From Polyangium spumosum (GTDB lineage: Bacteria > Myxococcota_A > Polyangia > Polyangiales > Polyangiaceae): a stretch of 47,044 bases of DNA. Shown in pieces: positions 1-47,044 of this stretch. A model generated the notes under the pieces. That model made no database searches. It was not told the origin of the DNA and saw nothing but the letters and a program-made list of their open reading frames with translations. The position numbers and the translations under genes are program-made. Numbering within the stretch: the stretch's first letter is position 1; each line of letters begins with the position of its first letter. The stretch lies in NCBI RefSeq assembly GCF_009649845.1, contig NZ_WJIE01000029.1, positions 1 through 47,044 of the forward strand, read 5' to 3'.

Positions 1-54
1 AGCCGCGCGGCTGTTTTGGCTGGCAGGGTCGTCGCCGGTCTTGACCGGGCCTGC

Positions 55-159
55 TCGATGAACTGCGCGGAGCGCAGTTCATCGACGTTGGGTCCAGCCC
101 CTGGCTGGTCCGGGTCCAGGGGCGGACAGCCCCTGGTGGGGCCTGGGGCAACGCCCCAG
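55..159. repeat. Intergenic hairpin cluster
   Basis: Three hairpins lie in a row in the non-coding stretch beyond the 3' end of the AraC gene. The first (55-85) has two perfect 14-base arms around a GGA loop. The second (116-136) has 8-base arms CCAGGGGC/GCCCCTGG with a 5-base loop. The third (143-159) has 7-base arms CTGGGGC/GCCCCAG with a 3-base loop. No T-tract follows, so an intrinsic terminator is only one reading; a dispersed intergenic repeat of the kind common in large myxobacterial genomes is another. I see no gene in 1-187. Confidence 0.6.
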
Positions 160-187
160 CGAATCGCTTGCCCGATGAGACCAATGC

Positions 188-1234
188 TCAGCCGCGTGAC
201 GCGTGGGCCCGCCACGCTTCGGGGGGCATGCCGGTCCAGCGCTTGAATGCGCGGTGAAACACGCTCTGCTCTGCGTACCCGAGCAGATGCGCGACCTCTG
301 CGAGCGTGAGGCGCGCGTCGAGGTACACCATGGCGCGGCCGCGGCGCACGTCGTCGACGAGGTCTTCATAAGACGTGCTTTCGGCGCGCAGGCGCCGCTG
401 GAGCGTCCGCGCGCTCATGCGTAACGAGGCGGCGGCGGCGGCGAGCGAGAGGTCCCTCTCGGGCAGGTGATCGGAGACGAACGTGCGCACCCGATCCGTG
501 AGCGAGGAAGAGGGGCCGAGCCGCGCGAGGGCCGCGTCGGCGTGGCGCTGGAAATACGCGTGCATGGCCTCGTTGGCGAGGGGCATGCGCTGGTCGAAGA
601 GGTCCGCGGGCAGGACCACCTCGTCGACCGGGGAGGCGAAGCTCACGGGCGCCTGGAAGATCACCTCGTACGCTGCGCGGTCGGGCGGCGGCTCGCCTCG
701 AAATCGTATGGCGACGGCGGAGGCCGGCTCGGCGACGAGCCGGGGCGCGTTGACGCCGACGTCGAAGGCGAACATCTGCGCCATGAGGTGGTGCGCCGGC
801 CTCTCGGGGCCAAACGGCTCGTAACGGAGGTGCGCGCGCCCCTCCTCGACGACGAGCGAATACCGCTCGCCGTCGTTCCAGAGGCGCTGGTATTGCATGG
901 TGCGCCCCATGGCCGCGCCGAAGGTGGGGCTCGTGAGAATGAGGAAGCCGAGCACGTCGAACACGTCGACCTCGACGCCGGACGCGACCTTCACGCCGAA
1001 GAGCGGGTCGTCCGCCATCACCCGCGCGGCCTCCACGAGCGTGTAGATCGCGGTGAGGGGCACGCGTTCTCCCGGTGATTGGAGGTCTCTGCCGGAGAGG
1101 CCCGCCGCGTGGCAGAGGGCCGCCGTGTCGACCCCGCTCGCCCGCGCGACCTCGACGATCCGGCCTGCGAGGCGCGCGTCGTGGGTCGGCTGTCGCTTGA
1201 AGTCATCGTTTCTGTCGTCCGATGTCACTGACAT
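188..1234 (-). CDS. AraC-family transcriptional regulator
   Basis: DNA-binding regulator of 348 aa. The N-terminal ~200 residues match the arabinose-binding/dimerisation-like half of the OruR/ArgR-type AraC subfamily. The C-terminal ~100 residues carry the two helix-turn-helix units: one around SLAAAAASLRMSARTLQRRL, the second around TLAEVAHLLGYAEQSVFHRA, ending in the usual FKRWTGMPPEAWR. I chose the ATG at 1234 because residues upstream in frame (to 1339) are Arg-rich, unlike the family, and would overlap the divergent gene. It is divergent from a Rieske oxygenase with 44 bp between starts, which suggests it controls that gene, possibly in response to the substrate. The shared gap has TCCTCGG twice, 15 bp apart, a possible direct-repeat site. 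Family assignment is firm; the target is inferred. Confidence 0.88.
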   Translation of the reverse strand: MSVTSDDRNDDFKRQPTHDARLAGRIVEVARASGVDTAALCHAAGLSGRDLQSPGERVPLTAIYTLVEAARVMADDPLFGVKVASGVEVDVFDVLGFLILTSPTFGAAMGRTMQYQRLWNDGERYSLVVEEGRAHLRYEPFGPERPAHHLMAQMFAFDVGVNAPRLVAEPASAVAIRFRGEPPPDRAAYEVIFQAPVSFASPVDEVVLPADLFDQRMPLANEAMHAYFQRHADAALARLGPSSSLTDRVRTFVSDHLPERDLSLAAAAASLRMSARTLQRRLRAESTSYEDLVDDVRRGRAMVYLDARLTLAEVAHLLGYAEQSVFHRAFKRWTGMPPEAWRAHASRG

Positions 1235-1278
1235 TCGTCCTCGGGGGGCGCATCCTCGGCGTCGAGGTCTCGAGGAAC

Positions 1279-2292
1279 ATGCCACAACGGACACGCGGCG
1301 CGAACCATCCCCTTCCCCTGCTCGAGGGCGCGGCGCCACCGCTGCCGCGTGATTGCTGGTATCCGATCGCGTCCGCGCGTCGTGTCCGCGAGCGTCCGCT
1401 CACCGTCCGGCGGCTCGGCCGGGCCCTCGTGCTCTGGCGCGACGCGGCCGGCGCGCTCGTGGCGCATGACGCGCGATGCCCGCATCGCGGGGCGGATCTC
1501 GGCCTCGGGCGCGTGGTGTCGGGCGAGCTCGCGTGCCCGTATCACGGGTTTCGTTTCGGCGCCGACGGCGCGTGCACGGCAATGCCCTGCGAGCCCGACG
1601 GCAAGCCGAGCCGGCGGGATCTCTCGATTCGAAGGTACGAGGTCCGCGAGTTTCGTGGCCTCGTATGGCTCTGGCACGGGGACGACGCTGGAGATCGGCC
1701 GCCGCTGCCGTGGTTCGAGGAGCTGCCCGCGTCGGATCGGCATGGCTGGGACCACGAGGAGGAGTGGCCGCTCCCGCAGCTCCGGGTGATGGAGGGGATG
1801 CTCGATTTGCACCACGCGCCGTTCGCGCACAGCCGTTTTCTGGGCGGCGTCGGGACGGTGCTCGATCCGTACGAGGTGACGGTCGAGGGGGACACGGTGC
1901 GCACGTTCGGCACGCTGCGCAGGCCCGGGGACGGCGCGGGGCGAGGGTTCTCTGCGGGTATGGACGCGCGGCTGCCCGGCGTGTTGCGGATCCGCTTCGG
2001 GAAACGGATGATGGGTATCGTCGCGGCCACGCCGATCGACCACGACTCGACGTGGATCTTCGCGCGGTATTTCGTCGAGGTGCCGATCCTGGGCAAGCTC
2101 TTCGCGGCGCTCTCCTTGTGGGCCGAGTTCGGCCTGGTGCAGCCCGAGGATCAGCGCATGTTGCTGTCGACGTCGCCGCGCGAGCCCGACGTGCGCGACC
2201 ACAAGCTCGTCCGCGCGGATCTAGGGATCGCGCAATGGCACAAGCTGTTCTCGCGGGCGGCGCGGGGGGAGGTGCGCGAGCGCGCCTCGTGA
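1279..2292 (+). CDS. Rieske [2Fe-2S] non-heme iron oxygenase, alpha-subunit type
   Basis: Predicted aromatic/steroid-type ring hydroxylase or demethylase of 337 aa; it would need separate reductase partners, none of which is in this window. The Rieske cluster ligands are visible as CPH (C67, H69) and CPYH (C86, H89). The mononuclear iron site shows the full motif E172-x3-D176-x2-H179-x4-H184 (MEGMLDLHHAPFAH), and the C-terminal half has the EDQRML stretch often seen in the PaO/vanillate-demethylase-like group. I chose ATG 1279, preceded by CGAGGAAC; an earlier in-frame ATG at 1222 would run into the regulator. It is divergent from the AraC gene at 188-1234. Substrate unknown. No other catabolic gene flanks it, so it may be a lone tailoring or detoxifying oxygenase. 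Confidence 0.88.
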   Translation: MPQRTRGANHPLPLLEGAAPPLPRDCWYPIASARRVRERPLTVRRLGRALVLWRDAAGALVAHDARCPHRGADLGLGRVVSGELACPYHGFRFGADGACTAMPCEPDGKPSRRDLSIRRYEVREFRGLVWLWHGDDAGDRPPLPWFEELPASDRHGWDHEEEWPLPQLRVMEGMLDLHHAPFAHSRFLGGVGTVLDPYEVTVEGDTVRTFGTLRRPGDGAGRGFSAGMDARLPGVLRIRFGKRMMGIVAATPIDHDSTWIFARYFVEVPILGKLFAALSLWAEFGLVQPEDQRMLLSTSPREPDVRDHKLVRADLGIAQWHKLFSRAARGEVRERAS

Positions 2293-2431
2293 CGGGCGAC
2301 GTGCGCGGGGAGGTGGAGGGGGGCTACCGGGAGAGACGCCGGACTGCGCCGGGAGGGGTCGGCGGGGGCGGGCGACTTCGGCGAGAGCGCGCGGGGAGGG
2401 GTCGACGCGAGGTTTCGGCGACACGCGAGGG

Positions 2432-2704
2432 CGCGGGGAGGGGTCCCCGCGGGATTTTCTTGGCGGCGAGGTCGAGGGGAGGGGGTCGCGCCCGGAAAAC
2501 GGGGCGTGGTTTTTTGGGCGGGGAGGGGTCCCCGCGGGATTTTCTTGGCGGCGAGGTCGAGGGGAGGGGGTCGCGCCCGGAAAACGGGGCGTGGTTTTTT
2601 GGGCGGGGAGGGGTCCCCGCGGAGACTTGGGGCGTGGTTTTTTGGGCGGGGAGTGGTCCCCGCGAGGACGCGCGCGCGAAATTTTCGGCGGGGAGGCCTC
2701 CCCG
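2432..2704. repeat. Tandem array of five GGGGA-N4-TCCCC hairpins (85-bp units)
   Basis: The 519-bp gap 2293-2811 has no convincing gene. It holds a tandem array whose units begin at 2435, 2520 and 2605 (exact 85-bp period, first two units nearly identical) and then a shortened unit at 2648. Every unit start forms a hairpin GCGGGGA-N4-TCCCCGC; loops are GGGG, GGGG, GGGG, GTGG, and GGCC in the fifth hairpin (2689-2704). Arms are kept while the loop changes. Between hairpins lie TTTTTTGGGCG and GGATTTTCTTGG blocks. Partial left arms without right arms occur near 2351 and 2393. The G-rich reading frames crossing it are low-complexity and were not called as genes. Confidence 0.8.
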
Positions 2705-2811
2705 AGGCGCGCCGCTTCGGCTCGGCGTCCTCGCGGAGGCATCGCGGCGCGTTTGTGAAGGGGCTTTCGGCAGGGTTCGGACCTCCGGTATCGTCCGTGC
2801 GGGAGAAACGT

Positions 2812-3126
2812 ATGCGCCGTGGGCTGCTCGCTCCGATCTTGCTGCCGCTTGCCCTCGGGATGTGCGCCTCACCTGCGCGCGCGGACGCGCCGCCGAAGAA
2901 GACGCCCTGGGTCGTCGCGGCGTGTATGCGTCCGCATGGGCCGGGGATCGTTCGGTGGACGTACGATCATGCGGGCAAGCCGGTCACCGAGGAGCCTTGG
3001 ATCACGCTGATTGCGGAGAGCAGCGCGCACCATCCGATCTTCGTCTTCAATCCGCGGGTGGGGTCGAAGACCCGGTACATGATCCCGACCGAATGGAGGC
3101 GGGCGTGGTCGGGCCGTTCCGGGTGA
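2812..3126 (+). CDS. Secreted N-terminal part of a toxin-like protein (frame 1 fragment)
   Basis: 104 aa. A Sec signal peptide is clear: MRRGL, a hydrophobic core, then a likely signal-peptidase I site ASPARA-DA; no good lipobox is seen. The mature part reads smoothly to KTRYMIPTEW, then turns into Arg/Ser/Gly-rich sequence and stops at 3124-3126. The next frame continues at once with a domain that would naturally follow (3126-3395), so I think this and the next entry are one gene broken by a 1-base deletion somewhere in about 3061-3123, or two coupled genes (TGATG overlap at 3124-3128). Overall plan and neighbour recall the Myxococcus paralogous SitA6/TIGR02269 (DUF2380) toxin family, but this homology is my inference and the leader is not a lipoprotein one. 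Confidence 0.55.
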   Translation: MRRGLLAPILLPLALGMCASPARADAPPKKTPWVVAACMRPHGPGIVRWTYDHAGKPVTEEPWITLIAESSAHHPIFVFNPRVGSKTRYMIPTEWRRAWSGRSG

Positions 3127-3395
3127 TGCGGCACTTCACGGCGAAGTACAAGCGGGCGTGGCAAGCTCATCACATCTACGAGACGGCGAAGATGGAGAAG
3201 ATCGGCCTCGACGCCCTGGATGGGCCGTCGGTGATCCTCTCCAGCGAGCAGCACACGCTGATGACGAACAGGCTGCGCGAGGCTACGGGAAGGATTGACC
3301 CCACGAAGCTGAAGGAACTATGGGAGGCGTACAAGAAAGTCTACGAGCTGAACCCCCACTGGCTCAAGGCGATTGCTCACTACTTCGGGGAATGA
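3126..3395 (+). CDS. AHH/HNH-like nuclease-type C-terminal domain (frame 3 fragment)
   Basis: 89 aa from ATG 3126, which overlaps the stop of the upstream fragment as TGATG. The frame is open further upstream (a plausible join is ...YMIPT + RMEAGVVGPFRVMRHF). The sequence WQAHHIYE...VILSSEQHTLMTNRL has the double-His start, a central Ser/Asn stretch and a later His, typical of compact HNH/endonuclease VII toxin folds such as the AHH group used as C-terminal warheads of polymorphic toxins. No signal peptide exists in this frame alone, so as a separate protein it would stay in the cytoplasm. Followed 19 bp later by a double-CxxC protein that may be its antidote. Activity is inferred from motif pattern only. 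Confidence 0.5.
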   Translation: MRHFTAKYKRAWQAHHIYETAKMEKIGLDALDGPSVILSSEQHTLMTNRLREATGRIDPTKLKELWEAYKKVYELNPHWLKAIAHYFGE

Positions 3396-3414
3396 GCGCC
3401 TCAGCAGGACCACG

Positions 3415-4317
3415 ATGCAAACCAAAAGTAAAATCATATTCAACGCGCACGATATTCCGGGGCGAGAGCAGTCCATCCTTTCGGCGGCAGGCTGTGGCCC
3501 CGATGTGTCCGTCGTCAGCGACATCGAATTGTACGGCAAACGCTCGGTGACCGTATTTGTCACCCTCGACGTCGTGGACCCTCGCTTTGCACTGCTGCAA
3601 AAGCTCCTCCTTTCATACAAAGTCGACTGGCTGGATCAGCGCTGGGACGACTACACGGACGAGGAGTACGAGGCCGCACCCTTGATCGTCGTGCAGGCGC
3701 TGTCGGAGCACCACGTCGTCGGAGGCCCTCGCTTCCACACGGAGTACGATCTCTCGAAGGCCTGCCCGGCATGCGGCGCGGGGATGCGACAGACCGGCGC
3801 GTACACGATCGACGGCGCCGGCGCGACAGCCGTGGGGCTCGGCCAATCCCGCGTCGTGCACAGCTACAGCGAGCTCCTCGTCGACCAGCCGCTCGCGGAG
3901 ACGCTCGCCCGCGCGAACCTCTCCGGGCTCTCCTTCCGGAGCGTGTACGCGTATCAGCCGGACGAGGTACCCATGGAGCTGATCTGGAAGCAGTTATGGG
4001 CGCATTCCACGCTCCCCCCGATGTCGCCACGCTCGACCGGGGTCGACTTCGACAGCGCATGCAAGACCTGCAGGCGCGGTAAAATCGAGACGACGAGCCC
4101 CATGCGTATCGCCTACCGGACCCGGGACCTGGAAGGAGCCCAGGACGTCAACCGCATGTGGGAGCACTTCGGTTACGTCCGCTGGAACGGCGACCTGAAG
4201 ACGGCCGTCTTGTGGCAACCGTTCTTCGTCGTCTCCCCCAAGGTCTGGCGCATCTTCCGCGACGCAGGCGTGAGCGGCTTCCGTTGGCTGCCCATCCGCG
4301 TCGTCGACGACGAATGA
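3415..4317 (+). CDS. Double-CxxC protein, candidate immunity partner
   Basis: 300 aa, no signal peptide, no membrane segment; predicted cytoplasmic. Two cysteine knuckles are visible, CPACG near residue 122 and CKTC near residue 219, which probably bind one zinc. The layout recalls the Myxococcus double-CXXCG paralogous family (Gmx_para_CXXCG/SitI6), whose members pair with toxin lipoproteins, but the second knuckle lacks the Gly and the N-terminal part is not one I recognise. Start at ATG 3415, 19 bp after the upstream stop; the alternative ATG at 3373 would overlap the toxin-like gene. Base composition at 3415-3600 is noticeably more AT-rich than its neighbours, which fits horizontal movement of toxin-immunity pairs. 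Immunity role inferred from position. Confidence 0.6.
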   Translation: MQTKSKIIFNAHDIPGREQSILSAAGCGPDVSVVSDIELYGKRSVTVFVTLDVVDPRFALLQKLLLSYKVDWLDQRWDDYTDEEYEAAPLIVVQALSEHHVVGGPRFHTEYDLSKACPACGAGMRQTGAYTIDGAGATAVGLGQSRVVHSYSELLVDQPLAETLARANLSGLSFRSVYAYQPDEVPMELIWKQLWAHSTLPPMSPRSTGVDFDSACKTCRRGKIETTSPMRIAYRTRDLEGAQDVNRMWEHFGYVRWNGDLKTAVLWQPFFVVSPKVWRIFRDAGVSGFRWLPIRVVDDE

Positions 4318-4417
4318 AGGGCTGACAAGCCTGCCCACACGCGCGATGCTGCGCTCTCCTGAGCCGCTGTCACCCCGCATGTCATGCGAGGCGTCGGACC
4401 CACAGAGCTTCTCCCGA

Positions 4418-7400
4418 ATGATCGACATCCTCGGATACACGGCCTTCGAGCGGATCGAAGAGACCCCCTTCGTCAGCACCTTCCGCGCGCGGCGCGTCCA
4501 TGATGGTCTCCCGGTCGTCCTCCAGGTCCTCTCGGCCGAGGGCGCCCGGACAGCCGAGATCGCGCGCTTCAAGCACCAGTACGAGCGGCTCTCGCGGGTC
4601 GCCTCGCCGCGCCTCGTCGCGGTGCTCGGCGTCGAGGAGCGCCCAGGCTCCCTCGTCGTCGCGCGCGCGGATTTTCCCAGCCGCGACCTCGCGCGCGTGC
4701 TCGCCGCCCGCCCCGGCCGGAAGATGCCCGCGCACGAGGCCCTCGCCGTCGCCGCGGCGATCGCCGAAGCCCTCGCGGCGCTCCATCGGGCCGGCCTCGT
4801 CCACCGCGACCTGCGCCCGCAGAACGTCCTCGTCGGCGAGCGCGGCGCCGTCAAGGTCACGGGCTCGGGCGTCGACGCCGACGTCACGCGCGCCCACGAG
4901 CAGCTCTACGCGGAGGCCGTGCTCGAGGGCGTCCTGCCCTACGTCGCCCCCGAGCAGACCGGCCGCATGAACCGCGGCGTCGACCATCGGGCCGATCTCT
5001 ACGCGCTCGGCGTGATCCTCTACCAGGCCCTCACCGGTCGCCGCCCCTTCGAGGCCGCCGATCCGATGGAGCTCATCCACGCGCACCTCGCCCTCGCGCC
5101 CGAGCCGCCGTCTCGCCTCGATCCGACGGTCCCCGAGGCCGTGTCGCGGGTCGTCCTCGAGCTGCTCGAGAAAAACGCCGAGGACCGCTACCAGAGCGCC
5201 GAGGGCCTGCTCGCCGATCTCGAGCGATGCCGGAGGGGGCTCGAGAGCGCCGGGCGCGTCGAGCCGTTCACCCCGGCCCTCCTGGATCACGAGGGCGCGT
5301 TCCGGATCCACCAGAAGCTCTACGGGCGCGAGCGTGACATCGAGGCGCTCGTCTCGGCCTTCGATCGCGCGCAGCGGGGCGCGCGCGACATCGTCCTCGT
5401 CTCCGGCTACTCGGGCATCGGCAAGTCCTCGCTCGTGCAGGAGATCCTGAAGCCACTCGCGCGCGCGAAGGGCTACTACACGAGCGGCAAGTACGATCAG
5501 TACAACCGCGACACCCCGTACAGCGCGGTGATCCAGGCCTTCGACGGCCTCGTCCGGCAGATCCTCTCCGAGAGCAGCGCGCGGATCGAGGCCTGGAGGA
5601 GGTCGATCGTCGACGCGCTCGGGCAAAACGGGCAGGTCGTCTGCGACGTCATCCCCTCGCTCTCGCACGTGCTCGGCCCGCAGCCGCCCGTGCCCGCGCT
5701 CGGGCCCGTGGAGTCGCAGAACCGCCTGAACCGCTGCTTCTTGCGGTTCGTCTCGGTCTTCGCGCGGCGCGCCCACCCGCTCGTGCTCTTCCTCGACGAT
5801 CTGCAGTGGATCGACCCCGCGAGCCTCGGCCTGCTCCGCGAGCTGCTCGCCGACGAGGCGCTCGAGTCGCTCTTCTTCTGCGGCGCGTACCGCGACAACG
5901 AGGTCTCGCCCGCGCACCCGTTCATCATGGCCCTCGAGGAGCTGAAGCGCGGCGGCCTGACGGCGCGCGACATCGTCCTCGGCCCGCTCGAGCGGGAGCA
6001 CCTGCTCGACATGCTCCGCGACAGCCTGCGGCGCGACGACGCGGGCCCGCTCGCCGACGCCTTGCTCGAGAAGACCGGCGGAAACCCCTTCTTCGTCCGG
6101 CGCTTCCTCCAGTCGCTCCACGACCACGGCGTGCTCACGTACGCCGCGGGCGCGGGCTTCTCGTGGGATCTGCCGCAGATCGAGGAGCTCGCGTACACGG
6201 ACAACGTCGTCGACCTGATGGTGCGCACCATCGGGCGGCTGCCCGCGGCGACCCAGGAGATCCTCCGGTTCGCGGCCGCGATCGGCAATCGCTTCGACCT
6301 CGGCGTGCTCGCCACCGTGAGCGAATGCTCGAGCGAAGAGGCGTACGGACGCCTCGAGCCCGCCGTCGCCGAGGGCCTGCTGATCCCGAACCGCAGCGGC
6401 TACCGCTTCGCGCACGACAAGGTGCAGGAGGGCGCCTACGCGATGATCCCCGTCGAGGGGCGGCCCGCGTTCCACCTCCGCATCGGCCGGCTCCTCGCGG
6501 ACAAGGCGAACCTCGCGGACAGCCAGAACCTCTTCGACGTCGTCAGCCACCTCAACTGCGCGATCGACCTCATCGACGATCCCTACGAGCGCCTCGTCCT
6601 CGCCCGGATGAACCTCGACGCCGCCGCGCGGGCCGAGGAGTCGGCCGCGTTCGGCGCGGCGCGCAGCTACCTGGAGTCGGGCCTCGTCTGCCTGCCGGAC
6701 GACGCCTGGACCTCACACTATCGCCTGCGCCTCGCCTACGCGATGAAGACGGGCCTCATGCTCTCGCTCCTCGGGCAACACGACGACGCCCTCGTCGTGC
6801 TCGCCGACTGCCTCGAGCACGCCGAGGGCCGGCTCGATCGCACCGAGGTCTTGCGGCTCAAGATGAACGTGCAGATCCTCAAGAACGACCTGCCGGCCGC
6901 GCTCGCCGAGGGGCTCGCGGCGCTCGCGCCGTTCGGGATCGTTCTGCCGGCCTTCCCCGACGAAGCCACGCTCGACGCGCAGGTCCGCGTCACCATGGAC
7001 CTCGTCCGCGAGCGCTCGCTCGAGGCGCTGCCCGACCTGCCCACGCTCACCGATCCCGAGATCCGCGCGCTGCTCGACGTCCTCCAGGAGTTCTTCGCGC
7101 CCGGCTACTTTTTGAACACCAACAACTTCGTCATCTCGTTCGCCAAGATCCTGGAGCTCACCTACCAGCACGGCCTGTCGAAGAGCGCGATCTACGCCTG
7201 CGTCAACTTCGGGAGCTTCCTCTGCACCCGCGGGGACATCGAGCTCGGCTACCAGTTCGGCCGCGCCGCGGTGGACCTCATGGACAAGCTCGCGGACAAG
7301 AAGAGCGAGGCGATGCTCCACAACATGTGGGGCGGGTTCGTGCAGCACTGGCGCGAGGGCTACCCCGCCTACCGGGAGACGCTGGTCGCCGGGATGCACG

Positions 7401-9307
7401 CGGGGCTCGAGACCGGGCAGTACATCTGGTCGTTCTACAACACGGTCAACATCTCCACGAACAGCTTCCTCCGCGGCCTGCCGCTCGAGGAGGTCCTCGC
7501 CGAGGCGAAGAGCTTCGCCCCGATCCGGAAGCTCGACCGCTTCAACGCCATCACGTGGATGACCGGCGCGGTCGGGCAGATCGCGCAGAACCTCTCGACC
7601 GAGACCGAGCGGCCGGCGGAGCTCGTGGGGTCGTTCGTCGACATCAACGAGGTCATCGACGCGGCGCGCGGCATCGACAACCAGGCGTCCCTCTACTTCG
7701 CCAACCTCTACATCCTGCTGCTGCGCGTCTTCCAGGGCGCCTTCGAGGACGCGGCGCGCGTCGCGCTCCGGTCGAACCCCGAGATCGTGGGCGTCGCGAG
7801 CTGGCACGGGACGCCCGCCTTCCACTTCTACGGCGGGATCGCGCTCGCGAGGGCCTCGAGCCAGGTCGCGCCCGACGAGCGCCCGCTCTTGCTTGCACGC
7901 GCGGAGACCTACGCCGAGAAGGTCACGCGCTGGGCCGAGCTCTGCCCCGAGAGCTTCGCGCACCGGAGCGTCCTCCTGCGCGCCGAGCTCTCCCGCGCGC
8001 TCGGCAACGGCCGCGCCTCGGGCGACCTCTACGACCAGGCGATCGCGCTCGCGCAGCGCGGCCGCTTCGTGCAGGACGAGGCCCTCGCCAACGAGCTCTG
8101 CGCGCTGCACTGGCTCGACCTCGGCAAGACGACCATCGCGCGCGGCTACGTCGGCGAGGCCCACGAGCTCTACCTGCGCTGGGGCGCGACGGAGGCCGCG
8201 CGGCGCCTCTCGCGCGCGCACCCCGATCTCGTCCCGCGCGAGCCCCGCGGGGCCGCGCCGCTGCCCGGCGCCGCCGCGCCCGCGGCCGACGCGCTCGACA
8301 TCGGCTCGGTGCTCAAGGCGTCGCAGGCGATCTCGGGCGAGATCGTCCTCGGCCGCCTGCTCGAGGCGCTCATGCGTGTGGTGCTGGAGAACGCCGGCGC
8401 GCGTCGGGGCGTCCTGCTGCTCGTGCGGGACGACAAACTCGTGGTCGAGGCCGAGCACATCTTCGGGCAACCCACGCCGGCGCGGGCCGTGACGCCGCTC
8501 GAGAGACGCGAGGATCTGCCGGTCAGCGTGGTCTCCTACGTGGCGCGCACGCGCGAGCGGGTGCTGCTCGACGAGGGCGCCGCCGAGGGCCCGTTCGGCC
8601 GCGATCCGTACCTGGCCCGCGCGGCGCCGCGCTCGGCGCTCGCCGCGCCCATCTTCGGCAAGGGCCGGCTCGCGGGCGTGGTGTACCTGGAGAACGACCT
8701 CGCGCGGGGCGCCTTCACCCCGGCGCGGGTCGAGGTCGTGGGGCTCATCTGCACGCAGGCGGCGATCGCCATCGAGAACGCGCACCTCTACGCCGACCTC
8801 GAGCGCAAGGTCGAGGAGCGCACGGCCGCGCTGCGCCACGCGAACGAGGAGATCCTCGCGCTCAGCCTCGCCGATCAGGCGCGGAGGGAGCGCGAGGTGC
8901 TCGATCAGCAGGCCCTCATCCACCGGCAGGAGGAGGTCATCCAGGAGCTCTCCACGCCGATCATCGAGGTCTGGGACCGCGTGATCGCGGTCCCGCTCAC
9001 GGGCACGCTCGACGATCGTCGGGGCGAGGACATCATGGCGCGGCTGCTCCACCGGCTCGGCGGCTCGGCGTACCGCTGCGTGATCCTGGATCTGACCGGG
9101 GTCGAGGTCGTCGACACGGGCATGGCCGAGCGGATCGTGCGCATCGTGCAGGCGACGCGCCTGCTCGGCGCGAGCGTGATCATCAGCGGGATCCGGGCGG
9201 CCGTCGCGCAGACCATGATCCAGCTCGGCGCGGGCCTCGAGGGGTTGACGACGCGCTCGACGTTGCGGGAGGCGCTGCGCGGCTACATGCAGCAGCAGGG
9301 GAGATAG
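4418..9307 (+). CDS. Multidomain signalling protein: pseudokinase-AAA ATPase-TPR-GAF-STAS
   Basis: 1629 aa. Order: Ser/Thr-kinase fold (~1-290), predicted AAA/STAND ATPase (~300-580; Walker A GYSGIGKSS near 330, Walker B LFLDD near 457), long helical TPR-like region (~600-1280), GAF (~1297-1450), short coiled coil, RsbR-like STAS (~1509-1629). It belongs to the large kinase/ATP-binding group that usually ends in a histidine kinase; here the output is STAS. The kinase part keeps HRDLRPQN and APEQ, but the beta-3 Lys is Gln (VVLQVL), the DFG is TGSG and there is no Gly-loop, so it is probably catalytically dead. STAS keeps the two Thr positions phosphorylated in RsbR (VVDT, AQT). Start: ATG 4418 begins the MIDILGY pattern typical of the family; ATG 4379 and 4346 are also in frame. 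Confidence 0.88.
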   Translation: MIDILGYTAFERIEETPFVSTFRARRVHDGLPVVLQVLSAEGARTAEIARFKHQYERLSRVASPRLVAVLGVEERPGSLVVARADFPSRDLARVLAARPGRKMPAHEALAVAAAIAEALAALHRAGLVHRDLRPQNVLVGERGAVKVTGSGVDADVTRAHEQLYAEAVLEGVLPYVAPEQTGRMNRGVDHRADLYALGVILYQALTGRRPFEAADPMELIHAHLALAPEPPSRLDPTVPEAVSRVVLELLEKNAEDRYQSAEGLLADLERCRRGLESAGRVEPFTPALLDHEGAFRIHQKLYGRERDIEALVSAFDRAQRGARDIVLVSGYSGIGKSSLVQEILKPLARAKGYYTSGKYDQYNRDTPYSAVIQAFDGLVRQILSESSARIEAWRRSIVDALGQNGQVVCDVIPSLSHVLGPQPPVPALGPVESQNRLNRCFLRFVSVFARRAHPLVLFLDDLQWIDPASLGLLRELLADEALESLFFCGAYRDNEVSPAHPFIMALEELKRGGLTARDIVLGPLEREHLLDMLRDSLRRDDAGPLADALLEKTGGNPFFVRRFLQSLHDHGVLTYAAGAGFSWDLPQIEELAYTDNVVDLMVRTIGRLPAATQEILRFAAAIGNRFDLGVLATVSECSSEEAYGRLEPAVAEGLLIPNRSGYRFAHDKVQEGAYAMIPVEGRPAFHLRIGRLLADKANLADSQNLFDVVSHLNCAIDLIDDPYERLVLARMNLDAAARAEESAAFGAARSYLESGLVCLPDDAWTSHYRLRLAYAMKTGLMLSLLGQHDDALVVLADCLEHAEGRLDRTEVLRLKMNVQILKNDLPAALAEGLAALAPFGIVLPAFPDEATLDAQVRVTMDLVRERSLEALPDLPTLTDPEIRALLDVLQEFFAPGYFLNTNNFVISFAKILELTYQHGLSKSAIYACVNFGSFLCTRGDIELGYQFGRAAVDLMDKLADKKSEAMLHNMWGGFVQHWREGYPAYRETLVAGMHAGLETGQYIWSFYNTVNISTNSFLRGLPLEEVLAEAKSFAPIRKLDRFNAITWMTGAVGQIAQNLSTETERPAELVGSFVDINEVIDAARGIDNQASLYFANLYILLLRVFQGAFEDAARVALRSNPEIVGVASWHGTPAFHFYGGIALARASSQVAPDERPLLLARAETYAEKVTRWAELCPESFAHRSVLLRAELSRALGNGRASGDLYDQAIALAQRGRFVQDEALANELCALHWLDLGKTTIARGYVGEAHELYLRWGATEAARRLSRAHPDLVPREPRGAAPLPGAAAPAADALDIGSVLKASQAISGEIVLGRLLEALMRVVLENAGARRGVLLLVRDDKLVVEAEHIFGQPTPARAVTPLERREDLPVSVVSYVARTRERVLLDEGAAEGPFGRDPYLARAAPRSALAAPIFGKGRLAGVVYLENDLARGAFTPARVEVVGLICTQAAIAIENAHLYADLERKVEERTAALRHANEEILALSLADQARREREVLDQQALIHRQEEVIQELSTPIIEVWDRVIAVPLTGTLDDRRGEDIMARLLHRLGGSAYRCVILDLTGVEVVDTGMAERIVRIVQATRLLGASVIISGIRAAVAQTMIQLGAGLEGLTTRSTLREALRGYMQQQGR

Positions 9308-9362
9308 AACCGGGCGAGATCAGCCGGCCGGCCGAGCGTACCGGGCGCGCGGCCGACCCGGC

Positions 9363-10319
9363 TCAGGGCGGCGGCGCGGGGATCGCGCAGCGGACGCCGA
9401 GGAAGCCGCAGCGGTACGTCGTCTTGAAGGCGAACGTGAACCCTGCCTTGACCTCGTTTCCGCTGTCCTTCCAGCTCCCGCCGCGCCCGAAGCGGGCCGA
9501 GCTCACGACGTCGTTGCCCGTCGTGGTCCACTGGAAGACGTTGCCCGCGAGGTCGAGCACGCCTTGCGGGTTCGCCCCGGCCTTGAAGCTCCCGATCGGG
9601 CAGGGGCCGTCGCGCTTGGTGAGGCCCGACCAGCAGAGCTGATCGGTGGGCGGCTGGTTCCCCCACGGATACGTCCACGCCTCGGGGCCGCCGCGCGCCG
9701 CCCACTCCCATTCTTCGCCGCTGGGGAGGCGCTTGCCCTGCGCTTTGCAGTAATCGACCGCCTGCGGGAAATCGATGCACACGATCGGCAGGTCGCCCTT
9801 GCCCTCGACGCCGTATGTCGAGCCTTCGCAGACCTTGAGCAGGTTGTCGTTGCACTTCTTCGACTGCACGCACGCCGCGTACTGGTCCGTCGTGGCCAGG
9901 TTCACGTCGAGGCAATAATCCTTCACGGTCACCTGCGCCTTGATCGCGGCGAGCTTGAAGGAGCCGCCCTTGATGCGGACCATGCCGGCCGGGCATCCGC
10001 CGGTGTCCGGCTCGCTCGGCGGCGCCGGCGTCACCTCCGGCGCCGCGCTCGCGACCGGGGCCGCCGTGGCCTCCGGAGCGGCGGGGGTCGCGATTGCGCT
10101 CGGCGCGGGGGCTTCCACCTTTGCCTCCGTCGCGGCCGGCGGCGCGGGTTTTGGGGCCTCCGCCGCCGAGGTCGGGGGCCCCGCCGGGGGCGGCTCGGCC
10201 GTCCCGCCGCACGCGCTCACGGAGGCGAGCAAACACGCGGCCCTCCACGCGAACCGAGCCCCCGCCGCCGCGCCCGCGCCCTCTCCACGCATCCCGTTCG
10301 TCCATCGTCTCGCCGACAT
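9363..10319 (-). CDS. SUMF1/formylglycine-generating-enzyme-like lipoprotein
   Basis: 318 aa. The start at 10319 has an ideal ribosome site (GGAGG, 7 nt before ATG). A signal peptide ends at VSAC, a lipobox, then ~75 residues of Ala/Pro/Thr linker lead to an FGE-sulfatase domain (from about GGCPAGMVRIKGGSF to YRCGFLGVRCA). Hallmarks: WEWAARGG, YPWGNQ, DLAGNVFQW, GRGGSW. In this superfamily true sulfatase-modifying activity is rare; many members bind or modify other substrates, and the outer-membrane location argues against modifying nascent cytoplasmic sulfatases. It is last in a minus-strand operon, 23 bp after the 162-aa protein, convergent with the giant signalling gene. Function beyond family not claimed. 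Confidence 0.85.
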   Translation of the reverse strand: MSARRWTNGMRGEGAGAAAGARFAWRAACLLASVSACGGTAEPPPAGPPTSAAEAPKPAPPAATEAKVEAPAPSAIATPAAPEATAAPVASAAPEVTPAPPSEPDTGGCPAGMVRIKGGSFKLAAIKAQVTVKDYCLDVNLATTDQYAACVQSKKCNDNLLKVCEGSTYGVEGKGDLPIVCIDFPQAVDYCKAQGKRLPSGEEWEWAARGGPEAWTYPWGNQPPTDQLCWSGLTKRDGPCPIGSFKAGANPQGVLDLAGNVFQWTTTGNDVVSSARFGRGGSWKDSGNEVKAGFTFAFKTTYRCGFLGVRCAIPAPPP

Positions 10320-10342
10320 CGTTTCGCCTCCGACGCTCCTGC

Positions 10343-10831
10343 TCACATCGCCGTCACGGTGGGTGCCGCGCGATCTTCCAGCCAGTGCTCTTGAATGACC
10401 AGCGAAGGGATGGCCTTGAAGAGGCCCGCCTTGTCGAGGCCGCCGGTCCAGATCTGTATCACGCGCCGATCACCCTTCCGCATGGGGAACTGCACCTCGC
10501 CGCCGCGCCGCTCGTCCTTGTCGATCCAGAAGGACACCTCCGCCGCGTCCCCGCCGAGAACGACCATCGCGTGTGGCTTCGTCCCGAGGCATCGAATCTT
10601 GAGCCATTCGCGCACCCGGTACGCCGCGCAGGGCGCCGCGGCGGGGCCGGCGCGGGTCAGCCGGACCTTGGTCGCCTTCGACCACTCGTCGAAGCTCGGC
10701 GATTTCGTCTTTTCGTTGCCCGGCGGATCCACGTCGAGCGTCACGGCGTCCGCAGGCGCCTGGGCCGTGACCGGCGACGACACGAAGAGCGCCGCGGCGA
10801 GCGCGAAGAGGGGGAGCGGGAGGACCCTCAT
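10343..10831 (-). CDS. Small secreted protein of unknown function
   Basis: 162 aa with a clear Sec signal peptide (MRVLPLPLF, hydrophobic core, cleavage after VTAQA). The mature part has a short conserved-looking core with two Cys around APCAAYRVREWLKIRC, then VSFWIDKDERRGGEVQFP, suggesting a small disulphide-bonded beta-rich domain. Its start codon overlaps the stop of the upstream cytochrome gene (ATGA at 10828-10831), so translation of the two is coupled and they probably act together in the periplasm. The longer open frame up to 11707 is a shadow of the cytochrome gene. I do not recognise the family. Confidence 0.7.
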   Translation of the reverse strand: MRVLPLPLFALAAALFVSSPVTAQAPADAVTLDVDPPGNEKTKSPSFDEWSKATKVRLTRAGPAAAPCAAYRVREWLKIRCLGTKPHAMVVLGGDAAEVSFWIDKDERRGGEVQFPMRKGDRRVIQIWTGGLDKAGLFKAIPSLVIQEHWLEDRAAPTVTAM

Positions 10832-12948
10832 AACGTGCGCAAGAACGCGGCGAGCGCGTCTCGCTCCTCCCTCGAGAGCTGGTTCGTCTTGCCCATACGA
10901 TCGTTGTTCTTCGTGACGACGTCCTCGAGCGTCGCCGCGCTCCCGTCGTGCAGGTACGGCCCACGTCCCTCGAGGTAGAGGAGCGACGGGACGCGGAGTT
11001 CGCCGGTCCTGGGCTCGTCGAATTCCGGGTTCCGCGCGAGCTTCGGCAGCGGATAGACCTGCCGATCCGTGTACTCCGTCTCCGGGACGTGGCAACGAGC
11101 GCATTGCACGGCGTCCTTCATGAACACCTCCTTGCCGCGCTGCTCGACCGGCGTGAGCGCGCGCTGCTCTCGCGGCGGCGGCCGGAGGCCGGTGCGCACG
11201 AAGACGGCGAGGCGCGAGGCCCTGGCGTCGAGGTTTTGCGGCTCGTGTTTCGGGATCCCTCCCCAGCGGTGCAGGCCGAAGCCCCCACGCAGCCGCGCCG
11301 GCAGATCGGGGCTCTCGCCGACCCAGCCATAAGGTCCGGGCGAAGCGACGCGCCCCGCGAGCATGGGCGTCCTTCGTGGCACGCCTTTGACGCGATCGAC
11401 CTCGGGCACGTTTTCGGCCGTGCCGACGAAATTCAGGTTCGTCCCGTCCTCGGTGTTGAACTTGGCCTCGTGCCACACGTGCCCGTCGTCGCGCCCCTCC
11501 GGGTGACAGCCGGCGCAGCCGAGGCCGCCGCTCATGATACGATCGGTGGCATTGTAGAAGAGGCGCCTCCCGATGGCCGCCTCGCCGCCGAGCGGATCCT
11601 CCGCGATACGGACGAGCATCGGCGCGCTCGTCTTTTCGTGGGTCAACGCGCCCCGCGACGCGTGCCGCGCGAGCGGGACGGCCGCGAGATCGTACGTCGC
11701 GCGGCAAAAGACGTATGCCGTCGCCTCGTCCTCCGAGAGCACGACCCCCGCCGGGGCCCCGCCGCGGTTCGATATCCCCAGCGCGGGATCCCGCTCCGCG
11801 CCCACCTCGTAGGTGGCGACGACCGAGAGCGTCGGATCGGCCGCGAGCGCGTCGACCTCCACGAGCCGATCGTCCCCTTCGCCCGCGACGAGCAGCGTAT
11901 CGGCGCTGCGCCGGTAGACGACGGCGCGCGGCTGCGTGAAGGGAGCGAGGCTCGCGCCGGGGATTTGCAGCTCGGGCGCCGGGCCCTCGCCTTCGGCCCG
12001 GACCAGCGTGGTGTGCCCGCGATGGAGGGGCGCGAGGGCCTTGTCTTCGCCCGTGACGAGCACGTCGACCGTGGACACGCCGAACCAGGCAATCTCGCCC
12101 AGCGCGCCGAGCGCATGTCTCGGCGCGAAGAGCAAGCGGTCGTCGGGGGAAAACGTGATCGAATACCCGAGCGACGCGTTCAGCGACTTGCCCACCGGCG
12201 TACGCAAAGGCGAAGCCGTCAGATCCACGCGCCGCGGCGACGGAGCGCTCCCCGCGAGCTCGTCGATGCGGGTCAATGCGGCGCCCGTGAGATGCGAGAT
12301 GTAGGCCGAACGGCCGTCCTGGCGGATCGCGATGCCCCGCGGCTCCCGCGCGACGTCGACGGTCCAGCGGACGGCGTGGCTGCGCAGATCGACCGCGCTG
12401 ACCTTGTGTGTCCAGGCGCTCGTGACGATCGCGATCGATTGGTCCGCGGTGACCGCGAGGCCCCAGGCGTCGGCCGGGAGCTCGACACGTTTCGCCTCGA
12501 CGAGCGGCTGCCCGGGCTCGGCGCGGAAGTCGAGGAGCAGCCCCGGATCCCGGACGGTGACGAGGACCCGCCCCGGGAGGGTCACGACCTGCGCGGGGGG
12601 CCCGGGCATCTCCACGGCCGTGCCACTTCCGTCGGTCGACAGAGGCAACGGCACGCGCCGGAGCAGGTTGTGATCCTCGTCGGCGATGTAAAGCGCCTCC
12701 TCCCCGACGCCACGCGCGAGGACCGCGCCTTGCCGCGGGCCGATGGACGCGACGTTCGTGGTGGGTGTTCCCGTCGCGGGAGGAGCGGCCGCCGCGGAGG
12801 CCGAAGGCGCGGGCGCTGCGGCGTCGGCGGGGGCTTGTTCCGAGCCGGTGCAGGTGCAGCCGCCGGCGAGGCCGAGCGAGACGCCGAGGGTTATGCTGAC
12901 GAGGCGGAGCCGGGAGGCGAGAGGGAAAGCACGGAGCGGCTTGGGCAC
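10828..12948 (-). CDS. c-type cytochrome/beta-propeller lipoprotein
   Basis: About 706 aa. A signal peptide ends at LAGGC, a lipobox, then an Ala/Pro linker, a ~350-residue seven-bladed-propeller-like region with YVTN/SMP-30-type strands, and a C-terminal di-heme cytochrome c region with CAGCH and CARCH heme motifs, similar in layout to MauG/cytochrome-c-peroxidase-like proteins. Likely a periplasmic redox enzyme or electron acceptor attached to the outer membrane. I prefer the GTG at 12948, which puts the basic n-region directly before the hydrophobic core; an ATG at 13068 would add 40 non-conserved-looking residues and overlap the divergent P450. First gene of an operon with 10343-10831 and 9363-10319. 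Redox substrate unknown. Confidence 0.8.
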   Translation of the reverse strand: MPKPLRAFPLASRLRLVSITLGVSLGLAGGCTCTGSEQAPADAAAPAPSASAAAAPPATGTPTTNVASIGPRQGAVLARGVGEEALYIADEDHNLLRRVPLPLSTDGSGTAVEMPGPPAQVVTLPGRVLVTVRDPGLLLDFRAEPGQPLVEAKRVELPADAWGLAVTADQSIAIVTSAWTHKVSAVDLRSHAVRWTVDVAREPRGIAIRQDGRSAYISHLTGAALTRIDELAGSAPSPRRVDLTASPLRTPVGKSLNASLGYSITFSPDDRLLFAPRHALGALGEIAWFGVSTVDVLVTGEDKALAPLHRGHTTLVRAEGEGPAPELQIPGASLAPFTQPRAVVYRRSADTLLVAGEGDDRLVEVDALAADPTLSVVATYEVGAERDPALGISNRGGAPAGVVLSEDEATAYVFCRATYDLAAVPLARHASRGALTHEKTSAPMLVRIAEDPLGGEAAIGRRLFYNATDRIMSGGLGCAGCHPEGRDDGHVWHEAKFNTEDGTNLNFVGTAENVPEVDRVKGVPRRTPMLAGRVASPGPYGWVGESPDLPARLRGGFGLHRWGGIPKHEPQNLDARASRLAVFVRTGLRPPPREQRALTPVEQRGKEVFMKDAVQCARCHVPETEYTDRQVYPLPKLARNPEFDEPRTGELRVPSLLYLEGRGPYLHDGSAATLEDVVTKNNDRMGKTNQLSREERDALAAFLRTL

Positions 12949-13071
12949 GGAGGTGAGCAGGAGCTTACGCCTGCAGGGGGGGCGAGCTCCATGATTTTTT
13001 TCGAGCCCAGAGCGGCAGCGGAGGTGCGGCGGAAGCGAAAGCGAAATCCAATCGTGTATTGCGTCCACCCG

Positions 13072-13086
13072 ACATGATAGTCATGT
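13072..13086. promoter_or_regulatory. Operator-like dyad between divergent genes
   Basis: ACATGA-TAG-TCATGT: two perfect 6-base arms with a 3-base centre, lying in the gap between the divergent cytochrome lipoprotein and P450 genes, 5 bp before the P450 ATG. The surrounding 30 bp are unusually AT-rich for this sequence. A bound regulator here would block P450 translation start or transcription. Regulator not known. Confidence 0.4.
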
Positions 13087-13091
13087 ATTCC

Positions 13092-14324
13092 ATGACGACG
13101 ACGGCACCTCGAGACCTGCGCTTCGACCCGATGGATCCCTCCTACGTGAAGGATCCTTACCCCCTCTTTGCCCGCTTCCGGAAGGAGGCCCCCGTCCTGC
13201 ACTGGGAGCTGGGTGGTGGCCCCATCTTTTTCCGCTATCGTGACGTCCTCGCGATCATGCGGGATCCCAGGCTCGGCAACGATCCCACCCTGGGCGCCGG
13301 ACTTCATGCCGACATGAAGGCCGCCTACCCCGATTTCGCGGCCCAGGTCGAGCACAGCCTGTTCTACGCCGAAGGGGCGTGGCACGCGCGGATCCGCAAG
13401 CTCGTCAACCCCGCCTTCGGCCCCCGCGCGATCGAGGCGCACCGCCCGAAGGTGAAGGCCATCATCGACGCGCTCCTCGACGAGCTCCCGCGCGAGGGCG
13501 AGATCAACGTCTCCGCGGACTTCAACCGGAAGTTCCCCGTGCAGGTGATCTCGAGCATCCTGAACATCCCTCCGCACCATCAAGGCGATTTCATCGCCTA
13601 TTCGGACGCCCTGATCGCCACGGCCCTCCCGGGGCTCCCGCCCGAGCTGTTCGCGTCGTACATGCCTGCCTTCTCGCGGGGCTGCGCGATCGTGCGCGAA
13701 TGCATCGCCGCGCGCAGGGCGGAGCCCATCGAGGACGATCTCCTGAGCCAGCTCGTCGCTGCCTGCGACGAGGGGGATCGGCTCAGCGACGCCGAGCTCG
13801 TCGCCCTCGTCGGCGCCCTCCTCGCCGGCGGCACGGACACCACGGTCCACGGCACGAACAATACGATGCTCTCGCTCCTCCGGAACCCGGCGCAGTACGC
13901 GCTCCTGCGCGAAAACCCCGGCCTCGCCCGGAGCGCATTCGAGGAGGCCCTGCGACTCGAAGGCATCCAGCGTGTTCCGCTCGTCCGCTACGCAAAGGAG
14001 CCTCTCTCGTTGGAGGGCATCCACATCGAGCGCGGCAAGCCGGTCTTCTTCGCGCTTTTGTCCGCGCTCCGCGACCCGGAGTACCTCGCGGACGCCGACG
14101 TGTACGACATCCGCCGCCAGGTCCCGGGCACGACCCTCTGGTTCGGTCATGGCGCGCATTTTTGCCTCGGCGCATCCCTCGCCCGCATGGAGGCCGAGAT
14201 CGCGCTGCAGGCCTTCTTCGAGCGGTATCCCAAGGTCGAGCTCGCCGGCGAGCCGGTCTACGGCTCCCAGCCCATCCTGCGCAACATCGACAACCTGCCG
14301 CTGCGCGTCAGCGCCTCCGCCTGA
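13092..14324 (+). CDS. Cytochrome P450 (bacterial class I type)
   Basis: 410 aa heme monooxygenase, cytoplasmic, needing ferredoxin and reductase from elsewhere. Motifs: I-helix oxygen-activation site LLAGGTDTT, ExxR in FEEALR, and the heme loop FGHGAHFCLGASLARME with the Cys thiolate ligand. Length is normal for CYP107/CYP109-like bacterial P450s. ATG 13092 gives the usual short N-terminus before RFDPMDPSYVKDPYPLF; ATG 13083 and a start at 13059 are also in frame. Preceded by an AT-rich divergent promoter region with a dyad; followed after 95 bp by a PAS-PAS-PAS-STAS protein on the same strand, possibly co-transcribed. No biosynthetic cluster adjoins, so the substrate cannot be guessed. Confidence 0.92.
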   Translation: MTTTAPRDLRFDPMDPSYVKDPYPLFARFRKEAPVLHWELGGGPIFFRYRDVLAIMRDPRLGNDPTLGAGLHADMKAAYPDFAAQVEHSLFYAEGAWHARIRKLVNPAFGPRAIEAHRPKVKAIIDALLDELPREGEINVSADFNRKFPVQVISSILNIPPHHQGDFIAYSDALIATALPGLPPELFASYMPAFSRGCAIVRECIAARRAEPIEDDLLSQLVAACDEGDRLSDAELVALVGALLAGGTDTTVHGTNNTMLSLLRNPAQYALLRENPGLARSAFEEALRLEGIQRVPLVRYAKEPLSLEGIHIERGKPVFFALLSALRDPEYLADADVYDIRRQVPGTTLWFGHGAHFCLGASLARMEAEIALQAFFERYPKVELAGEPVYGSQPILRNIDNLPLRVSASA

Positions 14325-14419
14325 GCAGCGGGCGCGGCCGATCCTGGCTGGCCGGCCATATCCCTGATAGTATGCCCAGGACGTCCGTTTCCCACGGGGG
14401 GCAACCGTGAAGGTGGAAG

Positions 14420-16063
14420 GTGTCGGCTGTGAGTGATGATCCCAGCGTTGCTGAGAAAATAAATGATGGATCACACGAAGAGCTGCGCCGAAGGGTCGCG
14501 GAGCTCGAGCGTCGTGAGGTCGAGGCGCTCGCGAGGATTTCGCTCTACGAGCAGGTGCTCGACGCGCTCCCGGATCTCGTCGAGGTGAAGGACCACGAAC
14601 AGCGAATCGTCCACGTCAACCGGGCCTATCGAGAGCACCACGGGGCGCGGCTCGAAGAGCTCGTGGGCAAGACCGAGGCGGCCCTCGGGAGGCCCGACGC
14701 CCCGCTCCACGCAGAGCGAGATGCGCAGGTCCTGTCGGGCATCTTCGTCGACATCCCTTCGACGCCCGTCCCTCGCCGCGACGGCCGGGCGATGCCCTTT
14801 CACGTCGTCTGCGCGCCCCTCCGCGACGAGCAGAATCGAATCACGGGCATCGTCCAGAGCGCGCGCCCGATCCGCGGCGACGAAATGCAGGGCTCGGACC
14901 AGCAAACCGAGCGCGGCGAAGCCCACAACAGGGCGCTGCTCCGCGTCATCCCCGACATGTATTTCCTGCTCGACCGGGAGGGCACGTACGTCGATTTCTC
15001 CGCGGGGCGGGGCATGGATACCGCGCTGCCCCCCGCGCTCTTCCTGGGCAAACGCGTGAAGGACGTGACGCCCGATCTCGCGCAGTGGGCGATGGCCTGC
15101 GTGGACGAGGCGCTCCGCACGGGTGACCTCGTGCGGCACGAGTTCCGGCTCTTCGCGCAGGGGAAGTGGATCGATTACGAGGCGCGGGCGTTCGCGACGG
15201 GCCCCGAGCACACGCTCTTCATCGTGCGCGACATCTCGGCCGCGAAGTTGACCGAGCGGCAGCTCCGCGAAGCCGAGGCGCGCGACCGGGCCTTCGAAGA
15301 GCAATCGATGTTCGGCGTCTTCATGCTCCAGGGCAGCCGGCTCGTGTACGTCAACCCCAAGCTCGCCGAAATGCTGGGCCAGGAGCGGCGGGCGCTGCTC
15401 GGCGACGACGGGCTCACGTCGCTCGTCATGAAGGACGAGCGGGCCGATCTCGGCGCATTTCTGCGTTCCATCGAGCGGGCTGCCGAGGGATCCGAGGAGG
15501 CGCGGGGGCAGCTCGCCCTCCGGGCATGTCGCAAGGACGGCGCGCCCCTCTTCCTCGAGACCTTCGGCGCGCGCGTGACGTTCGGCGACGCCCCCGCGGT
15601 GATCGGCGTCGTGCTCGACGTCACCGCGCGACGTGAGGCCGAGGAGCAGCAGCGCCGCCTGCAGGACGAGCTCATTCGCATGCAGGAGATGATGGTCGTC
15701 GAGATGTCGACGCCGCTCATCCCGATCACCGACCAGATCGTGGTCATGCCGCTCATCGGCTCGCTCGACGACCGGCGCGCCGAGCAGGTGATGGGCCGCC
15801 TCCTCTCCGGCGTCTCCGGCTGTGGGGCGCGCGTCGTGATCATGGATATCACCGGCCTCTCCTCCGTCACCACGCAAACCGCGAGCGCGCTCGTCCGCTG
15901 CGCGCAGGCCGCGCGGCTCCTCGGAGCGACGGTGCTCCTCACGGGGATGCGCGCCGATGTGGCGCAGACGCTCGTGGAAATGGACGTTGATCTATCGGGG
16001 GTCGTGACGCTCGGGACGCTTAAGGCGGGGATCGCGCACGCCATGAGGCGAACCGGAGGATGA
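14420..16063 (+). CDS. PAS-PAS-PAS-STAS sensor protein (RsbR-like)
   Basis: 547 aa, cytoplasmic. A short coiled coil (~17-35) is followed by three PAS domains (~40-150, ~170-285, ~290-410), a helical linker, and a C-terminal STAS domain (~428-547). The linker/STAS junction (EMSTPLIPITDQIVVMPLIG) matches the other two STAS proteins in this window. STAS residues equivalent to the RsbR phospho-Thr sites are present (SSVTT and VAQT). In Bacillus such proteins form the stressosome with RsbS and RsbT; neither partner is here. GTG 14420 or GTG 14429 are both possible starts, each with a GAAGG-like site. 95 bp after the P450 gene; ends in a strong hairpin shared with the convergent gene. Confidence 0.87.
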   Translation: MSAVSDDPSVAEKINDGSHEELRRRVAELERREVEALARISLYEQVLDALPDLVEVKDHEQRIVHVNRAYREHHGARLEELVGKTEAALGRPDAPLHAERDAQVLSGIFVDIPSTPVPRRDGRAMPFHVVCAPLRDEQNRITGIVQSARPIRGDEMQGSDQQTERGEAHNRALLRVIPDMYFLLDREGTYVDFSAGRGMDTALPPALFLGKRVKDVTPDLAQWAMACVDEALRTGDLVRHEFRLFAQGKWIDYEARAFATGPEHTLFIVRDISAAKLTERQLREAEARDRAFEEQSMFGVFMLQGSRLVYVNPKLAEMLGQERRALLGDDGLTSLVMKDERADLGAFLRSIERAAEGSEEARGQLALRACRKDGAPLFLETFGARVTFGDAPAVIGVVLDVTARREAEEQQRRLQDELIRMQEMMVVEMSTPLIPITDQIVVMPLIGSLDDRRAEQVMGRLLSGVSGCGARVVIMDITGLSSVTTQTASALVRCAQAARLLGATVLLTGMRADVAQTLVEMDVDLSGVVTLGTLKAGIAHAMRRTGG

Positions 16064-16064
16064 A

Positions 16065-16095
16065 GGCGGCGAAGAGGTGAGGCCTCTCCGCCGCC
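16065..16095. terminator. Bidirectional terminator-like hairpin
   Basis: Begins 1 bp after the stop codon at 16063 and lies before the convergent stop at 16102. Two 13-base arms (GGCGGCGAAGAGG and CCTCTCCGCCGCC) pair with one A-C mismatch around a 5-base loop. No long T-tract on either side, as is common in very GC-rich genomes. Confidence 0.55.
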
Positions 16096-16101
16096 GGCGC
16101 G

Positions 16102-18903
16102 TCACGGATGGTTATCGGGATCGGCGGGGTTCTTGCCGGCGTCCATTTCGTCGCCGTCGAGGTATCCGTCGAGATCCCGATCGATCGCCATCCGCGCACC
16201 CGATCCGGGCGGCGCGCACGTATACGTGACGGGGGTCAGCGGGTTCCACGCGAGCGCTCGGAGATGGGCGTCGGAGATGGGCGGGAATGCCTGTCGATTC
16301 CCGAGGAACTGGCCGCCGCCGACGTGGAGGAAGCCGAGCTCGGCCTTGAAGAACCGCGTCTTCGCCACGAGGTCGCATTCGTTCGCGGCCGCGCGCGAGA
16401 GCAGCAGATCGATCCGAGGCCCGGCGAGAGGCGCATTGTGGCTGTGGAGCGTCACCTGCTGGCCGACGATGGGGGCGAGGTTCGAATCAAACGCGAACAT
16501 GAACGCCTCCACCTGCCGCTTCAGGAGGTCGCCCTCGGGGCCGAACGGAAACCCGGTGGGGTTCCCGGGGGTCTCTGCGAAAGCGACGAGGCTGAAGAAG
16601 CGGAACATCGTATCGAATGCTCCATCGTGGGTGAAGCCGAAGCCGCGCACCTGATCGCCCTGGGGGCCCTCGAGGCCGGGGACGAGGATCGGGGTGGGCG
16701 GCAGGCCGAACATGCCCACCCTTTGATACATGTTGCGGAGGTGCGGGATCTTGAGGAGCTGCGAGATGAACGAGAACGACGATCGACCATCGGTCCCGAA
16801 GAAGCCGGGTTTCGCCGCGCTGGGGTTCGCCTCCGGATCGAGGCGGTGGCAGCTCTCGCAGTTGAGGTTGTGGAAGAGGAGCGAGGGCGGACCAAAAAAG
16901 AAGTCTCGCCCGGCCTGCTGATCCGGCGTGAGCGAATTGTCCAGGTTGCGGATCGGGTTGGGCGGGTAGGTGACCTGCAAGATGAAATCTGCGAAGGCCT
17001 GCATGTCCGCCGGGGCGATCTCCGCGTGGCGCCCGAGCAGGCCCTCGAAGGCGGCGTTGAACTTCAAGAATGCGGCATTCTCGTCGAAGGCCCCGCTGTC
17101 CGGCTGCGCCGTGGGCGCGTCATTGCCGCCCGTGCGATCACCGCGCCAGTGCATCGCGCCGTGGTTCGCCATCCCGCGCAGGCTCTGCGTCAAAAGCGGC
17201 CCCTTCATGGGGTGGAAATCGAGCGTGAACGTGGGATCGAGGAACGGGTTCGCCGGGTCGAACGGGTCGGCGCCGGCGATCGGCTGCGGGTTGTTGAGCA
17301 CCGTCCCGTCCGGGTCCCCGAGGTCCCACGCGAGGCTATCGACGTCGCCGTAGACGTGGCAGGTCGCGCAGGACGAGTCGCCGTGGCTCGAGCTCATCTG
17401 CGCGTCGTACAGGAAGCGGCGACCTCGCACGACGCTCTCGGGCTCGGGGCTCCACATGGCGACGTGGTGCTTCTCTTTGCGCGATTTCACGTCGACGACC
17501 GAGATCGCGTTGTCGAATCGGGTGAGCACGTAGAGCTGCTTTCGTGCCTCGTCGAGCACGATCCCCGTGGGCCCGCCCCCGCTCACCTGGATTTGATTTT
17601 GCGTGCTCGGGACGAAGGTGTCCGTCTCCAGCGCGGCCGTGTCGTAGATGCCGATCTTGCTCGATCCGAGCGCCGCCACGTAGAGCTTCTTTCCGTCCTT
17701 CGAGACGGCCATTTCTTGCGGCAGCGCGAGGCTCCTCGTGTTCTCTGCATTGGGGATCGGCGCGCAGCAAGTCGCGTAATCGATGTGCTTGTTCAGGTGC
17801 CGCGGCAGCACGGCGCCGGTCGCGGGGTCGAGCACCGTGATCCGGCTCTCGTGCAGGTGGCCGCGCACGGTATGCCCCGCGAAATCGCCGGGGCCCTCGA
17901 ACCGCTCGTGGTTTTGCGCCTCGGTGTTCGAGACGTAGACGCGCCCGGTGACCGGGTTGACCGCCATGTTGTAGAGGATGGTGCCCACGGACGTGAAAAA
18001 CCCGTCGCCGCCGGGGAGCTCTGCCGGCGGATCGGACATCGCGTCGATGACGAAGACGTCCTTGTCGGGCAACGAGAAATAGACGGAGTCGTCCCACCAT
18101 CGGCCGAGCTCGTCGACCCAGTGGGCGCCGTCGTGCTTGACGATGAGGCCGACCTCCGGGGCCCCGATGCCCTGGAAATTGGTGTGGGGCCCGGGCGAGC
18201 CGCCGTTGGCCTCGCCGCCGTCGGGGACAATGGCGTCGAAGACGGTGGTCGTGCGGTTGCCCGAGTGGAATGCGGCGGCATACACGCGGCTCTTGTCCGG
18301 GCTCACCGCGAGCGCGCGCGGGGTGTCGCTGAAGACGGTGAGGATGCTCAGGGGGTCGCCGCCGAGCCCTGCGCCGGGATCCTCGGCGTCGAAGACCCAT
18401 ACGTCGGCGCGACCCACGCCCGGGGTGGTCAGCTCCGGGTCGAGCGGGCTGTTCTGGCCTCGGTGCGCCGTCGTCACGAATGCGCGGCGGCTCCCCGCGC
18501 CTGCGAAGACGATGTCCCGGGGCTCGTCGCCCACGAGCAACGTCCGAATGACCCTGCCGCCGCCTCCCCCGGGGTCGATACGGACCACGCTCACGCTGTC
18601 GGACAGGTGATTGACCACCCAGACCTCGCGGTCGTCGCGGGCCGCCACCGCGACCGGCTCGAGCCCGACCGGCACCGAGGCGAGGGGGATCAATCGGTGC
18701 TTCGCGACGCGGAACACCTCGAGCCGGTTGTCCGGGGTATTTGCGGCGAAGAGGAGCTTTCCGTTTGGCGAGAGCGCGAGCGGGCGGACCTGCCCGCTCT
18801 CGAACAGCGTATACGAGGGAGCGGCTCGAGCCGCGTTTACGGCAAGGGAAAGCGCGAGCGCGGACGACACGACGCCGCATAGATGTCGAAAATTCGACGC
18901 CAC
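16102..18903 (-). CDS. Secreted beta-propeller/di-heme cytochrome c protein
   Basis: About 933 aa. A signal peptide (core [12 protein letters not shown], cleavage after ARA) is followed by a long YVTN-type beta-propeller region (~25-480), then a cytochrome region with CATCH and CESCH heme motifs, and a calcium-loop-like tail [12 protein letters not shown] near the C-terminus. Same plan as the lipoprotein at 10828-12948, but with no lipobox and with ~230 more residues. Likely a periplasmic or surface redox protein of the MauG/cytochrome-peroxidase-related kind. GTG 18903 is preferred (GAGGTG just upstream); GTG 18915 and a start at 19005 are in frame. Its promoter region faces that of the ABC ATPase gene. 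Substrate unknown. Confidence 0.82.
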
Positions 18904-19101
18904 GGAGCACCTCACGTGTCTCCCAAGACCACGAAATGCGTGGACTCGAGGAACGGTGACAGTTGGTGGGATCCCCCCTGTGGATGAGAATACATGGCGC
19001 CGCACATTTGTAAATACAAACTCGGCGGGGCCTCGCCTCGGCTTCCGTTCCGGCCACGAGTTCCGCTACCGCTTCCACTTCCATCCGCTAAAGTCCCCCC
19101 G

Positions 19102-19875
19102 ATGCCCCCGGACGCTCCTGCATCCCCGCCCGCCCTCTCCGCCGAACGCCTCGTCAAGCATTACGGCTCCACCATCGCCGTCGCCGGCCTCGACCTGTTC
19201 GTTCGTCCTGGCGAGGTCGTGGGCCTCCTCGGCCCCAACGGCGCGGGCAAGACCACGGCGCTCCGCATGCTCGCCGGCATCCTCCGCCCCACCTCGGGAC
19301 GCGTGCGGATCGGCGGCGTCGACATGGCCGAGAGGCCGCTCGAGGCCAAGGCCCTCCTCGGCTTCCTCTCCGGCGACACCCAGCTCTACCAGCGCCTCTC
19401 TCCTCGCGAGACCCTTCAATACTTCGGCCGCCTCCACGGCCTCTCCGAGGCGCGCCTCACGGCTCGGATCGACGAGCTCGTCCGGGACCTCGAAATGGCC
19501 TCCTTCGCCGATCGCCCCTCGGCCACCCTCTCCGCCGGCCAGAAGCAGCGCGCCAATATCGCCCGCGCCTTCCTCCACGAGCCCCAGGTCCTCATCCTCG
19601 ACGAGCCCACGAATGCACTCGACGTCCTCTCGGGCCGCTTCATCGTCGAGTCCATCCGCAAGGAGCGCGCGAAGGGCCGCGCCATTCTCTTCTCCACCCA
19701 CATCATGAGCGAGGCCGAATACTTGTGTGATCGAATCGCCCTCATCCACGAGGGCCGCGTCGTCGACGAGGGGGAGGTCCCGGCCCTTTGCGCGCGCGCG
19801 GGGGGCGCTCGGAACCTCACGGATGCGTTTCTTTTTCACGTCGAGCGTGGCTCGGCGCCCGGAGATGTGGCGTGA
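19102..19875 (+). CDS. ABC transporter ATP-binding protein (NatA/CcmA-like)
   Basis: 257 aa nucleotide-binding subunit. Walker A GPNGAGKTT, signature LSAGQKQR (Ala in place of the usual first Gly), Walker B VLILDEPTN and H-loop STH are all visible. The sequence is of the NatA type that drives Na+ or drug export together with an ABC-2 permease. The gene overlaps the permease start by GTGA at 19872-19875, so the two are translationally coupled and form one transporter. ATG 19102 is chosen; upstream codons to 18994 are Pro/Arg-rich and do not fit the family. Confidence 0.9.
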   Translation: MPPDAPASPPALSAERLVKHYGSTIAVAGLDLFVRPGEVVGLLGPNGAGKTTALRMLAGILRPTSGRVRIGGVDMAERPLEAKALLGFLSGDTQLYQRLSPRETLQYFGRLHGLSEARLTARIDELVRDLEMASFADRPSATLSAGQKQRANIARAFLHEPQVLILDEPTNALDVLSGRFIVESIRKERAKGRAILFSTHIMSEAEYLCDRIALIHEGRVVDEGEVPALCARAGGARNLTDAFLFHVERGSAPGDVA

Positions 19876-22007
19876 GGCTTTCCATCGTCCTCGTCATCCT
19901 GCGCAAAGAGCTCGTCGAGACCCTCCGGGATCGCCGCACCTTCGTGAGCCTCGTCCTCTTGCCGATGCTGCTGTATCCGCTCTTCGCGCTCCTCATGAGC
20001 CGCATGGCGGGCGCGGAGATGGAGACCCTCGAGGCGCGCGCCTCGAAGGTCGCGGTCTGGGGCGAGCTCTCGCCCGAGGTATCTCAGGCGCTCGCGTCCG
20101 CGGAGAACAAGATCGAGGTCCTGCCCTGGCACGGCGCCCCCGAGCCGCTCCGGCGCGACCTCGAGGCCGGCAGCATTCCACCACCCACCCCCGCGCCACA
20201 CGCCCCGCCTGGGCCGCCCCGGAAAAATTCTTCCACCGAAGGCGCCGACGCCGAGGCAAAAGCCGGCGCCAAAAACCGCGACGCGGACAGGCCCGACGCC
20301 GCGGTCGCCCTCGCCGCGCGTGCGCTCGTCGACGCTCGGGAGGCGCACGCCGTGCTCGTCCCCTGGCGGGGTTTTTCCGAGGACCTCCGCGAAGGCAAGG
20401 CCGCTCGTGTCACCATCTATTACGACTCCGTGTGGGGCGACTCCGACTTCGCGGCCGATCGGCTCGATTACGCGCTCGCCCGCGCCCGCGATCGATTGCT
20501 CGTCTCGCGCGAAAGTGAAAAAGGTTTGCCCGAGGGGTTCACCTCCGCGCTCGAGGTCACCTCTCGCAACGTCGCGCCCGAGGAGCGGCGGGTCGGCAAG
20601 GTCCTCGGCACGCTCATGCCGATGATGCTCATCCTCATGTCGCTGCTCGGCGGCTTCCTCCGCGCGGCCGACATGACCGCTGGCGAAAAGGAGCGCGGCA
20701 CCATGCAGACCTTGCTCTGCGCGCCGCTCCTGCCCATCGAGATCATCACTGGCAAATTCCTCGCCGTCTTCGTCGTCTCCCTCTTCACCGCGCTCGTCAA
20801 CGTCGCGAGCCTCGGCTTCACCCTCCGCCGCATCCTCCCCGGCGAGATGGACGTGCCCTTCTCGGCGCACGCCCTCACCTTCGCGCTCCTCATCCCGGTC
20901 ACGCTCCTCTTCTCGGCCCTCTTCCTCGCCGTCGCCGCCTTCGCCCGCGATTTCAAGGACGCGCAGAACCTGCTCACCCCCGTCTATCTGCCCGTCATGC
21001 TCCTCTCGATGGTCACGTCCTTGCCCGGGATGGAGCTCACGCTCGCCACGTCGTTCGTGCCGGTCCTCAACGTCGCGCTCCTCATCAAGGCGATTTACCT
21101 CGGCGACGTCTCTCCCGATCTCGTGCTCTTCACGCTCGGCTCCTCCACGCTCTTCGCCGCGCTCACGCTCGTCTTCGCGGCGCGTGTCTTCGAGCGCGAG
21201 GACGTCCTGCTCGGCGGTCGCGGCTCTTTCCGCGCCGTCTTCTCGTTCGAGCGGCAGAAGGGCGGGATCCCGAGCCTCGGCTTCTCCCTCGGCGCCTTCG
21301 CCGTCATCCTCGTCGTGATGTTTTATGCGAGTCTCCTCGTCGAGAAGACCACGAACAAGACCGCGCAGCTCGCCTTCACCCAGCTCGGCCTCTTTTTCCT
21401 CCCCGCGCTCGCCGCCATTTTCGTGTCCGGCGCCTCGATGCGCGAGACCCTCGGCCTGCGCCTGCCACGCCCGCGCGCCCTCGTCGGCGCTGTCCTCGCG
21501 GGTTTGTCCGGGGGCGCCGTCGTGAGCGCGTTCGCGACCCGCCTCGTGCCCGTCCCGCGCGAGTTCGCGGACAAACTCGGCGATGCCCTCCTGCTCGACG
21601 GCCAGCCCCTCTGGGTGCTGCTCGTCGTCATCGCCGTCCTGCCCGCGCTCTGCGAGGAGACGCTCTTCCGGGGCCTGCTCTTCTCGGGCCTCTCGCGCGC
21701 CGGGTTCGTCGTGGCGCTCCTCGCCTCGTCCCTGCTCTTCGGCCTCGCGCACGGCTCGATTTACCGCCTGCTCCCGACGTTTTCGCTCGGCCTCCTGCTC
21801 GCGTACGCCCGCCACACGACGCGCTCGCTCCTGCCCGGCGTCGTCGTGCACGGGCTCAACAATGCCCTCGCCATCACGGTCCTCGCCGTGCGGCCGGCCT
21901 GGCTGGAAAAACTCTTGCGGGACGATCAGGTGCCCCTCGGGGTGGGGGCCGCCGCGGCGCTCGTGCTCGGGCTCGGCGTCTACCTCATGCGCGAGCCGCG
22001 CGAGTGA
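19872..22007 (+). CDS. ABC-2 permease fused to CPBP intramembrane protease
   Basis: 711 aa inner-membrane protein starting at GTG 19872, inside the stop of the ATPase gene. N-terminal part is NatB-like: one membrane helix near residues 18-40, a large outside loop (~45-255) with a Pro-rich insert, then a group of helices (~265-480). The C-terminal ~230 residues are a CPBP (CAAX-type) protease: EETLFRG near 594, FGLAHG near 623 and HGLNNA near 660 supply the Glu-Glu, His and His/Asn catalytic set. Such fusions are known but uncommon; the protease may process an exported peptide or protect against one. Export of Na+ or of a modified peptide are both possible; the substrate is not shown. Confidence 0.88.
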   Translation: MRLSIVLVILRKELVETLRDRRTFVSLVLLPMLLYPLFALLMSRMAGAEMETLEARASKVAVWGELSPEVSQALASAENKIEVLPWHGAPEPLRRDLEAGSIPPPTPAPHAPPGPPRKNSSTEGADAEAKAGAKNRDADRPDAAVALAARALVDAREAHAVLVPWRGFSEDLREGKAARVTIYYDSVWGDSDFAADRLDYALARARDRLLVSRESEKGLPEGFTSALEVTSRNVAPEERRVGKVLGTLMPMMLILMSLLGGFLRAADMTAGEKERGTMQTLLCAPLLPIEIITGKFLAVFVVSLFTALVNVASLGFTLRRILPGEMDVPFSAHALTFALLIPVTLLFSALFLAVAAFARDFKDAQNLLTPVYLPVMLLSMVTSLPGMELTLATSFVPVLNVALLIKAIYLGDVSPDLVLFTLGSSTLFAALTLVFAARVFEREDVLLGGRGSFRAVFSFERQKGGIPSLGFSLGAFAVILVVMFYASLLVEKTTNKTAQLAFTQLGLFFLPALAAIFVSGASMRETLGLRLPRPRALVGAVLAGLSGGAVVSAFATRLVPVPREFADKLGDALLLDGQPLWVLLVVIAVLPALCEETLFRGLLFSGLSRAGFVVALLASSLLFGLAHGSIYRLLPTFSLGLLLAYARHTTRSLLPGVVVHGLNNALAITVLAVRPAWLEKLLRDDQVPLGVGAAAALVLGLGVYLMREPRE

Positions 22008-22913
22008 CTACGCCGCCTTCGGCTGCTCCGCTTCGGCCGCGGGCGCGGCTTCCTCGTTCGTCCGGGCCACGATGCTGCCGAAGGCCGCGGCCGTGAAGAA
22101 CATGATCAGGCTGTAGATGGCCGGCGGAATGGCCATCGTGGAGTTGTTGAGCAACGTCGGCGCCGAGGCGATCGCGATCGCCAGCGTCCCGTTGTGGATC
22201 CCGATCTCCATCCCGATCGCGGTCGCCTGCCGCTTCGGCAGCCGCACGAGCAAGGGGACGACGTAGCCGAGGCCCATGCTGGCCAGGTTGAACACGAGCG
22301 CCGCGAGGCCGACCTGCCTGAAGAAGGTCACGAGGTTCGCCCGCTCCTTCAGCACCGCCGCGACGATGATGAGCACGAGGAACACGGCCGAGGTGATCTT
22401 CACCGGCTTCTGCAGCCGCTCCGAGACGGACGGGCGTTTGGCGCGGACGAGCATCCCGATCCCGACGGGTACGAGCACCACGGCGAAGACCTGGATCACC
22501 TTGTCGAACTGCAGCGGAATGCTCTTCTCGGTGCCCATGAACGCCTCGAGCGACAGGTTCACGATGAGCGGCAACGTGAACAGGCTGAGGATCGAGTTCG
22601 TCGCGGTCAGCGTGATGTTCAGCGCGACGTCGCCCTTTGCGAGGTGGCTGAAGAGGTTCGCTGTGGCGCCGCCCGGCGAGGCCGCGAGCAGCATGAGCCC
22701 GACGGCGAGCTCGGGCGGGAGCGCGAAGCCCTTCGCGATGCCGTAGCAGGCGAGGGGAAGGAGCACCGTCTGGCAGAGGAGCCCGACGAAGACGGCGCGT
22801 GGATACACCACGACGCGGCGGAAATCCTCGAGCGTGAGGCCGAGCCCGAGGCCCAGCATGATGACGCCCAGCGCGAGGGGCATGAACACGGCCGTGAAGA
22901 CATTCGACTGCAT
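22008..22913 (-). CDS. Bile acid:sodium symporter (BASS) family transporter
   Basis: 301 aa inner-membrane protein with about nine to ten hydrophobic helices. Family hallmarks are the GGATANLFSHLAKGD crossover stretch and EIGIHNGTLAIAIA near the second crossover, both parts of the substrate/Na+ site. BASS proteins carry organic anions such as pantoate, keto acids or bile-acid-like compounds. The stop codon abuts the stop of the ABC permease gene with no base between (TGA at 22005-22007, CTA on the plus strand at 22008-22010). Divergent from the PAS-STAS gene with 123 bp between them. Substrate not assignable. Confidence 0.88.
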   Translation of the reverse strand: MQSNVFTAVFMPLALGVIMLGLGLGLTLEDFRRVVVYPRAVFVGLLCQTVLLPLACYGIAKGFALPPELAVGLMLLAASPGGATANLFSHLAKGDVALNITLTATNSILSLFTLPLIVNLSLEAFMGTEKSIPLQFDKVIQVFAVVLVPVGIGMLVRAKRPSVSERLQKPVKITSAVFLVLIIVAAVLKERANLVTFFRQVGLAALVFNLASMGLGYVVPLLVRLPKRQATAIGMEIGIHNGTLAIAIASAPTLLNNSTMAIPPAIYSLIMFFTAAAFGSIVARTNEEAAPAAEAEQPKAA

Positions 22914-23036
22914 GAGGCCTGCGATGGTGGCACGATCGCGACGATCGACTCAACCGCGGAGCGCGAGCGCCGCGGCGCCCTTGCTCCACCCTTGCTCCAG
23001 GTTCGGTCGACGGTGTAGGAATACAGCCGGGGAACC

Positions 23037-24014
23037 ATGGCAGACGAACGAATGGCTGGTGGCGCCGACGGCGCCGACGTCGCCGCGCTGAAGGCGGAGA
23101 TCGCGGCGCTGCGAAAAGAAAACGCGGCGCTCAAGGCGCAGGTCATCGCGCTCGAGGGCGCGCTCGTCGATGGTCGGAACGAAGCGCCGCGGCCCATGGC
23201 CCCGACGATGCGCGCGGCCGTGATCGAGCGCGTCGAGCTCGAGCGAAGGCGGCTCTTGAACGCGGTCATCGACCATTCGCCGAGCATCGTTTTCGTGAAG
23301 GATCCCGACGGTCGATATCTCCTCGTGAACCGCCAGGCCGAACATCGCTACGGCAAGACACGAAACCAGCTGCTCGGCCGGACCGACGGCGAGTTTTTCC
23401 CGCCGGATGCCGTGCGGGTCATGCGGGAGAAGGACGCGGAGGCGGCTCGTCGCGGCGAGCCCATTCAATTCGACGAGACTCTCGAGTTCGACGGCGAGCC
23501 CCGCCATTTCCACACGATCAAGTTTCCGATCCTGAACAGCCACGGCGCGCTCATGGGTGTCTGTGGTATCGTGACGGATATCACCGATCAAAAGCGGCAG
23601 GAGGAGGAGCGCTTGCTCTTGCGCGAGCAGGTGATCGCCGCGCAGGAGGAGGCGCTCCGCGAGCTCTCCACGCCCCTCGTCCCGATCGCCGACGGCGTCG
23701 TCGCCATGCCGATCGTGGGCAGCGTCGACCAGGCGCGCGCCGAGCGGATCATGACCACGCTCCTCGACGGCATCGGCCACCACGGCGCGCACGCGGTGAT
23801 CCTCGACGTCACGGGCGTGCGCGCCGTGGACACGAACGTCGCGAGCGCGATCGTCTCGGCGGCCCGCGCGGTCAGGCTCCTCGGCGCGCGCGTGGTGGTG
23901 ACGGGCGTCCGGCCCGAGGTCGCGCGGACCTTGATCGAGACCGGCGTTGATCTCGAGGGGATCGTCATGCGGGGCAATTTGCAGAGCGGAATCGCCATTG
24001 CGATGCGCCGCTGA
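23037..24014 (+). CDS. PAS-STAS sensor protein (RsbR-like)
   Basis: 325 aa, cytoplasmic. An N-terminal coiled coil (~15-45, leucine/alanine heptads) is followed by one PAS domain (~75-190), a helical linker (QVIAAQEEALRELSTPLVPI) and a STAS domain (~205-325). The two RsbR-type Thr positions are kept (AVDT and VART). Shortest of three STAS-ended sensors in the window and likely a paralogue of the one at 14420-16063. Convergent with the second P450 gene, 9 bp between stops. No kinase or RsbS-like partner nearby, so partners must be encoded elsewhere. Confidence 0.87.
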   Translation: MADERMAGGADGADVAALKAEIAALRKENAALKAQVIALEGALVDGRNEAPRPMAPTMRAAVIERVELERRRLLNAVIDHSPSIVFVKDPDGRYLLVNRQAEHRYGKTRNQLLGRTDGEFFPPDAVRVMREKDAEAARRGEPIQFDETLEFDGEPRHFHTIKFPILNSHGALMGVCGIVTDITDQKRQEEERLLLREQVIAAQEEALRELSTPLVPIADGVVAMPIVGSVDQARAERIMTTLLDGIGHHGAHAVILDVTGVRAVDTNVASAIVSAARAVRLLGARVVVTGVRPEVARTLIETGVDLEGIVMRGNLQSGIAIAMRR

Positions 24015-24023
24015 GCGCGCTCG

Positions 24024-25229
24024 TCAAAACACGATCGGCAGCCGCTTCTTCGCGTGCAGGAGGAGCAACATCGAGCTCGGCTCGAGCTCCTCGCGCGGGA
24101 TCGCGAGGCGCATCCGCGGCAGGCGCCTGAGGAGCGTCTCCACGGCGATCGCCGCTTCCAGCCGCGCGAGCGGCGCGCCGAGGCAGAAATGGATCCCGTA
24201 GCCGAAGGCGATGTGTTTGTTCGGCTTGCGCCCGACGTCGAAGCGGTCGGGATCCGGGAATCGTGATTCGTCGTGATCGGCCGAGAGCAGCGAGGCCACG
24301 ACGAGCTCGTTTTTCCGGATGGTCACCCCGCCGAACTCCAGATCCTCGAGCGCGAAGCGGTACGTCGTCGTCTCCACCGGACCGCAGTATCGCAGCATCT
24401 CCTCCACCGCCGATTCGAGGAGCGAGGGATCCGAGGCGAGCCGCTCGTGCTGCTCGGGGTGGTCCATGAGCGCGAGCATGCCGTTCGTGATGAGGTTGAC
24501 CGTGGTCTCGTGGCCCGCCACGAGCAGGAGGAAGAGCATCCCCACGAGCTCCTGGGTGCTCAAACGATCTCCGCCCTCCTCGGCCGCCACGAGCCCGCTC
24601 ACGAGATCGTCCTGCGGCTCGGCCCTCCGGCGCTCGATGAGCTGCATGAAGTACTGGAAAAATGCAAAGCCGGTGGCGCGCAGGTGAGCGAGCTGCTCCT
24701 CGGTGTCCGCGGGCGTGAAGAGCACCGTGGTCCAGCGGCGGAAATCGTCCTGATCCGAGGCCGGCACGCCGAGCAGCTCGGCGATGACCGTGACGGGCAG
24801 GGGATACGAGAACTGGGAGACGAGGTCCATCCCGCTCGCGTCTCTCGCGAGGGCGGCCGAGACGAGGTCCTCTGCAATCGTGGCGATGCGGCCCCGGAGC
24901 CCCTCGACGATCTGCGGCGTGAAGGCCTTGGCCACGAGGGACCGGAGGCGCGTGTGGTCCGGCGGATCGGCGCTCAGCATGTGCTTTCCGAGCGCTTCGA
25001 ACTCGTCGGAGACGCGCAGGCGTTGCCGCTCCTCGGGGCTCCATTTCGTGAAATCCTTGCCGAAGCGAGGATCCCGCAGCATTTCGGAGCAATCGGCGTA
25101 CCGCGTGAGCAGCCGGAAAGGTATCTTGCGGTAGGGCTCGACGATCCGCGTGATGGGCTCTTCGGCCCGGAGGCGTCGGTAGATGGGGTGAGGGTCCTTG
25201 CGGCCCTCGCGCGTGAACAGGGGGTGCAT
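24024..25229 (-). CDS. Cytochrome P450 (second copy, different subfamily)
   Basis: 401 aa. I-helix motif LLVAGHETT, ExxR in VEEMLR, a PxxF-type region FPDPDRFDVGR, and heme loop FGYGIHFCLGAPLARLE. Resembles CYP107-like macrolide or fatty-acid hydroxylases; not a close paralogue of the P450 at 13092. Start at ATG 25229 is decided by a GGAGG 5 nt upstream; ATG 25241 lacks a site. Its ribosome site lies inside a degraded Cys-rich coding remnant read on the other strand (25242-25355). Convergent with the PAS-STAS gene. Needs external ferredoxin; substrate unknown. Confidence 0.92.
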   Translation of the reverse strand: MHPLFTREGRKDPHPIYRRLRAEEPITRIVEPYRKIPFRLLTRYADCSEMLRDPRFGKDFTKWSPEERQRLRVSDEFEALGKHMLSADPPDHTRLRSLVAKAFTPQIVEGLRGRIATIAEDLVSAALARDASGMDLVSQFSYPLPVTVIAELLGVPASDQDDFRRWTTVLFTPADTEEQLAHLRATGFAFFQYFMQLIERRRAEPQDDLVSGLVAAEEGGDRLSTQELVGMLFLLLVAGHETTVNLITNGMLALMDHPEQHERLASDPSLLESAVEEMLRYCGPVETTTYRFALEDLEFGGVTIRKNELVVASLLSADHDESRFPDPDRFDVGRKPNKHIAFGYGIHFCLGAPLARLEAAIAVETLLRRLPRMRLAIPREELEPSSMLLLLHAKKRLPIVF

Positions 25230-25241
25230 GGGCGCCTCCAT

Positions 25242-25355
25242 GATGCCTGCACCACGGACGCGTGCAACCCGCAAACGGGCTGTAGCACGAGCGTGTACAC
25301 GTCCGGGAGCTGGAACATCGACGATCTCCGCCTCGTCGCGGCGCTCTGCCTCTGA
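25242..25355 (+). pseudogene. Remnant of a Cys-rich repeat surface protein
   Basis: A 37-codon stretch reads DACTTDACNPQTGCSTS... and ends in ...WNIDDLRLVAALCL then TGA at 25353-25355. The DAC-x3-AC-NP-x-TGC pattern is the Cys-repeat common in large myxobacterial surface proteins. No start codon or upstream portion of such a protein remains: the frame to the left runs antisense through the P450. It looks like the 3' end of a lost gene. Not likely to be expressed as a protein. Confidence 0.5.
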
Positions 25356-25404
25356 TTCCCCGCCCGCCCTTCACGCCCCGGCCGCGTTTCGGTAGTCTCG
25401 GCGC

Positions 25405-26535
25405 ATGAGCCGCCTCGAGACGAATGGTTACTACGCGCTCGGGGTCCCCTTTTACCTCGCCGTCATCGCCCTGGAGATCGCGCTCGCGCGTCGAAAGGGC
25501 AAGCGCGTCTACGGCTTCGCCGACACGCTCTCGAGCTTCTCGGCGGGGCTCGGCGAGATCCTCCTCGGCCTCTTCCTCGGGCCCCTGCTCCTCGGCCTCT
25601 ACGATTTCGCCTACGACAGGCTCGCCCTCGTGCGCTGGCCCGAGGGCTCGATCGTCCCGTGGATCCTCGCGTTCGCCCTCGGCGACCTCGGGTATTACTG
25701 GTACCACCGCGCGGGGCATTCCGTGGCCGCGCTCTGGGCCATTCACGGCGTCCACCACCAGTCCGAGCATTTCAACGTCTCGGTCGCCACGCGCCACCCC
25801 TGGTTCTCGGACACCTACGCCTTCCTCTTTTATGCGCCCATCCCCATGCTCGGCGTCCCGCCGGTGCATTTCTTCGTGGCGATCTCGATCATCTCGTTTT
25901 ACGCGCTCACCGTCCATTCGCAGGTCTTCCACCGCCCGGGGCTCTGGTTTCTGGTCACGCCGGCGACGCACATCGTCCACCATTCGAGAAACCGCCGGTA
26001 TTTGAACAAGAACTTCGGCGCGATGTTCACGGTGTGGGATCGGCTGTTCGGCACGCACGTCGAGGTCGATCCGGCCGACCCGCCGGTCCTCGGCACGCCC
26101 TTCGGCTACCAGACGCACGACGGCGCCCGCGCGCAATGGGTGTTTTTCCGCGACCTCATCGCCGTCGCGCGGCAGGCGAAGACGCTCGGCGACAAGGTCC
26201 GGACGTTCGTCCGCCACCCGGGCTGGACCCCCGAGGGCGTCGCCTTCCCGCGGCACGCGCCCGCGCGGCCCGACGCGGCCATTCCCTTGCGCACGAAGGT
26301 ATATGCCGCGCTCGCGTTTGGCGGGACGCTCGCCTTCGCGCTTCATCTCCTGTGGCTCCGGGATCGGCATCCCGTCTGGCAGCTCGCGGCCGGGGCGCTC
26401 GTCGTGCTCTGGGGCCTGTCCACGATGGGCGGCCTGCTCGACGGCCGCGACGGCGCGGCGCGGCGGGAGGGCGTGCGGGTCGCCGCGACCGCGGCCCTCG
26501 GCCTCTGGATCGTGTTCAGCTCGTCCGCATCCTAG
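25405..26535 (+). CDS. Sterol desaturase/fatty acid hydroxylase superfamily membrane protein
   Basis: 376 aa inner-membrane di-iron oxygenase. About six hydrophobic segments; histidine boxes HRAGH (HX3H), HGVHH (HX2HH) and HIVHH (HX2HH) supply the iron ligands. The size and the extra C-terminal membrane region (~300-370) fit the alkylglycerol-monooxygenase-like branch rather than plant-type sterol C4 oxidases. Possible roles: hydroxylation of lipids or sterols, which some myxobacteria make. The gene end overlaps the convergent radical SAM gene by 20 bp (26516-26535). Confidence 0.88.
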   Translation: MSRLETNGYYALGVPFYLAVIALEIALARRKGKRVYGFADTLSSFSAGLGEILLGLFLGPLLLGLYDFAYDRLALVRWPEGSIVPWILAFALGDLGYYWYHRAGHSVAALWAIHGVHHQSEHFNVSVATRHPWFSDTYAFLFYAPIPMLGVPPVHFFVAISIISFYALTVHSQVFHRPGLWFLVTPATHIVHHSRNRRYLNKNFGAMFTVWDRLFGTHVEVDPADPPVLGTPFGYQTHDGARAQWVFFRDLIAVARQAKTLGDKVRTFVRHPGWTPEGVAFPRHAPARPDAAIPLRTKVYAALAFGGTLAFALHLLWLRDRHPVWQLAAGALVVLWGLSTMGGLLDGRDGAARREGVRVAATAALGLWIVFSSSAS

Positions 26536-27531
26536 TGCCGAGATCGAGCAGGCTCCGCGCGGAGCCGCCATTGCCGAGCGCCTGGTTGATCCCCCGGCAC
26601 GCGGTCCAGCATCGCTGGCATCGCGTGATCTCGGCCTGCTTTGCCTGAAGACGCCGATGGAGCTCGCCGAGGCTCGCCTCCCGCACGTTGCCCACGCTCT
26701 CGTCGATCCGCTCGATGCAGGGCGAGACGTTGCCCACGTGATCGATGTTGAACCCCGTCTTGCCCGCGCTGCACGTGGGCATTTCGCCCCCCGAGAGGAA
26801 CGCGTCGATGCGCGCGAAGTAATCGCGAAAATACCTGAGGTGCGGGTATTTCTCCCATAACGAGAGGACGTGCTCGGACACGCCCACAGGCGGCATCTCG
26901 TCGGGCCCGCCCTTGCCGCGACGATACCCCGAAATCGAGAGCAGCGTGAGCTGATGGCCGACGCCGCGCGCCTCGCTTTGCCGGAGCAGCGCCTCGAGGT
27001 CGCGCCAGTTGTCCTCCATCAGCACCGTCATCACGTGCACCTGTTTGCCCCCGCGCGGGGCCGTGTCGCGCAGGATGTCGACCGCCCTCCAGGCGCGATC
27101 CGTGGTGCCCGCGAGCCTGCGCTTGCCGTCGTGCCGGCTCGCCTCGGGGTAATCGATGGAGACGTTGCCGTGCGTGAGCCCCGCGTCCCAGAGCGCCTTC
27201 GCCTTCTCCTCCGTGACGAACCAGCCGTTCGTGAAGAGCGCGGTGATGTGTTTCTTCGATAGGATTCGAACGATCTCCACGATGTCCGGCCGCGCGAGGG
27301 GCTCGCCGCCTTCGACCGAGATCACGAACGTGCCGAGCTCGGCGAGCTCGTCCGCGACGCGGCGGTATTCGGCGAGGGAGAGCTCCTGCTTCGGCGGCGC
27401 GGGGTTCGGCCAGAAATCGCAGAAGCTGCACTCCATGTTGCAGCGGTTCGTGACCTGGATCAGGCAGGAGAACGGGCGCCTGCGGAGCAGCGTCGTGGCG
27501 AACGCGGCCTCCTTCTTCCACGTGGCGAAGC

Positions 27532-27535
<4 letters not shown>
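26516..27535 (-). CDS. Radical SAM protein with SPASM-like C-terminus
   Basis: 339 aa cytoplasmic enzyme. The [4Fe-4S]-SAM motif CxxxCxxC is C32-NME-C36-SF-C39; the GGEP motif follows (VEGGEPL). A C-terminal Cys set (CSAGKTGFNIDHVGNVSPC and CQRCWTAC) suggests one or two auxiliary clusters as in SPASM/twitch enzymes of the PqqE/MoaA group. Ribosome site GGAGG 6 nt before ATG 27535. The start overlaps the stop of the aminotransferase gene (ATGA at 27532-27535), so the pair is coupled. No short precursor-peptide gene was seen nearby, so a small-molecule substrate is as likely as a peptide. Confidence 0.9.
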
Positions 27536-28908
<1,373 letters not shown>

Positions 28909-28949
28909 CTGCGGGGATTGTCGCCCCCGGATGCGGCGCGACGCAAGCG

Positions 28950-29915
28950 CTAGTGAAGATTGCCGCCCTTCGGCTTGAGCAGGGGCGGCAGGTCGGTCTC
29001 GTCGAGGCGTTGCCTCAGGTTCACCTCGATCATGCGCGAGATCGTTGAGAGCGGCAGGTCGTTCGGGTCCGTGCCGAAGGGGTTCTCGATCTCGTCGCCG
29101 ATCGCGTCGAGGCCGTAAAACGCATAGGCCACGATGCCCACCACCACGGGCGTGAACACCCCGACCGTCTTCACGATCCCGAACGGCAGCGCGAAGCAAT
29201 AAAGGGCGACGAGCTGGTGGATCAGCGAGGTGTACGAGAGCGGGATCGGCGTGCTCTTGATGCGCTCGCAGCCGCCCTGGAGGTCCGTGAGGACGGAGAG
29301 GCTCTGCTCCAGCACGGGCAGGTGGTAGGCGTGGATCCAGCCGCGTTGCCAGGCGTCGCGCAGGCGGAAAGACATGGATTGGAGGATCGCAATGGGCCGG
29401 TTCAGCTCGCCCTTCAATGCCTCGACCTCCGTCGCCGAGAGGAACGGCGCGAGCTCCTCCAGCCGGTCCTGATCTCGCAGGTGCAGCCGCAGCGCGTGGG
29501 TGTAGCCGATCACTCGATAGACCATCTCCCGGCGAAACGTGGCGATCGCCTCGCTCTCGGCGGGACGCCCGGCCTCGTCTTTCCGCGCCTCCGGCTCGTT
29601 CACGAGCGTGAGGATCTGGCGGGTGACGGTGCGGGTCGTGTTGACGAGCCCACCCCAGAGCTTCCGGCCTTCCCAGAAGCGGTCGTAGCTCGTGTTGTTC
29701 CGGAAGCCGAGGAAGATGCTGAGCGCGAGGCCGATGAGGGTGAAGGGGATCGTCGTGAGGTCCGGGTGGAAAAACCGGACGTTGAGGTCCACCGCGGTCA
29801 CGCCGACGGCGAGCAGCGTGGTGAACGCGAGGCGTCCCTGCATCCGCGGCAGCGCCGTTCCGCGGTACTTGAGCAGTAGGCGCAGCCAGGAGTACCGTTT
29901 TTCCGGGACCATCAT
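28950..29915 (-). CDS. Bestrophin-family (YneE-like) ion channel
   Basis: 321 aa inner-membrane protein. Family signature FRNNTSYDRFWEGRKLWG near residue 72 and the C-terminal IENPFGTDPNDLPL are both present; four hydrophobic helices are grouped as two pairs (~27-68 and ~210-250). Bacterial homologues form pentameric cation- or anion-conducting channels. The start is one of two adjacent ATGs (29915 or 29912) after GGAGAG. It lies 41 bp upstream of the aminotransferase gene on the same strand and may be co-transcribed, though no functional link is evident. Confidence 0.9.
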   Translation of the reverse strand: MMVPEKRYSWLRLLLKYRGTALPRMQGRLAFTTLLAVGVTAVDLNVRFFHPDLTTIPFTLIGLALSIFLGFRNNTSYDRFWEGRKLWGGLVNTTRTVTRQILTLVNEPEARKDEAGRPAESEAIATFRREMVYRVIGYTHALRLHLRDQDRLEELAPFLSATEVEALKGELNRPIAILQSMSFRLRDAWQRGWIHAYHLPVLEQSLSVLTDLQGGCERIKSTPIPLSYTSLIHQLVALYCFALPFGIVKTVGVFTPVVVGIVAYAFYGLDAIGDEIENPFGTDPNDLPLSTISRMIEVNLRQRLDETDLPPLLKPKGGNLH

Positions 29916-29980
29916 GGGGGCAAGCTCTCCTGCTTCGGGCCGCCGGCTCTAGCACGGAGCCGTAGGTGCACCAAAGGCAA

Positions 29981-30319
29981 TCAGGCGTGCCCGAGCGGCC
30001 GAGCGGCGGGGGCGAGCGCGGCGTCGATGAGCCGCTGCTCCGAGGCGCCGAGGGCGCGGCGCAAGGCCGAGACGCGGCTCGGGAGCTCGTCGAGCACCGC
30101 GGGGAGCTTGCCCGCGGGGCCGAGCTCGCCGAGGTTCGCCTCGGCCACGTCGAGCCGCGCCCGCGCCGCGGCGTGCGCGTCCTCGGCGGCCCCGAGCAGC
30201 CGCATCTGCCAGCTCGACCCGGCGGCCTTCTCGGCGCGGCCGAGCCAGAGCGCGGCGGCGTCGAGGTGCTGCCCGGCGTCGCGGATCGCCGAGATGATGG
30301 CGTCGAGGTAATGGGTCAT
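29981..30319 (-). CDS. Small all-helical protein, unknown
   Basis: 112 aa, rich in Ala, Leu and Arg, with no signal peptide or membrane segment. Sequence pattern suggests three or four long helices, e.g. around residues 1-30, 37-65 and 72-100, like a four-helix bundle. Separate from the bestrophin gene by 65 bp on the same strand and divergent from the YkgJ-like gene. I do not recognise a family; codon position GC pattern and start after a divergent gap make it a plausible gene. Confidence 0.55.
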   Translation of the reverse strand: MTHYLDAIISAIRDAGQHLDAAALWLGRAEKAAGSSWQMRLLGAAEDAHAAARARLDVAEANLGELGPAGKLPAVLDELPSRVSALRRALGASEQRLIDAALAPAARPLGHA

Positions 30320-30405
30320 GGCAAAACCTCGGGCCAGTCTACACGGGAAAGGCCGCCCGCGCCCGAGAGGCGCGCGTGGCGCGGCCCGCGCGAGGCTGGT
30401 ATCTC

Positions 30406-31173
30406 ATGTGCATGACGGACGAACGGCGCTCCTTGCCGCTCGCGAGCTCGAGCCGGTATTCCCCCGAGATATTCGTCGCGATCGCGGAGGGCGAAGCAAA
30501 GGCGCTCGCGCCGCGGGTCGCCGAGGGCCCGGAAGGGGCGATCGAGGCGGCCCGGATCGCGAGTGAACGAGCCGTCGCCCTCACGGACGCCGCGCACGCC
30601 CACGAGCCGCCCGACCGCCCGATCGCGTGTCAAAAGGGCTGCTCGACGTGCTGCCAGGCCAAGGTGCTCGTCGTCGCGCCCGAGGTCCTGCGCATCGCGG
30701 CGCACCTCTCGGCGACGTGTTCGCCCGAGAAGCTCGCGGCCCTGCTCGTCCGCGTGCAGGCGGCCGACGCCCGGACGCGCGGCCTCACGCGCGCCGCGCG
30801 GGCCGAGGCGCACGTGCCTTGCCCGCTGCTCGACGCGGACGGCGGCTGCGGCGTGCACCCGGTGCGGCCGCTGGTTTGTCGGAGCTGGACATCGTACGAC
30901 GCGGGCGCCTGCGAGCGGTACTGGGAGGCGCCCGCGGGAAAACCCACGCCGCCGCAATGGCCGATCGGCTACGAGCTCGCGCAGGCCGTGCTCGCGGGGC
31001 TCGGCAAGGCGTGTTTCGACGCGGGCCGGGACGGCACGCCCCTCGAGCTCATCGCGGCCCTGCGGATCGCGCTCGAGCGACCCACGGCGGGCGAACGCTG
31101 GCACAAGCGGCTGCCGGTGTTCTCGGGGGCGAAGGACGCGGAGTGGATCGAGGCGAACGTGCGGTCGGGGTAG
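30406..31173 (+). CDS. YkgJ-family cysteine cluster protein
   Basis: 255 aa cytoplasmic protein. Cys cluster: CQKGCSTCC near residue 75-83, then CPLL...GCGVHPVRPLVCRSW, the pattern of the YkgJ (UPF0153) zinc- or iron-binding family. The C-terminal ~90 residues are helical. Family role is poorly understood; metal binding is likely. Start at ATG 30406 or 30412 (a weak GAGG is 10 nt upstream of the first). The stop TAG abuts the convergent esterase stop with no gap at 31173/31174. Confidence 0.82.
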   Translation: MCMTDERRSLPLASSSRYSPEIFVAIAEGEAKALAPRVAEGPEGAIEAARIASERAVALTDAAHAHEPPDRPIACQKGCSTCCQAKVLVVAPEVLRIAAHLSATCSPEKLAALLVRVQAADARTRGLTRAARAEAHVPCPLLDADGGCGVHPVRPLVCRSWTSYDAGACERYWEAPAGKPTPPQWPIGYELAQAVLAGLGKACFDAGRDGTPLELIAALRIALERPTAGERWHKRLPVFSGAKDAEWIEANVRSG

Positions 31174-32244
31174 TCAGGAAAAACCACCCCGCAATGCCGC
31201 CGCCGCCTCGCGGATGATCTGCGACGAGGCCTCGCGGCAAGCGGACGCCGCGCCTCCCATGAGGATGTAGCCGTGGATCATCGCCTCGTGGCAGACGTGC
31301 CGCGCGGGCACGCCCGCGGCCGTGAGGCGCTCGACGTACGCGACGCCCTCGTCCCGCAGGGGATCGAAGCCCGCGGTGTAGACGAGCGCCGGGGGCGCGC
31401 CTTCGACGCTCGGCGCGAGGAGCGGCGAGGCGTCGGGGAGGCGCCGCGTCGCCGGATCGGTCCCGAAATAATGGTCGTGATACCAGTCGAGCATCCCCTT
31501 CGTGAGCATCCAGCCGTTCGCGTACACCGCGTGCGAGCGGTGACCGCAGGTCGCGTCGACCGCGGGGTAGACGAGCACCTGCAGCGCGGGCCGATGCGCC
31601 TCGCCGCGAGTCTTCAGCGCGACGACCGCGGAGAGGTTGCCGCCGGCGCTGTCGCCCATGACCGCGATTTTGGCTCCATCCACGCCGAGGGAGGCCGCGC
31701 GCGCAGCGACGTCGCGGAAGGCGGCGACCGCGTCGTCCACGGCCGCGGGGAAGGCGTGTTCGGGCGCGAGGCGGTAGTCGACGGCGATGACCCGCACGCG
31801 ACCCTCGACGGCGAGCTGCCGGCAAAACGTGTCGTGCGTGTCGAGGTCTCCCGTGACGAACCCGCCGCCGTGGTAAAACAGCACGCACGGCGAAGGCGCG
31901 TCGAGGCCCTCGGGCACGTACCTCCGGGCCGGGATCGGGCCTGCGTCGCCGCGCAGGGCGAGACCTTCGGCGGTCACGCCGGAGACGCGCGGGATCTCCA
32001 CCATACACACCGACTCGGCGAGGCGCGCGCGGGCCTCGGCCGGGGCGAGGCGGCGCAGATCGCTCGATTTCAAGAGGTCGTCGAGCGCGAGCATCACGGC
32101 GACCTCGGGGTCGACGATGCAACCCTCGACGGGCCTCGCGCGCCAGCCGGCGAGGCGCGAAGAGAGGCCTTTCGAGCGGCGAAGGGCGTCCGCGAGGGTG
32201 CGGGCGACCTGGACGCGGACGCGGGCCAGCGGGGAGAGCAACAT
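31174..32244 (-). CDS. Alpha/beta hydrolase, hormone-sensitive-lipase-type esterase
   Basis: 356 aa. Oxyanion-hole motif HGGG (YHGGGFVTGD), nucleophile elbow GDSAGG, acid in DPLRDEG and catalytic His in MIHGY are all in order, as in bacterial HSL/family IV carboxylesterases. An N-terminal ~90-residue helical cap is present; no signal peptide. The ATG at 32244 lies inside a perfect 14-bp palindrome (32242-32255), with no good ribosome site, so the dyad may control both transcription and initiation. Divergent from the thioredoxin lipoprotein. Substrate: short-chain esters, unspecified. Confidence 0.9.
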   Translation of the reverse strand: MLLSPLARVRVQVARTLADALRRSKGLSSRLAGWRARPVEGCIVDPEVAVMLALDDLLKSSDLRRLAPAEARARLAESVCMVEIPRVSGVTAEGLALRGDAGPIPARRYVPEGLDAPSPCVLFYHGGGFVTGDLDTHDTFCRQLAVEGRVRVIAVDYRLAPEHAFPAAVDDAVAAFRDVAARAASLGVDGAKIAVMGDSAGGNLSAVVALKTRGEAHRPALQVLVYPAVDATCGHRSHAVYANGWMLTKGMLDWYHDHYFGTDPATRRLPDASPLLAPSVEGAPPALVYTAGFDPLRDEGVAYVERLTAAGVPARHVCHEAMIHGYILMGGAASACREASSQIIREAAAALRGGFS

Positions 32245-32290
32245 CACGCGTGATGGTAGCGGCGGTGGCGGCCGCTGTCATCACGGTGAT
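32242..32290. promoter_or_regulatory. Paired ATCAC/GTGAT dyads in divergent promoter
   Basis: Two related inverted repeats in the 69-bp gap between the esterase and thioredoxin genes: CATCACGCGTGATG (32242-32255, perfect 14-bp palindrome over the esterase start) and ATCACGGTGAT (32280-32290, perfect arms around one base). The centres are about 36 bp apart. Shared ATCAC-N1/2-GTGAT arms suggest two sites for one dimeric repressor, perhaps TetR- or MarR-like. Confidence 0.45.
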
Positions 32291-32313
32291 ACGCTCGGGA
32301 TCGGACGAACGTC

Positions 32314-33903
32314 ATGCGAGAGCTCCGAGGTTGCCTGTTCGTCGCCGCCCTGCTCGCGACCGCGTGTGGCAAACGCGAGCCCGCGCGGCAGGATCCTCCG
32401 CCTGCCGCGGCGGCGCCAACGACGGCCGCGCCCGTGACGAAGGCGGCGCCTTCGATTGAACCGCCCTTCCTCGACATCGCCCCCGAGCGAGCGTTTGCCC
32501 GGGCGCGCGACGAGGGCAAGCTGGTCTTTCTCTACTGGGGCGCGGCCTGGTGCCCGCCCTGCAACGATCTGAAATCGGAGGTCTTCTCGAAGCCCCGCTT
32601 CGCCGAGATGATGCGTGATTTCGTGCCCGTCCACCTCGACGGCGACACCGAGGACGCGCAACACACGGGCGAGGCGCTCGCCGTGTCCACCTATCCGACG
32701 ATCCTCGTCCTCGGCCCCGCGCGGGAGGAGCTCTTGCGCTTGAACGGGAGCGTCGACATCGACGAGCTCGATCGAGCGCTCGGCGCGGTGCGCGGCAAGG
32801 CGCAGAGCTTCCGGGCGGCGGCCGCGCGCCTCGACGAGGGCAAACCGAGCGCGGAGGATTGCCGCACGCTCGCCCACGCCGCGTGGGAGCTCCTGCCCGA
32901 GGAGGTTTTCCCCCGCGCGCGGGTCCTCCTCGCCTTGCGCAAAACGATCGAGGTTTGTCCCTCCACGATGATCCGCGAGCGCGCCCTCCTCGCGGGCACG
33001 CTCCTCGGTCTCGCCTCGGCCCATCGGCGCGACCCGACGCTCGCCGAGGCGACACGCGTGATCGAGCCGGATGCCCTCTCCCTCCTCGACCTCGTCTTCT
33101 CCGACCCCGAGGCCACGTGGGCCGCGCGCGCGCTCGTCAATCACCGCGCGGCGGATCTCGCGGCCTGGCTCGCCCCGGATCCCAGGGCCGCGGCGTTCGC
33201 CTCGTGGAAAACGAAATGGCTCGCGGCGGCGGCGTCTCTTCGATCACGCGAGGGGGCGTCCGTCGACGTCCGGCTCGCGGCCGTGGGGCCCTCGATCGAT
33301 TTCTTCCGCCACGAAGACCCCACGGGCCCCGTGCCCGCGCCGCTCCGCGCCGAGGTCCTCGCCGCGGCATCCGCGGCCGAGCGCGAGGCCAGGACGAAGG
33401 AGGAGCGGTATTCCGTGGTCTCCACCGCGTCCTACCTCTTGCGGCGCGTGGGGGCGCACGACGAGGCGCGCAAGATGCTCCTCGCGGAGGCCGAGCGCTC
33501 GGACACGCCCCATTACTGGTTCTCGATGCTCTCGGCGCTGGAGCAGGAGCTCGGTCGTATCGAGGAGGCGCGGGCCTTCTCGCAAAAAGCCCGCGAGGGC
33601 GCGGGGGGGCGCGCCACGCGGCTCCAGTGGATCGCGAACGACATTCTCTTTCAGGCGAAGCTCCAGGGCCCGCTCCCGCGCGCCTACCTCCTCGCGCAGG
33701 CCGAGGCGTTCTACGAGCTCGCCATGTCGCTCGGGGACGGGTTTCACGGCAGGAACCGCGCGCGCGTCGTGCAAGTCCGGAGCGCGCTCGCCGTCCTCGG
33801 GGACGATCCCGGATACACGAAACTATTGTCACGTCTTCGTGATCGCTGCGCCTCGCTCCCCGCGGGCAGGGCGGAGGCTTGCCGGGGCAGCTTCGAGCCG
33901 TGA
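32314..33903 (+). CDS. Thioredoxin-fold lipoprotein with long helical C-terminal region
   Basis: 529 aa. Lipoprotein signal (LLATAC, then Gly-Lys), an Ala/Pro linker, a thioredoxin domain (~50-165) with WCPPC active site near residue 79 and the cis-Pro in STYPT, then ~350 residues of helical repeats (TPR/Sel1-like spacing). Predicted to sit in the periplasm and work as a disulphide reductase or oxidase, perhaps for Cys-rich envelope proteins. The next genes on the other strand encode two very Cys-rich lipoproteins, which would be natural clients, but this is inference. Divergent from the esterase across a gap with two dyads. Confidence 0.85.
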   Translation: MRELRGCLFVAALLATACGKREPARQDPPPAAAAPTTAAPVTKAAPSIEPPFLDIAPERAFARARDEGKLVFLYWGAAWCPPCNDLKSEVFSKPRFAEMMRDFVPVHLDGDTEDAQHTGEALAVSTYPTILVLGPAREELLRLNGSVDIDELDRALGAVRGKAQSFRAAAARLDEGKPSAEDCRTLAHAAWELLPEEVFPRARVLLALRKTIEVCPSTMIRERALLAGTLLGLASAHRRDPTLAEATRVIEPDALSLLDLVFSDPEATWAARALVNHRAADLAAWLAPDPRAAAFASWKTKWLAAAASLRSREGASVDVRLAAVGPSIDFFRHEDPTGPVPAPLRAEVLAAASAAEREARTKEERYSVVSTASYLLRRVGAHDEARKMLLAEAERSDTPHYWFSMLSALEQELGRIEEARAFSQKAREGAGGRATRLQWIANDILFQAKLQGPLPRAYLLAQAEAFYELAMSLGDGFHGRNRARVVQVRSALAVLGDDPGYTKLLSRLRDRCASLPAGRAEACRGSFEP

Positions 33904-33927
33904 AGCTGCCTGCGGACGCGGGCGAGA

Positions 33928-35082
33928 TCACTGCAGGACGAGCTTCAGGCCGTACGGGCTCGGGTTCGTGGCGAGGGAGCCTCCGCGGATGCGCACGAAA
34001 TACGCGCCCGCGGCGAGGTTCTGCGCGGACGCGGAGCCGCAGTTTCCGACGATGTCGTCGCCCGTCGCGAGCACGGTCGTGCCGTCGGGCGCGAGGATGT
34101 CGACGATCGTGTCGAGCGTCTTCGCGGCGCAGGCATTCGTGCCTTGATCGGTCGTGGTCGCCGTCAGGGTCGCCACCGGCGCGGCGAGGACCACGGACAC
34201 CACGTCGACGTCGCCGAGCGGGCTGAGCACCCCGCTCCACGGCTCCGAGAACACGTCCGCGATTGCGGCCGTGCCATTCGGCTCGGTCTCGGTGATCTCG
34301 ATCGAGCAGGTCGAGCTGCACCCGTCGCCCGCCGCTGTATTGCCGTCGTCGCATTCTTCGGCGGGTGTCTTTTCGCCATCGCCGCACACGTCCGCGACCG
34401 GGTCGACGCGCAACCGGTACACGAACGTCGGGGTCCTCGTGATGTCGGAGGCCACGACGCGCACGAAGTAGGCCCCGGGCGCGGCGCTCGGCAAGACGGC
34501 GCGTGAACAATACCCTTCGCCCCCGTCGTCGTCGCTCGCGAGCACGGTCGTCCCGTCCGCCGCGCGGATCTCGAGGAGCGTGTCGATCACGCCCGCCGCG
34601 CAGCCGCCGTCGCCGATATCGAGCACCCGGGCGACGAGGCTCGTATTCGCGGCGTCGACGGTGAAGGAGACGAAATCGACGTCCCCGGCCGGGTCGATCT
34701 TCGCGGGGAACGGGTTCTTGTACGCGCTCGCCTGGCCTGCGGCGTCGTTCGGCTCGGTCTCGCCCGGCTCGATGAGGCATTCGGCGGTACAACCATCGCC
34801 GGGATCGTTGTTTCCGTCGTCGCACTCCTCGCCGGGGTCGATGACGAGATCGCCGCAATAGGGTTCGGGCTTGCCGCCGCCCTCTCCACCCTCTCCCGCG
34901 GCGCCGCCTTGCCCTGCGGCGCCGCCTTGCCCTGCGGCGCCGCCTTGCCCCGCGGCGCCGCCTTGCCCGCCGCCGGAGCTGCTGCTCGTCGTCGGGTTGC
35001 GGCGCGGCGGCAGGCCCGCGCCCTCGCCACACGCGGCGAGGGCCAGCACGAAAAGACCAAGATGGAGCGTCGCTCGTTTCAT
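33928..35082 (-). CDS. DUF4215/PPC-repeat lipoprotein
   Basis: 384 aa. Signal peptide with lipobox LAAC near residue 18, then a Ser/Gly linker with GGAAGQ repeats, then two copies of a [DUF4215 Cys-loop + PPC-like beta domain] unit. Cys-loops: CGDLVIDPGEECDDGNNDPG... and CGDGEKTPAEECDDGN... each ending in GDGC-x2-xC. PPC-type domains follow with D-V-D-F/V and APGAYFVRV-like strands, typical of exported myxobacterial proteins. Likely surface-exposed on the outer membrane. The start overlaps the stop of the vWA gene (ATGA at 35079-35082). Binding partner unknown. Confidence 0.85.
   Translation of the reverse strand: MKRATLHLGLFVLALAACGEGAGLPPRRNPTTSSSSGGGQGGAAGQGGAAGQGGAAGQGGAAGEGGEGGGKPEPYCGDLVIDPGEECDDGNNDPGDGCTAECLIEPGETEPNDAAGQASAYKNPFPAKIDPAGDVDFVSFTVDAANTSLVARVLDIGDGGCAAGVIDTLLEIRAADGTTVLASDDDGGEGYCSRAVLPSAAPGAYFVRVVASDITRTPTFVYRLRVDPVADVCGDGEKTPAEECDDGNTAAGDGCSSTCSIEITETEPNGTAAIADVFSEPWSGVLSPLGDVDVVSVVLAAPVATLTATTTDQGTNACAAKTLDTIVDILAPDGTTVLATGDDIVGNCGSASAQNLAAGAYFVRIRGGSLATNPSPYGLKLVLQ
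34898..34969 (-). repeat. 18-bp tandem repeat inside lipoprotein linker
   Basis: Four in-frame 18-bp units (plus-strand GCGGCGCCGCCTTGCCCT) encode the GQGGAA-type linker just after the lipoprotein Ser-rich segment. Copy number is likely to vary between strains and to change linker length only. Confidence 0.8.
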
Positions 35083-38000
35083 TCGGAATCCGGGCACGAG
35101 TAGGTGATGTCCCAGCTCTTCACGATGGCCGCCGCGCTCTTGTTCGACGCCGGGTTCAGCGTGATCGAGAGCTCGAGGTGGCTCCGCCTGGCGCCCGCGG
35201 CGCCCAGCTCGTCGAAGAGGGAGACCGGGCACGGCGCCGGGCCGCCCATCGGACAAACCTGCGTGTCGGGTGAGGCTTGCGCCGTCGCGAGGGTCTCGAA
35301 CGTCGCGGCGCCGAGGGCGGCTTGCGCGTTCGCCGTGCGCGCCTTCCAGACCACGTTCGTATCGGCCGCCGTGAGGGTGTCGTAGGCGAGGAAGCCCCAT
35401 TGCACCTTCGTCCCCGGCGGGCAATCGGCCTCGTATTCGTACGTGAACGTCGCCGGGTCGTATCCGCCGGGGCAGCCGAGGTCGACGGCGAGCTTGGCGC
35501 CGGTGTCCCCGAGGACCGTCTGGCACGTCGAGGGGCAAAGCTTGAGCTGCGCGGGGTTCGCGGGGTCGTCGTAATACCAGCCCGCCCCGCAGGCCGCCGC
35601 GGAGCCGACATTGCCGAGCAGCACCGGCGCGCCCGCGCTCGGCGTGAACGTGACCTTCGCCGCGCTCGGATCGTAGACGCCGCCGCTCGGGACCACGAAA
35701 TCGCAGGAGAGAGTGTCGCCCTTGATCTGGATCAGCGCCGAGAGCAGCTCGTTCTCGACGTTGCCGCCGGGCGCGACGAAGAAGCCCTTCTGCGTGCCGC
35801 CCTTCGACGCGATCTGGTTCATGAAGCTCTGGTTCGCGCCCTGGATCCCGATGGCGTACGTCTTGACCCCGTGGTCCTGGAAAGCGGCGCCCGCGAGGTT
35901 CGAGATCGCGGTCTCGCTCTCGTTGCAGCCGACCGGATCACCGTCGGTCGCGAAGACGACGAACGCCTCCTCGTCCGGGTGGTTGGCCTTGTACTCGATG
36001 GCCCATTGCGTGGCCCCGTCGAGCGCCGGATACATGGGCGTGTTGCTGCCCGGCGATTTCGCGTCGAGGGCGTCGACGAGCTTCTTCTCCTGCGCGTCGG
36101 CCGGCGCGGACTGGAGCGAGAGCACGCCGACGTCGACGAGGGGCGCCTTGCAGGCCGTGGCGCTGCACGAGATCTCGTTGCAGCCATTCACCGGCTGGTT
36201 GTCCGCCCAGAACCGGAGCGCGACGCCGAGGCCGGCCGAGCCCGGATCCTTGAAGAACTTCTTCAGCGCCTTCACCGTGGCCGTCCAGCGCGTCTCGCCG
36301 CTGCCGACGCTCGTCGTCATCGAGCCCGAGCGGTCGAGCGCGACGAACATGTTCACGCGCTTGACGGTCGCCGTCGTCGTATTCGAGCAGCTCGGCGAGC
36401 CGCAGGCGACGTTGGGCGCGAATGACGCCCAGTTGTCGAGGCACTGGCACTCGGGGAGCTGCGTGTATCCGCCGTGGCTCGGTGGGTTCACCATGAGCTC
36501 GCGCTTCGAGCCGCCGAGGTTGCAGCTCGCCGCCGGGACGTTGATACATTTCCCGGGCGGGATGGGGCTCGGCGTGGTGCAGCTCTGCGCGCCCGCGACC
36601 GCCTGGTTCGGGTTGCATCGGCCGAACTGACCGGAGCCCGCGGGCAAGCTCAGGATCTTCACCCCCGCGGGCACGACGGTGTTTCCGTGGTTGCACACGG
36701 GCACCGAGCCGTCGCAGGGGACGCCGATCGACATGTCGTGGCCGGCGCAGTCCGGATCCGTTTGGCCGGGCAACCAGGGCACGCAATCACCCTTCACCGG
36801 ACAACCCTCGCCGCAGAGCGTCTTCACGCGGTCCACGCAGAGGTTCGTCCAGGCCACGTCGCAGCAGTCCGGCAGCTCCTGGCAGATCGTCGCGACGCAC
36901 GCGTCGCAGGCGGGGTCGAGCTTCTCGCCCGAATCACACTTGTTGTGGGAGCAAGGCGGATCCGGGTAACATTTCGCGCCGCAGACGCTGTCGACCATAC
37001 CCACGCACGCGCCGTCCCACTGGAACGGGCCGCAGGATTTGCCGCAGACGCTCCCGACCTTGTCCACGCAGGACGTGGTCCAGCTCGCGTCGCAGGACTC
37101 GCCGCAGAGCGTGTCGACCTTGTCCACGCACCGCTGCTTCCAGCCCGAGCTGCACGAGTTCCCGCAGACGCTCTCGACCTTGTCCTCGCACGCCTGCGAC
37201 CATTTCGGCGACGGGCACTTGTCGTTCTGCTGGCACACGCTGGCGACGAGGTTCACGCACTGCGAGTTCCACGCGTTGCCGTTCCCGGTGCAGCAGCTCG
37301 GCTTGACCGTGCAGACCGCGGCCACGCAAGGATCGCAGTTCGTGTTCAGCCTGGAGCCCGTCGAGCAATAGTCGTGCGCGCAGGCGACCGAGCCGGGCGT
37401 GTCGTCGCAACATTTCGGATCCGCGGCGCAGATCTTGTCCACGCACGGGTGACAGCCCTTCTCGAGCGCCGCGCCCGACGAGCAGTAGCCGTGCGAGCAG
37501 GTGCCGGTCGAGGAGATGTTGCAGCACTTCGGGTCGTCCTCGCAGATCGTCGTGACGCAGGAATTGCAGGCCTTGCTCAGCGAGCTGCCCGTCTTGCAGT
37601 AATCGTGCGAGCAGGAGCCCCACGTCTTCAGGCCGCAGCACCTCGGCTCGACGTCGCAGATGGCCGTCACGCACGGATCGCAGCCGTCCGTGAGCTTCGT
37701 GCCCGTCTCGCAATAATCGTGCGCGCACGACCCGCCGTACGTCGCCTCGCAGCAGGTCGGGTCGATCCCGCAGATCTCGTCGACGCAGGGATCACAGCCG
37801 TACGCGAGTGGATCGCCGACGGCGCACTTGTTGTGGTTGCAGGTGCCGAACACCGGCGCCGAGCAGTACTGGTTGAACTGGCAATCCGCGCCCTCGTCGC
37901 AGGGCTGCCCGATGCCCTGCTCCACGAGATCCGGGGGATAGTCCCCGACGTCGCCCGTCTGCCACGAGAAGATCGGCGTCTGCGAGAATGGCTTGAGCCC

Positions 38001-38480
38001 TCCGGGCGGATCCTCGTCGAAGACCTGGCAGGAGGGATCACAAGGGTTGTTCGCGCAATCCGCGAGGGCCCCGCTCGTCGGGGCGGAGGGCTTCTCGTTC
38101 GAAGCGGAGCCTCCCGGCGCGAGCGCCGCCTCGTCCTCCTGGCAAGGGCCCCACGCGCCATTCTTGCAGATATGGACGCCCTTGAAGCACGACACCACGC
38201 CGTTGTGCTCGCCGAGCTGCACGGTGCACGTCTTCTTCTGGCCCTCCTGGCAAAGGATGGGCGCCCCCCCTGTGCCCTCGCCGCCGTGCCCGCCGCCGCC
38301 CTCCCCCTCGCCGCCGGCGCCATTGTCGCCGCCCATCGACGGATCCGTCCCCCGGGGCGGCAGCTCGCCTCCACCCTGACTGCAGGCGACGAGCAAGGAC
38401 ATGAAAACCACCACGAAACTCGCGAGCCCGAGCGAGCCTTTCGCTGACGGTCTTCTCGCCGTCCTGCGATGATGAATCAT
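35079..38480 (-). CDS. Cys-rich repeat and von Willebrand A domain lipoprotein
   Basis: 1133 aa. Lipobox LLVAC near residue 33, Gly-rich linker, then five tandem ~38-residue Cys repeats of the form C-x-H-x2-C...CDPCV-x2-IC-x3-P-x-CC (~215-410), four ~20-residue repeats WxxxCVDKVxxxCGxxC (~425-505), a sixth long repeat (~511-565), a vWA domain (~705-920) with MIDAS DRSGS, and a ~210-residue C-terminal domain. Layout resembles an outer-membrane adhesin or matrix-binding protein; the many Cys need disulphides or metal. ATG 38480 has GGAGG 9 nt upstream and a good promoter. Coupled to the DUF4215 lipoprotein downstream. Role inferred. Confidence 0.87.
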   Translation of the reverse strand: MIHHRRTARRPSAKGSLGLASFVVVFMSLLVACSQGGGELPPRGTDPSMGGDNGAGGEGEGGGGHGGEGTGGAPILCQEGQKKTCTVQLGEHNGVVSCFKGVHICKNGAWGPCQEDEAALAPGGSASNEKPSAPTSGALADCANNPCDPSCQVFDEDPPGGLKPFSQTPIFSWQTGDVGDYPPDLVEQGIGQPCDEGADCQFNQYCSAPVFGTCNHNKCAVGDPLAYGCDPCVDEICGIDPTCCEATYGGSCAHDYCETGTKLTDGCDPCVTAICDVEPRCCGLKTWGSCSHDYCKTGSSLSKACNSCVTTICEDDPKCCNISSTGTCSHGYCSSGAALEKGCHPCVDKICAADPKCCDDTPGSVACAHDYCSTGSRLNTNCDPCVAAVCTVKPSCCTGNGNAWNSQCVNLVASVCQQNDKCPSPKWSQACEDKVESVCGNSCSSGWKQRCVDKVDTLCGESCDASWTTSCVDKVGSVCGKSCGPFQWDGACVGMVDSVCGAKCYPDPPCSHNKCDSGEKLDPACDACVATICQELPDCCDVAWTNLCVDRVKTLCGEGCPVKGDCVPWLPGQTDPDCAGHDMSIGVPCDGSVPVCNHGNTVVPAGVKILSLPAGSGQFGRCNPNQAVAGAQSCTTPSPIPPGKCINVPAASCNLGGSKRELMVNPPSHGGYTQLPECQCLDNWASFAPNVACGSPSCSNTTTATVKRVNMFVALDRSGSMTTSVGSGETRWTATVKALKKFFKDPGSAGLGVALRFWADNQPVNGCNEISCSATACKAPLVDVGVLSLQSAPADAQEKKLVDALDAKSPGSNTPMYPALDGATQWAIEYKANHPDEEAFVVFATDGDPVGCNESETAISNLAGAAFQDHGVKTYAIGIQGANQSFMNQIASKGGTQKGFFVAPGGNVENELLSALIQIKGDTLSCDFVVPSGGVYDPSAAKVTFTPSAGAPVLLGNVGSAAACGAGWYYDDPANPAQLKLCPSTCQTVLGDTGAKLAVDLGCPGGYDPATFTYEYEADCPPGTKVQWGFLAYDTLTAADTNVVWKARTANAQAALGAATFETLATAQASPDTQVCPMGGPAPCPVSLFDELGAAGARRSHLELSITLNPASNKSAAAIVKSWDITYSCPDSE

Positions 38481-38508
38481 GGTAAAGCGCCTCCAGTGCC
38501 AACCTTCC

Positions 38509-38536
38509 ATAATGCATGAAGTGGTTCTGGAATCAA
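38509..38536 (-). promoter_or_regulatory. Sigma-70-like promoter for the vWA lipoprotein gene
   Basis: On the minus strand TTGATT (38536-38531), 16-bp spacer, CATTAT (38514-38509), in a locally AT-rich pocket; predicted start about 22 nt before the ribosome site and ATG. The rest of 38481-38614 shows nothing else. Confidence 0.4.
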
Positions 38537-38614
38537 GCGCTTTGGTCGGTCGAGTTACCAGTGTGAGCCCGACCGGGAGCCCAGGCGGCGTGTGCGCTCT
38601 GTCGCGGCTCGAGG

Positions 38615-39457
38615 TTACGCGCCGAGCGTCGAAGCGAGCCGCGGCAAGAGCTCCCCGAGGCGCGCGTCCACGCGCACCGCCGCGTGCGCGTCGCCCCGCG
38701 TCGGCCCCAGGTTCACGATGGCCACGGGCACGCCACGCTCGCTCGCGCGCCGGACGAATCGATACCCCGAATACACCGTGAGCGACGAACCCACGACGAG
38801 CAGCACCTCCGCCTCGTCGAAGAGCGCCCACGCCGCCTCGGTGACGGGCGCGGGCACGTTCTCGCCAAAAAAGACGACGTCGGGCTTCAGCGTGCCGCCG
38901 CAGCCGAGACAAGCCGGGACGTGAAAATCGGCGAAGGCGTCGTGCTCGAGGTCGGCGTCGCCGTCGGGCGCGAGGGCCGTGCCCCACTGGTAAAACGAAG
39001 GGTTCTCCGCGATGAGCCGCTCCTGCAAGGACGCGCGAGGCTCGATCACGCCGCAGCCGAGGCAACGGACGCGGGCGAGCGCGCCGTGCAGCTCGATCAC
39101 TCGTTCGCTGCCCGCGGCCTGGTGCAGCCCGTCGACGTTTTGCGTGATCGTCCCTGCGAGGCGTCCTGCCCGCTCCAGCGCGGCGAGCGCGACGTGGGCC
39201 GGGTTCGGCCTCGCCGCGGCGATCCTCGGCCAGCCGTTCATGCTGCGCGCCCAGTACCGCGCCCGCGCCGCGGGATCGTGGATGAACGCCCGCGCTTGTA
39301 TGGGATTGCGCGCGCGGCGCGCGGTCTCGGGGCCGCGGTAATCGGGGATGCCCGACTCCGTGCTCATGCCCGCGCCCGCGAGCGCGACGGCCCGCCGGCC
39401 GGCGAGCAGCCGAGCGAGGGGCTCGGCGAGCGCGAGGTCGATCCCTTCGGAGGCCAC
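38615..39457 (-). CDS. Sir2-family NAD+-dependent deacylase (SIRT4-like)
   Basis: 280 aa. Rossmann motif [15 protein letters not shown] (Tyr in place of the usual Phe), TQNVDGLHQ, catalytic His in IELHGAL, and two CLGC zinc pairs separated by a long ~48-residue insertion, which is typical of class II (SIRT4-type) rather than CobB-type sirtuins. Cytoplasmic; removes acyl groups from protein lysines. GTG 39457 is taken as start, since ATG within the Rossmann motif would destroy it. Divergent from clpS with a 72-bp gap. Confidence 0.9.
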
Positions 39458-39489
39458 GCCCCAGCGTAGCGCACGTGGTGAGCCGAGGC

Positions 39490-39517
39490 TTGTGGAGGGC
39501 GGGCGCGCGGATAAGAT
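39490..39517 (+). promoter_or_regulatory. Possible clpS promoter
   Basis: TTGTGG (39490-39495), 16-bp spacer, TAAGAT (39512-39517), then a short leader with GAGG before ATG 39530. Fair match to a sigma-70 promoter for a GC-rich organism. Confidence 0.33.
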
Positions 39518-39529
39518 CCCGCGAGGCCC

Positions 39530-39859
39530 ATGGCGAACGACCCGAAGCGGCGCGAGGACACGGACTCCGATCTCGCCGTCGCGCAAAAACGCAAGGTCGA
39601 GAAGGCGAAGCGCTGGCAGGTCGTCTTCCACAACGACAACTACACGACGAAATGGTTCGTCGTCGACGTGCTCGTCCGCTTCTTCCACATGGATGAGACC
39701 TCGGCGCTGAGCTTCATGCTCGTCGTGCACAACACCGGGCGCGGCGTGGCCGGCGTCTACACGAAGGACATCGCCGAGACGAAGGCCAAGCTCGTCCAGG
39801 AGCACGCGCGCGAGTACGGCATGCCGCTGCGAGTGACGGTCGAGCCGGACGACGACTGA
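39530..39859 (+). CDS. ATP-dependent Clp protease adaptor ClpS
   Basis: 109 aa cytoplasmic adaptor that delivers N-degron proteins to ClpAP. The core matches Clp[11 protein letters not shown] (the N-end-rule pocket Asn/Asp), [27 protein letters not shown], and the C-terminal [11 protein letters not shown]. The N-terminal extension (~27 residues, charged) is where ClpS contacts ClpA. clpA is not adjacent. The gene ends 3 bp from the convergent stop of the PAAR gene. Divergent from a Sir2 gene. Confidence 0.92.
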
Positions 39860-39862
39860 ACG

Positions 39863-40588
39863 CTATTTCCCGCCGCCGGAGAGCAACGCGCCGCCGAGGA
39901 TCCCTTCGAGCGCCCCGCCCACCGAGCCCACGAGATCCCCGACCTTGCCGAGCGTCTCGTCGACGGCCCCCGTGACCTCGTCGGCCGCCGCCGAGACCTT
40001 CTCCGCGCCCGTGGCGAGCGCCGCGCCGAGCTCGTTCAATCGCTCGATCGCCCCCGTCTTCGTGAGCACCGCGCCGAGCACGACCGCGCCGAGCGAGCCC
40101 GCGAGCTCCTCCAGCGATACCAGCTTCGGCGCCGCCGCCGCGCCGCCCACGACCACGGTCTTCACCCCGTCGCAGACCGTCGCCCCGCAGCTCGTCTTGT
40201 CGCCGACCCGCACGAGCTGTTTCCCGCGCACGAGCACGCTCGGGCTCCCTGCGATGATGGGCTGCGCGACGTGCGGCCCGCACGGCTGGGGCAGGGAAGG
40301 GGCGAGCACGGCCATCTGACCCGGCCCGAGCATCACGTCCGGCGCGCCCGTGGCCACCACGCCCGTCGTCAGGATCGGGACCATGTCCACGAGCGAGATC
40401 GACGTCCCCGCGGGCGCCGCGCCCATCCCCGCGCCCAGGCTCGCCGCGCCCGCGCCGCCGAGCCCCGCCGGCCCCACGACCGCGCTGCCGAGCGCCTGCG
40501 CGACCATCGCCCCGCTCGGCGTCACGAGCGGCATCGCCGCGTGCGCGAGCCTCGAACCGACCTTCGCCGCGAGGTGCCCCGTGCTCAT
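39863..40588 (-). CDS. PAAR-domain spike-tip protein with prePAAR-like start
   Basis: 241 aa. The N-terminus has AAKVGSRLAH (residues 7-16), close in spacing to the prePAAR motif AARxxDxxxH. A hydrophobic Gly/Ala stretch follows (~27-60), then PAAR-type sequence VMLGPGQMAVLAPSLPQ and GSPSVLVRGKQLVRVGDKTSCGATVC, and a ~90-residue helical tail with no recognised toxin domain. PAAR proteins cap the VgrG spike of type VI secretion systems. Strong ribosome site (GAGGAGG, 6 nt before ATG 40588). Last gene of the operon, after DUF1795 and VgrG, 10 bp gap. Type VI role is from family and context. Confidence 0.85.
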   Translation of the reverse strand: MSTGHLAAKVGSRLAHAAMPLVTPSGAMVAQALGSAVVGPAGLGGAGAASLGAGMGAAPAGTSISLVDMVPILTTGVVATGAPDVMLGPGQMAVLAPSLPQPCGPHVAQPIIAGSPSVLVRGKQLVRVGDKTSCGATVCDGVKTVVVGGAAAAPKLVSLEELAGSLGAVVLGAVLTKTGAIERLNELGAALATGAEKVSAAADEVTGAVDETLGKVGDLVGSVGGALEGILGGALLSGGGK

Positions 40589-40598
40589 GTACGCCTCC

Positions 40599-41045
40599 TC
40601 AAGCCTCCTCCCCCGGCCGGGGGAAGCGCACCGTCGACAGGATTCGATCGAAGAGCGGGTTCATCTGATCCGCGTCGACCCTCGCGGCCGTCGCATTGAA
40701 GCAAAACACCGTGCGCCGCCGCCCGAGGGCCATCGCGAGCCTCTGCTCGAGCTCGCCGCTCTGCGCGCGCCACGTGAAATGCAGCTCGATCCCCGGCTGC
40801 CCGCCCAGCGTGCGCTCCCTCCGGTCCTTCAGCTCGAACCCCTCGAGGCGCTTGCCGAGCTCCGCGAGCTGTTTGTCCGCGTAGGACACGAGGGTCTCCT
40901 CGGGGGAGAGCACGTCGCGCGTCATGACCACGTTTGGCGCGGTCGATTGTCCGGGCCGCGGCGTGGCGGCGAACGCCACCATCGTCCGGTCTTCCCAGTG
41001 GCGGGGTACGTCGAAGGAGACGTCTCGGCTCTCGTATCGCGACAT
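40599..41045 (-). CDS. DUF1795 (DcrB/Eag-chaperone-like) protein
   Basis: 148 aa, no signal peptide. Pattern VSFDVPRHWEDRTMVAF...VVMTRDVLS...L...F...ERTLGGQPGIELHFTWR...MALGRRRTVFCFNATA is that of the DUF1795 fold. In type VI systems, DUF1795 proteins (Eag) are chaperones for the membrane segments of prePAAR effectors and bind between VgrG and PAAR partners. Gene order here (VgrG, DUF1795, PAAR; 11 and 10 bp gaps) fits this role, and the PAAR protein next door has a prePAAR-like start with a hydrophobic stretch. Ribosome site GGAGAG before ATG 41045. Confidence 0.82.
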   Translation of the reverse strand: MSRYESRDVSFDVPRHWEDRTMVAFAATPRPGQSTAPNVVMTRDVLSPEETLVSYADKQLAELGKRLEGFELKDRRERTLGGQPGIELHFTWRAQSGELEQRLAMALGRRRTVFCFNATAARVDADQMNPLFDRILSTVRFPRPGEEA

Positions 41046-41056
41046 TCGCTCTCTCC

Positions 41057-44000
41057 TCAGATGACCGCGGCGCGCTTCACGAAGGCCTCGGCGAGCTCGC
41101 CCCAGGGCCGCTCGTAGACCACGTAGCCCTTCTTCGTGAGGGTGTGGACGAACGCGTCGTTCGAGGAGAACCCGTTCATCTGCGCCTCGACGAGGTGCGC
41201 CTCGAGCTCGGGGCCCGAGACCGGCATCGCGCCTTGTGTCTTCATCACGAAGAGCTGCCCCTCGCCCGGGCTCTGCAGGATCGTCGCGCCCTTCGAGCCA
41301 CCATTCAGCGCGGAGGCCACGTCCTCGCCCGTGAACCCACCGGCGCGCGACACGAGCTGCCCGAGCGATTGCCCCTCCGGCGCGGCGCCTTGCCCGAGGT
41401 TCAACTGCGGGCCGGCGAGCGCATTCGATCCGCCCGACCCATTCCCACCGCCGAGCGCATTCTGGAGCGCCTGCTTGGCTTGCCCGAGCGCGTCTCCTGC
41501 TTGCTCGCCGCTCGCGCCGACCGCGTCGCTCGTCGCCTCCGCGGCGTCCTTGCCCTTGCCCGTCAGCTCGCCCCAGAAGTCCTCGGCCTCGTCCTTGATG
41601 TCGCCCCAGGCCTCCTTCGTGTCGCCCTTGACGTCCTTCCAGGCCTCTTTTGCGTCCTTCCCGGCCTGCTTCAGCTCGTCCTTCGTCTGGTTCCAGGTCT
41701 CCTTCGCCTCGACCTTGGTCTGCTTCCAGGCCTCCTTGGCCTCCTCGACCGTCTGCTTGGCGTCCGCCTTCGTCTGGTCCCAGGTCTCCTTCGCCTCGGC
41801 CTTGGTCTGCTTCCAGGTCTCCTTCGCCTCTTCCCAGGTCTGCTTCGCTTCGGCCTTGGTCTGGTTCCAGCTCTCCTTCGCGTCGGTCTTGACCTCGTTC
41901 CACGCGGCCTTCGTCTCCGCGACGAACTCCTTCGGGATCGCCTTCACGTCGGCGATGAGATCCTTCGCGTCCGCGATGGTCTGCTTGACCGTCTCCTTCG
42001 CGCTCTCGATCTGGCCCTTCACCTCATCGACGACGGCCAACGCTCGCGCCTTGACCTCCTCGACCTTGGCCTTCGCCTGGGCCTTCCACTCCTCGACCTT
42101 GCCCTTCCACTCCTGGACCTTCTGCTTGACCTCTTCCTTGGCGCCCTCGATCCGCGCCTTGAGCTCCTGCACGCGCGCCTTCGCGGCCTCGACCTGCGTC
42201 TTGGCCTGCTCGATGATCTCGCCCGCCTGCTTCTTCATCTCCTGGAAGCGCTCGACGGCCTGATCCTTCAGCGCGATCACGCGCTCCTTGATCTCCTTCA
42301 CGCGGGCCTTGGCCTGCTCCTTGAGATCGTTGATGCGGCCCTTGATCTCCTCGATCTTGGCCTTGGCCTGCTCCTTCACGGCCTCGACGCGGCCCTTGAT
42401 CTCCTCGATCTTGGCCTCGACCCGCGCCTTCGCCTCGGCGAACTTCTCCTTCACCTCGGCGACCTTGCCGAGCACGGCCGCCTTCGCCGCTTCGAGCTTG
42501 CCCTTGAACTCCTCGACGATCGCCACGGCGCGCGCCTTGGCCTCCTCCAGCTTGCCGCGCAGCTCCTGGATCTTCGCCTGCACCTGCGCCTTCGCCGCCT
42601 CGAGCTTGGCCTTGACCTCCTCGAACTTGGCGATGGCCATCTGCTTCGCGGCTTCTGCCCGCGCGCGCAGATCCTCGACCGCGCCGCGGATCTTCTCCTG
42701 CACGTCCCCCACGACCTCGCCGGCCCGCGCGCGGATCTGATCGATACGCTCCTGCAGCTTCTTCTGCTCGAGCGCCACACGATCGAGGATGTCGTCGACG
42801 ATCGCGCCCGGCACGTCGAGCACCTTGTCGATCGCCGCCTGGATCTGCTCGTTGATGGCCTCGGGCATGATCAAATACCCCGGCGCGTCCGCGATCGACG
42901 CGGGTGGCTCCTCGAGCAAGCGCCGCAGCGCGCCCTCCACGGCCTCCTCGTCGAAGCCGCCCGGGATCTCGTCGAACACCTTCGCCGAGAGCGCCTTCGC
43001 CGCGTTGTTCACGGCCTCCGGGAACGCGAGATCCGCGAGGTTGATCTCGGCCGCGCCGAGCGACATCGGCACGGGCGAGCTCGCGCCCGCGGTGTTCAGA
43101 AGAACGTTCGGCGCGCCGTCGATGTGCACCTCGCGCCCCGCGAGCCCCGCGAGCCCTGCGGCGCTCACCTTGATGCTGCCGCTCGCGTCGAGGAAGATAT
43201 CGCCGCCCGCGATCGTGAGCGACGCCTTGCCCGTCGAGAGCACGACGCGATCCCGCGACAGCGAAGCGCCCGTCTCGCCGACCTGGATGTGGCACTCGCC
43301 GCCGACGACGAGCACGTCGCTCCCCTCCACGCGCGACGTGCGATTGCCGACGACGTGCAGCGCCTGATCCGCGCCCACCTTTCGGCTCTCGCGCTCGCCG
43401 ACCTGCACGTCGAGATCGGTGCCGACCTGGAGCGTGTGTTTCTCCCGGACGATCTCCTCGCGGTCCTTCTGCGCGTGCATGAACACCTTCTCGCGCCCCT
43501 TGGCGTCCTCGAAGGTGATCTCGTTCGAGCCGCCGGATCCTGGCGAGCTATCGCTCTTCCACGAGGTCTTCGTCTTGTGATCGGGCAGCTTGTACGGGTG
43601 CGGCGAGGTGCCGTTGAAGACGCGGCCGACGATGATCGGCTGGTCGGGGTCGCCCTCGAGGAAATCGACGAGCACCTCCTGCCCGACGCGCGGGATCGCG
43701 ACGTTTCCATACCCGCGCCCCGCCCAGACCTGGCTCACGCGCATCCAGCACGAGCTCTCGCCCTCGTACTTGCCCTCGCGATCCCAGTGGAACTGCACGC
43801 GCACGCGGCCGTACTCGTCGACGTGGATCTCCTCGCCGGGCGGGCCGACGACGACCGCGCTTTGCAGACCGCCCATGCGTGGCTTCGGCGTGACGGGCGC
43901 GGGCCTGTACGGATCGTCGGCGAACACGGCCATGCCCGTGCTCGACCAGTCGCCCTCGCTTGTCCCTTCGAGCGTCCGTTGCACGAGCAGCAGGCGCTTG

Positions 44001-44947
44001 TCCGGGGCGAGATCCTCGCGCGGATGCGCCTCCATGCAGAACACGTCGCCCGGCGAGAGGCCGAGCGCGGTCGTCTGGAAATGCACCTTGCGCCGCCCCT
44101 GCCGCATGCCGTCGAGCCTGCGCGCTGCGAGCGCCTTCGCCTCGCGCTCGTCGACGCGCCCGGGATCCACCACGAACGCGCCGGGCACGTAGCTGTAGCT
44201 CTCGTATCGATCTTCCATGTCGATCGTCGACTTGGCCTCGGCGATGAGCTGGAAGTCGGGCCGCCTGCGGAAATCGTGATCCCGCAAGGTCATGCGGCCC
44301 TGCCGCACCTGATGCGAGACCTTCACGTTCGTGATCGCGTCGCGTGACTTCGCGTGCTCGAGGTTGTTCACGTAGAGCAGCGGCGGGCCGGCTTCCCGCA
44401 CGGCGGGGTCGAGGACGAGCACGAGCTTGCTCGGCGTCTCGGTGCCCGGCTCCGGCGGCCGGAAGTGATAGCTGATGCCTGCCTCTTCGAGCAGCCGCGA
44501 GAGGAACGTGAAGTCGGTCTCGCCGTACTGCACGCGGTACTCGAGCCTCGGGAACGTGGCCGCGTCGAGCTCCATGACGGGCTCGATCTCCCAGTCCGCG
44601 AGCAACTTCTTCGTGATGTCGGGGATCGACAGGTGCTGGAAGATGCGCTGATTCCTGCGCTGCGAGGTGCGCCAGAGCGCCGGCACGATCCGCAGGAAGT
44701 ACGTCGAGAGCCCGTCCGGCTCGACCTCGATCTGCTCGGCGTACTGCACGACGCCGGTCCAGGCGAGGCCCCCCGCGACCTTGAACCCGGCGCCGTTCCC
44801 GACGAGGGCGTCGAGGTCGATGTCCTCCTCGGCCGAGCGAGCCACGAGTGAGACGTCGAAGAGCGTCGACATCTCCTCGACGACCGAGAAGCTCCGCACG
44901 GAGAGGTTGATGTCCTTCGCGGCGAACCGAAGCTCTAGGTTTTCCAT
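41057..44947 (-). CDS. VgrG spike protein with ~400-aa helical stalk
   Basis: 1296 aa, about twice the usual ~600-700. Residues 1-350 are the gp27-like base; gp5/OB-fold (~355-445) with DEYGRVRVQFHWDREG, WMRVSQVWAG, PRVGQEVLVDFLEGDPDQP and IIVGRVFNG; a beta-spike (~490-565, xVGxx-type repeats). Beyond ~690 it turns into a long Ala/Lys/Glu helical region (~720-1130), with no Pro for most of its length, ending in four 29-residue units (1015-1130; see repeat entry). Then a Gly/Asn linker and an unrecognised ~130-residue C-terminal domain. Normal VgrGs either end at the spike or carry an enzyme. The stalk may reach out, span the envelope, or bind cargo. The antisense Leu-rich frame over this region is a shadow. 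Confidence 0.9.
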   Translation of the reverse strand: MENLELRFAAKDINLSVRSFSVVEEMSTLFDVSLVARSAEEDIDLDALVGNGAGFKVAGGLAWTGVVQYAEQIEVEPDGLSTYFLRIVPALWRTSQRRNQRIFQHLSIPDITKKLLADWEIEPVMELDAATFPRLEYRVQYGETDFTFLSRLLEEAGISYHFRPPEPGTETPSKLVLVLDPAVREAGPPLLYVNNLEHAKSRDAITNVKVSHQVRQGRMTLRDHDFRRRPDFQLIAEAKSTIDMEDRYESYSYVPGAFVVDPGRVDEREAKALAARRLDGMRQGRRKVHFQTTALGLSPGDVFCMEAHPREDLAPDKRLLLVQRTLEGTSEGDWSSTGMAVFADDPYRPAPVTPKPRMGGLQSAVVVGPPGEEIHVDEYGRVRVQFHWDREGKYEGESSCWMRVSQVWAGRGYGNVAIPRVGQEVLVDFLEGDPDQPIIVGRVFNGTSPHPYKLPDHKTKTSWKSDSSPGSGGSNEITFEDAKGREKVFMHAQKDREEIVREKHTLQVGTDLDVQVGERESRKVGADQALHVVGNRTSRVEGSDVLVVGGECHIQVGETGASLSRDRVVLSTGKASLTIAGGDIFLDASGSIKVSAAGLAGLAGREVHIDGAPNVLLNTAGASSPVPMSLGAAEINLADLAFPEAVNNAAKALSAKVFDEIPGGFDEEAVEGALRRLLEEPPASIADAPGYLIMPEAINEQIQAAIDKVLDVPGAIVDDILDRVALEQKKLQERIDQIRARAGEVVGDVQEKIRGAVEDLRARAEAAKQMAIAKFEEVKAKLEAAKAQVQAKIQELRGKLEEAKARAVAIVEEFKGKLEAAKAAVLGKVAEVKEKFAEAKARVEAKIEEIKGRVEAVKEQAKAKIEEIKGRINDLKEQAKARVKEIKERVIALKDQAVERFQEMKKQAGEIIEQAKTQVEAAKARVQELKARIEGAKEEVKQKVQEWKGKVEEWKAQAKAKVEEVKARALAVVDEVKGQIESAKETVKQTIADAKDLIADVKAIPKEFVAETKAAWNEVKTDAKESWNQTKAEAKQTWEEAKETWKQTKAEAKETWDQTKADAKQTVEEAKEAWKQTKVEAKETWNQTKDELKQAGKDAKEAWKDVKGDTKEAWGDIKDEAEDFWGELTGKGKDAAEATSDAVGASGEQAGDALGQAKQALQNALGGGNGSGGSNALAGPQLNLGQGAAPEGQSLGQLVSRAGGFTGEDVASALNGGSKGATILQSPGEGQLFVMKTQGAMPVSGPELEAHLVEAQMNGFSSNDAFVHTLTKKGYVVYERPWGELAEAFVKRAAVI
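41558..41905 (-). repeat. Four 87-bp units encoding 29-residue Trp-ladder repeats
   Basis: Residues 1015-1130 of the VgrG protein split exactly into four units of 29 residues, each 11+11+7. Segments start with xW or close to it: AWNEVKTDAKE, SWNQTKAEAKQ, TWEEAKE, and so on. Ten of twelve segments carry Trp at the second position; the two others have Val and Gly in heptads TVEEAKE and AGKDAKE. 29 residues per 8 helical turns means all Trp lie along nearly one face. The DNA units are diverged but the period is exact (348 bp). Confidence 0.85.
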
Positions 44948-45035
44948 GGGACAGCGCCCGAAACGATACGCGAGGGGGAGGCGGGCGGGAAGGGGTGCCC
45001 GACGTCGGGGCCGGATCCTGTTCAGCGGGTGAGGG

Positions 45036-45066
45036 GGGCGCTCGACGTTCGTGGGCGGGAGCGCCC
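45036..45066 (-). terminator. Hairpin after the HPATVLQR gene
   Basis: GGGCGCTC (45036-45043) pairs with GAGCGCCC (45059-45066) around a 15-base loop, starting 1 bp past the stop of the 45068-46051 gene. No T-tract. It could partly end transcription or protect the 3' end, giving more of the first product than of VgrG. Confidence 0.35.
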
Positions 45067-45067
45067 G

Positions 45068-46051
45068 TCAGAGGAAGAGGCGGCTCTGCGGGTCGCCGAT
45101 CGCGAGCGACAGCTCGTAAATGGCTCGCCACTCCTCGTACAGGCGGAAGCGCAGGTGGTTGAGATCCGCCTTCGACTCCGGGAACCCGCCCTTCGAGTCG
45201 AGCTCGGCATTCGCGACGTAGGCGACGAGGACGTTCCAGAGCAGCCCTGAATCTGTCTTCGTCTGGGGCACGTTCCGCATGATCTCGTAGAGGTCCTCGA
45301 GCGGCAGCGCCGTCAGCCTCTCGATGGTCCCTTGGTGCCCTCCGGACGCCGAGCGGAGGGCGTCCTTCAGACTCCAGGGCTCCTGGAACATGATCTGGTT
45401 CATCTGGGCGATGCACGAGAGGTAATTGAAGGTGGCCCCGAAGTGGTTCATGGCCTTCTCGCGATAGTGGAACGACACGCGGAGGTAGACGAGGTGCACC
45501 GCCAGGTTCTCCTGGTCGGTGGGGGACGGCGCGGCCCCCACGGGCACGGTCAGATCGAGCGTGAAATCGGTACTCTTGAACCAGTCCGGCGCGTACCCCG
45601 ATTCGAGCACGTAATGCTTCAGCACCATGTCGATGAGTCCGCCGCTCTTCCTGATGTCGTGCTCGGCGAGGAGGCGGAAGAAATTCGGCGTGCCGTCGTA
45701 GATCTTCCGGAAGCCGCGCTGGATGCTCGTGATGAGCGCGCCGTCGTCGTTGGTCCAGGTGTTGACCGAATAGCGGCGCTCGCCTCGCGGCGTCACGTAC
45801 GTATGGAGGGCGTGGGTGGTCTGGGAGAAGTCGGTCAACTTTCCGCCTTTGACGTTCACGTGGAAGCGGCACGTCGGCGAGCCGCGGACCTCCACTATTT
45901 CCATGCGCTGCACGGCGCCGGCCGGCGCCCCGCGCGGCGCGGCGACCTTCGCGGGGTGCGGCGCCTTGCGCTGGAGCACGGTGGCGGGGTGCGGAGCCTC
46001 GCGCTGGAGTACGGTGGCTGGGTGCGGCGGCGGGGTGGGTCGGCGGTACAT
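45068..46051 (-). CDS. Unknown protein with N-terminal HPATVLQR repeats, likely spike cargo
   Basis: 327 aa, first gene of the VgrG operon (120 bp upstream of VgrG, same strand). N-terminus: two copies of HPATVLQR(E/K)AP and a third partial copy HPAKVAAPRGAP, an 11-residue repeat, rich in Pro, Gln and Arg. Similar Pro/Gln/Arg repeats open many myxobacterial proteins that I recall as uncharacterised, and they could be a sorting or docking tag. The remaining ~275 residues (from MEIVEVRG) look like an alpha/beta then helical fold with no motif I know. No signal peptide. Candidate effector delivered by the VgrG, judged from position. ATG 46051 precedes the repeats; the frame runs on upstream to 46429 over the neighbouring gene. 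Confidence 0.65.
   Translation of the reverse strand: MYRRPTPPPHPATVLQREAPHPATVLQRKAPHPAKVAAPRGAPAGAVQRMEIVEVRGSPTCRFHVNVKGGKLTDFSQTTHALHTYVTPRGERRYSVNTWTNDDGALITSIQRGFRKIYDGTPNFFRLLAEHDIRKSGGLIDMVLKHYVLESGYAPDWFKSTDFTLDLTVPVGAAPSPTDQENLAVHLVYLRVSFHYREKAMNHFGATFNYLSCIAQMNQIMFQEPWSLKDALRSASGGHQGTIERLTALPLEDLYEIMRNVPQTKTDSGLLWNVLVAYVANAELDSKGGFPESKADLNHLRFRLYEEWRAIYELSLAIGDPQSRLFL
45953..46030 (-). repeat. 33-bp in-frame repeat (HPATVLQR tag)
   Basis: Units begin at 45953, 45986 and 46019 with a 33-bp period; the first two are ~90% identical. Together with the start codon at 46051 they encode the tandem HPATVLQR motif of the likely cargo protein. Confidence 0.8.
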
Positions 46052-46180
46052 GCGCCGAGCACTATCCGTGGTCCGGCGGGAGAGACGCAAGTTCGGGGCG
46101 GCTCCCTGCGCGCGGCGAGGGACGCGACGAGCGCTTTCGACGCGAGCGGGGCTCGTGTAGGGTGTCGCGAGGAGAGACGC

Positions 46181-46600
46181 GTGGCATCGAAGAACCCCAC
46201 CAGGACCCCCCAACGCTCCGCGCCCGCGGAGGGTGGCGTCGAGGCGTTCCTCGCGACGCTCGATCACCCCTTCAAGAGAGAGATCGTCGAGCTTCGCGGG
46301 GCCATCCTGGGGGCCGACGCGTGTATCGGCGAGGGCATCAAGTGGAACGCGCCGAGCTTCCGGACGTCGTCGGAGTACTTCGCGACGTTTCATCTGCGCG
46401 CGAAGGAGGGCGTGCAGATCATCCTGCACCTCGGCGCGAAGAAGCGAGATACGGCCGGCGTGTCGATTGCCGATCCCGAGGGCCTGCTCGAATGGCTCGG
46501 CAAGGATCGGGCGTCCGTGAGGTTTCGAGATGCGAAGGACGTGAAGGCGAAGCGCGCGGCGTTCGTGGACGTCGTTCGGCAGTGGATCGAGTACGTGTAG
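46181..46600 (+). CDS. DUF1801 domain protein
   Basis: 139 aa cytoplasmic protein. The pattern FLATLDHPFKREIVELRGAI...IGEGIKWNAPSFRTSSEYFATFHLRAKEGVQIILHLG...DPEGLLEWLGKDRASVRF is that of the small YdhG-like/DUF1801 fold, whose function is not established. Start at GTG 46181 with GAGGAGAG about 5 nt upstream; longer frame to 45332 is a shadow of the gene on the other strand. Divergent from the HPATVLQR gene with 129 bp between. Confidence 0.82.
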   Translation: MASKNPTRTPQRSAPAEGGVEAFLATLDHPFKREIVELRGAILGADACIGEGIKWNAPSFRTSSEYFATFHLRAKEGVQIILHLGAKKRDTAGVSIADPEGLLEWLGKDRASVRFRDAKDVKAKRAAFVDVVRQWIEYV

Positions 46601-46678
46601 CGACCGCCTCGGATTCCGTTCCCGCTCTCGCCGCCGCCCCCCAGGGTTTTACCCAGGGCACGCGGGCAAACGTTCGTC

Positions 46679-46708
46679 TTGACCGCCCGGCGGGAGCGGG
46701 GGTAGGGT
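46679..46708 (+). promoter_or_regulatory. Possible promoter for the TPR protein gene
   Basis: TTGACC (46679-46684), 18-bp spacer, TAGGGT (46703-46708), only 7 nt before ATG 46716. The -35 is good, the -10 weak; expression would be nearly leaderless. The rest of 46601-46715 shows nothing else. Confidence 0.28.
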
Positions 46709-46715
46709 TGCACGC

Positions 46716-47044
46716 ATGAAGCAGATCCTCCTCGCAAGCACGGTCCTCCTCGCAGTTTCGGTCTCGTCCTCGGTCGCTCGGGCCGACGACAACGCCAAGG
46801 TGGACGCCGCTCCGACCGAGCCTCCCAAGATCCCTTTCGCCTCCTACGATTCGGCGCGCGCGGTGCGTGCCCTGCACGTCGAGACGCGCAAGATCCTCAA
46901 GGAGGCCCAGGCCCTCGAGAAGGCTGGCAAGATGGACGAGGCCCTGGAGAAGTATCGGGACGCCTGGCGAGATGCGCCCTATGTCGAGATGCAAGCGGAG
47001 CTGGGGCTCGCGGAGGCGCGGGCCGGGCACATGCTGCCGTGCGC
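46716..47044 (+). CDS. Secreted TPR protein (5' part, runs off the window)
   Basis: At least 109 aa, cut by the window edge. Signal peptide MKQILLASTVLLAVSVSSSVARA, cleaved before DDNAK. The mature part has KILKEAQALEKAGKMDEALEKYRDAWRDAPYVEMQAELGLAEARAG, a clear TPR motif pair. Proteins of this plan, often with a later PEGA or membrane segment, are common in Polyangiales envelopes. Function cannot be told from the fragment. Confidence 0.8.
   Translation, partial: MKQILLASTVLLAVSVSSSVARADDNAKVDAAPTEPPKIPFASYDSARAVRALHVETRKILKEAQALEKAGKMDEALEKYRDAWRDAPYVEMQAELGLAEARAGHMLPC

What the first reader, a model, noticed from the sequence alone, without database searches (positions are those of the whole stretch)
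4418..9307. Dead kinase domain on a giant STAS-ended sensor
Beta-3 Lys replaced by Gln (VVLQVL), DFG replaced by GSG, no Gly-loop, yet HRD and APE kept. The protein class normally ends in a histidine kinase; here it ends in a STAS domain with the RsbR Thr sites. So both catalytic outputs are gone, leaving ATPase-TPR-GAF sensing into a stressosome-like partner switch.
Basis: partly seen in the sequence, partly recalled or inferred. Interest (0 to 1): 0.5.

Follow-up and report, generated by a model that had tools for sequence, protein, structure and literature searches.

The report
Dead-kinase sensor with RsbR-type tail
A giant Polyangium sensor protein keeps the shape of a protein kinase but not its key catalytic residues, and ends in a stressosome-type domain instead of the usual histidine kinase; it belongs to a large mix-and-match family in this bacterial group, so it is a neat variant rather than a one-off.

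Summary
The gene (4346 or 4418 to 9307, +) encodes kinase fold, AAA_16 ATPase, helical region, GAF, STAS. Beta-3 Lys is Gln60 and DFG is GSG; HRD and APE are kept. Lys is not displaced, but an acid four residues after the DFG position (Asp177) marks the whole clade: 51 of 51 close homologues, 0 of 53 intact kinases. Of two classical RsbR phosphosites only the T205 equivalent (T1591) is Thr; the T171 equivalent is Asp1557. Beta-3 Lys loss is commoner in STAS-ended proteins (20 of 47, HK-ended 3 of 71), but a tree-corrected test is not significant. In this genome 9 of 15 paralogues end in STAS, 4 of them with intact kinase residues. Outputs swap just after GAF (about residue 1490-1500). A stressosome link is plausible, untested: 75 RsbR-type STAS domains against one clear RsbS and one rsbT operon, on another contig. 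STAS fused to such kinases was already noted for Sorangium (PMC2887360). New variant of a known kind.

The parts
4346..9307 (+). whole gene, 1653 aa (1629 aa if it starts at the Met codon at 4418)
   Evidence: Met25 aligns with a Met of L031
4427..5230 (+). protein-kinase fold, degenerate (residues about 28-295)
   Evidence: Pfam Pkinase; AlphaFold model mean pLDDT 87.8; best solved folds PknB kinase structures
4523..4525 (+). Gln60 at the beta-3 Lys position
   Evidence: Gln also in 5 orthologues L079, L084, L085, L086, L087
4802..4825 (+). HRDLRPQN catalytic loop, Asp155 and Asn160 kept
4862..4870 (+). GSG (173-175) in place of DFG
   Evidence: GSG in 4 of 5 orthologues, GFG in L086
4874..4876 (+). 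Asp177, clade-wide acid four residues after the DFG-Asp position
   Evidence: D 49 and E 2 of 51 close homologues; A 42 and S 11 of 53 intact kinases
5315..5872 (+). AAA_16 ATPase domain; Walker A (354-361) and Walker B (480-485) intact
   Evidence: invariant columns
6503..8305 (+). region of about 600 aa, TPR-like at best
   Evidence: TPR_CHK1 hint at E 0.05 only
8354..8773 (+). GAF domain (1337-1476)
8783..8950 (+). linker of RsbR type before the STAS domain
8813..8845 (+). output-swap junction (about residues 1490-1500): 65-68% identity to HK-ended L031 and L083 over GAF, background after it
8960..9274 (+). RsbR-type STAS domain (1539-1643)
   Evidence: best solved relatives 7o0i_B (E 1.7e-26) and 6qcm RsbR (2e-21)
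9014..9016 (+). Asp1557 at the RsbR T171/T175 position
9116..9118 (+). Thr1591 at the RsbR T205/T209 position
9212..9214 (+). Thr1623 at the RsbR T237/T241 position

Best explanation
It is a sensor of the kinase-AAA-GAF family (the family of the cyanobacterial dual kinases such as HstK) in which the kinase is a conserved pseudokinase and the output is an RsbR-type STAS domain in place of a histidine kinase. Likely working: the pseudokinase binds a regulator or its neighbour domains and sets the state of the ATP-dependent AAA module; ligand binding at GAF and/or nucleotide state moves the linker; the STAS domain sits as one of many RsbR subunits in complexes built on the single RsbS, and controls when RsbT phosphorylates RsbS and leaves. 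Shown: residues lost, the same loss in orthologues, the intact ATPase motifs, the STAS kind, the swap junction, one RsbS/RsbT module elsewhere in the genome. Inferred: every interaction, the location in the cell and the direction of signalling.
For: Lys and DFG-Asp both gone. The fold is kept (pLDDT 87.8; Foldseek best hits PknB). The K-to-Q state is shared by the 5 orthologues found, one in each of 5 other genomes of the genus. Between the window and orthologue L079 the kinase has dN/dS 0.37, like the other domains at 0.23-0.44, so it is kept, not decaying. Walker motifs lie in invariant or nearly invariant family columns. STAS matches solved RsbR-type chains at 1.7e-26 to 2e-21, RsbS at 2e-13. 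Output swap: to HK-ended L083 71% kinase, 78% AAA, 65% middle region, 68% GAF, then 26% and 25%; to STAS-ended L079 71, 78, 66, 73, 65, 70%. 75 RsbR-type STAS against one clear RsbS and one RsbT (plus a paralogue in the same operon) in the genome. RsbT-like genes in 12 of 12 other genomes with close relatives (E up to 1e-8).
Against: No rsbS or rsbT was found on the window's contig (C29 matches are RsbR-type; none). The T171-type site is Asp here and Ala in 4 orthologues. Many STAS-ended relatives lack phosphosites: the T205 position is Ser/Thr in only 18 of 47, so phosphorylation may not be the general way of working. The clade-wide acid at DFG+4 could mean that metal or nucleotide binding is kept in another way. 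57 HATPase_c_2 matches in the genome were not sorted, so other RsbT- or RsbW-like partners are possible. No interaction is tested.
Confidence: 0.58

Rival explanations
1. The kinase still works in an unusual way: Asp177 (DFG+4) takes over for the lost DFG-Asp, or transfer is metal-independent (as recalled for CASK, which has GFG), or the fold does another chemistry.
For: HRD Asp, Asn and APE are kept; 29 of 29 HK-ended close relatives keep beta-3 Lys; 51 of 51 close homologues have D or E at DFG+4 against 0 of 53 intact kinases; the 5 orthologues have Lys44 in the beta-2 strand where the window has Ser (by recall this resembles the displaced Lys of WNK kinases). PMC8141879 cites pseudokinases with other chemistry and a compensating Lys in ULK4 (passages). 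I raised this rival from 0.12 to 0.15.
Against: The window protein has neither beta-3 Lys nor Lys44, and its orthologues lack DFG-Asp as well; 2 relatives with Lys44 (L090, L093) also keep the beta-3 Lys, so Lys44 is no clear substitute. The 51 are one clade, so the acid may be a single inherited change.
Confidence: 0.15
2. The STAS domain does not work in the RsbST stressosome but in another partner switch (a different HATPase anti-sigma-like kinase) or as a plain dimer or scaffold domain.
For: No genetic link to rsbST; phosphosites missing in most STAS-ended relatives (18 of 47 keep Ser/Thr at the T205 site); 57 unsorted HATPase_c_2 matches.
Against: Solved relatives are RsbR-type; the RsbT search of the genome finds only the operon pair and one weak match, E 1e-4, on the same contig; 75 RsbR-type domains for one core.
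Confidence: 0.22
3. The gene is a decaying duplicate; the lost residues are simply decay.
For: One orthologue (L086, G086) leaves the frame inside the GAF domain, so that copy has no STAS in frame; against L087 its kinase has dN/dS 0.98. Degenerate kinases are common in this group.
Against: dN/dS 0.37 (window against L079) in the kinase; reading frame intact in the window and 4 of 5 orthologues; the same Gln in all 6.
Confidence: 0.05

Closest known systems
Cyanobacterial dual kinases cbSTKIII / HstK (PMC2176072, passages; Phalip 2001 seen only in its reference list)
   Same: N-terminal kinase fold and GAF in one long protein; the AAA region is 41-48% identical to the cyanobacterial relatives among the 80 loci
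   Different: no HisKA or HATPase; degenerate kinase, whereas 68 of 71 relatives from outside Polyangia keep K/D/N/D
RsbR of the stressosome (6qcm, called LmRsbR in PMC9237128; 7b0u; 7o0i is listed as anti-anti-sigma factor, by recall a Vibrio stressosome)
   Same: C-terminal STAS after a linker; T205- and T237-type Thr kept
   Different: T171-type site is Asp; about 1500 residues of kinase-AAA-middle-GAF in front instead of a small sensor; no rsbST neighbours found
Sorangium STAS proteins fused to eukaryotic-like kinases (PMC2887360, passages read)
   Same: [quoted passage not shown] 71 COG1366 proteins counted in one genome
   Different: the passages seen give no architecture, residue loss or output swap
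TOMM system kinase/cyclase (TIGR03903)
   Same: best-matched stretch covers the AAA region 324-776 (159 bits)
   Different: far below its cut-off of 706 bits; by its name a cyclase output instead of STAS

Membership tests
RsbR | C-terminal STAS of RsbR type | tested here: met
RsbR | both RsbT-phosphorylated Thr (T171 and T205) | tested here: not met
   D1557 and T1591; Ala and Ser in 4 orthologues
RsbR | gene next to rsbS and rsbT | tested here: not met
   module is on contig C11; no RsbS- or RsbT-like match on C29
RsbR | assembles with RsbS and RsbT | not testable with these tools
   needs protein work
cyanobacterial dual kinase (cbSTKIII / HstK) | kinase fold, AAA and GAF in this order | tested here: met
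   for the window; kinase and AAA in the relatives (GAF not scanned there)
cyanobacterial dual kinase (cbSTKIII / HstK) | C-terminal histidine kinase | tested here: not met
   STAS instead
cyanobacterial dual kinase (cbSTKIII / HstK) | intact Ser/Thr kinase residues | tested here: not met
   Gln60, GSG
pseudokinase | kinase fold lacking at least one of beta-3 Lys, HRD Asp, DFG Asp | tested here: met
   two of three lost; fold kept
pseudokinase | no phosphotransfer | not testable with these tools
   needs assay; the acid at DFG+4 keeps this open

The most novel reading that the evidence does not exclude
Polyangium runs a hub-and-spoke stressosome: some 75 different RsbR-type sensors, among them nine kinase-AAA-GAF giants (several with dead kinases), compete for one RsbS/RsbT core, and the family trades histidine-kinase outputs for stressosome outputs at a fixed joint after GAF, so that the same sensor body can be plugged into either network. 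The clade's kinases have moved the DFG acid four residues downstream, giving a re-built nucleotide switch rather than a wreck.
Probability: 0.25. Interest if true: 0.65.

Novelty: new variant of a known kind. Interest (0 to 1): 0.4.

Why it matters
It offers a natural set of closely similar sensor bodies (71-78% identical kinase and AAA) that end in either a histidine kinase or a stressosome domain. This makes it possible to ask what a bacterial pseudokinase does in a signalling protein, and how one RsbS/RsbT core could read dozens of sensors.

Tried and rejected
Rejected: a displaced catalytic Lys in this protein (residue 44 is Ser here, Lys in the 5 orthologues). Not rejected: a displaced acid (Asp177). 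Rejected: that loss of the histidine kinase explains the dead kinase (DFG-Asp also lost in 29 HK-ended kin). Weak: that beta-3 Lys loss follows the STAS output. Rows say 20 of 47 against 3 of 71 (gaps count as loss, 4 of the 20 and 1 of the 3), and 18 of 40 against 3 of 64 without near-copies, but of 5 independent pairs on well-supported branches 2.2 on average go that way, 0 the other way, not significant; the first, smaller tree gave 3.3 of 5, also not significant.

Rows dropped before counts. L044, L045 (distant kinase-AAA proteins of another kind) and L103 (kinase not in the frame). One search also L132-L136 (same genes as fetched G loci) and rows shorter than 250 aa. (and 77): L044, L045 and five near-copies (L100, L113, L123, L124, L126); of the 80 named loci I used 17. 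One search used 5 named Polyangia loci (6 proteins) and 4 cyanobacterial ones; 14 near-copies dropped from 133, 119 rows in the tree, 104 with output STAS or HK counted; 80 hits, 76 after removing repeats of one domain.

Not resolved: whether STAS or HK is older in this clade, and where the window's STAS came from; the STAS tree has weak inner branches. Literature: 10 searches that ran listed no paper on this architecture with a dead kinase; the one relevant remark is in PMC2887360. Absence is only for those terms in this open-licence library. Papers were seen as passages or as listings, none as whole texts.

Output classes were called with profiles built from these proteins and, for cyclase, GGDEF, PP2C and HWE kinases, with motif patterns from recall, so 'unknown' rows remain (14 of 71 non-Polyangia rows, 11; some frames run off a contig). 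Nannocystis L137 is the only STAS-ended protein among the 80 named loci. The second structure job was not used, and the model's coordinates could not be read, so distances in the active site were not measured.

Full report
What is there. Codon-position GC of 0.73/0.45/0.96 marks it as coding. Pfam gives kinase, AAA_16, GAF and STAS, in this order; the 600 aa between AAA and GAF are TPR-like at best (TPR_CHK1 E 0.05).

Kinase. Against PknB and 14 paralogues, Gln60 stands at beta-3 Lys and GSG 173-175 at DFG; HRD Asp155, Asn160 and APE Glu203 remain. The AlphaFold model (46-row alignment) has mean pLDDT 87.8 and its best solved matches are PknB structures. A poor Gly-loop is a family trait.

Family. 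K/D/N/D are intact in 4 of 9 STAS-ended (L034, L035, L036, L039) and 4 of 6 HK-ended ones. In the taxonomic family 13 of 108 genomes, the window's own included, hold close relatives at E below 1e-130. I fetched 50 of the 51 such loci outside the window's genome (one G085 hit with the same score as another was left out). With the window protein and L031, 51 have a readable kinase (L103 does not): 29 HK-ended, 19 STAS-ended, 3 unclear. None of the 51 has the DFG Asp; all 29 HK-ended ones keep the beta-3 Lys. Outside Polyangia, among 71 further relatives, mostly cyanobacterial, 68 keep all four residues; called outputs are histidine kinase 41, cyclase 11, PP2C 3, GGDEF 2, unclear 14.

A moved acid. 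In all 51 an acid stands four residues after the DFG-Asp position (Asp177 here; D 49, E 2). In the 53 intact kinases of the same alignment it is Ala 42 or Ser 11; among 29 other degenerate ones D or E in 3. The clade is one lineage, so this may be a single change, but it is kept down to 58% AAA identity. It may replace the lost metal ligand or be structural; not tested. Lys44 in the 5 orthologues (Ser in the window) lies in the beta-2 strand, near where WNK kinases have theirs (recall); L090 and L093 also have it, together with the normal Lys.

Swap. Window against HK-ended L083: kinase 71%, AAA 78%, middle 65%, GAF 68%, then 26% and 25%. Against STAS-ended L079: 71, 78, 66, 73, 65, 70%. Identity falls at about residue 1490-1500. 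A tree of the AAA region needs 7 changes of the STAS label in 78 rows (6 forced by well-supported branches, 6 without rows of unknown output) and 8 STAS/HK changes in 104 rows. The window and its orthologues form one group (SH-aLRT 99) inside a 28-row group with 20 HK-ended rows.

Lys loss and output. With 59 more proteins from three genomes the counts are: beta-3 Lys lost in 20 of 47 STAS-ended and 3 of 71 HK-ended; HRD Asp lost in 12 of 47 and 4 of 71; DFG Asp lost in 31 of 47 and 39 of 71; 11 of unclear output, 5 of them without Lys. Corrected for ancestry the Lys trend is not significant, and neither HRD nor DFG loss shows a link.

STAS. Best solved relatives are RsbR-type chains. By that alignment the Listeria 175, 209 and 241 positions are Asp1557, Thr1591 and Thr1623; PMC9237128 (passages) names Thr175 and Thr209 as the conserved sites and equates T209 and T241 with B. 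subtilis T205 and T237; T175 = T171 is recalled. Orthologues L079, L084, L085 and L087 have Ala, Ser, Thr. In the genome I aligned 76 STAS domains: 75 RsbR-type and 1 RsbS. Among the 75 the T205 position is Ser/Thr in 29 and the T237 position Thr in 55.

Core. An operon-like run on contig C11 (L127) encodes a PAS-STAS RsbR, an RsbS with DSY, an RsbT-like HATPase, a SpoIIE-type phosphatase and a second HATPase. RsbS has one clear copy; RsbT has one copy plus the operon paralogue, with one further weak match at E 1e-4 on the same contig. RsbT-like genes occur in 12 of 12 other genomes with close relatives (E up to 1e-8). A class sample gave 5 of 144 at E 1e-40, the window's own genome included; at that cut-off 11 of the 12 would pass (G104 has 1.4e-40). 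The contrast is rough, because the 12 are close kin with large genomes.

Selection. Window against L079 the kinase has dN/dS 0.37 and other domains 0.23-0.44; among the intact close orthologues the kinase values range 0.14-0.60, and 0.98 for L086 against L087, on few changes. The dead kinase is kept.

Literature. PMC2887360 (passages) reports 71 COG1366 proteins in Sorangium cellulosum and that they can be found fused to eukaryotic-like kinases, so the fusion is known. The architecture, the dead-kinase clade and the swap were not found in the 10 searches that ran.

Verdict. A real, conserved pseudokinase sensor with RsbR-type output; a member of a modular family that is expanded here. The link to the single RsbS/RsbT core and the moved acid are the interesting, untested parts.

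Noticed in passing
window 14420-16063 (+) and 23037-24014 (+): Two further RsbR-type PAS-STAS proteins on the same 47-kb contig, with no RsbT match there.
   Followed up: partly
L086 (G086), GAF region: Orthologue of the window gene whose frame breaks inside GAF, so STAS is not in frame; real or assembly error unknown.
   Followed up: no
L321 (G067): Family member whose last 60 residues look, by eye, like the end of a second protein kinase domain.
   Followed up: no
G067, 14 family members at E below 1e-45: Of the 14 family members of this 16-Mb genome 13 are HK-ended, 1 unclear and none found STAS-ended, although it has 8 RsbT-like matches.
   Followed up: no
window 13059-14324 (+) and 24024-25274 (-): Two cytochrome P450 genes, each next to a PAS-STAS gene.
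   Followed up: no
window 41057-44947 (-): VgrG-like baseplate protein (Phage_GPD, Gp5_trimer_C) with an apolipoprotein-like stretch below cut-off in its tail.
   Followed up: no
window 3373-4317 (+): Gene just upstream, with two CxxC pairs and no match in Pfam or NCBIfam at E 0.001.
   Followed up: no
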